Shown: positions 1 through 43,369 of the stretch, in pieces | Position numbering within the stretch: the stretch's first letter is position 1 | Layout of the letters: the number at the start of each line of letters is the position of its first letter | From: an uncultured Verrucomicrobia subdivision 3 bacterium | Lineage (GTDB): Bacteria > Verrucomicrobiota > Verrucomicrobiia > Limisphaerales > UBA11358 | Direction: 5' to 3' | DNA length: 43,369 nucleotides | NCBI GenBank assembly: GCA_903944085.1 | Contig: CAJAQO010000063.1 | Location: forward strand, 1-43,369 | Position numbers and translations under genes: made by a program | Notes under the pieces: model-generated | What the model saw: the letters and a program-made list of their open reading frames with translations, nothing else | What the model was told of the DNA's origin: nothing | Database searches by the model: none

Positions 1-62
1 AATCAGAACTGCCGGTAATTTGTTCCATCTGTGTTTCATCTGTGAAAATCTGTGGCTGAAAA
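1..62. repeat. short direct repeats of ATCTGTG downstream of ruvX
   Basis: ATCTGTG occurs three times, at 27-33, 38-44 and 48-54, spaced 11 and 10 bp apart, immediately beyond the ruvX stop codon. No gene is visible here. It resembles the other low-complexity spacer elements in the window, but its period is 10-11 bp instead of 7. Function unknown. Confidence 0.5.
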
Positions 63-470
63 TTAAATCCCGTCGAGATAGCTTTGCAACAAAATCGCCG
101 CCGCCATTTTGTCCACTTTCTCTTTGCGCTGGTCGCGGCGCACGCCGCCCTGGATCAAAATCCGGTTCGCCATCGTGGAAGTGAGCCGCTCGTCCCACAT
201 TTTGATGGGCACGGTGATGGCGGTTTTCAGCACGCCGACGAACGTCTCCACCTTTTGCGCCGCCGGGCCGTAGCTGCCGTCCATGTTGCGCGGCTGGCCG
301 ATGAGAATGAGGTCAATCTCCTTCTCGACGAGGATTTTTTTCAGCCGGTCCAGAAACGCCGCGAACGGTTCGGCCAAAATATATTCCAGCGGCTGCGCGA
401 TGGTTTTGGTTTCGTCGCTCACCGCGACGCCGATGCGCTTGGTTCCGTGATCGAGGGCGAGGATTCGCAT
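63..470 (-). CDS. ruvX: RuvX/YqgF family Holliday junction resolvase-like nuclease
   Basis: This 135-residue protein has the RNase H-like fold signature of the YqgF/RuvX family. The N-terminal strand LALDHGTKRIGVA carries the first acidic residue, LIGQPRNMDGS sits in the middle, and DERLTSTMA near residue 94 supplies further acidic residues. The length is normal for the family. Family members process pre-16S rRNA 5' ends and have been proposed to resolve Holliday junctions; which role dominates here cannot be read from sequence. The ATG at 468-470 starts directly at the conserved strand. The gene is divergent from radC, with about 207 bp between them. It ends at the repeat element at the window edge. 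Confidence 0.9.
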   Translation of the reverse strand: MRILALDHGTKRIGVAVSDETKTIAQPLEYILAEPFAAFLDRLKKILVEKEIDLILIGQPRNMDGSYGPAAQKVETFVGVLKTAITVPIKMWDERLTSTMANRILIQGGVRRDQRKEKVDKMAAAILLQSYLDGI

Positions 471-677
471 TGCGCCCGTAGTTTTGCAGCAAATGCCGGA
501 CGTGGCGAGCCGATTTCAACTGGCGGCCAAAATCGCCGTGTCCACGGATTCACTGCCCCGGCGGTATTCCGTGACCTTGGTTTCGGTGACCAAACCGTCA
601 CTCCGCTGAACTCTGCTTTGGCCACGCCACCAAATTTTGCGCGTGTGTTTGGCGGCGGATTCGCTTACAACTTTTTC

Positions 678-1391
678 ATGGCAGACAGCTTGCGGCTCAA
701 AGACCAGCCGGTGAGCGAACGCCCGCGCGAACGCCTCGTGGCGCGCGGGCCGGATGCGCTAACCCACGCGGAGCTGATCGCAATTTTGCTGCGCACGGGT
801 TTGCAGGGCGCCAACGTGGTGCAGGTGGCGCAAAATATTTTGCAAAAATTCGGCTCGCTGAACGCGCTGGCGCTGGCGACGGTGGATGAATTAAAACAGA
901 TTGCCGGCGTTGGCCCGGACAAGGCGGCCACGCTGGTGGCGGCGTTCGCGCTGGCGCGGCGCATGGAGCAGGAGCGGCGCGAAGAATCACCGGTGCTGGA
1001 CCAGCCGGCCACGGTCGTGAATTTCATGCGCGAGACGAACCGGCTGAAAAATGTGGAGTCGTTCCAGGCGCTGCTGCTGAACACGCGCAAGCGGCTGATC
1101 CGCGCGGAGGAAATTTCCCACGGCACGCTCGACACCATCCTGGTGCATCCGCGCGAGGTGTTTCGCGCGGCGATTGTGGCCAACGCGGCGGCAATGGTGC
1201 TCGTGCATAATCATCCGAGCGGCGACCCGACACCGAGCGAGGCGGACATCAAAGTGACACGGGACTTGATCCGCGCCGGGCAGCTCTTGAAAATCGAGGT
1301 GGTGGATCACGTCATCATCGGCCGCGCGACAGCCGAGCGCACCAAAGATTTTTCATCGTTGCGCGAGCTGGGTTATTTTGCCGGGTTCTAA
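678..1391 (+). CDS. radC: RadC family protein (JAB/MPN metalloprotease fold)
   Basis: The 237-residue protein starts at the ATG at 678. The reading frame stays open upstream to 84, but that part is antisense to ruvX and has no family similarity. Residues about 60-95 hold a helix-hairpin-helix segment (QIAGVGPDKAATLVAAF). The C-terminal JAB/MPN domain has the full JAMM metal motif: H177, H179, S181 and D190 in HNHPSGDPTPSEAD. The length matches the RadC/UPF0758 family. The family was once linked to DNA repair, but its biochemical role is unsettled. The gene stands alone, convergent with the HupE-like gene, with about 90 bp and no convincing terminator between them. Confidence 0.92.
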   Translation: MADSLRLKDQPVSERPRERLVARGPDALTHAELIAILLRTGLQGANVVQVAQNILQKFGSLNALALATVDELKQIAGVGPDKAATLVAAFALARRMEQERREESPVLDQPATVVNFMRETNRLKNVESFQALLLNTRKRLIRAEEISHGTLDTILVHPREVFRAAIVANAAAMVLVHNHPSGDPTPSEADIKVTRDLIRAGQLLKIEVVDHVIIGRATAERTKDFSSLRELGYFAGF

Positions 1392-1482
1392 CAACCAAAC
1401 CGGCGGCTATCATTTTATTTCGGCAAGACGGTTGTCCGGAGCCGTTTGGAATGCGTGGTGTTTACGCCGAATTTTAACCTGG

Positions 1483-2643
1483 TTACATAGCGCGCCAGAA
1501 AATGCGCTGGAAAGTCCAGAATAAGGCGATGAGCGCAATCAGCGAGGAAGCCGGTAACACAATTCTGCGCCGATACCACGGCTGATGGCGAAACCAGCCA
1601 ACGGTCAAAAACGCGCCGATAATCACCGCGAGTTGACCGCACTCGACGCCGAGGTTGAAGCCGACCAACCCGATGAGGAAGTTTTCGCGCGGCAGGCCGA
1701 CGTTGGCGAAGGCGCTCGCAAAGCCGAGTCCGTGAACCAGTCCAAAACAAAAAACGACGGCATAGCGCCACGGTTTGATTTCTTTTGTGAAAATATTTTC
1801 CACCGCCACAAAGACAATGGACGCCGCGATCAGCGGTTCCGTGATGGCGGACGGCAGCCGCACCACGCCATAAAGCGCCAGTCCGAGCGTAATGGAGTGG
1901 GCGACGGTAAAAGCAGAGACTTGCCAAAGCAGCGGTTTTATTCGCGCGCTAAAAAGAAAAAGTCCAAGCACGAATAAAATGTGATCCGTTCCTTCGGGAA
2001 TGATGTGATGGAAGCCGACGATTATGTAGCGACCGAGGGCAACCAGTTTATCCCTCGCCCCCGGAGGTTGCAGGGCGATGGTTACTTGGCTGGAGTAGTC
2101 GCCGGCAGAAACCGGTTCGTCGTGGCTGATGCCACCGGGAAGTTCCAGCACTTGCACAGTATCTCCCAGCACATAAGGCAACCGAATCGCGAGCGCGTGC
2201 GCCTGCGCGGGCAGCGTGCCGGAAAAAATAATTTCACCGGGAACTAAAATGCGGGGCTGCAAATTGCGCGCCAGCACAGCATCTACTTGCGGCAAATCAG
2301 GCAGCGACCATGAGGTGATAGCGGCATCACCGACATCGGTGCGCACCACGACCTCGTGACGAAAGTGTTCGCCGGCCTCGGCAAGGTCTTCTCCCAGAGT
2401 GGCGCGGGGACCGGCTAATAGAGTTTCAAGCTCCTCATTGCTGGTCTTGAGCGAAGTCTGACCCAACGCAAAGGAAAGCATGTCAATGTTCAGCGAGGCA
2501 TTGAAATGTCCGTCTGCCTCGACTTTAACTTGCAGGGTAGTGAACTCGGCGGGATGTGACTTGGCCGTTCCGGGAAGTAGAACTGCAAACACGAAGGCCA
2601 GCCCGCCAAGGGCTGGCCTCCAGTTGAAACCTTGGCAACTCAC
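1483..2643 (-). CDS. HupE/UreJ-type membrane protein
   Basis: This 386-residue protein has an N-terminal signal peptide (hydrophobic residues about 12-28, then SHPAEF). An extracytoplasmic region of roughly 170 residues follows, then about seven hydrophobic segments from residue ~205 on. The C-terminal half matches the HupE/UreJ_2 family: GFHHIIPEGTDHILFVLGLF, VAHSITLGLA and FGLVHGLGFA. These conserved histidines and acidic residues are typical of the family, some members of which are linked to nickel or cobalt uptake; the substrate here is unknown. The start is GTG at 2641-2643, overlapping the TGA of the upstream mannosidase gene (GTGA), so translation is probably coupled. Why it belongs to a sugar operon is unclear. 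Confidence 0.75.
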   Translation of the reverse strand: MSCQGFNWRPALGGLAFVFAVLLPGTAKSHPAEFTTLQVKVEADGHFNASLNIDMLSFALGQTSLKTSNEELETLLAGPRATLGEDLAEAGEHFRHEVVVRTDVGDAAITSWSLPDLPQVDAVLARNLQPRILVPGEIIFSGTLPAQAHALAIRLPYVLGDTVQVLELPGGISHDEPVSAGDYSSQVTIALQPPGARDKLVALGRYIIVGFHHIIPEGTDHILFVLGLFLFSARIKPLLWQVSAFTVAHSITLGLALYGVVRLPSAITEPLIAASIVFVAVENIFTKEIKPWRYAVVFCFGLVHGLGFASAFANVGLPRENFLIGLVGFNLGVECGQLAVIIGAFLTVGWFRHQPWYRRRIVLPASSLIALIALFWTFQRIFWRAM

Positions 2644-5600
2644 TGAACCGGCTTGGTGTGCGCAAAGAGCTGCTTGACCTCAGCGGTGGTGAAGGCACCT
2701 CGCCGAATGCTGAAGTCCTGCACCTCGCCATGAAAACTGCGCTCGTGTTCCCACGGATCGGGCGTGCCGATGTTGACGTTGGCTTCGGCATCGTCGCTTA
2801 ACTCGACGTCCCGCTTGGCAATCGGATTACCATCCTTGTAAAGCGAAAGCGTTTTGCCATTGTAAGTGGCGGTGAACATTTGCCACCGGCCGACTTCAAA
2901 CGGGGAACGGGTTCGGAGATCGCGATTGGCGGTCCAAAAATGGATGTTACCATCGAACACCGCGAAGTAGCGGCTGGTGCCTTCTTTGGGGCTGTCAGTA
3001 TCTCGCCCAAATCCGCCAATAATCGTGCGGGTTTCCGGAAGCTGGGTCGCTTTGACAAATAGATTCATCGTCCAAGCATCATTCTTCTGGAGCGGTAGTC
3101 CGGCGACCGGAGCTTTGACGCTCTGCGTCGGCAGTTGAGCGGACTTAAGAGAATAAACCAGGTTCTGCGCGTTGAACGGCAGGGAAGTGGCCGCAATGAC
3201 GTTGCCATTGGTGGTCTTGTCTTTGATCCCGCTCAAATTCAGCGTGTAATCAATTCCGGCAGGAATCGCCGCGCTGAAAATCAGGCTGACGTTGCGACCG
3301 TCGGCCGACTGCGTAATTTTGCTGACGGCCAGCGCAGGTTGAACCATATAGTTTTTAACTTCAACCGCCGCCATCGGGTCGAGCGGTTTGGAGAAAGTTA
3401 GATTGAGCGCATTCAGGTTATTTTCGACTAGCGCACTGACGACCGTGGGGGGCGCGAGGTCATGAATTTCAATGACACCTCGGACAATTGATCCGACTTT
3501 TCCGCTTTCATCAATTTGCGCGACCGCCACATTCACAGTTTCTTCGGCCAAAAACGGCTGATCGTAAACCGGCGAACCGGCCGTGGGATCGCTGCCATCA
3601 AGCGTGTAATGCAGATCGCCGGGCCGATGGTAAAGCGGCGGGACCAGCATGATGGCGGTCGTTTGATTGAAACTTTTTCCCGCCTGTGGGATGAGTGGCA
3701 CGCCGCTGGGCTGGTGGTCGGCAAGTGTATCATAAAGCGGCGCCGCCGGCGGCGTGGCACCAGGTTCGCTGGCCACGCTGACGGCGAAAACACGGATTTT
3801 GGAATTGTCCGGCAGCGTCAAACTTTTAGTCCCCGTCGGCAATTCGTAGGTAAGTTCGAATAAGTAGGAATAACTGTAGTAAGCATCACCTTGCGGCGTG
3901 TTATGGTGAGTCGCAAACCAGGCCACCGGAGTGCGCTTGATAAATCCTGGAACTAGGCCCACCGGCGGCTGGTTGGGTTCCAAGTCTATCTTCTGAGTAG
4001 GATTGTCCCAAAGCCGGTTATCCCATTGGCCGATGTAGCCCGTCCAGTTAGGAATGTTAAAGGGCTGCGCGTCCCCGCCAATTTTAATCTGGCTGCTTGT
4101 ATCGCCGTCCGCTGCTACCAGCAAATGCACGCGATTGAAATTTCCAGTTGGCAAATCAAGGCTCTGGCCGTGCGCGGTAAGCGCGTTCTTATCCCCGTCG
4201 GCGACGGAGCCAAGTTGGAAATTTACACCTTCGCGAACAACTTGTTTCGGAAACATCTCGGCCGGATAAGCTCCGCCGCTGGCGTCCATTGCGCCATCAT
4301 CGCGTTTGGCGCGGCTGCTAATAACATCCGTATCATAAGTCAGCGGCACAACTTGACTGGTCACGGCTGCAACCGCCGTCTGTGGCGGAGCCAGTTTGAG
4401 TGCAAAGGCTTTCAAGCTGAAAGACTTCATGTCGAATGTTAGTTGGCCGTTTTGAAGAGTGGCATTGCCGATGGGTGCTTCCTGGCCATTCACCTCGCGT
4501 GCGGCGGTGATGGCTACAGGAAAGCGGAGCGCGAGATTTTTGGCTGGCTTGCCGGTAAGTTCTTTGAAGCGAACAATAACTTCATCGCTGTCTTCCGCTT
4601 TTTTCAAGGTTTCCAACTGAACCTGATCGCTATTGAGTGTCAGCATCGAAAAAGTCCGGTTATTTCCGGAATGCGCGGCTGTTAGAAACGCGCGTAATGG
4701 TTGATTTAGCCGCGCAGCCTGCCAAGGATCACGACCTTCGCTCCAGTCACCTTTGTGGGCGGCGAGGGCGTAGAGGATTTGATGCTTGCCTTGATCTTGC
4801 GAACCTTGATCGGGATAACCTCCGCGCGTGCCGGGCGTGTATAAGAGCGTAAGTCGCAAAGTATGATCGTCCGGCTTGTCCGAACCATATTTGGAATCAC
4901 TCATGATTTCGACCCCGTAGCCGCCGCCGGCATCAGTAAGATCCAGCCATTGTTGCAGTGGCAATTCGAAACGTGTGGGCTTGTCGTTGTCGCGCATTGA
5001 GACGCCGACTTTGTCCGCGAAAGCGGCATTGCTGTTCGCGGCGGTGAAGGTGAAGTCAGCCTTCAAACTGGCTATGGCGGAGCGCCAGTCAATGTTATTG
5101 AAAAATTCCACACGGTCACCACCACTGCCAGCAGCCAGCCGGATTTGTTGGGTAAAGATACTATTTTCGGTCGTGCGCTTGACTTCCAAACTCACGCGAG
5201 CCGGGCCGGATTCCACAATCCGAATCTCCGCCGGGCCGGCGACGAAACCGCGCGCGGGTTTTTGCCGATCTTCCCAATCCATATTCCAAGCGGGCCATTG
5301 GGCAGGATTTTCGGTGTGAAACGAAAGTCGCGCCGGCGCGGAAAGCAGTTCGTGGTTGAGCGATTTGTCGAAGATAGAGGCAATGTCGCCTTGGGCATCA
5401 AGAGAAACTTTGTAGCGGGCGTTTTCGAGCGAGTTGGCGGTGACGACAAGACTGGTCGGCGCCGACGAATTTGACTCCGGTCGCACATCATAAATGGCGT
5501 ATCCGACGGACGGAACTTTTGCGACGAACAGCACCCGAAGCGAATTACCATCGCGTCCAAGAACCTGCGTCGGCACGGGTTGACCTTGCGGATCATAAGC

Positions 5601-6947
5601 GGTAACGGCTTCAGGAATTGTTCCATTGAAAGTTATCGTAGCCTCGACCGCATCTTCACGATCAATCGCGAGCGGATTATAGACCGCCACCGCGACTCCT
5701 TTGGCGGTGGTATCGAGCGTGGACAGCACGGCCGCCGAAGAGCGTTCCACGACATCGGCAAATTGATTCAGCGCCAGAACCTCATCGTTCCAAGAGTATT
5801 CGTAAGCTTTCGGTAAACTGGTGCCCGGCATGATGTCATGCATTTGAGAACCAAGCACGAGATCCCAGCCCGCATAAATAGTCGGCTGCGGATAAGGTGC
5901 CGAGCCGAGCCAGTAGGCAATCGTCGCGGCGCTTTCGGCGGCGTTGGCGAGTTGCTCATTCTGGCGGTTCCAGCGCTTCATGTAAGCTTCCGAACTCAGC
6001 GATCCGGCGGAGTGATTGACCAACAGCAAGTCGCCTTGGTAGGAAGGCAGCTTCGCCGCCTGTTCCAGACTTATATCATTATACAATTCATCGGAGCGCG
6101 CGGAAATCACCCGCACCGGCCCGGCACTGGCCAGGGCGCGCTCGATCCATTCCACCGAGGATTCACCCGGTGCGCCGCCACGGTCGCCCGTGCCATAATA
6201 TTTATAGTCGGCAAACACCCCCGACTTGTCGCCCGTGTCATTAATGCGCTTGAGCCACATTTCACTTTTGCTCAAGTCTTCGTTGACCCGGGCATTGTAA
6301 GCCCCCGGATTCAAAGCGGCCAACACTGACGAACCATCTGGACCAACCCAGGTGCCGATGCTGAACGGAATGCCAATCGCCGAGCCCCAACTTAGTTTTT
6401 GCGTGGAAAAACCTTTGAGACCTTCGTGGGTGAAGATCGTGGGCAACGAGGCAGGAAAACCGAAACAGTCCGGCAGCATGTAGTCGTCGCTGACCATGCC
6501 AAACTCGCGCTTGAAGAAATGATTTCCGTAAAGCGTCTGGCGCACGAATGATTCCAGCGATGGAATGTTGGCGTCGTTTTCGTCCACGGATGAGCCGGAC
6601 GGATACCAGCGGCCCGCCGCCACATATTTTTTCACCCGCTCATATTCCGCCGGATAATATTCCTGCATGAACTCGTAACGCCGCGAGCCGGTGAAGTTGA
6701 AGATGTAATTGGGATATTTTTCCAGGAGCGGAAAGTTCTGCTCCATGGTGTTGCGGATGTAATCCTCGACGGTGGTATGATAGGACCAGCGCCACTGCGT
6801 GTCGAGGTGCGCATAACCGACGACATAAAGATTTTTGTCGTGGGACAAATCCGCCGGTTTGGCGGGCTGTTTTTGAAAACCATCGGTGCCAAGCAACGCG
6901 GTGGCAATACAACTATTTAATAGCAAGCAGCCGAGGACTTTTTTCAT
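2640..6947 (-). CDS. secreted multi-domain GH38 alpha-mannosidase
   Basis: The 1435-residue protein starts at the ATG at 6945-6947 and has an N-terminal hydrophobic signal sequence. The GH38 catalytic region shows GYAHLDTQWRW (H47, D49, zinc ligands), the nucleophile region MLPDCFGFPASLP (D160) and HDIMPGTSLPKAYEYSWND further on. GH38 mid and C-terminal beta domains follow. After these come accessory modules: a chitobiase-type Ig-like repeat near 1090-1150 (HYTLDGSDPTAGSPVYDQPF), a second Ig-like domain near 1166-1265, and a LamG/concanavalin-like domain near 1289-1415. It is about 400 residues or more longer than typical bacterial GH38 enzymes because of these modules. It probably removes alpha-mannose from polysaccharide or glycans outside the cytoplasm. 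It lies 35 bp after the PTS fusion gene, in the same operon. Confidence 0.88.
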   Translation of the reverse strand: MKKVLGCLLLNSCIATALLGTDGFQKQPAKPADLSHDKNLYVVGYAHLDTQWRWSYHTTVEDYIRNTMEQNFPLLEKYPNYIFNFTGSRRYEFMQEYYPAEYERVKKYVAAGRWYPSGSSVDENDANIPSLESFVRQTLYGNHFFKREFGMVSDDYMLPDCFGFPASLPTIFTHEGLKGFSTQKLSWGSAIGIPFSIGTWVGPDGSSVLAALNPGAYNARVNEDLSKSEMWLKRINDTGDKSGVFADYKYYGTGDRGGAPGESSVEWIERALASAGPVRVISARSDELYNDISLEQAAKLPSYQGDLLLVNHSAGSLSSEAYMKRWNRQNEQLANAAESAATIAYWLGSAPYPQPTIYAGWDLVLGSQMHDIMPGTSLPKAYEYSWNDEVLALNQFADVVERSSAAVLSTLDTTAKGVAVAVYNPLAIDREDAVEATITFNGTIPEAVTAYDPQGQPVPTQVLGRDGNSLRVLFVAKVPSVGYAIYDVRPESNSSAPTSLVVTANSLENARYKVSLDAQGDIASIFDKSLNHELLSAPARLSFHTENPAQWPAWNMDWEDRQKPARGFVAGPAEIRIVESGPARVSLEVKRTTENSIFTQQIRLAAGSGGDRVEFFNNIDWRSAIASLKADFTFTAANSNAAFADKVGVSMRDNDKPTRFELPLQQWLDLTDAGGGYGVEIMSDSKYGSDKPDDHTLRLTLLYTPGTRGGYPDQGSQDQGKHQILYALAAHKGDWSEGRDPWQAARLNQPLRAFLTAAHSGNNRTFSMLTLNSDQVQLETLKKAEDSDEVIVRFKELTGKPAKNLALRFPVAITAAREVNGQEAPIGNATLQNGQLTFDMKSFSLKAFALKLAPPQTAVAAVTSQVVPLTYDTDVISSRAKRDDGAMDASGGAYPAEMFPKQVVREGVNFQLGSVADGDKNALTAHGQSLDLPTGNFNRVHLLVAADGDTSSQIKIGGDAQPFNIPNWTGYIGQWDNRLWDNPTQKIDLEPNQPPVGLVPGFIKRTPVAWFATHHNTPQGDAYYSYSYLFELTYELPTGTKSLTLPDNSKIRVFAVSVASEPGATPPAAPLYDTLADHQPSGVPLIPQAGKSFNQTTAIMLVPPLYHRPGDLHYTLDGSDPTAGSPVYDQPFLAEETVNVAVAQIDESGKVGSIVRGVIEIHDLAPPTVVSALVENNLNALNLTFSKPLDPMAAVEVKNYMVQPALAVSKITQSADGRNVSLIFSAAIPAGIDYTLNLSGIKDKTTNGNVIAATSLPFNAQNLVYSLKSAQLPTQSVKAPVAGLPLQKNDAWTMNLFVKATQLPETRTIIGGFGRDTDSPKEGTSRYFAVFDGNIHFWTANRDLRTRSPFEVGRWQMFTATYNGKTLSLYKDGNPIAKRDVELSDDAEANVNIGTPDPWEHERSFHGEVQDFSIRRGAFTTAEVKQLFAHTKPVQ

Positions 6948-6982
6948 AGTGAGTAATTTCGTTGATGAGGTTACGAGTGAAT

Positions 6983-9487
6983 TTAAAATATTTTTTCCAA
7001 AACCGCGCACAGCCGGGCGGGATCTTTTTCCTGTTCAAGTTCCGCGCGAAAATCGTCATCCATGATCTTCCGCGCAAGTTTGGCGAGCACTTGCATGTGG
7101 GTGGTGCCGGCCTGTCCCGCGCGAATGGCGAGTAGAATCACCACGCGCACCGGCTGGCCGTCGAGCGAATTCCAAGCCACGGGCGATTTCGGTTTGAGCA
7201 GCACCAGCGAGTTGAAACGCACCGCATTCGCCTGGCAATGCGGAATCGCGAATCCATACCCGAAGCCGGTGGAGTAAGTTGCCTCGCGTCGCCAAACCGC
7301 ATCTTCCACCGCTTGGGAATTATCTGTGCGTCCCAAAATGAACAGCCGGTCAACGGCCTGTTTGATCGCTTCTTCCTTGGTCGTGGCGTCGGAGTCAATC
7401 ATGACCAACTCGGCCTCCACCAGCGGCACGCTGAGTTGCGCCGAAAATTGTTCGAGCAGCGCGCTAACTTCGTCCGCCGTCGCGCAGTTGAGTGCGGCGT
7501 CCAACAATTGCCGGCACGTTTTCTGGTTTAGCCGCGACAGTTCCGCCTTTAGCCCCGCAACTGCCGGCGCGGCGGCGCTGATTTTGTCCAAACTCAGCCC
7601 GGCCAGCAGCGGCAGAAAGCGCACCTGTCCGCCCATTTCACCGCACAAACTGATTTCCTTTTTCTGCGCCCGCGCGGCGTCAGCGATCAGTTTGAGCAGG
7701 CGCAGAAACGCCGGTTGCAGTGGATTGGAAAGCGCCGCAAGCTGCGGATTCATGCGGTCGGCGGCCATGAAATACTGGAGCAAATCGTTCGAGCCGATGC
7801 TAAAAAAATCCAATTCGCGGCTCAACGCAGCCACCGCCAGTGCCGCCGCCGGCACTTCGATCATGGCGCCCACGGACATGGCCGGATCAAATTCAATTTT
7901 CTCCGCCACGCATTTTTTTTGCTCCTCGGCAACGATGGTTTTCACCCAGCGCGCCTCGTCCACCGTCGCGATCATCGGAATCATCACGCTCAATTTTCCA
8001 CCGGCCGACGCGCGCACCAGCGCCCGGATTTGCGTGCGGAAAAGCGTTTCAAATTCAGGATAAATTCGGACGGCGCGCCGGCCCAGAAAGGGATTTTCTT
8101 CCGCCGGCAAATTCAAATACGCGAGCGGCTTGTCACCCCCGACGTCCAGCGTGCGGATCACCACCGGCTTGCCATTCGCAGCGGCGAGCACGGCTTGGTA
8201 ACTTTCAAACTGTTCCTGCTCGTCCGGCGGCGCGGGGCGATCCAGAAAAAGCATTTCGGTGCGGAATAGGCCAATGCCTTCCGCGCCGGAAGCAAAAGCG
8301 GCCGCCGCTTCACCGGCGGTGGAGATGTTGGCGGCAATTTCAATCCGCTGCCCGTCCGCAGTGGCGGCGTCGCGCGCGGATGATTTTTCCAGTCGCAAAA
8401 GCCGTCCCGTGATCCGGCGTTCTTCCAGCGTGTAGTAACGCCGCGCCGCATCAGTGAGATTGGTCACGAGCGCGCCAGCATCCGCATCCACCACAATTTC
8501 TTGCTCGCCAAATTGAATCACCGCTAAATCCGTCACGCCAGCCAGCGTCGGAATATTGAATGAGCGGGCGAGAATGACCGTGTGCGACGTGCCACCGGCG
8601 CTCGCCAGCACCAAGCCTTTCAAAAATTTTCGGTCCAGCGCCAGAAATTGACCGGGCGTGAGCGATTCCGCCACGACGACCGCATCGGCGGTCAATCTAA
8701 CCTCGGCGGACTTCGCCGCATCGCCGTAAATTTCGCGGAGCAATTGCAGGCAGACATCCTGAATATCCAGCGCCCGCTCGCGCAGCAGCGCATTGCCGCT
8801 CGCCGCGAGCATTTTTGAAAAATGCGCTTCCGCTTCTTCGATCGCGCCCGCCGCCGTGCGCTGCCGTGCGCTCACCGCCGTGCGCAAGCTGTCGCGAAAA
8901 TCCACGTCGCGCGCGATGGACTGATGCACTTTGAGCAGCGCTGCTTCGATGCCTTTTGCGTTGCCCAAACGATGGTCATAAGTGGCGTTTAATTTTTTCA
9001 GCGCCGCCTCCAGCGGTCGCCATTCCTTTTCCGGGTCAGTCACGCTGTTGCGTGGCAACGACGGCGGAATGGAGAATTTTCCAAAACGCACCGCGCGGCC
9101 GCGCCCGATGCCCGGCACGACTGGCTGGCCGCGATAAACTGTCGCACCCGCATCGCGCAAGCACGGCGAAAGCGGTGCGGCGGCCTCAATTTTTGTCACC
9201 GTCAAGGGCGCGTCGCAATGGGGAAATTTGTCCCGCAAAAAACTTGTCAATACCGCCATCGCTTCCCGTTCGTCGGGACCGCTCACCGTGAAGACGCAGG
9301 CGTCGCCCTGGCGAATATCCGTGCCGACCATCGCTAGAATACTTTTGCCGTTGGCAACGCGCTGCGTGCGCCGGTTGAGCAGCGTGACTTCCGCAGTGAA
9401 ATGGCGCACCACTTCTTCCAGCGCGCTGGCGGGGCGCGCGTGAATTCCGCTGGGCAGCGGACAAATGAATTCGTGCTCCAAAGCCAT
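6983..9487 (-). CDS. PTS multiphosphoryl transfer protein, HPr-EI-EIIA(Fru) fusion
   Basis: This is an 834-residue soluble phosphotransferase. Residues 1-90 are HPr, with H16 in GIHARPAS and the serine-region motif NGKSIL. Residues ~120-670 are enzyme I (PEP-protein phosphotransferase), with the phosphohistidine near 301 in SAGGTSHTVILARSFNIPT and PEP-binding motifs such as FRTEMLFLDR and SIGSNDLLQYFMAADR. Residues ~685-834 are a fructose-type EIIA, with its histidine near 750 in GFAIPHCQ. One chain therefore carries every phosphate step from PEP up to EIIB. The domain order differs from E. coli FruB (EIIA first, HPr last, no EI). EIIB and EIIC are encoded directly upstream, 5 bp away. No 1-phosphofructokinase gene is present, so fructose need not be the substrate. 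Confidence 0.93.
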   Translation of the reverse strand: MALEHEFICPLPSGIHARPASALEEVVRHFTAEVTLLNRRTQRVANGKSILAMVGTDIRQGDACVFTVSGPDEREAMAVLTSFLRDKFPHCDAPLTVTKIEAAAPLSPCLRDAGATVYRGQPVVPGIGRGRAVRFGKFSIPPSLPRNSVTDPEKEWRPLEAALKKLNATYDHRLGNAKGIEAALLKVHQSIARDVDFRDSLRTAVSARQRTAAGAIEEAEAHFSKMLAASGNALLRERALDIQDVCLQLLREIYGDAAKSAEVRLTADAVVVAESLTPGQFLALDRKFLKGLVLASAGGTSHTVILARSFNIPTLAGVTDLAVIQFGEQEIVVDADAGALVTNLTDAARRYYTLEERRITGRLLRLEKSSARDAATADGQRIEIAANISTAGEAAAAFASGAEGIGLFRTEMLFLDRPAPPDEQEQFESYQAVLAAANGKPVVIRTLDVGGDKPLAYLNLPAEENPFLGRRAVRIYPEFETLFRTQIRALVRASAGGKLSVMIPMIATVDEARWVKTIVAEEQKKCVAEKIEFDPAMSVGAMIEVPAAALAVAALSRELDFFSIGSNDLLQYFMAADRMNPQLAALSNPLQPAFLRLLKLIADAARAQKKEISLCGEMGGQVRFLPLLAGLSLDKISAAAPAVAGLKAELSRLNQKTCRQLLDAALNCATADEVSALLEQFSAQLSVPLVEAELVMIDSDATTKEEAIKQAVDRLFILGRTDNSQAVEDAVWRREATYSTGFGYGFAIPHCQANAVRFNSLVLLKPKSPVAWNSLDGQPVRVVILLAIRAGQAGTTHMQVLAKLARKIMDDDFRAELEQEKDPARLCAVLEKIF

Positions 9488-9492
9488 GACAA

Positions 9493-9789
9493 CTATTTCA
9501 ACTGCGCAAAAATGGCTTCGGGATCTTTCAAGGCCGCCTGGACCGGCACCTGAATTTTACGCGCGCGGCTGAACCGGTCTTCCTGCTCAATCGCGATGTC
9601 TGTCGCGAGAATGACGGCATCGGCGGCGTCCACCTCGGCCTGGCTCAATTCATTTTCAATGCCCATCGCGCCCTGCGTTTCAACTTTGATGGTGTGGCCG
9701 AGTTTCTTCGCCGTTTTTTCCAGTTGGGCGGCGGCCATGTAAGTGTGGGCAATGCCGGTCGGGCACGCGGTGACAGCGACGAATTTCAT
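9493..9789 (-). CDS. PTS fructose-family EIIB component
   Basis: This 98-residue stand-alone EIIB domain has the phosphocysteine C9 in VTACPTGIAHTYMAA, typical of the fructose/mannosylglycerate family of PTS permeases. The length fits a single EIIB. It starts 2 bp after the EIIC stop and ends 5 bp before the HPr-EI-EIIA fusion, so the three parts form one operon. It accepts phosphate from the EIIA domain of the fusion and passes it to sugar bound by EIIC. Confidence 0.93.
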   Translation of the reverse strand: MKFVAVTACPTGIAHTYMAAAQLEKTAKKLGHTIKVETQGAMGIENELSQAEVDAADAVILATDIAIEQEDRFSRARKIQVPVQAALKDPEAIFAQLK

Positions 9790-9791
9790 AT

Positions 9792-10868
9792 TTATTTTGT
9801 GGCGGCAACCGCCGGTTTATCCGTGAGTGTTTTTATAAGATTTATGGTGATAGCCGTGACCAGTACGCCGGCGATAATCGCCACAATATACATCAGTGGT
9901 TTATCCACGACCGGCAGAACAATCGGCCCGCCATGCGGCGCGTGGTCCCCCACGCCGCCGAGCATCGCAATCGTGGAAGCGACCATTGACCCAAACATGA
10001 TCGCTGGAATCACCCGCAACGGATCGCCGGCGGCAAAGGGAATTGCGCCCTCGGTAATACCCACCATCCCCATGCCCAGCGCGGCCAAGCCGGATTCGCG
10101 CTGTTCTTCCGTCCAGCGTTTGCGATTCAGCAATGTGGCCAGACCCAGACCAATCGGCGGCGTGCAAATCGCGGCGGCGCACGCGCCCATGATGAAGTAA
10201 TTTTGCTGCTGAATCATGGCCACGCCGAAAAAGAACGCCGTCTTGTTGACCGGTCCGCCCATGTCAAAGGCAATCATCGCACCCAAGATCATTGCCAATA
10301 CGATTTGCGAACCGTGCTGCATGTTTTCGAGAAAATGATTCAACTGCAGAAACACTTTGGCGATGGGCAAATTCAGCGCAAACATCAAGAAACCGACGAT
10401 CAGCGCGGACAAAATGGGAATGACAATGACCGGCATGATGGGCCGGAAAATTGTTGCCACGGGAATTTTTTTGAGCCAGTTGACCACATGGCCGGCCACC
10501 AAGCCGATCACCAGCGCGCCGAGAAAGCCGGCACTGATATTTTTCCCTTCGACGAGTTGCGGCGTGCCCGCGATGAAGCCACCGATAAAACCGGGGACCA
10601 AGCCGGGTTTGCCGGCCATGCCGTAGGAAATAAAGCCCGCCAGCACCGCCGGGAAAAGCGTGAAGGCCGCCACGCCGATCGTGAACATGTTTTGCACCAG
10701 CCACGGGCCTTGCATCGGATCCGGTGCGCCTTTGTCATTTAGGAGATGAAAGTGAAACGCATAAGTCAGCGCTAGTGCGATCAAAATGCCGCCGCAGGCA
10801 ATGAAGGGAATGACGAAGGAAACCCCGGTCAACAGATACTGCTTGTGTTTCTGCAACAATGCTTTCAT
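9792..10868 (-). CDS. PTS fructose-family EIIC membrane permease
   Basis: This 358-residue polytopic membrane protein starts at the ATG at 10866-10868, giving MKALLQKHKQYLLTGVSFVIPF. That is the usual EIIC(Fru) N-terminus; the 19 residues that could be added upstream are unlike the family. Conserved stretches include GFIGGFIAGTPQ, DMGGPVNKTAFFFG and GITEGAIPFAAGDPLRVIP, which form the transport domain and sugar site. It is the first gene of the leftward operon EIIC - EIIB - HPr-EI-EIIA - mannosidase - HupE-like. The sugar is unproven. Fructose-family permeases also carry mannosylglycerate (E. coli MngA) or other hexosides, and the adjacent GH38 gene makes a mannose compound plausible. Confidence 0.92.
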   Translation of the reverse strand: MKALLQKHKQYLLTGVSFVIPFIACGGILIALALTYAFHFHLLNDKGAPDPMQGPWLVQNMFTIGVAAFTLFPAVLAGFISYGMAGKPGLVPGFIGGFIAGTPQLVEGKNISAGFLGALVIGLVAGHVVNWLKKIPVATIFRPIMPVIVIPILSALIVGFLMFALNLPIAKVFLQLNHFLENMQHGSQIVLAMILGAMIAFDMGGPVNKTAFFFGVAMIQQQNYFIMGACAAAICTPPIGLGLATLLNRKRWTEEQRESGLAALGMGMVGITEGAIPFAAGDPLRVIPAIMFGSMVASTIAMLGGVGDHAPHGGPIVLPVVDKPLMYIVAIIAGVLVTAITINLIKTLTDKPAVAATK

Positions 10869-10937
10869 GCGTTTTGAGTGGTGAATCTTGAGGGGTAATA
10901 TTATTGCCGCCACGGCCTTCTGCAAAATAAAAGAATG

Positions 10938-10960
10938 TTGTATTTATTGTATATTTGTAA
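10938..10960. promoter_or_regulatory. possible operator: three TTGTA direct repeats in the divergent PTS/AraC promoter region
   Basis: TTGTAT at 10938, TTGTAT at 10947 and TTGTAA at 10955 recur 9 and 8 bp apart in an AT-rich patch between the divergent EIIC and AraC-family genes. AraC-family proteins usually bind direct repeats. These lie just before the regulator's ATG and about 70-95 bp upstream of EIIC, so they could serve auto- and operon regulation. No -35/-10 pair stands out on either strand. Confidence 0.3.
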
Positions 10961-10971
10961 CAATTGCCGGC

Positions 10972-11826
10972 ATGAGTCTTTTGGCCGCCGAAAACTGGAC
11001 GGGGCAACCATTGCGCCGCCTGCAGATCCGGCAAGTCGTGGTCTGCGGTCGCCTGTTGCATCCGCCGCTCTACAGCCATGCGGTAAATTTCCCCCGGCTC
11101 GAACTGCCGCTGCACGGGTGCTACGAAAATAAAATCGAAGCCGGCGGGAAAATTGTCACCGTCAAGCTGCGCCCCGGTTCGGCGCTCTTTGCCGCACCGA
11201 ATTGCTGGAATCTGCCGGCGTGGAAGCCCGGCTTGGAACTGCTGTCATTATTATTTGGCGCCCGGCAAATCGGCATCAGCATCGTGACATCACCGCGCCG
11301 GCGTGGCCCGCAGCTTGCCGCGAGGAAATTTTCCATCCCGACGCCGCGGACCGGCCCCCTGCCGCCGTTGTTGGAGGCGATGACCCAGGCGCAGGCGACC
11401 CACAGCGATCCAGAAGTTTTCCCCGGGCTCGCGGGCGCCTTGGTCCGTTGTGTCCTGCAACTGCTACGCCAGCCCGCTTTGCCGGCGGCGACCGGCCGGG
11501 CGCAGCGGCTGCTGCAGAACGTCTGCTTGTTTTTACAAAATCATTATGCCTATGAAATCACGCGGGACTCGGTGGCGGCGCAATTTGGCATCACTCCGAA
11601 TCACCTTTCGCGGCTGTTTCAGACGCATGGCCACATGACCTTCAGCAATTATCTGACGCATGTGCGCATTGACCGCGCGAAACACTTGTTACAAAACTAC
11701 AATCTAAAGCTGGATGAAATCGCCGCCCTTTGCGGCTATTATGACGCGCCGCATTTTTGTCATGTGTTCAAACGGCTGACCAAAACCACGCCGGCCGAAT
11801 ATCGTGTAAAAATGCGCCCGGTGTGA
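10972..11826 (+). CDS. AraC-family transcriptional regulator
   Basis: This 284-residue regulator starts at the ATG at 10972 (MSLLAAENWTG). Residues ~1-165 form a cupin-like sensor region with little recognisable motif. Residues ~185-284 are the AraC double helix-turn-helix: first HTH around ITRDSVAAQFGITPNHLSRL, second around LKLDEIAALCGYYDAPHFCH, followed by the FKRLTKTTPAEYR signature. Its divergent position, 103 bp from EIIC, makes it the likely local regulator of the PTS-mannosidase operon; the inducer is unknown. The frame is open a little upstream, but that segment overlaps the shared promoter region. Confidence 0.88.
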   Translation: MSLLAAENWTGQPLRRLQIRQVVVCGRLLHPPLYSHAVNFPRLELPLHGCYENKIEAGGKIVTVKLRPGSALFAAPNCWNLPAWKPGLELLSLLFGARQIGISIVTSPRRRGPQLAARKFSIPTPRTGPLPPLLEAMTQAQATHSDPEVFPGLAGALVRCVLQLLRQPALPAATGRAQRLLQNVCLFLQNHYAYEITRDSVAAQFGITPNHLSRLFQTHGHMTFSNYLTHVRIDRAKHLLQNYNLKLDEIAALCGYYDAPHFCHVFKRLTKTTPAEYRVKMRPV

Positions 11827-12274
11827 AATTCGCGCTGTTTCCGTTTGTCGCCACCCCATTGATTCAATGCCTTCAAGGGTGTTTAAAACCCCGCTGCCTT
11901 GAGCGCGCGTGCCGCCGCACTTTTGCCGGCGCTTGCGTTTCTTCCCAAACGACCGCATAACCCAATCCGTAAAATTGCGGCGGCATTGGGCCACGCTTGC
12001 CCTCCTTTGCCACGCTGCATATTGAAACCGCCATTGCCAACTCGGTCTTAAGACGGCTGCGAATGAGGTTGCCTCCAACGCGCAAACATGCAAAAAATGT
12101 CCCTGATGGCGCATGGCAAATCAAATTTGAATACTGTGTGAACGGCAACCCTCCCACGCTTTGCCGTGCGGCCGCATGATTTCACGCCAGCCGCATTTGA
12201 AATGCCGCGAGCCGTAGCAGATGGTAAAAAGAAGAATTTGCCGAACCTCTTGAAGCCTTCGGTTTTGTTGGTTT
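11827..12274. other. gene-poor spacer between the AraC gene and tRNA-Arg
   Basis: There are 448 bp without a gene I can support. Two overlapping leftward frames (about 94 and 136 codons) are open here, but they have arginine/histidine-rich compositions, and one runs antisense into the regulator. No repeat, hairpin-plus-T-tract or RNA gene was recognised. Local G+C is similar to that of the neighbours. Confidence 0.4.
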
Positions 12275-12350
12275 GCTCCCGTAGCTCAAATGGACAGAGC
12301 AGCGGATTTCTAATCCGCCTATCCCGGTTCGATTCCGGGCGGGAGCGCCA
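12275..12350 (+). tRNA. tRNA-Arg(TCT), CCA encoded
   Basis: The cloverleaf is complete. The acceptor stem is GCTCCCG (12275-12281) with CGGGAGC (12340-12346), and the D stem is GCTC/GAGC. The anticodon stem GCGGA/TCCGC closes the loop TTTCTAA, with anticodon TCT at 12309-12311. The T arm is CCCGG-TTCGATT-CCGGG. The discriminator G is at 12347 and a genomic CCA at 12348-12350. It decodes AGA. Confidence 0.96.
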
Positions 12351-12422
12351 GCGCCGAGCGAAGATCTTTCCTGCATTTCTGGTTTGACGCCGGCCCGCAA
12401 AAGCGCGACAACTGCGGACACC

Positions 12423-13031
12423 ATGAATGCCAAACGCTGGTTTGCCTGGGTGTGCCTGGCGCTGATGCTGGTCGCGGAAATTTTTTTATTCCGCGCGAAC
12501 CACGAGCGCGACACGGCGCTGACGGATTTGCGCGACGCGCAACAGCAGTTGCATCAGGCGCAGACCGAACTGGAGGAATTGAAAAATTCCAGCGCCGGCC
12601 GGCAGGCGGCGGAAATTACCAGCCTGCGCAAGCAAAATGAAGCGCTGACGGGCAAGGTCAGCGCGCTTCAGAAAAATCTCGAAAGCCTGCAGGCCAACAG
12701 CCAGAAGACGGAGCAGAGCCTGACCAAAGCGCGCACGGCGCTGGAATTGCAGCAGGCGAATTTGCAGCAGCTCCAGACCGAACAGCAGCAGGCCGCGCTG
12801 GCGGCCAACGCCAACACCTGCATCAACAACCTCCGCCAGCTCGACGCGGCCAAGCAGCAATGGGCGCTGGAAAAAATCAAGGCCGCCACCGACGTGCCGA
12901 CCGCGCAGGATTTGCTGCCGTATCTCAAAGACGGCGTTTTTCCGGTGTGTCCCGATGGCGGGAATTATGCCATCAACGCGGTCGGCGAGCTGCCGGCGTG
13001 TTCGATTTCCGGCCACGTCCTGCCGCAATAG
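12423..13031 (+). CDS. coiled-coil protein with a pseudopilin-like C-terminal domain
   Basis: This 202-residue protein starts at the ATG at 12423. Residues 4-22 are one hydrophobic segment (FAWVCLALMLVAEIFLF), a signal anchor. Residues ~25-135 are a long Gln/Leu/Glu-rich coiled coil. Residues ~140-202 match a domain common at the C-terminus of verrucomicrobial type II secretion-like pseudopilins: CINNLRQLDAAKQQWALE, then PTAQDLLPYLK, CPDGGNYAINAVGELPACS and a terminal GH. The normal prepilin cleavage motif is absent. The pilin domain therefore appears grafted onto a membrane-anchored coiled coil. Function unknown. It is probably monocistronic, between the tRNA and tkt. Confidence 0.75.
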   Translation: MNAKRWFAWVCLALMLVAEIFLFRANHERDTALTDLRDAQQQLHQAQTELEELKNSSAGRQAAEITSLRKQNEALTGKVSALQKNLESLQANSQKTEQSLTKARTALELQQANLQQLQTEQQQAALAANANTCINNLRQLDAAKQQWALEKIKAATDVPTAQDLLPYLKDGVFPVCPDGGNYAINAVGELPACSISGHVLPQ

Positions 13032-13100
13032 GCCGCGTTTTCCCGATTTTCAGTCTTGGCTTTCGCCATCAAACGGGTAAACTTACCGTTCTAATTATTT

Positions 13101-14930
13101 ATGATTGAAACGGACATTGAATTGTTGAAAGGCATCGCCAACCAGTTGCGCATCCATTCCATCGAGGCAACCACGGCGGCGGGCAGCGGCCACCCGACTT
13201 CCTGCTGCTCGGCGGCGGATGTCGTCGCCGCGCTGTTCTTCGGCCACATGAAGTATGACGCGAAGAACCCGCATTACTACAACAACGACCGTTTCATTCT
13301 CTCCAAAGGCCACGCCGCGCCGCTGCTTTACGCCGCGTGGGCGGAAAACGGTTTTGTCCCGATTCCTGAATTGCTGAAGCTCCGCCAATTCGGCAACGAC
13401 CTCGAAGGTCATCCCACGCCCCGCCTCGCGTTCGCCGATGTGGCGACCGGTTCGCTGGGCCAAGGTCTCGGCGTCGGTGTAGGCATGGCGCTCGCCGCGC
13501 TGCAAGACAAGCTGGATTACAACACCTACGTTTTGCTCGGTGACGGCGAAATCGCCGAAGGTGCCGTTTGGGAAGCGGCGAATCTGGCGGGGTTTTACAA
13601 GTTGAGCAACCTCATCGCGATTGTGGACGCCAACCGTCTCGGCCAGAGTCAGGCGACCATGTTTGGCCACGATATCAGTGTTTATGCGAAGCGCTTCGAC
13701 GCCTTTGGCTGGCGCGTGGAAACGATTGACGGCCACGACATCGAGGAAATCATTGAAGTTTTGAGCGGCATTGGACTCGATGAAAAGCCGCTCGTCATCA
13801 TCGCCAAAACTTACAAAGGCGCGGGCGTTTCGTTCATTCAGGACAAGGACGGCTGGCATGGCAAGCCGCTGAACAAAGAAGAAGCCGCGCAAGCAGTGGC
13901 CGAACTTTCGCCGAGTGCCCGCTCCGGCCTTGGCGTCCCGATCCCGTCGCCGTCGCAGTTGCCCGCGCCGAATCTTGCGGCGCCCGCGAGCTATGCGGCC
14001 ATCAGCTACAAGCTCGGAGACCAGATCGCCACCCGCGAAGCCTACGGCACGGCACTGGTTCGCCTCGGCGAAGCTGATCCGCGCATCAACGCGTTGGATG
14101 GCGACACGAAAAACTCCACCTACGCGGAAAAATTCTTCAAAAAATTTCCGGATCGCTCCACCGAATGTTTCATCGCGGAACAAAACCTGGTTGCCGTCGC
14201 GGTCGGTTACGCCACGCGCGGCCATGTGCCGTTCGCCTCGACGTTCGCCACATTTTTCACGCGGGCCGCTGACCAGATTCGCGTGGCCGGCATTTCGCAA
14301 TCGAACTTGAAGCTGGTCGGTTCGCACGTCGGCATCAGCATCGGCGAAGACGGTCCGTCGCAAATGGCGCTGGAAGATTTGGCGATGATGCGCGCCGTCG
14401 TCGGCAGCACGGTTTTGTATCCGGCCGATGCCGTGGCCACGGAAAAATTGCTCGAACAGATGGCGATTTTGAAAGGCGTCGCCTTCCTGCGCACCTCGCG
14501 CCCGAAAACGCCGGTGATTTATGGCAACGACGAACAGTTCCCCGTCGGCGGCGCAAAAGTGCTGCGTGAAGGCAGCAAAGTCACCGTCGTCGGCGCGGGC
14601 GTGACTTTGTTCGAGGCTTTGAAAGCGGCGGATCAATTGAAAGCCGAAGGCATCGCCATCACCGTCATTGACGCTTACAGCATCAAGCCGCTCGGTAAAA
14701 AGGAAATTCTCGCCGCCGCAAAAAAAACAAACAACACCGTCATCACGGTGGAAGATCATTATTCCGAAGGCGGCCTCGGCGACGCCGTCGCCGGCGAATT
14801 GAGCAGCGAAGGCATCAAAGTTCACAAGCTCGCCGTGGTCGGCATCCCGCGCTCCGGCCACGCGGCGGAACTCATGGCCGCGTTCGGCATTGACGCCGCC
14901 GCGATTGTGAAAAAAGTCAAATCGCTGTAA
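13101..14930 (+). CDS. tkt: transketolase
   Basis: This 609-residue single-chain transketolase is shorter than the ~660-residue E. coli type. The N-terminal thiamine-diphosphate domain has SGHPTSCCSAADVVAAL, SKGHAAPLLYAAW, TGSLGQGLGVGVGMA and the ThDP/Mg motif GDGEIAEGAVWEAANLAGFY...VDANR. A linker of about 35 Pro/Ala/Ser-rich residues (near 270-305) leads to the pyrimidine-binding domain (CFIAEQNLVAVAVGYATRG, SIGEDGPSQMALEDLA) and the C-terminal domain. It interconverts C5, C3 and C7 sugar phosphates in the non-oxidative pentose phosphate pathway and so complements zwf and pgl in this window. It is apparently monocistronic, with a strong terminator 20 bp downstream. Confidence 0.93.
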   Translation: MIETDIELLKGIANQLRIHSIEATTAAGSGHPTSCCSAADVVAALFFGHMKYDAKNPHYYNNDRFILSKGHAAPLLYAAWAENGFVPIPELLKLRQFGNDLEGHPTPRLAFADVATGSLGQGLGVGVGMALAALQDKLDYNTYVLLGDGEIAEGAVWEAANLAGFYKLSNLIAIVDANRLGQSQATMFGHDISVYAKRFDAFGWRVETIDGHDIEEIIEVLSGIGLDEKPLVIIAKTYKGAGVSFIQDKDGWHGKPLNKEEAAQAVAELSPSARSGLGVPIPSPSQLPAPNLAAPASYAAISYKLGDQIATREAYGTALVRLGEADPRINALDGDTKNSTYAEKFFKKFPDRSTECFIAEQNLVAVAVGYATRGHVPFASTFATFFTRAADQIRVAGISQSNLKLVGSHVGISIGEDGPSQMALEDLAMMRAVVGSTVLYPADAVATEKLLEQMAILKGVAFLRTSRPKTPVIYGNDEQFPVGGAKVLREGSKVTVVGAGVTLFEALKAADQLKAEGIAITVIDAYSIKPLGKKEILAAAKKTNNTVITVEDHYSEGGLGDAVAGELSSEGIKVHKLAVVGIPRSGHAAELMAAFGIDAAAIVKKVKSL

Positions 14931-14950
14931 TCGCCAAGGTTTTCAGGCGC

Positions 14951-14989
14951 AAAAACGCGGAGAAGCAATTCTCCGCGTTTTTCTTTTTT
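14951..14989 (+). terminator. intrinsic terminator after tkt
   Basis: A perfect 14-bp stem (14951-14964 with 14969-14982) closes on a GCAA tetraloop. Its G+C-rich core CGCGGAGAA is followed by a T-rich run (TTTTTCTTTTTT). The stem has A/T flanks on both sides and could also work for leftward transcripts. Confidence 0.9.
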
Positions 14990-15025
14990 GCCAGTCGCGC
15001 GAAATTGGTGCAAATTGTTTCAGCG

Positions 15026-15589
15026 ATGGCCACCAAGCCAAAATTTCTCCAGGGTCAGTTGCTGCTCGACAGCGGGCAGCTCGGCGGCTCGTTTTTTCAG
15101 CGCACCGTCGTTCTCATCTGCCAGCACAACGCCGAAGGCGCGTTCGGCCTCGTGCTCAACCGCGCGCTCGGCAAGACCGTCGGCGAAATGATCGTGGCCG
15201 ATTTGCCGGACTTGCTCAAGGAATCGCCGTTGTTTCTGGGCGGCCCGGTGCAGCCCAGCGCGCTGAGTTTTCTGCACACGGACAGTTTTATTCCCGATGC
15301 CGACGTGCTGCCGAATCTCGCGCTCGGCCATTCGCTCGATGATTTGCTCGAAATTGGCGGAGGTTTTTCCCCGACGAAAAAAGTGCGGCTGTTCGCCGGT
15401 TACGCCGGTTGGAGCGCCGGCCAGCTTGAAAGTGAAATGAAACGGAAATCGTGGCTGACGCATCCGGCGTCGGTGCAGTTGGTGTTTGAAATACCGCCCG
15501 AGCAGCTCTGGCAAAAAGTTTTGCACGACAAAGGCGGCTGGAAAAACCAGCTGCTCGCGCAGATGCCGGACGATTTGTCGCTGAATTGA
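15026..15589 (+). CDS. YqgE/AlgH family protein (UPF0301)
   Basis: This 187-residue protein starts at the ATG at 15026; an in-frame TTG 21 bp upstream is less likely. Family motifs are present: GQLLLDSGQLGGSFFQRTVVLICQ (read as two adjoining pieces), GAFGLVLNR, LFLGGPVQ, VRLFAGYAGWSAGQLE and a final W-rich segment. The length is standard. The AlgH/YqgE family is widespread and structurally known, but its molecular role is undefined; alginate regulation is specific to Pseudomonas. It is convergent with manA, with 67 bp between them. Confidence 0.88.
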   Translation: MATKPKFLQGQLLLDSGQLGGSFFQRTVVLICQHNAEGAFGLVLNRALGKTVGEMIVADLPDLLKESPLFLGGPVQPSALSFLHTDSFIPDADVLPNLALGHSLDDLLEIGGGFSPTKKVRLFAGYAGWSAGQLESEMKRKSWLTHPASVQLVFEIPPEQLWQKVLHDKGGWKNQLLAQMPDDLSLN

Positions 15590-15656
15590 AATTTCGGAGG
15601 CACGAGTTCCGCGCCGCCCAAATTTTAGAGGCTCATGGAATTCGCCACCCCGAAAT

Positions 15657-16631
15657 CTAATTTGCCTCGACGCGCAGCAAGGCCGCGTTGGATTTCGCCA
15701 GAATTTCCGTCCGCTCCAAACTCGCCGGAATCAAACTAAATTGGCCGGCGGATAATTTCACCGCCGTCGCGCCGCTCTTGATTTCAACTTCGCCGGTCGT
15801 CACGGCGATAATTTGCAACTGCTTCGGTTTTAGCAAACCGCTCGCGCCAGGAATTAATTTCCACGCTTCGACGTCAAACAACGGATCATTTACCAACCAA
15901 CGTTTTTGAATTGCTCCGCCGCCAATAAATTTTGTTTCCACCAGCTTTGGCTCGAAGTCATTGAAATCAATGCTGGCGAGCGATTGCGCGATGTGCAGCT
16001 CGCGCGGCTGGCCGTCGAGGCCGACGCGGTTCCAGTCGAAGACGCGGTAAGTCGTGTCCGAATTCTGCTGGATTTCAAAAATCACCAAGCCGTCGCCGAT
16101 GGCGTGAACGCGGCCGCTGGGCAGAAACATCGTGTCGCCGGCTTTGACCGGAATCCGGTGAAAACAGTCCGCCACGCTGCCGTTGGAAATTTTTTTCTCG
16201 AATTCGGCGCGCGTCACGCCGCGTTTGAGGCCGACATACAAACTCGCCTCCGGCGCGGCGTCGGCGATGAACCACATTTCCGTTTTCGGCTCGCCTTTGA
16301 GTTCCGCCGCCTTGCTGGCCGGCGGATGAACCTGGAGCGACAATTTTTCGCGCGCGTCGAGAATTTTACAAAGCAGCGGAAAGCGGCCCGCCGCCGCCGG
16401 TTTCGCGCCGCCGAGAATTTCCGCCGCGTGCTGTTCCATCAGCCAGCGCAGATTTTTTCCGGCGAGCGGGCCGTTGACGATGACGCTGGCGTCGCCGGGC
16501 CGGTCGGAAATTTCCCACGCTTCGCCGATGCGTTCGCCGGCGGGAATTGGCTTGGCATAAAGCCGTTCCAATTCGCGTCCGCCCCAGATGCGGTCCTTGA
16601 AAATCGGCCGGAAAACAAAGGGATAAAGCAT
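15657..16631 (-). CDS. manA: mannose-6-phosphate isomerase, class I
   Basis: This 324-residue cupin metalloenzyme interconverts mannose 6-phosphate and fructose 6-phosphate. Zinc-ligand motifs are LSLQVHPP, KTEMWFI and PSGRVHAIGDGLVIFEIQQ, and the family arginine lies in YRVFDWNR. The length fits the short Bacillus-like class I enzymes. The ATG at 16629-16631 begins 1 bp after the accA stop, so the two genes are co-transcribed. It would feed mannose 6-phosphate, from the PTS or the mannosidase products encoded upstream, into glycolysis, although it is not in that operon. Confidence 0.92.
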   Translation of the reverse strand: MLYPFVFRPIFKDRIWGGRELERLYAKPIPAGERIGEAWEISDRPGDASVIVNGPLAGKNLRWLMEQHAAEILGGAKPAAAGRFPLLCKILDAREKLSLQVHPPASKAAELKGEPKTEMWFIADAAPEASLYVGLKRGVTRAEFEKKISNGSVADCFHRIPVKAGDTMFLPSGRVHAIGDGLVIFEIQQNSDTTYRVFDWNRVGLDGQPRELHIAQSLASIDFNDFEPKLVETKFIGGGAIQKRWLVNDPLFDVEAWKLIPGASGLLKPKQLQIIAVTTGEVEIKSGATAVKLSAGQFSLIPASLERTEILAKSNAALLRVEAN

Positions 16632-16632
16632 A

Positions 16633-17649
16633 TCAGGCAACGGCCGGTTCAGCGGCTTTGGCGGGTTTCATTTCGCCGTTTTCCACGGCCTTTTCAAGGA
16701 AGTGGCCGTGCGCGCGGAATTTTTCGTAGCGTTTTTTTAAGCGCTCCGCGACCGGCAGCGCGAGGATTTGTTCCAGGTGTTTGAGCAGATGCGTCTTCAG
16801 ATTGAGCGCCGTGCCCAGCGTGTCGGTGTGCGCGCCGCCGAGCGGTTCCGGCACCACTTCGTCCACCAGTTTGAGATGCAGCAAATCTTTCGCGGTGATC
16901 TTGAGCGCGGCGGCGGCCTTGCCGGCGTTGGCGCGGTCTTTCCACAAAATGGCCGCGCAGCCTTCCGGGCTGATGACGGAATAATAAGCGTTTTCCAAGA
17001 TCAAAACGCGGTCGGCCACGCCGATGCCGAGCGCGCCGCCGGAACCACCTTCGCCAATGATGGCGGCGATGATCGGCACTTCGAGCAAAGTCATTTCGCG
17101 GAGATTGACAGCGATGGCCTCGGCGATGTGGCGTTCTTCCGCCGCCACGCCGGGATACGCGCCCGCCGTGTCAATGACCGTGATGATGGGCAGCCCGAAT
17201 TTGCTGGCGAGCCGCATGAGCCGAAGCGCCTTGCGGTAGCCTTCGGGATGCGCGGAACCGAAGTTGCGCAAAATATTTTCCTTCGTGTCCCGGCCTTTTT
17301 GCGTGCCGATGACGACAACGCGGTGCTCGCCCAGCTTGGCAAAACCACCGACCATCGCGTGATCCTCGGCAAACATCCGGTCGCCGTGCAATTCCTGAAA
17401 ATCGGAAAAGGTCTTCTGAAAATAATCCAGGGTGTAAGGCCGTTTGGGATGCCGCGCCAGTTGGACGCGCTGCCAGGCGTTCAGGTTCAAAAAGACCTGC
17501 CGGCGGGTTTCCTCCAGCTTTTTTTCGATGATCTGGATTTCCTCCTCGAAGCTGATGCCAAGGGAATGCTTCTCCGGGTGCGCCCGCAGTTCATCCAGCT
17601 TGTTCTGCAATTCGGTGATCGGCTTTTCAAAATCGAGCTGATGCTTCAT
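16633..17649 (-). CDS. accA: acetyl-CoA carboxylase carboxyltransferase subunit alpha
   Basis: This 338-residue protein is the alpha subunit that, with AccD, moves carboxyl from biotin to acetyl-CoA in fatty-acid synthesis. The N-terminal helical part starts LDFEKPITELQNKLDELR. The crotonase-fold core has GDRMFAEDHAMVGGFAKL, HPEGYRKALRLM, DTAGAYPGVAAEERHIAEAI, GEGGSGGALGIGVADRVL and SVISPEGCAAILWKD. A short Ala/Lys/Pro-rich C-terminal tail follows. It is first of a two-gene leftward unit with manA; accD is not in the window. Confidence 0.95.
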   Translation of the reverse strand: MKHQLDFEKPITELQNKLDELRAHPEKHSLGISFEEEIQIIEKKLEETRRQVFLNLNAWQRVQLARHPKRPYTLDYFQKTFSDFQELHGDRMFAEDHAMVGGFAKLGEHRVVVIGTQKGRDTKENILRNFGSAHPEGYRKALRLMRLASKFGLPIITVIDTAGAYPGVAAEERHIAEAIAVNLREMTLLEVPIIAAIIGEGGSGGALGIGVADRVLILENAYYSVISPEGCAAILWKDRANAGKAAAALKITAKDLLHLKLVDEVVPEPLGGAHTDTLGTALNLKTHLLKHLEQILALPVAERLKKRYEKFRAHGHFLEKAVENGEMKPAKAAEPAVA

Positions 17650-17792
17650 GCGTTGGAGATTTTAACCGGATTTCATGCGTAATCAATGCGGAATTAACAA
17701 CGGCAGGTCAGCAACGCCCCGGCAAATCCCGCCCGGCGCGACCGCAAATTTTACGGCCGCGCCGCGTTCGGATCTCTGCGGTCAGCCGCCCC

Positions 17793-17827
17793 GGAAAATA
17801 AAAAAGGCCGGACTTTCGTCCGGCCTT
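17793..17827 (-). terminator. intrinsic terminator on the minus strand
   Basis: A 10-bp perfect stem, 17804-17813 with 17818-17827 (AAGGCCGGAC/GTCCGGCCTT), has a four-base loop. On the minus strand it runs into a T-rich tract (17793-17803). It would end the candidate small RNA and any readthrough from zwf-pgl. Confidence 0.88.
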
Positions 17828-18053
17828 CGTGGTGACGAGGTTAAATACGCCTTCACCGAGGCGCTCAGAAGGGCGACGCGACCAACTTGGGGTCGCTGTC
17901 CGAGCCGCGCCGCAAGCAAAACCTCTATGCCAACCCTAAACGGACAGCGAAATTTTCATTTGCTGAGTCTGAGACGCCAGCCGCTCCAAAAAGTTCAAAC
18001 AAATTTCAAAAATCTTCAACCGGTTTTACGCGCCAGCCTTTGCCCCAGCCAAC
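17797..18053 (-). ncRNA. candidate structured small RNA between pgl and accA
   Basis: This stretch of about 257 nt has no credible ORF and is framed by its own promoter-like element (18060-18088) and a strong terminator. Read on the minus strand, it contains an 8-bp long-range helix, 17941-17948 with 17895-17902 (GCTGTCCG/CGGACAGC), enclosing 38 nt. It also has a 6-bp hairpin, 17878-17883 with 17891-17896 (GCGACC/GGTCGC), and a bulged helix, 17848-17854 with 17868-17875. The terminator stem follows. No known RNA family was recognised: there are no tmRNA, SRP or RNase P signatures. A 6S-like RNA is possible but unproven. The pgl 3' UTR is the alternative explanation. Confidence 0.4.
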
Positions 18054-18059
18054 GCGATA

Positions 18060-18088
18060 ATCCTAGACTAATAACTGTTTAGTTACAA
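18060..18088 (-). promoter_or_regulatory. sigma-70-type promoter candidate just after pgl
   Basis: On the minus strand, TTGTAA (18083-18088) and TAGGAT (18060-18065) are separated by exactly 17 bp. They start 1 bp beyond the pgl stop codon. The predicted start is near 18053, the 5' end of the candidate small RNA. Confidence 0.45.
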
Positions 18089-18089
18089 G

Positions 18090-18812
18090 TTAAAATGCTG
18101 CCAAATCGGAAAATATTTTCACTGGCCGGGTTTGAATGACCTGTGCCAGCGGGGTGCAACCTTTGGGTGACAAAGATTCGCGCAGCGCGTTCTCCTTGCC
18201 GGCGCCGGAAACGAGAATCGCTATGTTTTTCGCGGCGAAAATCGTTTTATAGCTCAACGAAATTCGCGTCGGCGGCGGCTTGGGTGAATTTTCAATGACC
18301 AAAAACGGGGCAGAAATGTCCAGAGTTTTTACAGGTGCGCAGGCGAAAAGCGAAGCGATGTGTCCATCCTCGCCCAGGCCCAAAAAAATCAAATCCAGAA
18401 CCGGCTGATGGTTTTGGTTTTGGGGAGCGATACGACACAACTCTTCACCGGCAATTTTCACGGCGGCGGCAGGTGAATCTTCCCCGCGCAGGCGGTGAAT
18501 CTTTTCAGCGGAAATTTTCAGCGGCAAAAGCAAAAGCTCATTCGCCATTTTGAAATTGCTGTCTGGGTCGGTCGGCGGCACGCAGCGCTCGTCGGCCCAA
18601 AAAAATTGGACGCGCGCGAACGAAACGGCGCGGGCTTGGGCCAGTTCGACGACGGCGGCGAAGAATTTCTGTGCGATGCGTCCGCCGGAAAGCGCGACGC
18701 AAAATGTTTTACCCGCGCGGTTGGCGGCTTCGATTTCGTCCAGCCACGCGCTGGCGGCGGCGCGGGCCAGTTGGTCGGCGCGGGCGAAAGAAAGCAATTC
18801 AAAATTTGCCAT
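18090..18812 (-). CDS. pgl: 6-phosphogluconolactonase
   Basis: This 240-residue enzyme of the DevB/NagB-like family hydrolyses 6-phosphogluconolactone, the second step of the oxidative pentose phosphate pathway. Motifs are VALSGGRIAQKFF, VQFFWADERCVPPTDPDSNF, DLIFLGLGEDGHIASLF and RISLSYKTIFAAKNI. The length is typical. It follows zwf by 7 bp on the same strand, so the pair is an operon. Its stop is immediately followed by the promoter-like element of the candidate RNA. Confidence 0.92.
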   Translation of the reverse strand: MANFELLSFARADQLARAAASAWLDEIEAANRAGKTFCVALSGGRIAQKFFAAVVELAQARAVSFARVQFFWADERCVPPTDPDSNFKMANELLLLPLKISAEKIHRLRGEDSPAAAVKIAGEELCRIAPQNQNHQPVLDLIFLGLGEDGHIASLFACAPVKTLDISAPFLVIENSPKPPPTRISLSYKTIFAAKNIAILVSGAGKENALRESLSPKGCTPLAQVIQTRPVKIFSDLAAF

Positions 18813-18819
18813 GTAAAAT

Positions 18820-20376
18820 TTATTTTATCACCTGCGGCTCGTGCCACGTGTGGCCGGATTGCGCGAGCAAATCGTCGGCGGCGATCGGCCCCCAAGTGCC
18901 GGCGGAATAAAATTCGCGGTTGGTCAGCGACTTGCCCTCCCAGCCGGCGCGGATGGAATCCACAATCTGCCACGCGGTCTCCACTTCGTCGCGGCGGATG
19001 AACAGCGTCGCGTCGCCGGCGATGGCTTCGAGCAGCAGGCGTTCGTAAGCTTCCGGCGTGTAAGCGCCGAACTCGGAATCATAGCTGAAGTGCATCCGCA
19101 CCGGCCGCGCGCCAAGCGTGGTGCCGGGCACCTTGCCGTTGAAACGCAGGGAAATGCCTTCGTTCGGCTGGAGCCGCAGCGTGAGCGCGTTGGCTTCAAT
19201 CGTGTTTCCGCATTTGGCGGCGAACAGGACATTCGGCGTGGGGCGGAATTGAATTCGCACTTCACTCGCGCTCATCGGCAGATTTTTGCCGGTGCGCAAA
19301 TAAAACGGCACGCCGCTCCAGCGCCAGTTGTCTATGAACAGCTTCAACGCCACGAAGGTTTCGACGTTCGAATCCGCCTTCACTTTCGTTTCCTGCCGGT
19401 AGCCGGGCCGCAACTGGCCGTCCACCGCGCCGGCGAAGTATTGGCCGCGCACAATTTGTTTGGCGACATCTTCCGGCGTCAGCGCGCGGATGGATTTGAG
19501 CAGCTTCACTTTTTCGTCGCGCACGGCTTCGGCCTCCAGCGACACGGGCGGTTCCATCGCGATGAGTGACAACACTTGCAGCATGTGGTTTTGCACCATG
19601 TCGCGCAACGCGCCGGCTTCCTCGTAATAACCGCCGCGCTCGCCCACGCCGATTTTTTCGCTGACGGTGATTTGGACATAGTCCACGGAATTACGGTTCC
19701 AAAGCTTTTCAAAAATAGAATTGGAAAAACGGAACATCAAAATGTTCTGCACCGTTTCCTTGCCGAGATAATGATCAATGCGAAACACCTGCGACTCGTG
19801 CGCGTAGCGCGTCAGCTCCTGGTTGAGCGCGTGCGCCGAGGCGAGATCGTGCCCGAATGGTTTCTCGACGACGATGCGCTGCCACGCCGCGCCCTCCTTG
19901 TTGAGCAGCCCGCAGCGATGAATTTGCTCGACCACTTCGCCGAACTGGCTCGGCGAAATCGCCAGGTAAAATAAGAGGTTTTCACGCAATGGCCCGCTGC
20001 CGAACTCGGTCAACTGCGTCTCCAATTTCTTGTAGGCTGCGTCATCAGTCAGATCGCCCTGGCAGTAAAAGAGGTTTTCCGCGAACGCCGCCCAGACCTT
20101 GTCATCCACCGGTTTGGTGCGGGAAAACTGGTCGAGCGCGGTGCGCAACTCCTGCCGCCACGAAGCGTCGGTCTTTTCGCGGCGCGCGAAGCCGACGACG
20201 CGGAACGCCGACGGCATCTGCTTTTCCTTGAACAGATGATAGATTGCTGGAATCAGCTTGCGCGCGGTCAGGTCGCCGCTCGCGCCAAAGATGACGATGG
20301 TGCAGGCATCGAGCGTTTTTCCATTAGTGCTGTTGCCGCCTTCGGTCGGAATTGAATTGTTCACGGCGGACACCAT
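18820..20376 (-). CDS. zwf: glucose-6-phosphate 1-dehydrogenase
   Basis: This 518-residue enzyme oxidises glucose 6-phosphate to 6-phosphogluconolactone with NAD(P)+. The Rossmann nucleotide motif IFGASGDLTARK is at residues 29-40. The substrate/catalytic motif FRIDHYLGKETVQN lies near 205, followed by PPVSLEAEAVRDEKVKLL and VPFYLRTGKNLP. The ATG at 20374-20376 gives the family N-terminus; an open upstream extension of about 75 residues is rich in basic residues and unlike the family. It is divergent from purS across 169 bp that should hold both promoters, though I cannot place them. Confidence 0.94.
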   Translation of the reverse strand: MVSAVNNSIPTEGGNSTNGKTLDACTIVIFGASGDLTARKLIPAIYHLFKEKQMPSAFRVVGFARREKTDASWRQELRTALDQFSRTKPVDDKVWAAFAENLFYCQGDLTDDAAYKKLETQLTEFGSGPLRENLLFYLAISPSQFGEVVEQIHRCGLLNKEGAAWQRIVVEKPFGHDLASAHALNQELTRYAHESQVFRIDHYLGKETVQNILMFRFSNSIFEKLWNRNSVDYVQITVSEKIGVGERGGYYEEAGALRDMVQNHMLQVLSLIAMEPPVSLEAEAVRDEKVKLLKSIRALTPEDVAKQIVRGQYFAGAVDGQLRPGYRQETKVKADSNVETFVALKLFIDNWRWSGVPFYLRTGKNLPMSASEVRIQFRPTPNVLFAAKCGNTIEANALTLRLQPNEGISLRFNGKVPGTTLGARPVRMHFSYDSEFGAYTPEAYERLLLEAIAGDATLFIRRDEVETAWQIVDSIRAGWEGKSLTNREFYSAGTWGPIAADDLLAQSGHTWHEPQVIK

Positions 20377-20545
20377 GCCGCAAGCGCCGGAGAAATTCAA
20401 CTTTGCTTCGCGTGTGAATGCAGCTTTTGCCTGAAGAAATTGGCGGATGCCGAGGTTTTTTTCATGCCCGCGCCTTGGCGGACGGCGGAAAAACTTTTTG
20501 GCTCGCCTGCCGGGGAAAATTTCCGCAAAATTCCCCGTCGCGCGC

Positions 20546-20788
20546 ATGAAAGCAAAAATCATCATCACACCAAAAAAAGCCGTCCTGGATCCGCAGGGCA
20601 AAACCGTCCAGACCGCCCTCGAACATATGGGCTACACCGGCGTCACCGGTGTCCACATCGGCAAATACATCGAGATTGACCTCGCGCCCGGCACGGACAA
20701 GGCCGCCGCAAGCAAAGCGCTGAATGACGCAGCCTACAAGCTGTTGAGCAATCCGGTGATCGAAGACTATAAGCTGGAAATCGAATAA
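20546..20788 (+). CDS. purS: phosphoribosylformylglycinamidine synthase subunit PurS
   Basis: This 80-residue subunit starts at the ATG at 20546 (MKAKIIITPKKAVLDPQGKT). It has the PurS pattern of KAVLDPQGKTVQTALEHMGY, VHIGKYIEIDL and a short C-terminal helix and strand. PurS links PurQ and PurL in the split FGAM synthase complex, the fourth step of purine synthesis. It is the first gene of the pur cluster and is followed by a heptamer repeat element and then purQ. Confidence 0.93.
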   Translation: MKAKIIITPKKAVLDPQGKTVQTALEHMGYTGVTGVHIGKYIEIDLAPGTDKAAASKALNDAAYKLLSNPVIEDYKLEIE

Positions 20789-20792
20789 TGAA

Positions 20793-20867
20793 ATTTACGA
20801 TATACGAATTACGATTGACGAGCCGCCCGCCGGTTCGCGCGTAAATCGTAAATCGCAATTCGTAAAT
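20793..20867. repeat. inverted heptamer-repeat element between purS and purQ
   Basis: The left arm, 20793-20820, is four consecutive 7-bp units of the type ATTTACG. The right arm, 20840-20867, is four units of the type CGTAAAT. The arms are inverted copies of each other (23 of 28 positions by eye) around a short G+C-rich loop. The element fills nearly the entire purS-purQ spacer. It could fold as a hairpin in the mRNA. Confidence 0.75.
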
Positions 20868-20871
20868 AAAA

Positions 20872-21582
20872 ATGAATTTCTCCGTCCTCCAATTTCCCGC
20901 GAGCAACTGTGACCAGGACGCCGTCCACGCCGTCCGCCTGTTCGGCCATTCCGCGCGGCTCGTCTGGCACAAGGATGCTTCGCTCGGCGACACCGACTGC
21001 GTCATCGTGCCCGGCGGATTCAGCTACGGCGATTACCTGCGCTGCGGCGCGATCGCGCGGTTCAGCCCCGTGATGCAGGCCGTGAAACAATTCGCCGACA
21101 ACGGCGGTCACGTCCTTGGCATCTGCAACGGCTTTCAAGTCCTCACCGAAGCCGGCCTGCTGCCCGGCGCGCTTATCCGCAATCGTGACCTGCAATTCCA
21201 CTGCGAAAACATTTTCCTCAAGACCGCCACGAACGATTCGCCCTTCACCAGCCAGATTCCGGCGGGCAAAATTCTCCGCGTGCCCATCGCCCACGGCGAA
21301 GGCTGCTATTTTGCCGACGAAGAAACGCTCGCGAAGCTCAAGGCCAACAACCAAATCCTCTGGCAATACTGCGACGCGACCGGAAACCTGACCGACAGCG
21401 CGAATCCCAACGGCGCGCTGCAAAACATCGCCGGCATCTGCAATGAAAAGCGCAACGTGGCCGGCCTGATGCCGCATCCCGAACGCGCCTGCGAACCGCT
21501 GCTCGGCAGCGACGACGGCAAATGGATTTTCGAAAGCATCTTCGCCGCGCTCAAAAACAAAACCGTCGCGGCTGCGGCGTGA
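20872..21582 (+). CDS. purQ: phosphoribosylformylglycinamidine synthase subunit PurQ (glutaminase)
   Basis: This 236-residue class I glutamine amidotransferase supplies ammonia to PurL. The nucleophile cysteine is in [13 protein letters not shown], and the catalytic histidine/glutamate pair is in [10 protein letters not shown]. Oxyanion and fold motifs include [21 protein letters not shown]. The length is normal. The last 67 bp before the final few codons (21504-21570) are repeated exactly at 22103-22169, beyond an inserted DUF4160/DUF2442 pair. The C-terminus here is KTVAAAA; in the copy it is KTVAQAA. Confidence 0.94.
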
Positions 21583-21588
21583 AGGTTT

Positions 21589-21822
21589 ATGCCAACGATT
21601 AAAATTGAACGCTACAAGTTCAGGTTTTACTCGTCGGACGCGGGCGAGCCACCGCACGCGCATGTCATTGACGGCGACAAGGTGGCGAAGATTTGGTTGC
21701 AGCCGGTTGCAACCGAATACAATCGTGGTTACAACCGCGCAGAGTTGAACTATATTTTGAAACTGACGAGAGAAAACCAAGCTCGTCTGCTGGAAAACTG
21801 GAATGAATACTTTAATCGCTAA
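21589..21822 (+). CDS. DUF4160 family protein, putative toxin-antitoxin-like partner
   Basis: This 77-residue protein has the DUF4160 pattern: an N-terminal strand [14 protein letters not shown], the signature EPPHAHV, then KIWLQP and a C-terminal helix [14 protein letters not shown]. It starts 6 bp after the purQ stop and overlaps the next gene by 20 bp, so translation is coupled. DUF4160 and DUF2442 genes are frequent neighbours and are suspected, not proven, to act as toxin-antitoxin-like pairs. A second, diverged pair sits after purL at 27072. Confidence 0.8.
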
Positions 21823-22069
21823 AACAGCCGAGGCGGTCACCGCCGAGAGCGTTCGTTTTGTCGGCGACAAGCTCGTCGTGAAATTGAGCGACTGGCGCGA
21901 ATTGAGCGTGCCCTACAAAAAAATTCCGTGGCTGAAATGGCTCGCCAAAGCCACGCCGAAACAGCGCACCGACTGGTCGCTCGAACCCGGCGGTTACGCG
22001 ATTTACTGGGAGCAACTCGATGACGGCGTGGAAATCTGCCACCTGCTCGGCACGGAAAGTTTGAACTGA
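21803..22069 (+). CDS. DUF2442 family protein
   Basis: This 88-residue protein has the DUF2442 features: a beta-rich N-terminal part (LVVKLSDWRELSVPY) and the segment KATPKQRTDWSLEPGGYAIYWEQLDDGVEICHLL (quoted as joined short motifs: ATPKQRTDW, GGYAIYW, LDDGVEI). It overlaps the 3' end of the DUF4160 gene, and its stop is 1 bp before the start codon of the purQ tail copy. It is the putative partner, perhaps the antitoxin, of the DUF4160 protein. Function is inferred from neighbourhood only. Confidence 0.8.
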   Translation: MNTLIAKTAEAVTAESVRFVGDKLVVKLSDWRELSVPYKKIPWLKWLAKATPKQRTDWSLEPGGYAIYWEQLDDGVEICHLLGTESLN

Positions 22070-22070
22070 A

Positions 22071-22181
22071 ATGATGGCCAATTTTCAATTGCGAGCCGCG
22101 CCCGGCAGCGACGACGGCAAATGGATTTTCGAAAGCATCTTCGCCGCGCTCAAAAACAAAACCGTCGCGCAAGCAGCATAA
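22071..22181 (+). pseudogene. duplicated purQ 3' end, with its own start codon
   Basis: A 36-codon ORF (ATG at 22071, second ATG at 22074) has a reading frame that from about residue 12 is the PurQ C-terminus: [20 protein letters not shown]. Bases 22103-22169 are identical to 21504-21570 of purQ. Homology extends a further ~13 bp upstream with a few changes, and the end differs (QAA-stop against AAA-stop). It follows the DUF2442 stop by 1 bp and precedes hicA by 9 bp. It lacks all catalytic residues, so it cannot be a glutaminase. It may be a displaced gene end left by an insertion, or an expressed micropeptide. Confidence 0.85.
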
Positions 22182-22190
22182 ATTTTTCAC

Positions 22191-22376
22191 ATGAAAATCC
22201 GGGAAATCATCCGGCAGATTGAAGGCGACGGCTGGTTTCATGTGCGCACGCGCGGCAGCCATCGGCAGTATCATCACGCGACGAAGCCCGGCACGGTGAC
22301 GATTGCCGGCCATCCGGGACAGGATTTGCATCCGAAAACATTAAACAGTATCTTGCGGCAGGCAGGACTCAAATGA
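22191..22376 (+). CDS. hicA: HicA-type toxin (mRNA interferase)
   Basis: This 61-residue protein of the YcfA/HicA double-stranded-RNA-binding-like family has the catalytic histidine H24 in TRGSHRQYHH, a conserved glycine pattern (EGDGWFHVR) and the ending HPGQDLHPKTLNSILRQAG. HicA toxins cleave mRNA. The stop overlaps the hicB start (ATGA), the usual order and coupling for hicAB. It begins 9 bp after the purQ tail copy. Confidence 0.93.
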   Translation: MKIREIIRQIEGDGWFHVRTRGSHRQYHHATKPGTVTIAGHPGQDLHPKTLNSILRQAGLK

Positions 22377-22588
22377 CTATGCGCTACACCATCATCATCG
22401 AACACGGGCCGGAAAATTTCAGCGCCTACGCGCCGGATTTTCCCGGCTGCGTCGCAGCGGCGGACACGGAAGTTGAAACTCTCGCGCTGATGAAAGAAGC
22501 GTTAGAAATGCACATTGAAGACATGCGCGAACGCGGCGAACCGATTCCGCAACCGAGCGAAATCCGCGAAGTGGAAGTGGCGGCGTGA
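22373..22588 (+). CDS. hicB: HicB-type antitoxin
   Basis: This 71-residue HicB has the N-terminal partial RNase H-like fold: MRYTIIIEHGPENFSAYAPD, then FPGCVAAADTEVETLALMKEALEMH. The C-terminal end is short (PSEIREVEVAA) and no helix-turn-helix or ribbon-helix-helix follows, so it may bind HicA without a separate DNA-binding domain. It is coupled to hicA by a 4-bp overlap. Confidence 0.9.
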   Translation: MTMRYTIIIEHGPENFSAYAPDFPGCVAAADTEVETLALMKEALEMHIEDMRERGEPIPQPSEIREVEVAA

Positions 22589-22619
22589 TTTTATAAAATG
22601 CCACATTCCGAACGCCTCA

Positions 22620-23108
22620 ATGCAGCAAGTGAAAAATTTTTCGATAGACTATTCAAAATTTCCAAGCCAATGGACTCGAATAGTAATTGACGGTGATCAG
22701 GGGGCTGGGAAAACCACTTTGGCAAACGAAATCGCCGAAGAGTTGAACGCAAGTGTAATTTCCCTTGATGAATTTTTGCTCGGAAACCACGACGATTATT
22801 GGAAGCAAATCAAATATGATTCTCTGCGCTCCAAAATTATGTCAAGCGGGGCAAAAATCATAATTGAAGGCGTTTGCATCTTAAAAATCCTAGCTCAAAT
22901 TCAGGTGCGCCACGATTATCATATTTTTGTAGAATTGCGTAACGGTTTTGTGGGGTGGGAATATGGTCACTATTTAAGTGAGAAGTCCAAACCACCCAGA
23001 AGCAAACTCATGCAGGACATCGTCGCGTATTACAGAGAATTCAGGCCGTTTGAATCGTGTGATTTATTTTTGTCACGCGAGTTAGTTGGCTCGCTCAAAG
23101 AAAATTGA
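22620..23108 (+). CDS. P-loop kinase-like protein of unknown substrate
   Basis: This 162-residue protein starts at the ATG at 22620 and is visibly richer in A+T than its neighbours. It has a Walker A motif, IDGDQGAGKTTLANEIAEEL, an acidic segment (SLDEFLLGNHDDYW) typical of uridine/pantothenate kinase-like proteins, and a strand IIIEGVCIL. The C-terminal half is short. It resembles small nucleoside- or nucleotide-kinase-like P-loop proteins, but the substrate cannot be named. Its stop lies 5 bp before the Sel1 gene. Together with that gene it separates the purQ-side cassettes from purL, and it is probably an acquired passenger. Confidence 0.6.
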   Translation: MQQVKNFSIDYSKFPSQWTRIVIDGDQGAGKTTLANEIAEELNASVISLDEFLLGNHDDYWKQIKYDSLRSKIMSSGAKIIIEGVCILKILAQIQVRHDYHIFVELRNGFVGWEYGHYLSEKSKPPRSKLMQDIVAYYREFRPFESCDLFLSRELVGSLKEN

Positions 23109-23113
23109 AAGCC

Positions 23114-24013
23114 ATGAAAATTATTTTTTTACTTTTTTGTGTTGCAGCGATGACGATTAATTTGTCAGCGCAACAAAATGGAATCAACCAAACGATGATT
23201 GAAGAAACAAAGTCCAAGGCAGAACTAGGTGATGCTGCTGCCCAGTGTGATCTTGGCCTTCGCTATTGCAACGGCGACGGCGTCAGTAAAGATTTTTCGG
23301 AAGCTCTTAAATGGTTGCGCAAATCCGCAGAACAAAATAATGCAAAGGCGCAATACAACATTGGCGTTTGCCTTGAACGCGGTGAAGGCGTGGATAAAGA
23401 TTTAGCCGAGGCTGCAAGCTGGTATCGGAAGGCTGCTGAAAATGGAAACGCAAAAGCCCAGTCGAATCTTGGCGTTTGCTACTACAACGGCTGGGGAGTG
23501 ACAAAAGATTTACAGGAGGCTGTGGCATGGTATCAAAAATCAGCCAATCAGGGTCACGCCCGCGCGGAGCGGAATCTCGGCGTTTGTTATGCCATCGGTG
23601 CTGGTGTGGAACAAAATTTGGTCGAAGCTGTAAAGTGGTATAAAAAAGCTGCGGAACAAGGAGAAGCCGGAGCGCAATACAATCTTGGAGTTGCATATTA
23701 CAAAGGTCGAGGTGTTGCCAAAGATTTTGTGGAAGCCGTGAAGTTGTTTCGTGCAGCAGCGGATCAAGACCACGCGGCGGCAAAATTTAATCTCGGCGTT
23801 TGTTATTTGAACGGCGAAGGCTTGGACGCAAATTTAGTCGAAGCATACAAATGGATTAGCCTTTCAGCGGCGCAAGGATACGCGGATGCGAAAAAAGCAT
23901 TGCCGATTGTTGAAAATCAACTTTCACCGGAACAAATTGCGGAAAGCCAACGCCTCGCGCGAGAATTCAAACCACGCCAGTCTGACGTTAACGACGGATT
24001 TGATTCCAATTAG
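23114..24013 (+). CDS. secreted Sel1-repeat protein
   Basis: This 299-residue protein has a signal peptide (residues 1-20, [19 protein letters not shown]) followed by about six Sel1-like (TPR-related) repeats of 36 residues. Each ends in a pattern like [11 protein letters not shown] followed by [15 protein letters not shown] final partial unit and an EFKPRQSD-type tail complete it. Sel1 repeats are alpha-solenoids for protein-protein contacts; some bacterial members act in secretion, envelope or resistance roles. It is translated 5 bp after the kinase-like gene, and purL starts 38 bp later. It is less G+C-rich than the pur genes. Confidence 0.85.
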
Positions 24014-24051
24014 CAATCGTTGCAAAGTTCAAACGAATTAAAATTTTTTCC

Positions 24052-26412
24052 ATGACCGAACCCGCCATCACCCCAGAGTTGGTTGCCAAACACAACCTCA
24101 CGCCGGAAGAATACGCCCACGCCGTGGAAATCCTCGGCCGCACGCCGAGCTACACCGAGCTTGGCATCTTTTCCGTGATGTGGAGCGAGCATTGCAGCTA
24201 CAAAAACACCAAGCCGCTGCTCAAGACCTTCCCCACCAAGTCGCCCAAAATCCTCGTCGGCGCGGGCGAGGAAAATGCCGGCATCATTGACATCGGCGAC
24301 GGCATCGCCATCGCGTTCAAGATCGAGTCGCACAACCATCCGAGCGCGGTCGAGCCGTTTCAGGGCGCGACCACTGGCGTCGGCGGCATCGTGCGCGACA
24401 TCTTCACGATGGGCGCGCGGCCCGTCTGCGCGGTGAACTCGCTGCGCTTCGGGCCAATCACGGCGAACGGCGAATCTGACCTTTCAAATTCGAAAGCTGA
24501 AATTGCCAACAATCGCCGCCTCTTTGCCGGCGTCGTCAGCGGCATCGCGCATTACGGGAATTGCTTCGGCATCCCGACCGTCGCGGGCGAGGTTTATTTC
24601 GACAAGACCTATCAAGGCAATCCGCTCGTGAACGCGTTCTGCCTCGGCGTCCTGCGCCATGAGCAAATCACGCGCGGCGCGGCCAAGGGCGTGGGCAATC
24701 CCGTGTTTTATGTCGGCCCAGCGACGGGTCGCGATGGTCTCGCGGGCGCGGCGTTTGCGTCGCAGGATTTGACGGAGGAATCCGCCGAGCAACAGCGCGG
24801 CGCGGTGCAGGTCGGCGATCCGTTCATGGAAAAACTCGTGTGCGAAGCGTGCCTCGAATTGCTCGCCACCGGTTGTGTTGCGGGCATGCAGGACATGGGC
24901 GCGGCGGGTTTGACCTGTTCCACCTGCGAAATGGCCGCGCGCGCCGGCACGGGCATCGAGATCGAACTCGACAAAGTTCCGCAACGCGCGCCGAACATGA
25001 GCAGCTACGAGATCATGCTGTCGGAATCGCAGGAGCGCATGCTCATCGTCGTCCACAAAGGCCGCGAAGAGGAAGTGAAACGCATTTTCGACAAGTGGGA
25101 TTTGCCGTGGTCCGAGATCGGCATCATCACCGACACCGGCCACATGAAGGTGCGTCACGGCGGCAAGCTCGTCGTGGACATTCCCGCGAAAAAAATCGCC
25201 GACGAATCGCCCGTGTATCAGCGCGAAGCCGTTGAGCCAGCGTATTTGAAAGACGTCCGAGCCTTCCGGCTGGGCAATATTCCCGATACCCAATCTCCCA
25301 TCTCCGATCTGCTAAAGCTTTTGGCGTGGCCGAGCATCGCGTCGAAGAACTGGGTGTATCGCCAATACGATCATCAAGTGCGCGACGGCTCGGTCGTGTT
25401 GCCCGGTAGCGACGCCGCGGTCATCCGCATCAAGACGGATTCGTTGCCCGTGATGAGCGCGGAACTCGCCGCGAAAGTTGGCGATCCGAAAGTTTCCGAA
25501 AAACTCATCGCCATGACCGTGGATTGCAACGGCGGCTATGTTTATCTCGATCCCTACGAAGGTGCGAAAATCGCCGTGGCCGAAGCGTGCCGCAATCTTG
25601 CCTGCTCCGGCGCTTTGCCGCTCGGCGCGACGGACAATCTCAACATGCCCAGCCCGCTCAAGCCCGAGCTGTTTTGGCAGATCAAGGAATCCGTGCGCGG
25701 TCTGGCCGAGGGTTGCAAAGCCTTCAACGCGCCCGTCACCGGCGGCAATTGCTCGCTCTATAATCAAAGCCCCGCCGGTCCGATTGATCCGACGCCCACG
25801 ATTTCCGTCGTCGGCCTCATCGAAAAGCTGGAGCACGTCACCACACAATGGTTCAAGGACGAGGGCGACGCCATCATCCTGCTCGGCGACGCGGTAGATC
25901 AAGCCGATCCGATTTTCGGTCTCGGCGGCAGCGCGTATCTGCAAGTCATTCACGGCAAGAAGAACGGTTCGCCGCCGCGCTGCGATCTCGAAGTGGCAAA
26001 GACGCTGCACACCACGCTCCTCGGCCTGATCCAATCCGGCCTCGTGAAGAGCGCGCACGATTGCAGCGAAGGCGGCCTCGCCGTCGCGCTCGCGGAAAGC
26101 TGCATCAGCCAGCTCATCGCCCGCGAAACGCCGCGCCTCATCGGTGCGACGATTGATCTGAGCGCATTGAAAGACGTCCGCCTCGATGCACTGATCTTCG
26201 GCGAAACGCAATCGCGCGTCGTCATCAGTTGCAAAGCCCTTGACGCCGTGAAAGTCGTCGAACGCGCCAAACTCATGGGCGTTCCAGCCGTTCAGATCGG
26301 TAAAATCGGCGGCGACAAGCTCACGGTGAAAACCGCCGGCGGCGAATTTTCCGCCCCGCTGACCGAGCTGCACGATGTCTGGTGGAACAGCATCGCCCGC
26401 GCGATGGCGTGA
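24052..26412 (+). CDS. purL: phosphoribosylformylglycinamidine synthase subunit PurL
   Basis: This 786-residue synthetase subunit, of the small type used with separate PurS and PurQ, has [67 protein letters not shown] and [16 protein letters not shown]. It is slightly longer than the ~740 usual for this type. Some of the excess may come from low-complexity insertions near residue 145 and 412. Its last ~114 bp (26299-26412, ending [10 protein letters not shown]) occur again at 26951 and 27580. In both copies the residue before WWN is A, where PurL itself has V. Confidence 0.95.
25285..25312. repeat. four 7-bp units inside purL
   Basis: GATACCC, AATCTCC, CATCTCC and GATCTGC follow each other without gap at 25285-25312, coding in frame for part of [11 protein letters not shown]. 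The unit pattern xATCTCC with an exact 7-bp period matches the style of the intergenic heptamer elements. The segment lies in a surface-type linker before [20 protein letters not shown]. Confidence 0.4.
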
Positions 26413-26457
26413 AAAATCTCGTTTGCATTTCATTTCGAGAGCGCAGATAGTTTTCCC

Positions 26458-26643
26458 ATGAGCAGTCGAGAATTGGTCATTGACCTCGTCAACAAGCTGC
26501 CGGAGAACGCCTCGCTGGCGGATATTGTCCGTGAGATTGAACTGCTGGCGGGCATCGAGAAAGCGCGCTGGCAGGCGCGGCGCGGCGAAGGCATTCCCGC
26601 CGAGGATGCGCGCCAACTCGTTGACGCATGGGCTGCAAAGTAA
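26458..26643 (+). CDS. antitoxin of a RelE/ParE pair (addiction module component type)
   Basis: This 61-residue protein has the pattern of small antitoxins that precede RelE/ParE toxins: ELVIDLVNKLPENASLADIV, REIELLAGIEKARWQARRGE and a terminal EDARQLVDAW. It overlaps the toxin gene by 16 bp. A paralogue of the same family stands alone at 28931. It begins 45 bp after the purL stop, so it could be co-transcribed with the pur genes. Confidence 0.8.
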   Translation: MSSRELVIDLVNKLPENASLADIVREIELLAGIEKARWQARRGEGIPAEDARQLVDAWAAK

Positions 26644-26930
26644 TCCTCACGCCGCAGTCGCTGGATGATTTGCGCGGAATTGTGGTTTTTATCGCGCAGC
26701 AGAATCCCGCACGCGCAATGTCTTTTGGCAACGAACTCATTGACCACGCGCTGACGCTGGTGGAATTGCCGGAACGCGGCCGGGTGGTGCCGGAAATTTC
26801 CGAACCGGGCGTCCGCGAAATTGTCCACCGCCCGTATCGGATCATCTACGAAATTTTCCCGGAGCAAAACGCCGTTTATGTGCTGCGCTCCTGGCACGGC
26901 GCACGCGGCGAACCGGAAATAAAACCATGA
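26628..26930 (+). CDS. RelE/ParE family toxin
   Basis: This 100-residue type II toxin of the RelE/ParE fold has VILTPQSLDDLRGIVVFIAQ, AMSFGNELIDHALTLVELPE, GRVVPEISEPGVREI, RPYRIIYEIFPEQ and the C-terminal VLRSWHGARGEP. The pattern of RPYRIIYE plus a terminal WHG/R is closer to ParE-type proteins, and the target (gyrase or ribosome-bound mRNA) is not decided by sequence. It overlaps its antitoxin. Its TGA overlaps the ATG of the purL tail copy (ATGA), which couples the toxin to that mini-ORF. Confidence 0.88.
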   Translation: MGCKVILTPQSLDDLRGIVVFIAQQNPARAMSFGNELIDHALTLVELPERGRVVPEISEPGVREIVHRPYRIIYEIFPEQNAVYVLRSWHGARGEPEIKP

Positions 26931-27064
26931 GCCTTCCCCTAATGCAGACCGGCAAAGTCGGCGGCGACCAGCTGACGGTGAAGACCGCCAGCGGCGAATT
27001 CTCCGCCCCGCTCACCGAACTGCACGACGCCTGGTGGAACAGCATCGCCCGCGCGATGGCATGA
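26927..27064 (+). pseudogene. second copy of the purL 3' end, with its own start codon
   Basis: A 45-codon ORF opens with a new nine-residue start (MSLPLMQTG). From 26951 it is the PurL C-terminus, GKVGGDQLTVKTASGEF to [10 protein letters not shown]-stop. It has the same 114-bp length as in purL. Over the last 105 bp I count about 10 differences, seven at third codon positions. The start codon overlaps the toxin stop (ATGA). It has no active-site residues. It was either displaced by insertion of the RelE/ParE pair or is carried as part of a cassette. Confidence 0.88.
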
Positions 27065-27071
27065 GTTTTTT

Positions 27072-27272
27072 ATGGGACGAATCCGGCGCAGTGGTTACAT
27101 CATCACTTGGTTCATTGGCGATCATCAGCCGCGCCATGTCCATGTCGAGACGGAAAAGGGCAAGCTGGTTGGCCGTTTTGATTTGCAGACCCGGCGCGGG
27201 ATGGAAGGTTGGCAGCCGGACAAAAAGCTGTTAAAGTTGATTGCTGATTTGGAAAATGAAGGCCGCCTATGA
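27072..27272 (+). CDS. DUF4160 family protein (second copy type)
   Basis: This 66-residue protein has DUF4160 features: GYIITWFIGDHQPRHVHV with the P-x-H-x-H signature, then KGKLVGRFDLQTRRG and a C-terminal helix KLLKLIADLENE. It is diverged from the copy at 21589, so it was probably acquired independently. It begins 7 bp after the purL tail-copy stop and overlaps the next gene by 4 bp (ATGA). Confidence 0.75.
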   Translation: MGRIRRSGYIITWFIGDHQPRHVHVETEKGKLVGRFDLQTRRGMEGWQPDKKLLKLIADLENEGRL

Positions 27273-27562
27273 AATCACTGACAAACCTTAAAAAGCCGTT
27301 TGGCACCGCCAAGATGGTGCGCATCAAAAGCGTCCGCTATCTCGCGTGGGAAGACGCCTTTGACGTGGAATTCGACGATGGCTTGAGCTTTCTGGAACCG
27401 CACGCCACCATCCGCAAGGCCAACAAAATTGCCGCCAAAGCCGAGCCGGTGGAGATTGTCCTCGAAGCGGAATGTCGCATCGGGTTTGACGTGCGTTACG
27501 ATAACGGGCAAACCGCCGAAGTGTCCTGGGCCTTCATCCGCGAACTGCCGCCGAAGAAATAA
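27269..27562 (+). CDS. small beta-rich partner of DUF4160 (DUF2442-like)
   Basis: This 97-residue protein contains KMVRIKSVRYLAWEDAFDVE and FDDGLSFLEPHATIRKANKI, followed by a strand-rich second half. The first part has the DUF2442-like layout of strands around a DDG turn. The second half is unlike the copy at 21803, so the family call is tentative. It is translationally coupled to DUF4160 (ATGA), and its stop is 2 bp before the ATG of the third purL tail copy. Confidence 0.6.
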   Translation: MKSLTNLKKPFGTAKMVRIKSVRYLAWEDAFDVEFDDGLSFLEPHATIRKANKIAAKAEPVEIVLEAECRIGFDVRYDNGQTAEVSWAFIRELPPKK

Positions 27563-27564
27563 TC

Positions 27565-27694
27565 ATGGCCAAGCAACGGGGCAAAGTCGGCGGCGACAAG
27601 CTGACGGTGAAAACCGCCGGCGAAGAATTCTCCGCCCCGCTCACCGAATTGCACGACGCGTGGTGGAACAGCATCGCCAGAGCGATGGGGGTGA
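27565..27694 (+). pseudogene. third copy of the purL 3' end, stop lost by a 1-bp change
   Basis: The ATG at 27565 and five new residues (MAKQR) lead into the PurL C-terminus from 27580 ([17 protein letters not shown] to WWNSIARAM). At the end, GCGATGGGGGTGA replaces GCGATGGCGTGA. The extra base puts the TGA at 27692-27694 out of frame, so the frame runs on to about 27807 with unrelated residues. It shares the DAWWN residue with copy two and differs there from purL. It follows the second DUF4160 pair by 2 bp. Confidence 0.85.
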
Positions 27695-27712
27695 CATCAA
27701 TCATCCAAACGT

Positions 27713-28693
27713 TTATTGCTTTTGAAAAATTGAAGGGATTCCTGGCGGTGCAAAAATCAAAGCTATGCTGTAATCTTTACGTTTTGATTTTGAAGAATAG
27801 ACAGTAAATTTTGTTGCCAGAAAAGGCTCCGTAACATTGGTGGAAATCATAAAAGTTTCTGCTGTAAAAAAGTCTTTGGATGCTATGTTTTTAGCACTTA
27901 CGGTTGTCCAAGTATTGAATGTTGAAGAATTATCCCTAGCTGACACAGCATTTTCATCCCAGTCATGGGATTTTATTAAGTTGGTTTTACTCAGTGGGGC
28001 GCTAAAAGTTATTGTTGCATTCTCCGCTGTCAGATCTCCGATATTTTGTATTTCAACAAACACTGAACGATTTGTTAAAATCAGAACACCATTTCCTGAA
28101 ATCGGCAATTTATTCAAGAATATTGAAAACTCAGGCATGATTGTCGCTTGGGCTACCGAATTTGAAAAGTCATTCACAATGGATGCAAATTGATTGAGAT
28201 TTGTTGGAGCATTTGCCGCTATGTTTGTGTAAATGTTGAACAAATTTCCTGGCATGGATTCAATAACTGCTGTGCGTTGTAGCGCATTGTCACGCTCACT
28301 TGTCAGTTTTAGAATTTCAGTATCCTTGTTCCGCAGCCTCTCGTTGTAATCCATTTTCAAGTCAGCGGTAGCATTGGCATGTTCAATTATATTCTGGCTG
28401 TATTCAGATTTAAGGTTTTTCAATTCCGTTGTGGTGATGTTCAATTGACCGGCTAAAAATGAATTTGTGCCTTGATATGTGGAGCGAGTGGATTCCAGTT
28501 TTTTATCGTCAAAATGAGACGTGACAAAATAACAACCCAATACGCTAAACAAAATTGCGCAGATCAAGACGAGGGGAAATTTGGCCACATGATGCAACTC
28601 ATTGGTCAAATGCGGTTTCAATTGTTTCCAATCCCAGAGCAAATCCCACATGAGTGTTAACCACTGCCTAAATGTGCGAGGTTTATCTAGCAT
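27713..28693 (-). CDS. unknown single-pass membrane protein with coiled coil
   Basis: I do not recognise this 326-residue protein. Residues ~39-58 are one transmembrane helix (FPLVLICAILFSVLGCYFV). Residues ~65-140 are a charged coiled-coil stretch (NITTTELKNLKSEYSQNI, DYNERLRNKDTEILKLTSER). The rest is a Thr/Ser/Asn-rich beta-type region. The base composition is clearly A+T-richer than in flanking genes, which suggests recent transfer. It is the only minus-strand gene in the accessory block and is convergent with the third purL tail copy. It could belong to a defence or phage-derived module, but nothing in it says so. Confidence 0.6.
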   Translation of the reverse strand: MLDKPRTFRQWLTLMWDLLWDWKQLKPHLTNELHHVAKFPLVLICAILFSVLGCYFVTSHFDDKKLESTRSTYQGTNSFLAGQLNITTTELKNLKSEYSQNIIEHANATADLKMDYNERLRNKDTEILKLTSERDNALQRTAVIESMPGNLFNIYTNIAANAPTNLNQFASIVNDFSNSVAQATIMPEFSIFLNKLPISGNGVLILTNRSVFVEIQNIGDLTAENATITFSAPLSKTNLIKSHDWDENAVSARDNSSTFNTWTTVSAKNIASKDFFTAETFMISTNVTEPFLATKFTVYSSKSKRKDYSIALIFAPPGIPSIFQKQ

Positions 28694-28713
28694 AATTCAT
28701 CCCGCACTGATGA

Positions 28714-28875
28714 TTGAGTAAGCCCCCGAAATCGTCAAGCAAAGCCAACGCGGTCTTTTGCGACGGCCACGTCGAATCGCCGACGCTGCCATTTCTGTTT
28801 GCCGACACCAGCGACGCGGCCTTGGCGCGCTGGAACCGCGACCATCTGCCGCACCGCGAAAAATTGTCGCCGTAA
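28714..28875 (+). pseudogene. 3' remnant of a prepilin-type (H-X9-DG family) gene
   Basis: An open frame without a start codon ends at TAA 28873-28875. It translates to SKANAVFCDGHVESPTL followed by a segment ending in WNRDHLPHREKLSP. ANxxFCDGHVE and the WNRDH.PHR ending are characteristic of the C-terminus of H-X9-DG prepilin-type proteins, which are abundant in Verrucomicrobia and Planctomycetes. The histidine of the H-X9-DG motif and everything upstream are missing. It is a third example in this region of a gene tail next to toxin-antitoxin material. Confidence 0.7.
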
Positions 28876-28930
28876 ATCCACCCGCCGGAATCCCACTTGC
28901 AAAGCCGCCGGAAGCGGCTAGTTTTTCAGC

Positions 28931-29122
28931 ATGAGCGACAAACAATTGGTTTTGAATTCAATCGGGCGGTTGCCCGATGATGCCAGTCTGGATGTCATCG
29001 CCGAACAAGTGGAATTTCTGGCGGCCGTCCGCAAAGGCCTTGACCAGATTGAGCGCGGCCAGACCATCCCGCATGATGAAGTCAAACGGCAGCTTGCGTC
29101 AAGCCATCCGTCGGCAGGCTAG
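28931..29122 (+). CDS. orphan antitoxin-like protein
   Basis: This 63-residue protein is of the same family as the antitoxin at 26458 (VLNSIGRLPDDASLDVIAEQ, VEFLAAVRKGLDQIERGQTI, HDEVKRQL). The usual C-terminal W is replaced by SSHPSAG, and no RelE/ParE toxin follows. The end of the gene and the toxin were probably deleted or overwritten by the repeat region that follows. It may still be expressed. Confidence 0.7.
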   Translation: MSDKQLVLNSIGRLPDDASLDVIAEQVEFLAAVRKGLDQIERGQTIPHDEVKRQLASSHPSAG

Positions 29123-29244
29123 GCGGGCACATCCCGGCTCATGGAAAGTGTCCCGTTTTTGGGCGCGACTTCAGGGTGGCGCGAGTGAGATTGAATAAAT
29201 GGCTGTGGATAAGACTATTGTAAATTTGATTTGGAAGAGAAAAA

Positions 29245-29469
29245 TTGGGGAACGTGGTCGGGAAATTGGGGAAAACCATCGGGAAAATGGGGGCAGCCTC
29301 GGAAAAATTGGGGAAAGTCGTTGGGAAAATGGGGGAAACGGTTTTTACTTTGGGGAACGCCGTCGGGAAAATGGGGGCAGTGGTCGGGAAATTGGGGAAC
29401 ATGACCCGCGAATTGGGGGCGATGCTTCGGCAATGGGGAAAATCGCCCGGAAAAAGGGGACCGGACTGA
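29245..29469 (+). repeat. ten 21-bp tandem units encoding a glycine-rich heptapeptide repeat
   Basis: From 29245 to 29454, ten 21-bp units follow without gap, with the DNA pattern [T/A]TGGGGxxxxxxxTCGGGAAA. In the frame beginning with TTG at 29245 they code [L/M]-G-x-x-[V/I]-G-K, then RGPD and a stop, 74 residues in total. GGAAGAG lies just upstream of the TTG as a possible ribosome binding site. The G-x-x-x-G spacing repeated every seven residues suggests a glycine-zipper-like helix. Two other frames on each strand are also open through the repeat, so coding is unproven. The flanks 29123-29244 and 29470-29630 hold nothing else I can support. Confidence 0.55.
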
Positions 29470-29630
29470 AAGCCGTTCCGAGGTCGGCAAAAATCTCGGG
29501 CGAACCGCGTATTCACGTCGCGGGGGGAATTCATTTTGAACGCACACGCCATTTCTCCGCTCCATTTCGTTGCCCAAGCGGATTAACCGATTGCAAACGG
29601 GCGCGCGGTTTGTAAGCTATTCGGAAGTTC

Positions 29631-30593
29631 ATGCGTCAATTTAGAAACATCGCGGTCAACGCGTTCATGGAACTCATCCGGCAGCCGATTTTTCTGCTGC
29701 TGATGACGGGTTCCGTGCTGTTCGAGATTTTTCTCGCCGTGCCGTATTACTTCGCGTTCGGCGACGAAATGAAGCTCGTCAAGACCAGCGCGCTGGCGGT
29801 GATGCTGTTGAGCGGATTATTCGGTGCCGTGTTGAGCGCGTCGGCCTCGCTGGCGCGGGAAATCCGCACCGGCACGGCGCTGGCGGTGCTGTCCAAGCCG
29901 GTCGGGCGTGCGCAATTCCTGCTGGCGAAATTCGCCGGGCTGGCGGCGGCGCTGGCCTTATTGGCTTACGTCAACCTGGTCGGCGTGATGCTCGCGAGCT
30001 GGATGGCGTTCGACGCCTACGGTTCGACGAATGTGATGGCCGTCGGTATTTTTGGCGGCGGCATTTTGCTGGCCTACGCGCTGGCGGGGTTCAGCAATTT
30101 TTTCCTGCGCCGGCCGTTCGTCAGCGACGCGGTCATCGCGCTGGTCGTGATGGTCACGCTGGCGACCTTCATCATTTTTCAATTTACCAAACAAATGCAA
30201 AGCCTCGGCCAGCAGGCGACGGTGGATTGGCGGATCATTCCGGCGGGCATTTTGATTTTGTTCGCGCTCTGGATTCTCGCGGCGGTGGCGCTGGCGTGCT
30301 CCACGCGGCTGGATATGATCGCGACGCTGGCGGTCTGCTCGGCGGTTTTTTTGGTTGGGCTAATGTCGGATTATTTCTTCGGCCTGCCGGCTGCCAAAGG
30401 CAGTTGGTGGGCTTCGACGCTTTACAGCATCGTCCCAAACTGGCAGCTTTTCTGGCTCGCCGACGCGCTCGAAACGGGGAAAAACACGTTTCAATGGGCT
30501 TACGTCGGCAAGGCGCTCGGCTACGCGGTCGGCTATGCCGGCGCGGCGCTGGCCGTGGGCGTGGCGCTGTTTGATGAACGAGAACTTAGTTGA
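29631..30593 (+). CDS. ABC-2 type transporter permease
   Basis: This 320-residue integral membrane protein has about six hydrophobic segments: IFLLLMTGSVLFEIFLAVPYY; LVKTSALAVMLLSGLFGAVL; ALALLAYVNLVGVMLASW; AVGIFGGGILLAYALAGFS; AVIALVVMVTLATFIIF; and a region near 205-250. SLAREIRTGTALAVLSKPVGR is the ABC-2 cytosolic loop motif. It has no ATPase of its own. The nearest is at 36642, beyond the SPFH and P-type ATPase genes, and a second permease is at 37854. The two permeases may pair as a heterodimer. Confidence 0.82.
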   Translation: MRQFRNIAVNAFMELIRQPIFLLLMTGSVLFEIFLAVPYYFAFGDEMKLVKTSALAVMLLSGLFGAVLSASASLAREIRTGTALAVLSKPVGRAQFLLAKFAGLAAALALLAYVNLVGVMLASWMAFDAYGSTNVMAVGIFGGGILLAYALAGFSNFFLRRPFVSDAVIALVVMVTLATFIIFQFTKQMQSLGQQATVDWRIIPAGILILFALWILAAVALACSTRLDMIATLAVCSAVFLVGLMSDYFFGLPAAKGSWWASTLYSIVPNWQLFWLADALETGKNTFQWAYVGKALGYAVGYAGAALAVGVALFDERELS

Positions 30594-30597
30594 ATGA

Positions 30598-30688
30598 AAA
30601 ATTCAAAATTAAAAATGCAAAATGCGGCACCGCCATGCGCGGGCTGTGTTTCCCCATTTTTAATTTTTAATTTTTAATTTTGCATTAT
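30598..30688. repeat. inverted heptamer-repeat element (AAAATTA type)
   Basis: The left arm, 30598-30625, is four 7-bp units (AAAATTC, AAAATTA, AAAATGC twice). The right arm, 30654-30688, is five units (CCATTTT, TAATTTT three times, GCATTAT). The arms are inverted copies around a 28-bp G+C-rich centre. The element lies directly between the ABC permease stop and the GTG start of the first SPFH gene, with no other spacer sequence. Confidence 0.75.
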
Positions 30689-30696
30689 TTATTCCT

Positions 30697-32562
30697 GTGG
30701 AACGCAACATCCAAAAAAACGGACTGGTGAACCTCGCGGTCGCGCTGCTGATTTTTCTCGCCGGCTTTGGCGTCACGGTTTTCGCCGGTTCGCTGGCGGG
30801 CCAGACGGCGGCGGTTTTTCTCGGCCTCGGCGTGCTCATCGCTTTCATTAGCTGGTTCCAGATGCGGCTCGAAGAAAACGAGCGGCTGGAAAAACTGGAG
30901 CTGGACGAACTCGCGCGCAGCCGGGGCGCGTCGCTGTTTGAAAGCAAGGACGGCGGCAGCTTTCCGGCGCAGAACGCGCGGCTGCAATTCGAGAAATACT
31001 TTGTGCCCGGCTTCGCGGTTTTGATTTTGCTGCTCGAAGCCGGCGGCGCGTGGCTGCTGTGGAACTGGAGCGGCAAAAACGTTGCCAGCCTCAAGGAAGC
31101 CAATGCCACGGCGGCGCTGTCGCTCTTCGCTATTTTCGCGCTGCTGCTGTTTTTGATCGGCCGTTTTTCCGTGACGATTGCGCGGTTGGAAAATCACCGG
31201 CTGCTCCGGCCGGGCGCGAGTTTTCTGCTGGCGGGCGCTTATGTTTGCGCGCTCACGGCGCTCGGCATCGCGGGCGTCGAGGCGAAATTTCCGCGCGCCG
31301 ATTTCTGGGTCGCGCGCGGCCTGTGCGTGCTGCTCGGTTTGATGGCGGTGGAAAGCCTGCTGACGCTGCTGCTGGAAATTTACCGGCCGCGCGTCAAAGG
31401 CAAGATCGCCCGGCCGCTTTACGAAAGCCGCGTCGTCGGCATTTTTGCGCAGCCGGAAAGTTTGTTCACCACGGCGGCGCAGACGCTGGATTACCAGTTT
31501 GGCTTCAAGGTTTCGGAAACGTGGTTTTTTCAGGCGGCGCAAAAAAATCTCGCCGCCCTGCTGCTCATTCAATTTGCCGCGCTGATTTTGTCCACGACGA
31601 TTGTGTTTGTGGACGCGGGCGAACAGGCGGTGCTGGAACATTTCGGCCGGCCGGTGGCGACGCTCGGACCCGGCGCGCATTTCAAGCTGCCGTGGCCGGC
31701 GGATAAAATTTACCGCTTCCGCACCGAGCAGATTCAATCCTTCGCCGTCGGCTACACGCCGGACGCGCAAAGCGAGGCGGCGAACACGGTGCTCTGGACC
31801 GTTCCCCACGCGAAGGAGGAAAATTTCATCGTTGCCAACCGCGCGCTGGTCACGTCGCAAACCACGAGCAATGACAATTCCAAGGCGCAGGCCGTCGGCC
31901 TGATCACCGTCAGCATTCCGATCCAGTTTCAGATCACCAATGTCATGGACTGGGTTTATAAAAACAGCGAGCCGGACGCGCTGTTGAAGGATTTGGCGAC
32001 GCGCGAAGTCATTCATTATCTCGCCGGCGTGGATTTGAACGATGTGCTGTCGCAGGGCCGGTTGCAGGCGGCGGACGCGTTGCGCGAAAGGCTTCAAAGT
32101 TCGGTGAATGCGCGTTCGCTCGGCGCGAAAATTATTTTCGTCGGCTTGCAGGACATTCATCCGCCGACGGACAAGGAAGTTGCCGCCACCTACGAAAAAG
32201 TCGTCGGCGCGGAGCAAACCCGACTCGCCAAAATACTTGATGCTGAGGCCGCCGCCATCCGCACGAACGCGCTGGCCGGCGCGCAGGCGTTCACGCTCAC
32301 GAACGTCGCCGACGCGGATCGCATCCAGAAAGTCTCCTCGGCGTTTGCGCGGGCGGCGTTGTTCACGAACCAGATTCCGGCGTTTGAGGCCGCGCCCGCA
32401 GTGTATCGCCAACGGCTCTATTTGAAGAATTTCGCCGCCGCGACCAAAAACGCGCGCAAATATGTCTTGCTCGTCACCAACACGCAGGACGTCGTGATCT
32501 TCGACCTCGAAGACAAAATCCGCGACGACCTGCTGAACCTTTCGATTACCAATTCGCCATGA
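30697..32562 (+). CDS. polytopic SPFH/band-7 protein, HflK-like
   Basis: This 621-residue protein starts at GTG 30697. Residues 1-~290 carry several transmembrane helices (LVNLAVALLIFLAGFGVTVFA; a pair near 105-160; two near 180-225; one near 285-305), far more than in classical HflK. The SPFH domain follows: FVDAGEQAVLEHFGRPVATLGPGAHFKLPWP, then TVSIPIQFQITNVMDWVYK, with a helical C-terminal part rich in Ala/Glu. SPFH proteins form membrane cages or microdomains, and HflK/C regulate FtsH. Here FtsH is absent. It overlaps the next SPFH gene (ATGA). Confidence 0.85.
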   Translation: MERNIQKNGLVNLAVALLIFLAGFGVTVFAGSLAGQTAAVFLGLGVLIAFISWFQMRLEENERLEKLELDELARSRGASLFESKDGGSFPAQNARLQFEKYFVPGFAVLILLLEAGGAWLLWNWSGKNVASLKEANATAALSLFAIFALLLFLIGRFSVTIARLENHRLLRPGASFLLAGAYVCALTALGIAGVEAKFPRADFWVARGLCVLLGLMAVESLLTLLLEIYRPRVKGKIARPLYESRVVGIFAQPESLFTTAAQTLDYQFGFKVSETWFFQAAQKNLAALLLIQFAALILSTTIVFVDAGEQAVLEHFGRPVATLGPGAHFKLPWPADKIYRFRTEQIQSFAVGYTPDAQSEAANTVLWTVPHAKEENFIVANRALVTSQTTSNDNSKAQAVGLITVSIPIQFQITNVMDWVYKNSEPDALLKDLATREVIHYLAGVDLNDVLSQGRLQAADALRERLQSSVNARSLGAKIIFVGLQDIHPPTDKEVAATYEKVVGAEQTRLAKILDAEAAAIRTNALAGAQAFTLTNVADADRIQKVSSAFARAALFTNQIPAFEAAPAVYRQRLYLKNFAAATKNARKYVLLVTNTQDVVIFDLEDKIRDDLLNLSITNSP

Positions 32563-33467
32563 AAAAAAATCTGATTACCGTCATCATCGCCGCCGTGCTG
32601 GTGATGATTTTCGCGCTGCTGCTGTTCACCTTCCAGGTGCGCCAGTCGGAAGTCGCCGTGCTGACAACGTTCGGCAAGCCGGCCGCCGCCAACATTGACC
32701 AGCCCAATCTTTATTTCAAATGGCCGTGGCCGATCCAGCAGGTTTATCGTTTCGACCAGCGCACGCAGATTTTTGAGGACAAGTTCAGCGAAAACCTCAC
32801 GCCGGACGGCACGATGCTGCTGACGAGCGTTTATGTCGGCTGGCGGATTTCCGACGCGAAGGAATTTTTCCCGAAGTTCGCCGGCGGTTCCGTGGCCATG
32901 GCCCAGCAGCAGCTTGAACAGATGCTCCGCAGCGCCAAGGCGGCGGTGATCGGCTCCAACACTTTGTCCGCCTTTGTAAACGCCGATCCGGCGCAACTCA
33001 AGCTGGAGGCGATGGAAAATGAAATCAAGTCGCGCGTGCAAAACGATCTCACCGCGCACAATTACGGCATCACCATCGAATTTCTCGGCATCAAAAAGCT
33101 CGGCCTGCCGGAAGGCGTGACGCAGGCGGTGTTCGACCGCATGAAATCCGAGCGCCAGAAACTCATCAGCGCCGCGCAGTTCAACGGCGAGGCCGAGGCG
33201 ACCAAGATCAAGTCCGGTGCCGAGCGCGAAGCCGCCGCCGTGATTGCCAACGCGCAGTCCGCCGCCACGCGCATTGAGGGCGAAGGCGACGCCGAGGCCG
33301 CCAAGACGCTGGGCGTGTTCCAGCAAAATCCGGAGCTGGCGATTTTTCAGTTGCAGCTTGACGCCTTGAAAAATTCGGCGAACCAGAAAACGACGCTGAT
33401 TTTTGACGAGCGCCAGTCGCCGTTCAGCCTGTTCCAAAATCTGCCGGCGAATTCGTCAACGAAGTGA
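32559..33467 (+). CDS. SPFH/band-7 protein, HflC-like
   Basis: This 302-residue protein has an N-terminal transmembrane helix (LITVIIAAVLVMIFALLLF) and an SPFH domain: VRQSEVAVLTTFGKPAAANI, PNLYFKWPWPIQQVYRFDQR, FLGIKKLGLPEGVTQAVFDR, MKSERQKLISAAQFNGEAEA. The signature MKSERQ...A.....GEA is that of HflC. The length fits HflC. It is translated through a 4-bp overlap with the preceding SPFH gene and is followed 7 bp later by a third one, so the products probably co-assemble. Confidence 0.9.
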   Translation: MKKNLITVIIAAVLVMIFALLLFTFQVRQSEVAVLTTFGKPAAANIDQPNLYFKWPWPIQQVYRFDQRTQIFEDKFSENLTPDGTMLLTSVYVGWRISDAKEFFPKFAGGSVAMAQQQLEQMLRSAKAAVIGSNTLSAFVNADPAQLKLEAMENEIKSRVQNDLTAHNYGITIEFLGIKKLGLPEGVTQAVFDRMKSERQKLISAAQFNGEAEATKIKSGAEREAAAVIANAQSAATRIEGEGDAEAAKTLGVFQQNPELAIFQLQLDALKNSANQKTTLIFDERQSPFSLFQNLPANSSTK

Positions 33468-33474
33468 TTGAGCC

Positions 33475-34590
33475 ATGAGCGACCACCATCATCACGACCA
33501 TCCGCAGCCGCCGGAAACGCAGGACGCCGGTTCGCAGGCGCTGGCCGAGGCGTTGCGCAGCAGTTTCGTCATCGTCAAAATTGCGATGGCGGCGCTGGTG
33601 GTCATTATTTTCGCGGCCGGATTTTTCACCGTTGGACCGCAGGAAAAGGCCGTCATTCTTCGCTTCGGCAAGCCGCAGGGCGAAGCGCAGAAAATGCTTT
33701 TGAGCGCCGGGAAATTATACTGGTCGTTCCCGTATCCGATTGACGAGGTTGTCCGTATTCCCATCACGGAAAATCAGCAGGTCAAATCCACCGTCGGCTG
33801 GTATGCCACCACGCCGGAAATGGAACTCGCCGGCTCCGACCAAAACGCCGGCCCGTCGCTGAACCCGCAGATTGACGGCTACGTCATCACCGCCGACCAA
33901 AACATCATTCACAGCCGCGCCACGGTGACTTACACCATTGACAACCCGCGCGACGCCATTTTCAATTTCGCCAGCGGCACGAATCATCAGTTCAATCTGG
34001 CCGGCGTTTCCAACGCCTTGCAGAACGCCGCCAACGAGGCCCTCATCCTCACCGCCGCGCGCTTCAACGTGGACGACATTCTGACCCGCGACCGCGCCGG
34101 ATTTGAGGACGCCGTCCGCCGGCGCGTCAGCGAACTCGCCGAACGCGAGCAACTCGGCGTGGCGGTGGACAAGCTGCAGGTGCAGGTGGAAAGCCGCGCG
34201 CCGCGCCAGTTGAAGGACGTGTTTGCGCAGGTCACCACCGCGCGCCAGAATTACGAAAAACTGCTCAACGACGCCACCGGCGAAGCCAGCCGCATTTTGA
34301 GCCAGGCCGGCGCGCAGGCCACGTCCATCACCAATCTCGCCGAGACCGCGCGCACCAATTTCGTTTCCTCGGTGGCGTCGGACGCGGAGGTGTTCACCAA
34401 GTTGCTGCCGCAATATCAGAGCAATCCGAAACTTTACGCGCAGCTCGCGCTCGCCAAGGCCATGCCGCAGATGCTGACGAACGTGCAGGATAAAATCTTT
34501 TTGCCGCAGCGCGCCGATGGCAAGCCACGCGAACTTAGGCTACAGTTGAACCGCGAACCGCCGCAGCCGAAATCGGCGGCGAATCCGTAA
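33475..34590 (+). CDS. SPFH/band-7 protein, HflK-like, His-rich N-terminus
   Basis: This 371-residue protein opens with a histidine-rich tail (MSDHHHHDHPQPPET), a possible metal-binding segment. A transmembrane helix near 30-52 follows (FVIVKIAMAALVVIIFAAGFF), then the SPFH domain: VGPQEKAVILRFGKPQGEAQ, YWSFPYPIDEVVRIPI, DGYVITADQNIIHSRATVTY and RRRVSELAEREQLGVAVDKL. A long helical region and a Pro-rich end (REPPQPKSAANP) complete it. It is the third SPFH gene in tandem. The His-rich start recalls the His/Cys-rich start of the metal ATPase encoded next. Confidence 0.88.
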   Translation: MSDHHHHDHPQPPETQDAGSQALAEALRSSFVIVKIAMAALVVIIFAAGFFTVGPQEKAVILRFGKPQGEAQKMLLSAGKLYWSFPYPIDEVVRIPITENQQVKSTVGWYATTPEMELAGSDQNAGPSLNPQIDGYVITADQNIIHSRATVTYTIDNPRDAIFNFASGTNHQFNLAGVSNALQNAANEALILTAARFNVDDILTRDRAGFEDAVRRRVSELAEREQLGVAVDKLQVQVESRAPRQLKDVFAQVTTARQNYEKLLNDATGEASRILSQAGAQATSITNLAETARTNFVSSVASDAEVFTKLLPQYQSNPKLYAQLALAKAMPQMLTNVQDKIFLPQRADGKPRELRLQLNREPPQPKSAANP

Positions 34591-34618
34591 AATCGCAAAT
34601 CGGCAATCGCAAATCGTA
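34591..34618. repeat. single-arm heptamer repeat (AATCGCA type)
   Basis: Four 7-bp units (AATCGCA, AATCGGC, AATCGCA, AATCGTA) begin immediately after the TAA of the third SPFH gene and end 6 bp before the ATG of the P-type ATPase. There is no inverted arm. The unit is close to the right-arm unit of the purS-purQ element (CGTAAAT in rotation). Confidence 0.7.
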
Positions 34619-34624
34619 AATTTT

Positions 34625-36628
34625 ATGCAGGTCACGTCACTTTTAAGTCAGCACGAGCACGGGCCGGAGTGCGGCTGCGGCCACGATCACGAACATTCCG
34701 TCGTGCATCTCTGGCAGGCCGTCCTCGGCGTCGTCTTCGTCCTCAACGCCTTCATCGTGGACTGGCTGTTCGACGCCGGCAGCACGCTGGCCAGCGCCAG
34801 CGCGATGATCGGCTCGATCATTCTTGGCTATCCCATCATCGTCACTGCGGTGAAAGATTTGCGGCGCGGCAATTTGAGCATCAACGAGCTTGTCGCCATC
34901 GCCGTGCTCGCCGCGTTCGCGTCCGGCAATTACGAGACCGCCGGCATCGTCGCGTTCTTCATGCTCACCGGCGAAATCATCGAAACCCGCACGGCGCAAG
35001 GCGCACGCGACTCCATCGAATCGCTGATCAAACTTACGCCGACTAAAGCGCGCCGCATTTTGAAGGATGGCAGCGAAGAAGAAATTGCTGCCAGCCAACT
35101 CGCCGTCGGCGATGTTATCCGCATCCGCCCCGGTGACAATGTCGCGGCGGACGGCGTCATCGTGAAGGGCGAAGGCTCGTTCAATCAGGCCACCATCACC
35201 GGCGAATCTTTGCCCGCTGAAAAAAATACCGGCGATGAAGTTTTCGCCGGCACGCAGAATCTCACGGGCGTTTTGGAAATCAAAGTCAGCCGCGCTGGCA
35301 CGGACACGACGCTCGGTCGCGTGCGCGAACTCATTATCGCGGCGGAAAAAACCAAGTTGCCGATCCAGAAAATTGTGGATCAATACATGGGCTTTTACAC
35401 GCCGCTGGTGCTGGTCATCGGCGCGCTGGTCTGGGCGTTCACGCACGATTTGAACCGCGTCATTGCGGTGTTCGTCGTCTCCTGCCCGTGCGCGTTCATT
35501 CTGGCGACGCCGACCGCGATGGTCGCGGCACTATCCGCCGCCGCGCGTCTGGGAATTTTGATCAAGAACGTCGCTGACATCGAATTGGCTGCGAAAATCA
35601 ACGCCTTCGTCTTCGACAAAACCGGCACGCTGACTACCGGCCAACTCGCCGTCAGCCGGCTCGCGCCGATTGGCGACACGAAGCCCGCTGAACTTTTGCT
35701 GCTCGCCGCGTCCGCTGAAAAATACAGCAACCATCCGACCGCCAAAGCGCTCACGACGCTTGCGGGTGAAGCCGGAGTGCCGCTCGCCGAGCCGAAGGAT
35801 TTTGCCGAAACCGCCGGTCGCGGCGTGAAGGCGCAAATCAACGGTGCAAAAATTCTGGTTGGCCGCGCGCAATGGCTTAAGGACAACGGCATTGATGCCA
35901 GCTTTGAAAAATCCGTGGACTTGAATGAGACGGAAGGCTGGAGCTTGATTTTCGTCGCGCAAAACGGCAAGTGCGTCGGCTGGGTCGGCATGCAGGATCA
36001 GACGCGCGCCGAGGCGAAGGAAGCTTTGGCGGAATTGAAGGAAGCCGGCGTCCGCCGCATCGCGATGATTTCCGGCGACCGGCAAGTGGTCGCTACGCGC
36101 GTCGCCGCCGAGATTGGTTGTGAAGAAGCGAAGGGCGATTGCCTGCCGCAGAACAAAGTGGAATTTGTCCGCGCCGTGAAAGCGAAAGGCTACAAAGTCG
36201 CGGTGATCGGCGACGGCGTGAACGACGCGCCCGCGCTCGCGGCGGGCGACATCGGCATCGCGATGGGCGCAGCCGGCAGCGAAGTGGCCATCCACAGCGC
36301 GACGATTGCGCTGATGAACAACGACCTGCGCCGCCTGCCGTTCCTCGTGAAACTTTCACGCAGCACGCGCGCCGTCATCAACCAGAATTTTGCGTTTGGC
36401 GTGGTCTTCATCATCGTGGGCTTGGCGGCAACGGCGTTCGGTTACATCGGCCCGATTGTCGCGGCGCTGCTGCACAACGTCGGTTCGTTGATCGTGATTT
36501 TCAACAGCGCCCGCCTCGTGCGCAAAGGTGAGGAACTGGAGCATTTTCATCCGGAAGCCATCGCCGACAAACACGACCACGGATCACATTCGAAGCCGGC
36601 TGGCGAACTGACGCCGAAGCTGGCGTAA
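34625..36628 (+). CDS. P1B-type heavy-metal-transporting ATPase
   Basis: This 667-residue pump has a His/Cys-rich N-terminal segment (HEHGPECGCGHDHEH) in place of a full metal-binding domain. It has an actuator motif TITGESLPAEK and the transport-site CPC (C287, C289 in SCPCAFILATPTA). The phosphorylated D331 is in DKTGTLTTG, the nucleotide-domain HP is in NHPTAKAL, and the hinge is GDGVNDAPALAAGDIGIAMG. Late membrane helices carry INQNFAFG and HNVGSLIVIFNSARLV. It resembles the Zn/Cd/Pb group, but the usual K and D of that group are not evident, so the metal is uncertain. A second His-rich stretch (HDHGSH) is at the C-terminus. It follows three SPFH genes directly. Confidence 0.9.
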   Translation: MQVTSLLSQHEHGPECGCGHDHEHSVVHLWQAVLGVVFVLNAFIVDWLFDAGSTLASASAMIGSIILGYPIIVTAVKDLRRGNLSINELVAIAVLAAFASGNYETAGIVAFFMLTGEIIETRTAQGARDSIESLIKLTPTKARRILKDGSEEEIAASQLAVGDVIRIRPGDNVAADGVIVKGEGSFNQATITGESLPAEKNTGDEVFAGTQNLTGVLEIKVSRAGTDTTLGRVRELIIAAEKTKLPIQKIVDQYMGFYTPLVLVIGALVWAFTHDLNRVIAVFVVSCPCAFILATPTAMVAALSAAARLGILIKNVADIELAAKINAFVFDKTGTLTTGQLAVSRLAPIGDTKPAELLLLAASAEKYSNHPTAKALTTLAGEAGVPLAEPKDFAETAGRGVKAQINGAKILVGRAQWLKDNGIDASFEKSVDLNETEGWSLIFVAQNGKCVGWVGMQDQTRAEAKEALAELKEAGVRRIAMISGDRQVVATRVAAEIGCEEAKGDCLPQNKVEFVRAVKAKGYKVAVIGDGVNDAPALAAGDIGIAMGAAGSEVAIHSATIALMNNDLRRLPFLVKLSRSTRAVINQNFAFGVVFIIVGLAATAFGYIGPIVAALLHNVGSLIVIFNSARLVRKGEELEHFHPEAIADKHDHGSHSKPAGELTPKLA

Positions 36629-36641
36629 TTTTTCAAAAATT

Positions 36642-37832
36642 ATGTCCGCCGCTCAAACATCCAATGGTGAAGTAGTCGTCTCGGTTCGCGGGCTGACGAA
36701 GGTATTCAAAGATTTTTGGAATCGTCCGAAGGCGCGCGCGGTGGACAACGTGGATTTTGAAGTCCGCAAGGGCGAAGTTTTCGGCCTGCTCGGACCGAAT
36801 GGTTCCGGCAAATCCACGACGGTCAAGCTGCTGCTGGGTTTGCTGAATCCGACGAAAGGACACATCGAAGTTTTCGGCCATTCGCCGCGCCATGTGCAGA
36901 CGAAAGCGCGCATCGGTTATCTACCGGAGGAATCGTATTTGTATCGCTACCTCAATTCGCGCGAGACGCTGGATTTTTTTGGAAACCTTTTCCATCTCAA
37001 CAAAGCTGACCGCGATAATCGCGCGGAGCAGTTGCTCGAAATGGTCGGCCTCGGCAAAACGCAGACGCGCGCCGTTGGCGAATTTTCCAAAGGCATGCAG
37101 CGCCGCATCGGCCTCGCGCAGGCGCTCATCAATGATCCTGATTTGGTGATTCTCGACGAGCCGACCGCCGGCTTGGATCCGATTGGCTGCCGCGAGGTGA
37201 AGGATTTAATCATCGCGCTGGCGCGGCGCGGCAAGACGGTGATCTTGAGCAGCCATCTGCTGTCGGATGTGGAAGATGTTTGCGACCGCGTGGTGATTTA
37301 TTACGGCGGCAAAATCCAGGCCGCCGGCACGCTGAAAGATTTGCTGGCGACGCCGGACACGCTGCGCATCACGACGCCGGTGCTGCCGCGCGAAACGTTG
37401 GAAAAAGTTCTGGCAACGATCCGCCAGGATATTTCAACCGGCGAAGTGCGCGTGGACAATCCGACGCAAAATCTGGAAAGCTATTTTCTCGACGTGGTGA
37501 ACAAGGCGCGGGCGGCGAACGAAACCAGCGGCGCGCAATCTGGCGCGCGGGTGGCCGAGTATTTGCGCGGCGGCATGGAAGCCAAGCCGGCATCGGAAAA
37601 AGTTTTGGAAAAGTTGTCACTGCCGCAGGCGGCGCAGCCGGCGGTTGAATCCAAACCGGCGACACAATCTGCCGGACCGAAAGTGGACGACAGCAAGCTG
37701 GCCGCACTCGCGCAGCCGGCCGCCGCCGCGTCGCAGCCGGACAAGTCCGCGCCGAAAATTGAACCAGCCACGCCGGCAGATTTATCCAAGGCGAATGCAA
37801 AATTGTCGTCGCTGCTCGGCGGGAAAAAATAA
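36642..37832 (+). CDS. ABC transporter ATP-binding protein with long Ala/Pro-rich tail
   Basis: This 396-residue ATPase has Walker A GLLGPNGSGKSTTVKLLLG (residues ~46-64), signature FSKGMQRRIGLAQAL, Walker B LVILDEPTAGLDP and the switch histidine in VILSSHLLSDVEDV. Residues ~1-240 are the complete nucleotide-binding domain. Residues ~300-396 are a low-complexity Ala/Pro/Lys/Ser tail that ends KLSSLLGGKK; this tail is unusual and of unknown role. Its start is 13 bp after the P-type ATPase stop. With the permeases at 29631 and 37854 it forms an ABC-2-type exporter. Confidence 0.9.
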   Translation: MSAAQTSNGEVVVSVRGLTKVFKDFWNRPKARAVDNVDFEVRKGEVFGLLGPNGSGKSTTVKLLLGLLNPTKGHIEVFGHSPRHVQTKARIGYLPEESYLYRYLNSRETLDFFGNLFHLNKADRDNRAEQLLEMVGLGKTQTRAVGEFSKGMQRRIGLAQALINDPDLVILDEPTAGLDPIGCREVKDLIIALARRGKTVILSSHLLSDVEDVCDRVVIYYGGKIQAAGTLKDLLATPDTLRITTPVLPRETLEKVLATIRQDISTGEVRVDNPTQNLESYFLDVVNKARAANETSGAQSGARVAEYLRGGMEAKPASEKVLEKLSLPQAAQPAVESKPATQSAGPKVDDSKLAALAQPAAAASQPDKSAPKIEPATPADLSKANAKLSSLLGGKK

Positions 37833-37853
37833 TTCGACGAAGCCGATTTCCTG

Positions 37854-39239
37854 ATGCAACGAATTATCGCCATTGCCTGGTTGACGTGGAAGGCCGCGCT
37901 GCGGTTCAAGCTGTTCCTCGTCATCGCGGCGCTGCTGATTCTGGCGGTCGTGGGTTTGCCGCTGGTGATCAAAGATGACGGCACGGCGGCGGGCTTCACG
38001 CAGATCATTTTGACCTACACGTTGAGCGCGATCACGGCGCTGCTTGGGCTTTCGACGCTCTGGCTTTCCTGCGGCACGCTGGCGCGCGACATCGAGGAAT
38101 GCCAGATTCAAGTCGTCGCCACGAAGCCGATTGCGCGCTGGCAAATCTGGCTCGGCAAATGGCTGGGCATCGTGTCGCTGAACGCGGTGCTGCTGGCGCT
38201 GGCGGGCGGCTGTGTTTTTGGATTGCTGCAATGGCGCGCGGGCAAACTGCCGGCAGCGGAGCAGAAAATTTTGCGCGAGCAGATTTTGGTGGCGCGCGGC
38301 TCGGCGAAGGAGCCGGACAACACCGCGATGATTGACGCGGAGACGGAACGGATTTTGCAGGGGCGACTGAAAAGTAGTCCGGTGGAAAAAGTGGATGTGC
38401 CGGAGGTGCGCCGCCAGATTCGCGAGAGTGTGAAGGCAGATTCGCAGCTGGTGCCGCCGGGCTATCAGCGCACCTGGCAGATTAATCTGGGCTTTGCAAA
38501 AAATCATCTGCACGGCCAGCCGCTCCAGCTCCGCGTGAAATTCAACTCGGCGCAGCAAAGTGGGGGAGGAACTTTTGTGGCGCTGTGGCAGGTGGGCGCG
38601 CCGGAATCGGCACACGTGGCGCGGCTGGCCCCGATGAGCCTCGCGCCGGACACCTTCCATGAGTTTACGATTCCGCCGGATTTGTTTGACGCAAACGGGC
38701 TGCTGACCATCACTTTCTTAAATCCGAACGAGACCGCGCTGCTCTTCCCGCTGGATGAAGGGATGGAGGTTTTGTATCCCGAAGGCGGCTTTGCGCTGAA
38801 CTTTGCGCGCGGCTTGGCGATCATTTTCTGCTGGATGGCACTGCTCGCGGCGCTGGGGCTGGCGGCGGCGAGCCAACTTTCGTTTCCGGTGGCAACGTTT
38901 TTTGCGCTGGCGATGATGCTGGTGGTGTTCTCCAGCGGCACGCTGGCGGAGTCGGTGGATTCCGGCACGGTGGCCGCCGGCAACGAAGAGAAGGGCGTGG
39001 CGGGTCATTCGGTCATGGATTTCGCGCTGATCCCGGCGTTCAAGGGTGTGCTGGCGGTGGTGAACCTGGCGAAAAGCTATTCGCCGATTGACGCGTTGAG
39101 CAGCGGACGCAGCATCACCTGGAGCGAGCTGGGCCTGGCCTTTGCGCAAATCGTCCTGCTGCTCGGCGGTTTTTTCGCGGTGGCGGGAATCGTCTGTTTC
39201 AACCGGCGCGAACTGGCGACGGCGCAAGGCACGCAATGA
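37854..39239 (+). CDS. ABC-2-like permease with large extracytoplasmic insert
   Basis: This 461-residue protein has an N-terminal helix (LFLVIAALLILAVVGLPLVI), then TQIILTYTLSAITALLGLS, the ABC-2 loop motif CGTLARDIEECQIQVVATKP and WQIWLGKWLGIVSLNAVLLA. A soluble insert of about 200 residues (near 125-320) is predicted outside the cytoplasm. It includes a beta-sandwich-like segment (FTIPPDLFDANGLLTITFLN). C-terminal helices follow. Layouts of this kind occur in gliding/NosY-like ABC permeases. It starts 21 bp after the ATPase stop, so the two are coupled. Confidence 0.82.
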   Translation: MQRIIAIAWLTWKAALRFKLFLVIAALLILAVVGLPLVIKDDGTAAGFTQIILTYTLSAITALLGLSTLWLSCGTLARDIEECQIQVVATKPIARWQIWLGKWLGIVSLNAVLLALAGGCVFGLLQWRAGKLPAAEQKILREQILVARGSAKEPDNTAMIDAETERILQGRLKSSPVEKVDVPEVRRQIRESVKADSQLVPPGYQRTWQINLGFAKNHLHGQPLQLRVKFNSAQQSGGGTFVALWQVGAPESAHVARLAPMSLAPDTFHEFTIPPDLFDANGLLTITFLNPNETALLFPLDEGMEVLYPEGGFALNFARGLAIIFCWMALLAALGLAAASQLSFPVATFFALAMMLVVFSSGTLAESVDSGTVAAGNEEKGVAGHSVMDFALIPAFKGVLAVVNLAKSYSPIDALSSGRSITWSELGLAFAQIVLLLGGFFAVAGIVCFNRRELATAQGTQ

Positions 39240-39246
39240 GAAAAAT

Positions 39247-39337
39247 GTTACAAGTTGCAGGTAGCAGGTTGCAAGTTGATGCAGCCGGGCGGGAGCTTTT
39301 TTCAACCTGCAACCTGCAATTTGCAACCTGCAACCCA
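39247..39337. repeat. inverted heptamer-repeat element (GTTGCAG type)
   Basis: The left arm, 39247-39281, is five 7-bp units of the type GTTGCAG. The right arm, 39303-39337, is five units of the type CAACCTG, the inverse of the left arm. About 21 bp of unrelated sequence separate them. The element fills the space between the ABC permease stop and the GTG start at 39343. Confidence 0.78.
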
Positions 39338-39342
39338 ACTTC

Positions 39343-40893
39343 GTGAACGCGCGCGTCAAAAAAATTCTGCTGCTGCTGCTCGCCGCCGCGCTGGTCTTCG
39401 GCTCCGGCCAGATGCAGAAATCGCTGAACCGCGACCGCGACGCGCTCGGCCTGACGCACATGGCGGTGCTGGACAATGCGCCGCCCGTGCTGGCGTTCAC
39501 CACGGTGGCGCTCGGCGGTTTTCGCGGTTTGATTTCAAATCTGCTCTGGATCCGCGCGAACGATTTGCAGCAGGACGACAAATTTTTCGAGGCCGCGCAG
39601 CTCGCCGACTGGATCACCAAGCTGGAACCGACGTTCACGCAGGTCTGGCTGTTTCAAGCGTGGAACATGGCCTACAACATTTCCGTGAAGTTCAAGGATT
39701 TCCCCGACCGCTGGCGCTGGGTCGAGCGCGGCATCGAACTGCTGCGCGACGACGGCTTGCGCTACAATCCCAACAGCATCCTGATTTATCGCGAGCTGGG
39801 CTGGTTTTTCCAGCACAAGATGGGGCAGAACCTCGACGACGCGAACATGTATTACAAAAGCCAGTGGGCGTCCGAGATGAGAAATTTCTTCGGCCCGAAT
39901 GGCACGAATTTCGACCGGCTGCTCCAGCCGCAAACCGCCGAGGAAATCAAACAATTGCAGGCGTTCACGAACCAATACAAGCTCAGCCCGGCGTTTGCCA
40001 AGGCGGTGGATGAGAAATACGGGCCGTTCGACTGGCGGCTGCCGGAGGCCCACGCAATTTACTGGGGCGCGATGGGCCTGGATGTGGCGGCGAAAAATCC
40101 GGCCAAGGTCAAGGCCGACGACTTGATCACGGTGCGGCGGATCATTTACCAGTCGCTGTTGCAGGCGTTTCATCACGGGCGCGTCGTGCCCGATCCGTTT
40201 AACCAGAGCTATTCGCTGGGGCCAAACCTGGACCTTGTCCCGCAGGTCAACAAGGCGTATCTGGATTTATACGAGGACGAAACCGATCCCGGCCAGCGGG
40301 ACGGCATTCTCAAGGCGCACCGGAATTTTCTGCGCGATGCCGTCTATTTTCTTTACGAGGCCAACCGCCTGGGCGAGGCGGCGAAATGGTTTAAATTTCT
40401 TGGCGACAAATATCCTGACAAGCCGATTGTCGAGACCGACCCGAACTCGCTGCCCAAAAGCCTGACGCTGGATGAATACGCGGTGGCCGTGGTGCAGATT
40501 GACATTGGCGAAACCTCGCAGGAACGCGTGACCGCCGCCATTCAAGGCCTGGTGGCCCGCGCTTATCTGGCGCTCGCCGCCGGCGAGGACGACCGTTACG
40601 AAAATCTGAAGCGGCTCGCCAACCGCGTCTATCAGCGCTACGTCGCCAAAACCGCTGGATCCAATGGCGACAAGCGCATTCCGCTGCCGCCCTACGAAAC
40701 GCTCAACGCCGCCGTGGTCCGCCAGTTGATTGACCCGAAAAGCGGCCTGCCATATACCGCCCGCGCCGTGCTGCGCACCCAGCTCGGCCTGCCGGCGGAA
40801 ACGGCCGCGCCGGCGAACCCCGCGACGAATGCCGTGGAACCCGTTGCCACGAATGCCGTCCCGACCAACGCCGCCGCCCCAGTGCTGCCGTGA
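39343..40893 (+). CDS. unknown membrane-anchored helical-repeat protein
   Basis: This 516-residue protein starts at GTG 39343. Residues 6-21 (KKILLLLLAAALVFGSG) are a signal anchor. The remainder is mostly helical and TPR-like: FFEAAQLADWITKLEPTFTQ, VWLFQAWNMAYNISVKFKDF, YNPNSILIYRELGWFFQHKM and FLYEANRLGEAAKWFKFLGD. It ends in a low-complexity tail repeating ATNAV. I do not know a named family. Its position directly after the ABC ATPase/permease pair, separated only by a repeat element, suggests it is the periplasmic partner of the same system. It is probably the last gene of the cluster, with rimO starting 46 bp later. Confidence 0.6.
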   Translation: MNARVKKILLLLLAAALVFGSGQMQKSLNRDRDALGLTHMAVLDNAPPVLAFTTVALGGFRGLISNLLWIRANDLQQDDKFFEAAQLADWITKLEPTFTQVWLFQAWNMAYNISVKFKDFPDRWRWVERGIELLRDDGLRYNPNSILIYRELGWFFQHKMGQNLDDANMYYKSQWASEMRNFFGPNGTNFDRLLQPQTAEEIKQLQAFTNQYKLSPAFAKAVDEKYGPFDWRLPEAHAIYWGAMGLDVAAKNPAKVKADDLITVRRIIYQSLLQAFHHGRVVPDPFNQSYSLGPNLDLVPQVNKAYLDLYEDETDPGQRDGILKAHRNFLRDAVYFLYEANRLGEAAKWFKFLGDKYPDKPIVETDPNSLPKSLTLDEYAVAVVQIDIGETSQERVTAAIQGLVARAYLALAAGEDDRYENLKRLANRVYQRYVAKTAGSNGDKRIPLPPYETLNAAVVRQLIDPKSGLPYTARAVLRTQLGLPAETAAPANPATNAVEPVATNAVPTNAAAPVLP

Positions 40894-40939
40894 AATAATT
40901 TTCGACCGGCAACCCCACTTCGCGTAAGCTGATTCTTCT

Positions 40940-42631
40940 GTGACGAAGAAAAATTCCAGTGCCGCGCCGCTGCGCGTCGGTCTCATTTCGCTCGGCTGCG
41001 CCAAAAATCTCGTGGACGCCGAGATCATGCTCGGCTCGCTGCTCAAAGGCGGCGTTGAAATCACCAATGACGCCGCGAGCGCCGATGCGGTCATCGTCAA
41101 CACCTGTTCGTTCATTGATTCCGCGCAGGAAGAAAGCGTGGATACCATTCTCGAATCGGTGGAATTGCGCGACGCCAACCAGCGCGGCCAGGCGGTGATC
41201 GTCTCCGGCTGCCTGCCGCAGCGCTTCCGCGATGAACTGCCCAAGCTGATGCCGGAAGTGGACGCGTTCATGGGCATTGACCAAGTCGCGCAAGTCGGCG
41301 ACATCGTCAGCCGGGCGGTGGCCAGTCGCGCGGAAAAAATCCAAAGCGGAAAGCGGAAAGCGGAAAGCGGAAACCTCAAACAGCGGCTGAATGAGTTGGA
41401 GAAAGCCCGCGACCTTTCGGAATACGAACAAGCGGAATCCCTGCGCGGCTCGGAAAAATTTGGCAAAACCAAAACCGTCGTGGGCCCACAAGCCGCCATC
41501 CGCCATCCGCCATCCGCAATTTTGGACGTGACCGCGCGCCCGATTTTCATTCCCGATTTCGCGACGCCGCGCTTTCGCCTGACGCCGAAACATTTTGCGT
41601 ATTTAAAAATCGCCGAGGGCTGCAACCATCCGTGCAGTTTCTGCATCATTCCCCGGATGCGCGGCTCGCACCGCAGCCGCACGCAAAAGGACATCGTCGC
41701 CGAGGCCAAGGCGCTCATTGCCGACGGCGTGAAGGAAATTAATTTGATTTCGCAGGACTCGACTTATTACGGCTTGGATTTGCGCGCGAATCACAGCCGC
41801 GCGATTTCGTCGCCGGCAAAATTTTCGGCAGCGGCGAAATCGTTGGCCGCCGATGCCACGACCATTTGCACACTGCTGCGCGAACTGAATGCGCTCAAGG
41901 GCGATTTTTGGATCCGCCTGCTTTACACGCACCCGGCGCATTGGACGGATGAGCTCATCTCGACCATCGCCGGCTGCAAAAAAGTCGCGCGCTATGTGGA
42001 CATGCCGCTGCAGCACATCCACGAAAACATGCTCGAACGGATGCGCCGCGAAACCTCGCAGCAATACATCGTGGAGCTCATCAAAAAAATCCGCGCCGGC
42101 GTGCCCGGCATCGCGCTGCGCACGACGTTCATCGTCGGCTTTCCGGGCGAAACCGAGGCGAGCTTCCAGACTTTGCTGGATTTCATCCGCGAGACAAAAT
42201 TTGAGCGGTTGGGCGTGTTTGCCTATTCCAAAGAAGACGGCACACGCGCCGGCGCAATGGCTGGCCAGGTCGCCGCCAAAGTGAAGCAAAAGCGCCGCGA
42301 GCTGGCGATGGCTGCCCAGCACAAGGTTGCCGTGGCGGTCGCGGAAAGTTTTGTGGGCCGCGAGATCAAAGTCCTGGTCGAAGGCGAGGCGGATGAAAAG
42401 CAGTTGCAGTCCGCCAGCATCAGCTCATGGGAGCACGGCTTGATGCGCGAGCCGGAAATTAAAAACTTAAAACTTAAAACTCAAAATTATCTGGTCGGCC
42501 GCGGCGAAGCGGATGCGCCGGACATTGACGGACGGGTTTACATTCGCGGCCGGCTGCCGGTGGGCGAATTTGCGCGCGTCAAAATTATCGGCCACACGGA
42601 CTACGATTTGATTGCCGAGCCGGCGGCATGA
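40940..42631 (+). CDS. rimO: ribosomal protein uS12 methylthiotransferase RimO, enlarged
   Basis: This 563-residue protein starts at GTG 40940. It has the UPF0004 domain (ISLGCAKNLVDAEIMLGSLL, NTCSFIDSAQEES, SGCLPQRF) and the radical-SAM cluster cysteines C228, C232 and C235 in EGCNHPCSFCIIPRMRGSH. TRAM-domain features lie at the end. RimO adds a methylthio group to an aspartate of S12. Typical RimO is ~440 residues with the first radical-SAM cysteine near 150. Here ~60 extra residues (135-194) separate the two domains, ~35 more lie near 280-310, and ~12 sit near 506-517 in the C-terminal domain. The first and last inserts consist of, or are framed by, heptamer repeats. All catalytic cysteines are kept, so the enzyme is probably active. 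Confidence 0.9.
   Translation: MTKKNSSAAPLRVGLISLGCAKNLVDAEIMLGSLLKGGVEITNDAASADAVIVNTCSFIDSAQEESVDTILESVELRDANQRGQAVIVSGCLPQRFRDELPKLMPEVDAFMGIDQVAQVGDIVSRAVASRAEKIQSGKRKAESGNLKQRLNELEKARDLSEYEQAESLRGSEKFGKTKTVVGPQAAIRHPPSAILDVTARPIFIPDFATPRFRLTPKHFAYLKIAEGCNHPCSFCIIPRMRGSHRSRTQKDIVAEAKALIADGVKEINLISQDSTYYGLDLRANHSRAISSPAKFSAAAKSLAADATTICTLLRELNALKGDFWIRLLYTHPAHWTDELISTIAGCKKVARYVDMPLQHIHENMLERMRRETSQQYIVELIKKIRAGVPGIALRTTFIVGFPGETEASFQTLLDFIRETKFERLGVFAYSKEDGTRAGAMAGQVAAKVKQKRRELAMAAQHKVAVAVAESFVGREIKVLVEGEADEKQLQSASISSWEHGLMREPEIKNLKLKTQNYLVGRGEADAPDIDGRVYIRGRLPVGEFARVKIIGHTDYDLIAEPAA
41343..41522. repeat. in-frame insert framed by heptamer repeats inside rimO
   Basis: AAAGCGG occurs four times in tandem at 41343-41370, and GCCATCC three times at 41495-41515. 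Reverse-complemented and rotated, the second unit reads ATGGCGG, matching five of seven bases of the first, so these are degenerate inverted arms. The ~180 bp (about 60 codons) between the outer ends keeps the reading frame open and encodes a charged, Glu/Lys-rich linker. Confidence 0.65.
42456..42490. repeat. single-arm heptamer repeat inside rimO (AAACTTA type)
   Basis: Five 7-bp units (AAATTAA, AAACTTA twice, AAACTCA, AAATTAT) lie at 42456-42490 and are translated as part of EIKNLKLKTQNYLV. They are A+T-rich in a G+C-rich gene. The exact 7-bp period continues through coding sequence, although 7 is not a multiple of 3. Confidence 0.65.
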
Positions 42632-42649
42632 CGGCTGGGCGACCGCCGG

Positions 42650-43369
42650 TCACTTCACGTTCAACTCGCGTTGGATGCCGAATTTTTCAATGCGTTTGCG
42701 CAGCGTGGCGCGCGTGATGCCGAGCATTTTGGCCGCGTGAACCTGGTTGTCGTTCGTTTCCTTGAGCGCCTGAATGACAAGCTCGCGCTCGACAGCGGGA
42801 ATAATTTTTAATTTTGGATCGCGCTTGGCCCACTGAAAAAGTTGCCGCGCGAGCGCGGCGGCGTCGGTGCTCGCGGCTTCGCCGGCGGTCGTCGCGGTCG
42901 GCACCACGGAAGCGCCGCCGACCGCGCCGGAAATTTCCGGCGGCAGGTCGCCGAGCAAAATCGCGTCGCTCTTGGCCATGACGTGCGCGCGGCGGATGGC
43001 GTTTTCCAGTTCGCGCACGTTGCCGGGCCAATGATACTTTTCGAGCGTCTTGATGACGCTGGCGGCGATGGATTTCGGCGCGCGCTGGTTTTCGCGCGCA
43101 AATTTTCTGAGAAAATAATTCACCAGCAGCGGAATGTCCTCGCGCCGGTCGCGCAGCGGCGGAATCTGAATTCGCACGACGTTCAGCCGGTAAAATAAAT
43201 CTTCGCGGAACTGCCGCGCGGCGACGGCGGCTTCGAGCGGCTTGTTCGTCGCGGCGATCACGCGCACGTCCACCTGGATCGCCGAGTTGCCGCCGACGCG
43301 CTCGAACGTGCCGCTTTGCAGGATGCGGAGAATTTTCGTCTGCGTGGGCGGCGTCATGTCGCCGATTTC
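42650..43369 (-). CDS. sigma-54-dependent activator, C-terminal part (cut by window edge)
   Basis: The frame is open to the last base of the window, so the N-terminus is missing. The visible 239 residues begin EIGDM, just after the expected Walker B region. The AAA+ remainder has LRVLQ-like KILRILQSGTFERVGGN, VRVIAATNKPLEAAVA, FREDLFYRLNVVRIQIPPLR and WPGNVRELENAIRRA. A linker of about 55 residues is followed by a Fis-type helix-turn-helix (NDNQVHAAKMLGITRATLRKRI). It is an NtrC-family enhancer-binding protein, probably a response regulator. It is convergent with rimO, with 18 bp between them. Confidence 0.9.
   Translation of the reverse strand, partial: EIGDMTPPTQTKILRILQSGTFERVGGNSAIQVDVRVIAATNKPLEAAVAARQFREDLFYRLNVVRIQIPPLRDRREDIPLLVNYFLRKFARENQRAPKSIAASVIKTLEKYHWPGNVRELENAIRRAHVMAKSDAILLGDLPPEISGAVGGASVVPTATTAGEAASTDAAALARQLFQWAKRDPKLKIIPAVERELVIQALKETNDNQVHAAKMLGITRATLRKRIEKFGIQRELNVK

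Follow-up and report, generated by a model that had tools for sequence, protein, structure and literature searches.

Integron arrays consist of small cassettes, many of them toxin-antitoxin (TA) pairs, which are added stepwise beside a fixed anchor. Integrative elements can also occupy gene ends, as do the prophages that restore the end of icd in Escherichia coli. TA modules move often, and a question of interest is how solitary chromosomal TA pairs enter a genome without a mobile element. Some restriction-modification systems are described as inserting with long and variable target duplications (PMC3031569), on the order of 100 bp (PMC3874152, citing Furuta 2010 and Nobusato 2000). Among the TA systems, DUF4160/DUF2442 is listed in a table as the pair dhiTA of Dickeya dadantii (PMC8198452). 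A Thermus pair with these domains is described as stabilising plasmids; no transformants were obtained with a plasmid lacking the second gene, transformants were obtained with one lacking the first, and that source deduces that the first protein is toxic and the second neutralising (PMC12724237).

The window (the whole 43,369-nt stretch analysed here, from the genome designated G000) carries a DUF4160/DUF2442 pair directly behind purQ, between the end of that gene and a second copy of the same end (Table 1). The pair has the gene order and both domains of the type II system known as dhiTA or Persistence Enhancing Module (PMC8198452, PMC12724237), and because of its homology to the pairs of D. 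dadantii and Thermus it can be called a putative TA system. The passages of those two papers on the pair treat TA function and make no mention of gene-end repeats, whereas the pair in the window is flanked by such repeats. PADLOC returned no match for six proteins, and a PDB search with the DUF2442 protein found nothing convincing (best E 0.07).

The nearest known kind of event is the insertion of restriction-modification genes with long target duplication. As described for those systems, an addictive gene pair without a linked transposase lies here between long direct target repeats (~100 bp), and a related genome with an empty site was found. In contrast to the described restriction-modification insertions, the identified cargo consists of type II TA pairs and other small genes in similar cassettes, the repeated stretch is in many cases the end of a gene, readable in frame from a start, and the genomes are Verrucomicrobiota; the units also stack and occur in related genomes, some with tails that match their host. 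Small cassettes, many TA pairs and stepwise addition at an anchor are shared with integron arrays, but here the repeat differs with each host gene, the anchor is an ordinary housekeeping gene, and no integrase was recognised when the ORFs of the purQ cassettes with tails were inspected by eye. As with icd-type elements, the old gene end is displaced to the far side of the insert; unlike those elements, the units measure ~0.4-0.9 kb between repeats and sit behind many different host genes. A search of titles and abstract openings in one literature collection found no TA cassettes flanked by gene ends; an earlier description may exist elsewhere.

Table 1. Features of the purQ and purL loci (positions in the window).
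Feature	Position	Strand	Pfam support
purQ (host gene; PurQ amidotransferase subunit)	20872..21582	+	GATase_5 PF13507, 6.8e-41
Native purQ end (proximal tail copy, ends AAAA-stop)	21501..21582	+	
DUF4160 gene, dhiT-like toxin by homology	21589..21822	+	PF13711, 2e-15
DUF2442 gene, dhiA-like antitoxin by homology	21803..22069	+	PF10387, 4.4e-12
Leftover ORF: 11-codon leader (22071-22103) and distal purQ tail (22104-22181, QAA-stop)	22071..22181	+	
hicA-hicB, 3' of distal purQ tail	22191..22588	+	PF07927, PF15919
purL (second host gene; end 26293-26412 duplicated twice)	24052..26412	+	
Antitoxin-like ORF (26458-26643; no Pfam match) and ParE toxin (26628-26930)	26458..26930	+	ParE PF05016, 4.5e-17
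Leftover ORF with purL tail copy 1 (ATGA overlap with ParE stop)	26927..27064	+	
DUF4160-like (27072-27272) and DUF2442-like (27269-27562) genes	27072..27562	+	PF13711, 6.6e-5 (first gene)
Leftover ORF with purL tail copy 2 (tail part 27580-27688; native stop lost)	27565..27807	+	

The purQ repeat reported in the earlier note is exact to the base: positions 21504-21570 and 22103-22169 are identical at 67/67 positions, within a wider repeat of 81 columns at 96% (or 88 nt at 90% by another alignment). The compact organisation of the insert was likewise borne out. DUF4160 begins 6 nt after purQ and overlaps DUF2442 by 20 nt, and the DUF2442 stop (TGA, 22067-22069) is followed by a single A and then by the ATG at 22071, which is in frame with the tail copy as native purQ encodes it (GGC at 22104, 33 nt on); the frame closes with TAA at 22179-22181. 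The resulting ORF joins the leader MMANFQLRAAP to the 25 final purQ codons without a shift of frame. The last 12 nt, including the stop, partly differ between the two tails, giving AAAA in the native gene and QAA in the distal copy. The same unit with its tail is also present in G041, G015 and G013 and partly in G012, and is therefore not an assembly artefact of a single contig.

The purL locus has the order purL, ParE-type TA, tail copy 1, DUF4160/DUF2442-like pair, tail copy 2; the second gene of the latter pair has no Pfam match and is DUF2442-like by position and by eye. Thus, the earlier proposal that one type of cassette sits behind both purQ and purL stands with respect to the arrangement, which recurs behind several genes with that gene's own end each time, and not with respect to the cargo, as one of the two purL units is a ParE-type TA rather than a DUF pair. 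Further downstream, an orphan C-terminal fragment (28714-28875) resembles the end of what we take, from an H-X9-DG motif, to be a pilin-like protein, and a lone antitoxin-like ORF (28931-29122) is by eye similar to the one behind purL; together they may be the remains of another tail-flanked unit. A 21-bp tandem repeat (AAATTGGGGAA-type) at 29242-29441 can be read as an ORF on both strands.

The frequency of flanking repeats was assessed in 49 genomes of the same genus. These relatives are metagenome genomes, many labelled Verrucomicrobia subdivision 3, Limisphaerales or Pedosphaera (some otherwise), with lakes, bog, palsa and groundwater among the sources according to their records. TA loci were taken from family searches, using those matches for which the locus was obtained, and a direct repeat of at least 40 nt with at least 78% identity was scored. 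Such repeats flank 29 of the 81 sampled TA loci, as compared with 11/400 random windows (Fisher 2e-16) and 4/400 windows at gene boundaries; the other 52 TA loci have no repeat by these criteria. The positive loci are distributed over DUF4160 (12/29), HicA (10/30) and HigB (7/22), and the fraction is still 25/72, counted by hand, when purQ loci are excluded. Repeat lengths are 41-174 nt at the 29 positive loci and 58-120 nt at purQ and purL. Additionally, 30 repeat-flanked intervals were counted in 1.40 Mb of bulk sequence, a set to which the purQ-purL loci of G021 and G048 belong. At least eight of these hold a TA-type gene by Pfam (ParE-like, PIN, DUF5615/DUF433, DUF4160, HicA twice, BrnT; another HicA lies at the G021 purQ site), and others hold a PD-(D/E)XK gene, a transposase-like ORF (Y1_Tnp, below cut-off), genes that are paralogous or rich in repeats, or nothing that could be recognised. 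Across the phylum, 8/30 DUF4160 loci are repeat-flanked (a count made without control windows). The pattern therefore extends beyond the genus, yet it is not universal. Chance duplication, already considered unlikely in the earlier note, is excluded, and the arrangement recurs behind several genes, each time with that gene's own end.

The cargo found between gene-end repeats includes DUF4160/DUF2442, HicAB, HigBA, ParE and BrnT types. A PurQ query matched in 46/49 genomes, several of the matches being fragments only or another amidotransferase, and gave additional tail-only matches behind several purQ genes. Tail copies were examined for purQ in G000, G021, G012, G013, G041, G019, G002 (two) and G015, and for purL in G000 (two), G021, G013, G029 and G048, with a fragment in G031. 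Ten further events have as hosts, by Pfam, an EPSP/MurA-type enzyme, an aldehyde dehydrogenase, a 2-hydroxyacid dehydrogenase, a short-chain dehydrogenase, two class I tRNA synthetases (Glu/Gln type), a TPR protein, an Lrp/AsnC regulator, an ETF-QO-like protein and a tRNA nucleotidyltransferase-like protein. For instance, the aldehyde dehydrogenase gene of G007 is followed by three tails (100, 92 and 81%), and its homologue in G033 by one tail and then a partly similar flank. Similarly, the 2-hydroxyacid dehydrogenase has extra tails in G021 (two), G015 (two), G041 and G033, and none at that gene in the stretches examined of G030, G002, G029, G028, G026 and G045. Elsewhere in G029 (L155, contig C22), a DUF4160/DUF2442 pair lies between two tails of this dehydrogenase in a stretch with no dehydrogenase body, and the native gene with one tail is found at another place in that genome (L374); this DUF unit may have moved together with its tails.

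At four loci (L042, L079, L113 and L047), the repeats are gene starts or intergenic DNA rather than gene ends. In G030 (L042), the duplicated segment is the purL start instead of the purQ end (oriented positions 2132-2246 and 3120-3235; 93%, 116 nt), and its copies enclose a pair that by eye is nucleotidyltransferase/HEPN-like, and L079 and L113 have gene-start repeats of the same kind. In G048 (L047; oriented positions 1804-1907 and 2302-2415), an intergenic repeat of 104-114 nt surrounds a PD-(D/E)XK (GxxExxY-like) gene behind purQ. The purQ-purL interval (L034-L071) is a hot spot for the insertion of unrelated genes, by eye DUF1016-like nuclease, HNH, ATPase, REP-type transposase-like and adenine methylase-like. 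PurL itself has in-frame inserts of ~15-70 residues in many relatives (L034-L060), located at two shared positions (after residues 138 and 706 in the numbering of the window PurL, which has no inserts); several of them contain GGEGRGEG- or TLSPSGGEG-like motifs, and they look like in-frame repeat elements.

Which of two tail copies is the older was examined for 15 purQ and purL leftovers by aligning the last 60 nt of the leftover and 400 nt downstream to the native ends and downstream regions of other genomes, and a match was recorded if it extended 50 nt or more beyond the stop. For five of the 15, a relative was found in which tail and flank are contiguous at the native gene end, and for the other ten no empty-site homologue was found; a G015 match and one to G039 that covered flank only were left out of this count. 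The leftover and flank of the window purQ match native purQ and its downstream region in G012 (93%, 460 columns), G021 (92%), G007 (91%) and G038 (81%, almost only flank), and in all four genomes hicA lies directly behind native purQ. On the question of which purQ tail is ancestral, raised in the earlier note, it is thus the distal QAA tail with its spacer and HicA that matches these native ends; G007 shares the QAA end but not the proximal AAAA end. For purL, tail copy 1 of G000 and its flank match the native end and flank of G013 (86%) and G048 (83%), and the leftover of G048 in turn matches those of G047 (85%, 250 columns) and G011 (80%, 148 columns), which gives a series of no cassette (G047/G011), one (G048/G013) and two (G000). 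As judged from this series, the newer cassette is the one that adjoins the gene. The remaining polarised leftovers are one in G002, against G019 (80%), and, weakly, that of G041 against G026 (78%, 130 columns). In all cases where polarity could be assigned from such alignments (5/15 purQ/purL copies), the original gene end is the copy that now lies distally, displaced by the insert. Empty purQ-purL junctions, with the two genes 11-13 nt apart and no insert, are present at L045, L046, L050, L056, L058 and L060. A local BLAST of 13 non-pur events among the collected loci gave no tail-plus-flank match; in a search of the genus, the host at L182 had a partial partner in G033, and for the hosts at L222 and L156 the tail was present in many genomes with no partner for the flank.

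The DUF units behind purQ in G000, G041, G015, G013 and G012 (truncated) align throughout, leader included, and their junction was therefore probably made once. The association of purQ tail copies with the DUF pair proposed in the earlier note holds in one direction: at purQ loci whose ORFs were read, a DUF pair directly behind purQ has a tail in 4/4 (G000, G041, G015, G013), and in G012, where HicAB intervenes and only the end of DUF4160 is left (a DUF4160 search gave no match there), the purQ tail is present. Tail copies without the pair also occur, after HigBA or part thereof (G019, G021, G002, L265, L280, L306), and the arrangement is therefore not specific to the DUF pair. The tails of these HigBA units begin 104-118 nt before the stop, and 5/6 have, by eye, a similar leader. 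Two of them are in distant genomes, the PurQ proteins of L280 and L306 being only 75-78% identical to that of the window; L306 has the order purQ, HigB, HigA-like ORF, leftover ORF, purL, with the TGA of the leftover inside an ATGA of purL. Both leftovers are closest to the purQ of their own host (L280, 0.96 against 0.82 for the best of 78 others; L306, 0.86 against 0.79). Overall, the own native end is best or tied best for 4 of 13 leftovers (tied: L239, L260); one to three other native ends are closer than the own for L250, L265 (HigBA) and L237, and for the other six, including that of the window, 9-23 of the 78 others are closer. An earlier rank test placed the own native 3rd to 24th for the eight usable of nine leftovers. 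From this mixture of best matches, tails thus appear to have been exchanged both with the own host and with other genomes. Additionally, HigB identity exceeds PurQ identity in 7/10 genome pairs (for L306-L297, 0.89 against 0.76) and is lower in the three within-genus pairs, and horizontal transfer of HigBA is therefore suggested rather than proven.

These comparisons do not support the earlier reading of the perfect purQ repeat as the mark of a younger event, as the DUF unit is common to five genomes with strongly diverged leaders. The tail identity in G000 is therefore more likely due to recombination among similar purQ tails than to the time at which the cassette inserted. A rise in identity towards the gene end was seen in one host (0.82 to 0.91), was uneven in the aldehyde dehydrogenase and was absent in purQ, and the correlation of purQ body with tail does not mark the proximal end as foreign.

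Leftover tails differ from native ends mainly by synonymous changes. The pN/pS of copies against their own native ends is 0.14 for purQ (9 pairs), 0.16 for purL (6) and 0.16 for others (12), as compared with 0.08 and 0.16 between native ends and, between copies, 0.07 for the purQ DUF unit and 0.21 for the HigBA unit. In the five DUF-unit ORFs, the leader (ten codons after the ATG) has a pN/pS of 1.48 at unchanged length, against 0.07 for the tail. Neutral decay after local duplication would not give these values; tails that were recently native or converted would. The reading frame was tallied from 35 rows, eight of which (L043 purQ, L048 minus, L161, L166, L173, L174, L197, L113) were dropped because the host ORF was not credible or a gene start was duplicated; the 27 usable rows were collapsed by junction and host into 18 families (L036/L044 purL by junction only). 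An upstream ATG with no intervening stop is found in the native frame in 13/18 families, against 0/18 and 6/18 in the other two frames (8 if any member counts); in this post hoc hand tally, in which the stop of the cassette itself closes frame +1 in most cases, the binomial probability is 3e-7 or 9e-6, and 9e-4 against one third. Families open in frame and without an ATG are L158, L207 and L229, and L092 (HicAB) has a GTG start. Some tails are decayed: that of L092 (632-696) is shut by a stop, that of G019 ends early, and purL copy 2 has lost its native stop.

Repeats on the order of 100 bp and the existence of empty sites would be accounted for if each cassette had entered its genome separately, copying ~100 bp of target by long target duplication only, with the tails diverging in place by mutation, and duplications of this order are described for restriction-modification genes (PMC3874152). 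This course of events is nevertheless unlikely: a neutral leftover should gather amino-acid changes, whereas pN/pS is 0.14-0.16 and the leader of the same ORF is at 1.48, one junction is common to several genomes, and tails are often closer to the native ends of other genomes than to their own. Constraint at the amino-acid level, together with in-frame starts, would also be seen if the tail ORF were a selected third gene of the cassette whose peptide acts, for example, as a decoy or regulator of the host protein. That is decidedly improbable, however, as the same role would be needed for purQ, purL, the EPSP/MurA-type enzyme, the aldehyde dehydrogenase, the TPR protein, the tRNA synthetases and the Lrp/AsnC regulator, and some copies are decayed or without the native stop. 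Moreover, the distant leftovers of L280 and L306 follow their host's own sequence, and constraint on the tail as an independent peptide is disfavoured by these host-matched tails.

The start of many cassettes lies only a few bases from the stop codon, and each distal copy that could be polarised is the displaced end, as could be expected if a site-specific recombinase acting in trans placed cassettes at gene ends with the tail as attachment site. Such a recombinase is highly improbable in view of the repeats, whose sequence is wholly different between hosts, and of the gene starts and intergenic DNA that serve too; none was noticed by eye among the ORFs of the purQ cassettes that carry a tail. 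Transposase-like ORFs do occur in the purQ-purL interval of G040 and G029, there without a purQ tail. Ku-dependent fill-in of a staggered break (NHEJ) was also considered as a source of the duplication, and Ku (PF02735) was found in 1/49 genomes, several of which are incomplete; classical end joining is therefore unlikely.

It is likely, instead, that TA cassettes inserted with long target duplication and that homologous recombination inside a single gene afterwards spread and stacked them. This reading draws on the duplicated ends, the displaced old end where polarised, the stacking, the shared junctions, the host-matched tails in two distant genomes and the conserved frame, all of them visible in the compared sequences; the transfer itself we infer. 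In this reading, each unit is a TA cassette, here dhiTA-like, that inserted directly behind a host gene, with ~40-170 bp of the gene end on both sides. In the compared genomes the host gene is whole upstream, and further cassettes are stacked beside it. Since a unit has pieces of the same gene on either side, a donor fragment would carry two homology arms, the gene body or tail and the leftover tail, and the cassette could recombine into any relative that has the gene, whatever its downstream DNA. A crossover inside the tail would swap the leftover for the recipient's own gene end. The leftover may be kept as an in-frame ORF starting at the last stop of the cassette because it would preserve the translational coupling to the next gene that existed before insertion: ribosomes would reach the native stop and re-initiate at the next gene. 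The unit would be retained through addiction. ComEC, which was found in 48/49 genomes, permits transformation, but is weak evidence since the profile also matches in E. coli. In a more tentative form, which falls slightly short of an even chance, the units may constitute an integrase-free, integron-like system in which gene 3' ends serve as recombination sites; a cassette would carry or capture a gene-end repeat, spread between species by homologous recombination within that gene and push the old end and older cassettes downstream, with the displaced end as a translated bridge to the next gene.

Traces of insertion survive in many genomes, and sites that are empty, hold one cassette or hold a stack of them occur alongside one another. 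The arrangement offers a simple mechanism for the entry of solitary TA pairs, because with both homology arms in one conserved gene, ordinary recombination could suffice and the host gene would stay unbroken. It also predicts short ORFs that are gene-end fragments and would otherwise be annotated as genes or pseudogenes. Overall, the results suggest that selfish TA genes spread between genomes with the ends of host genes as landing sites.
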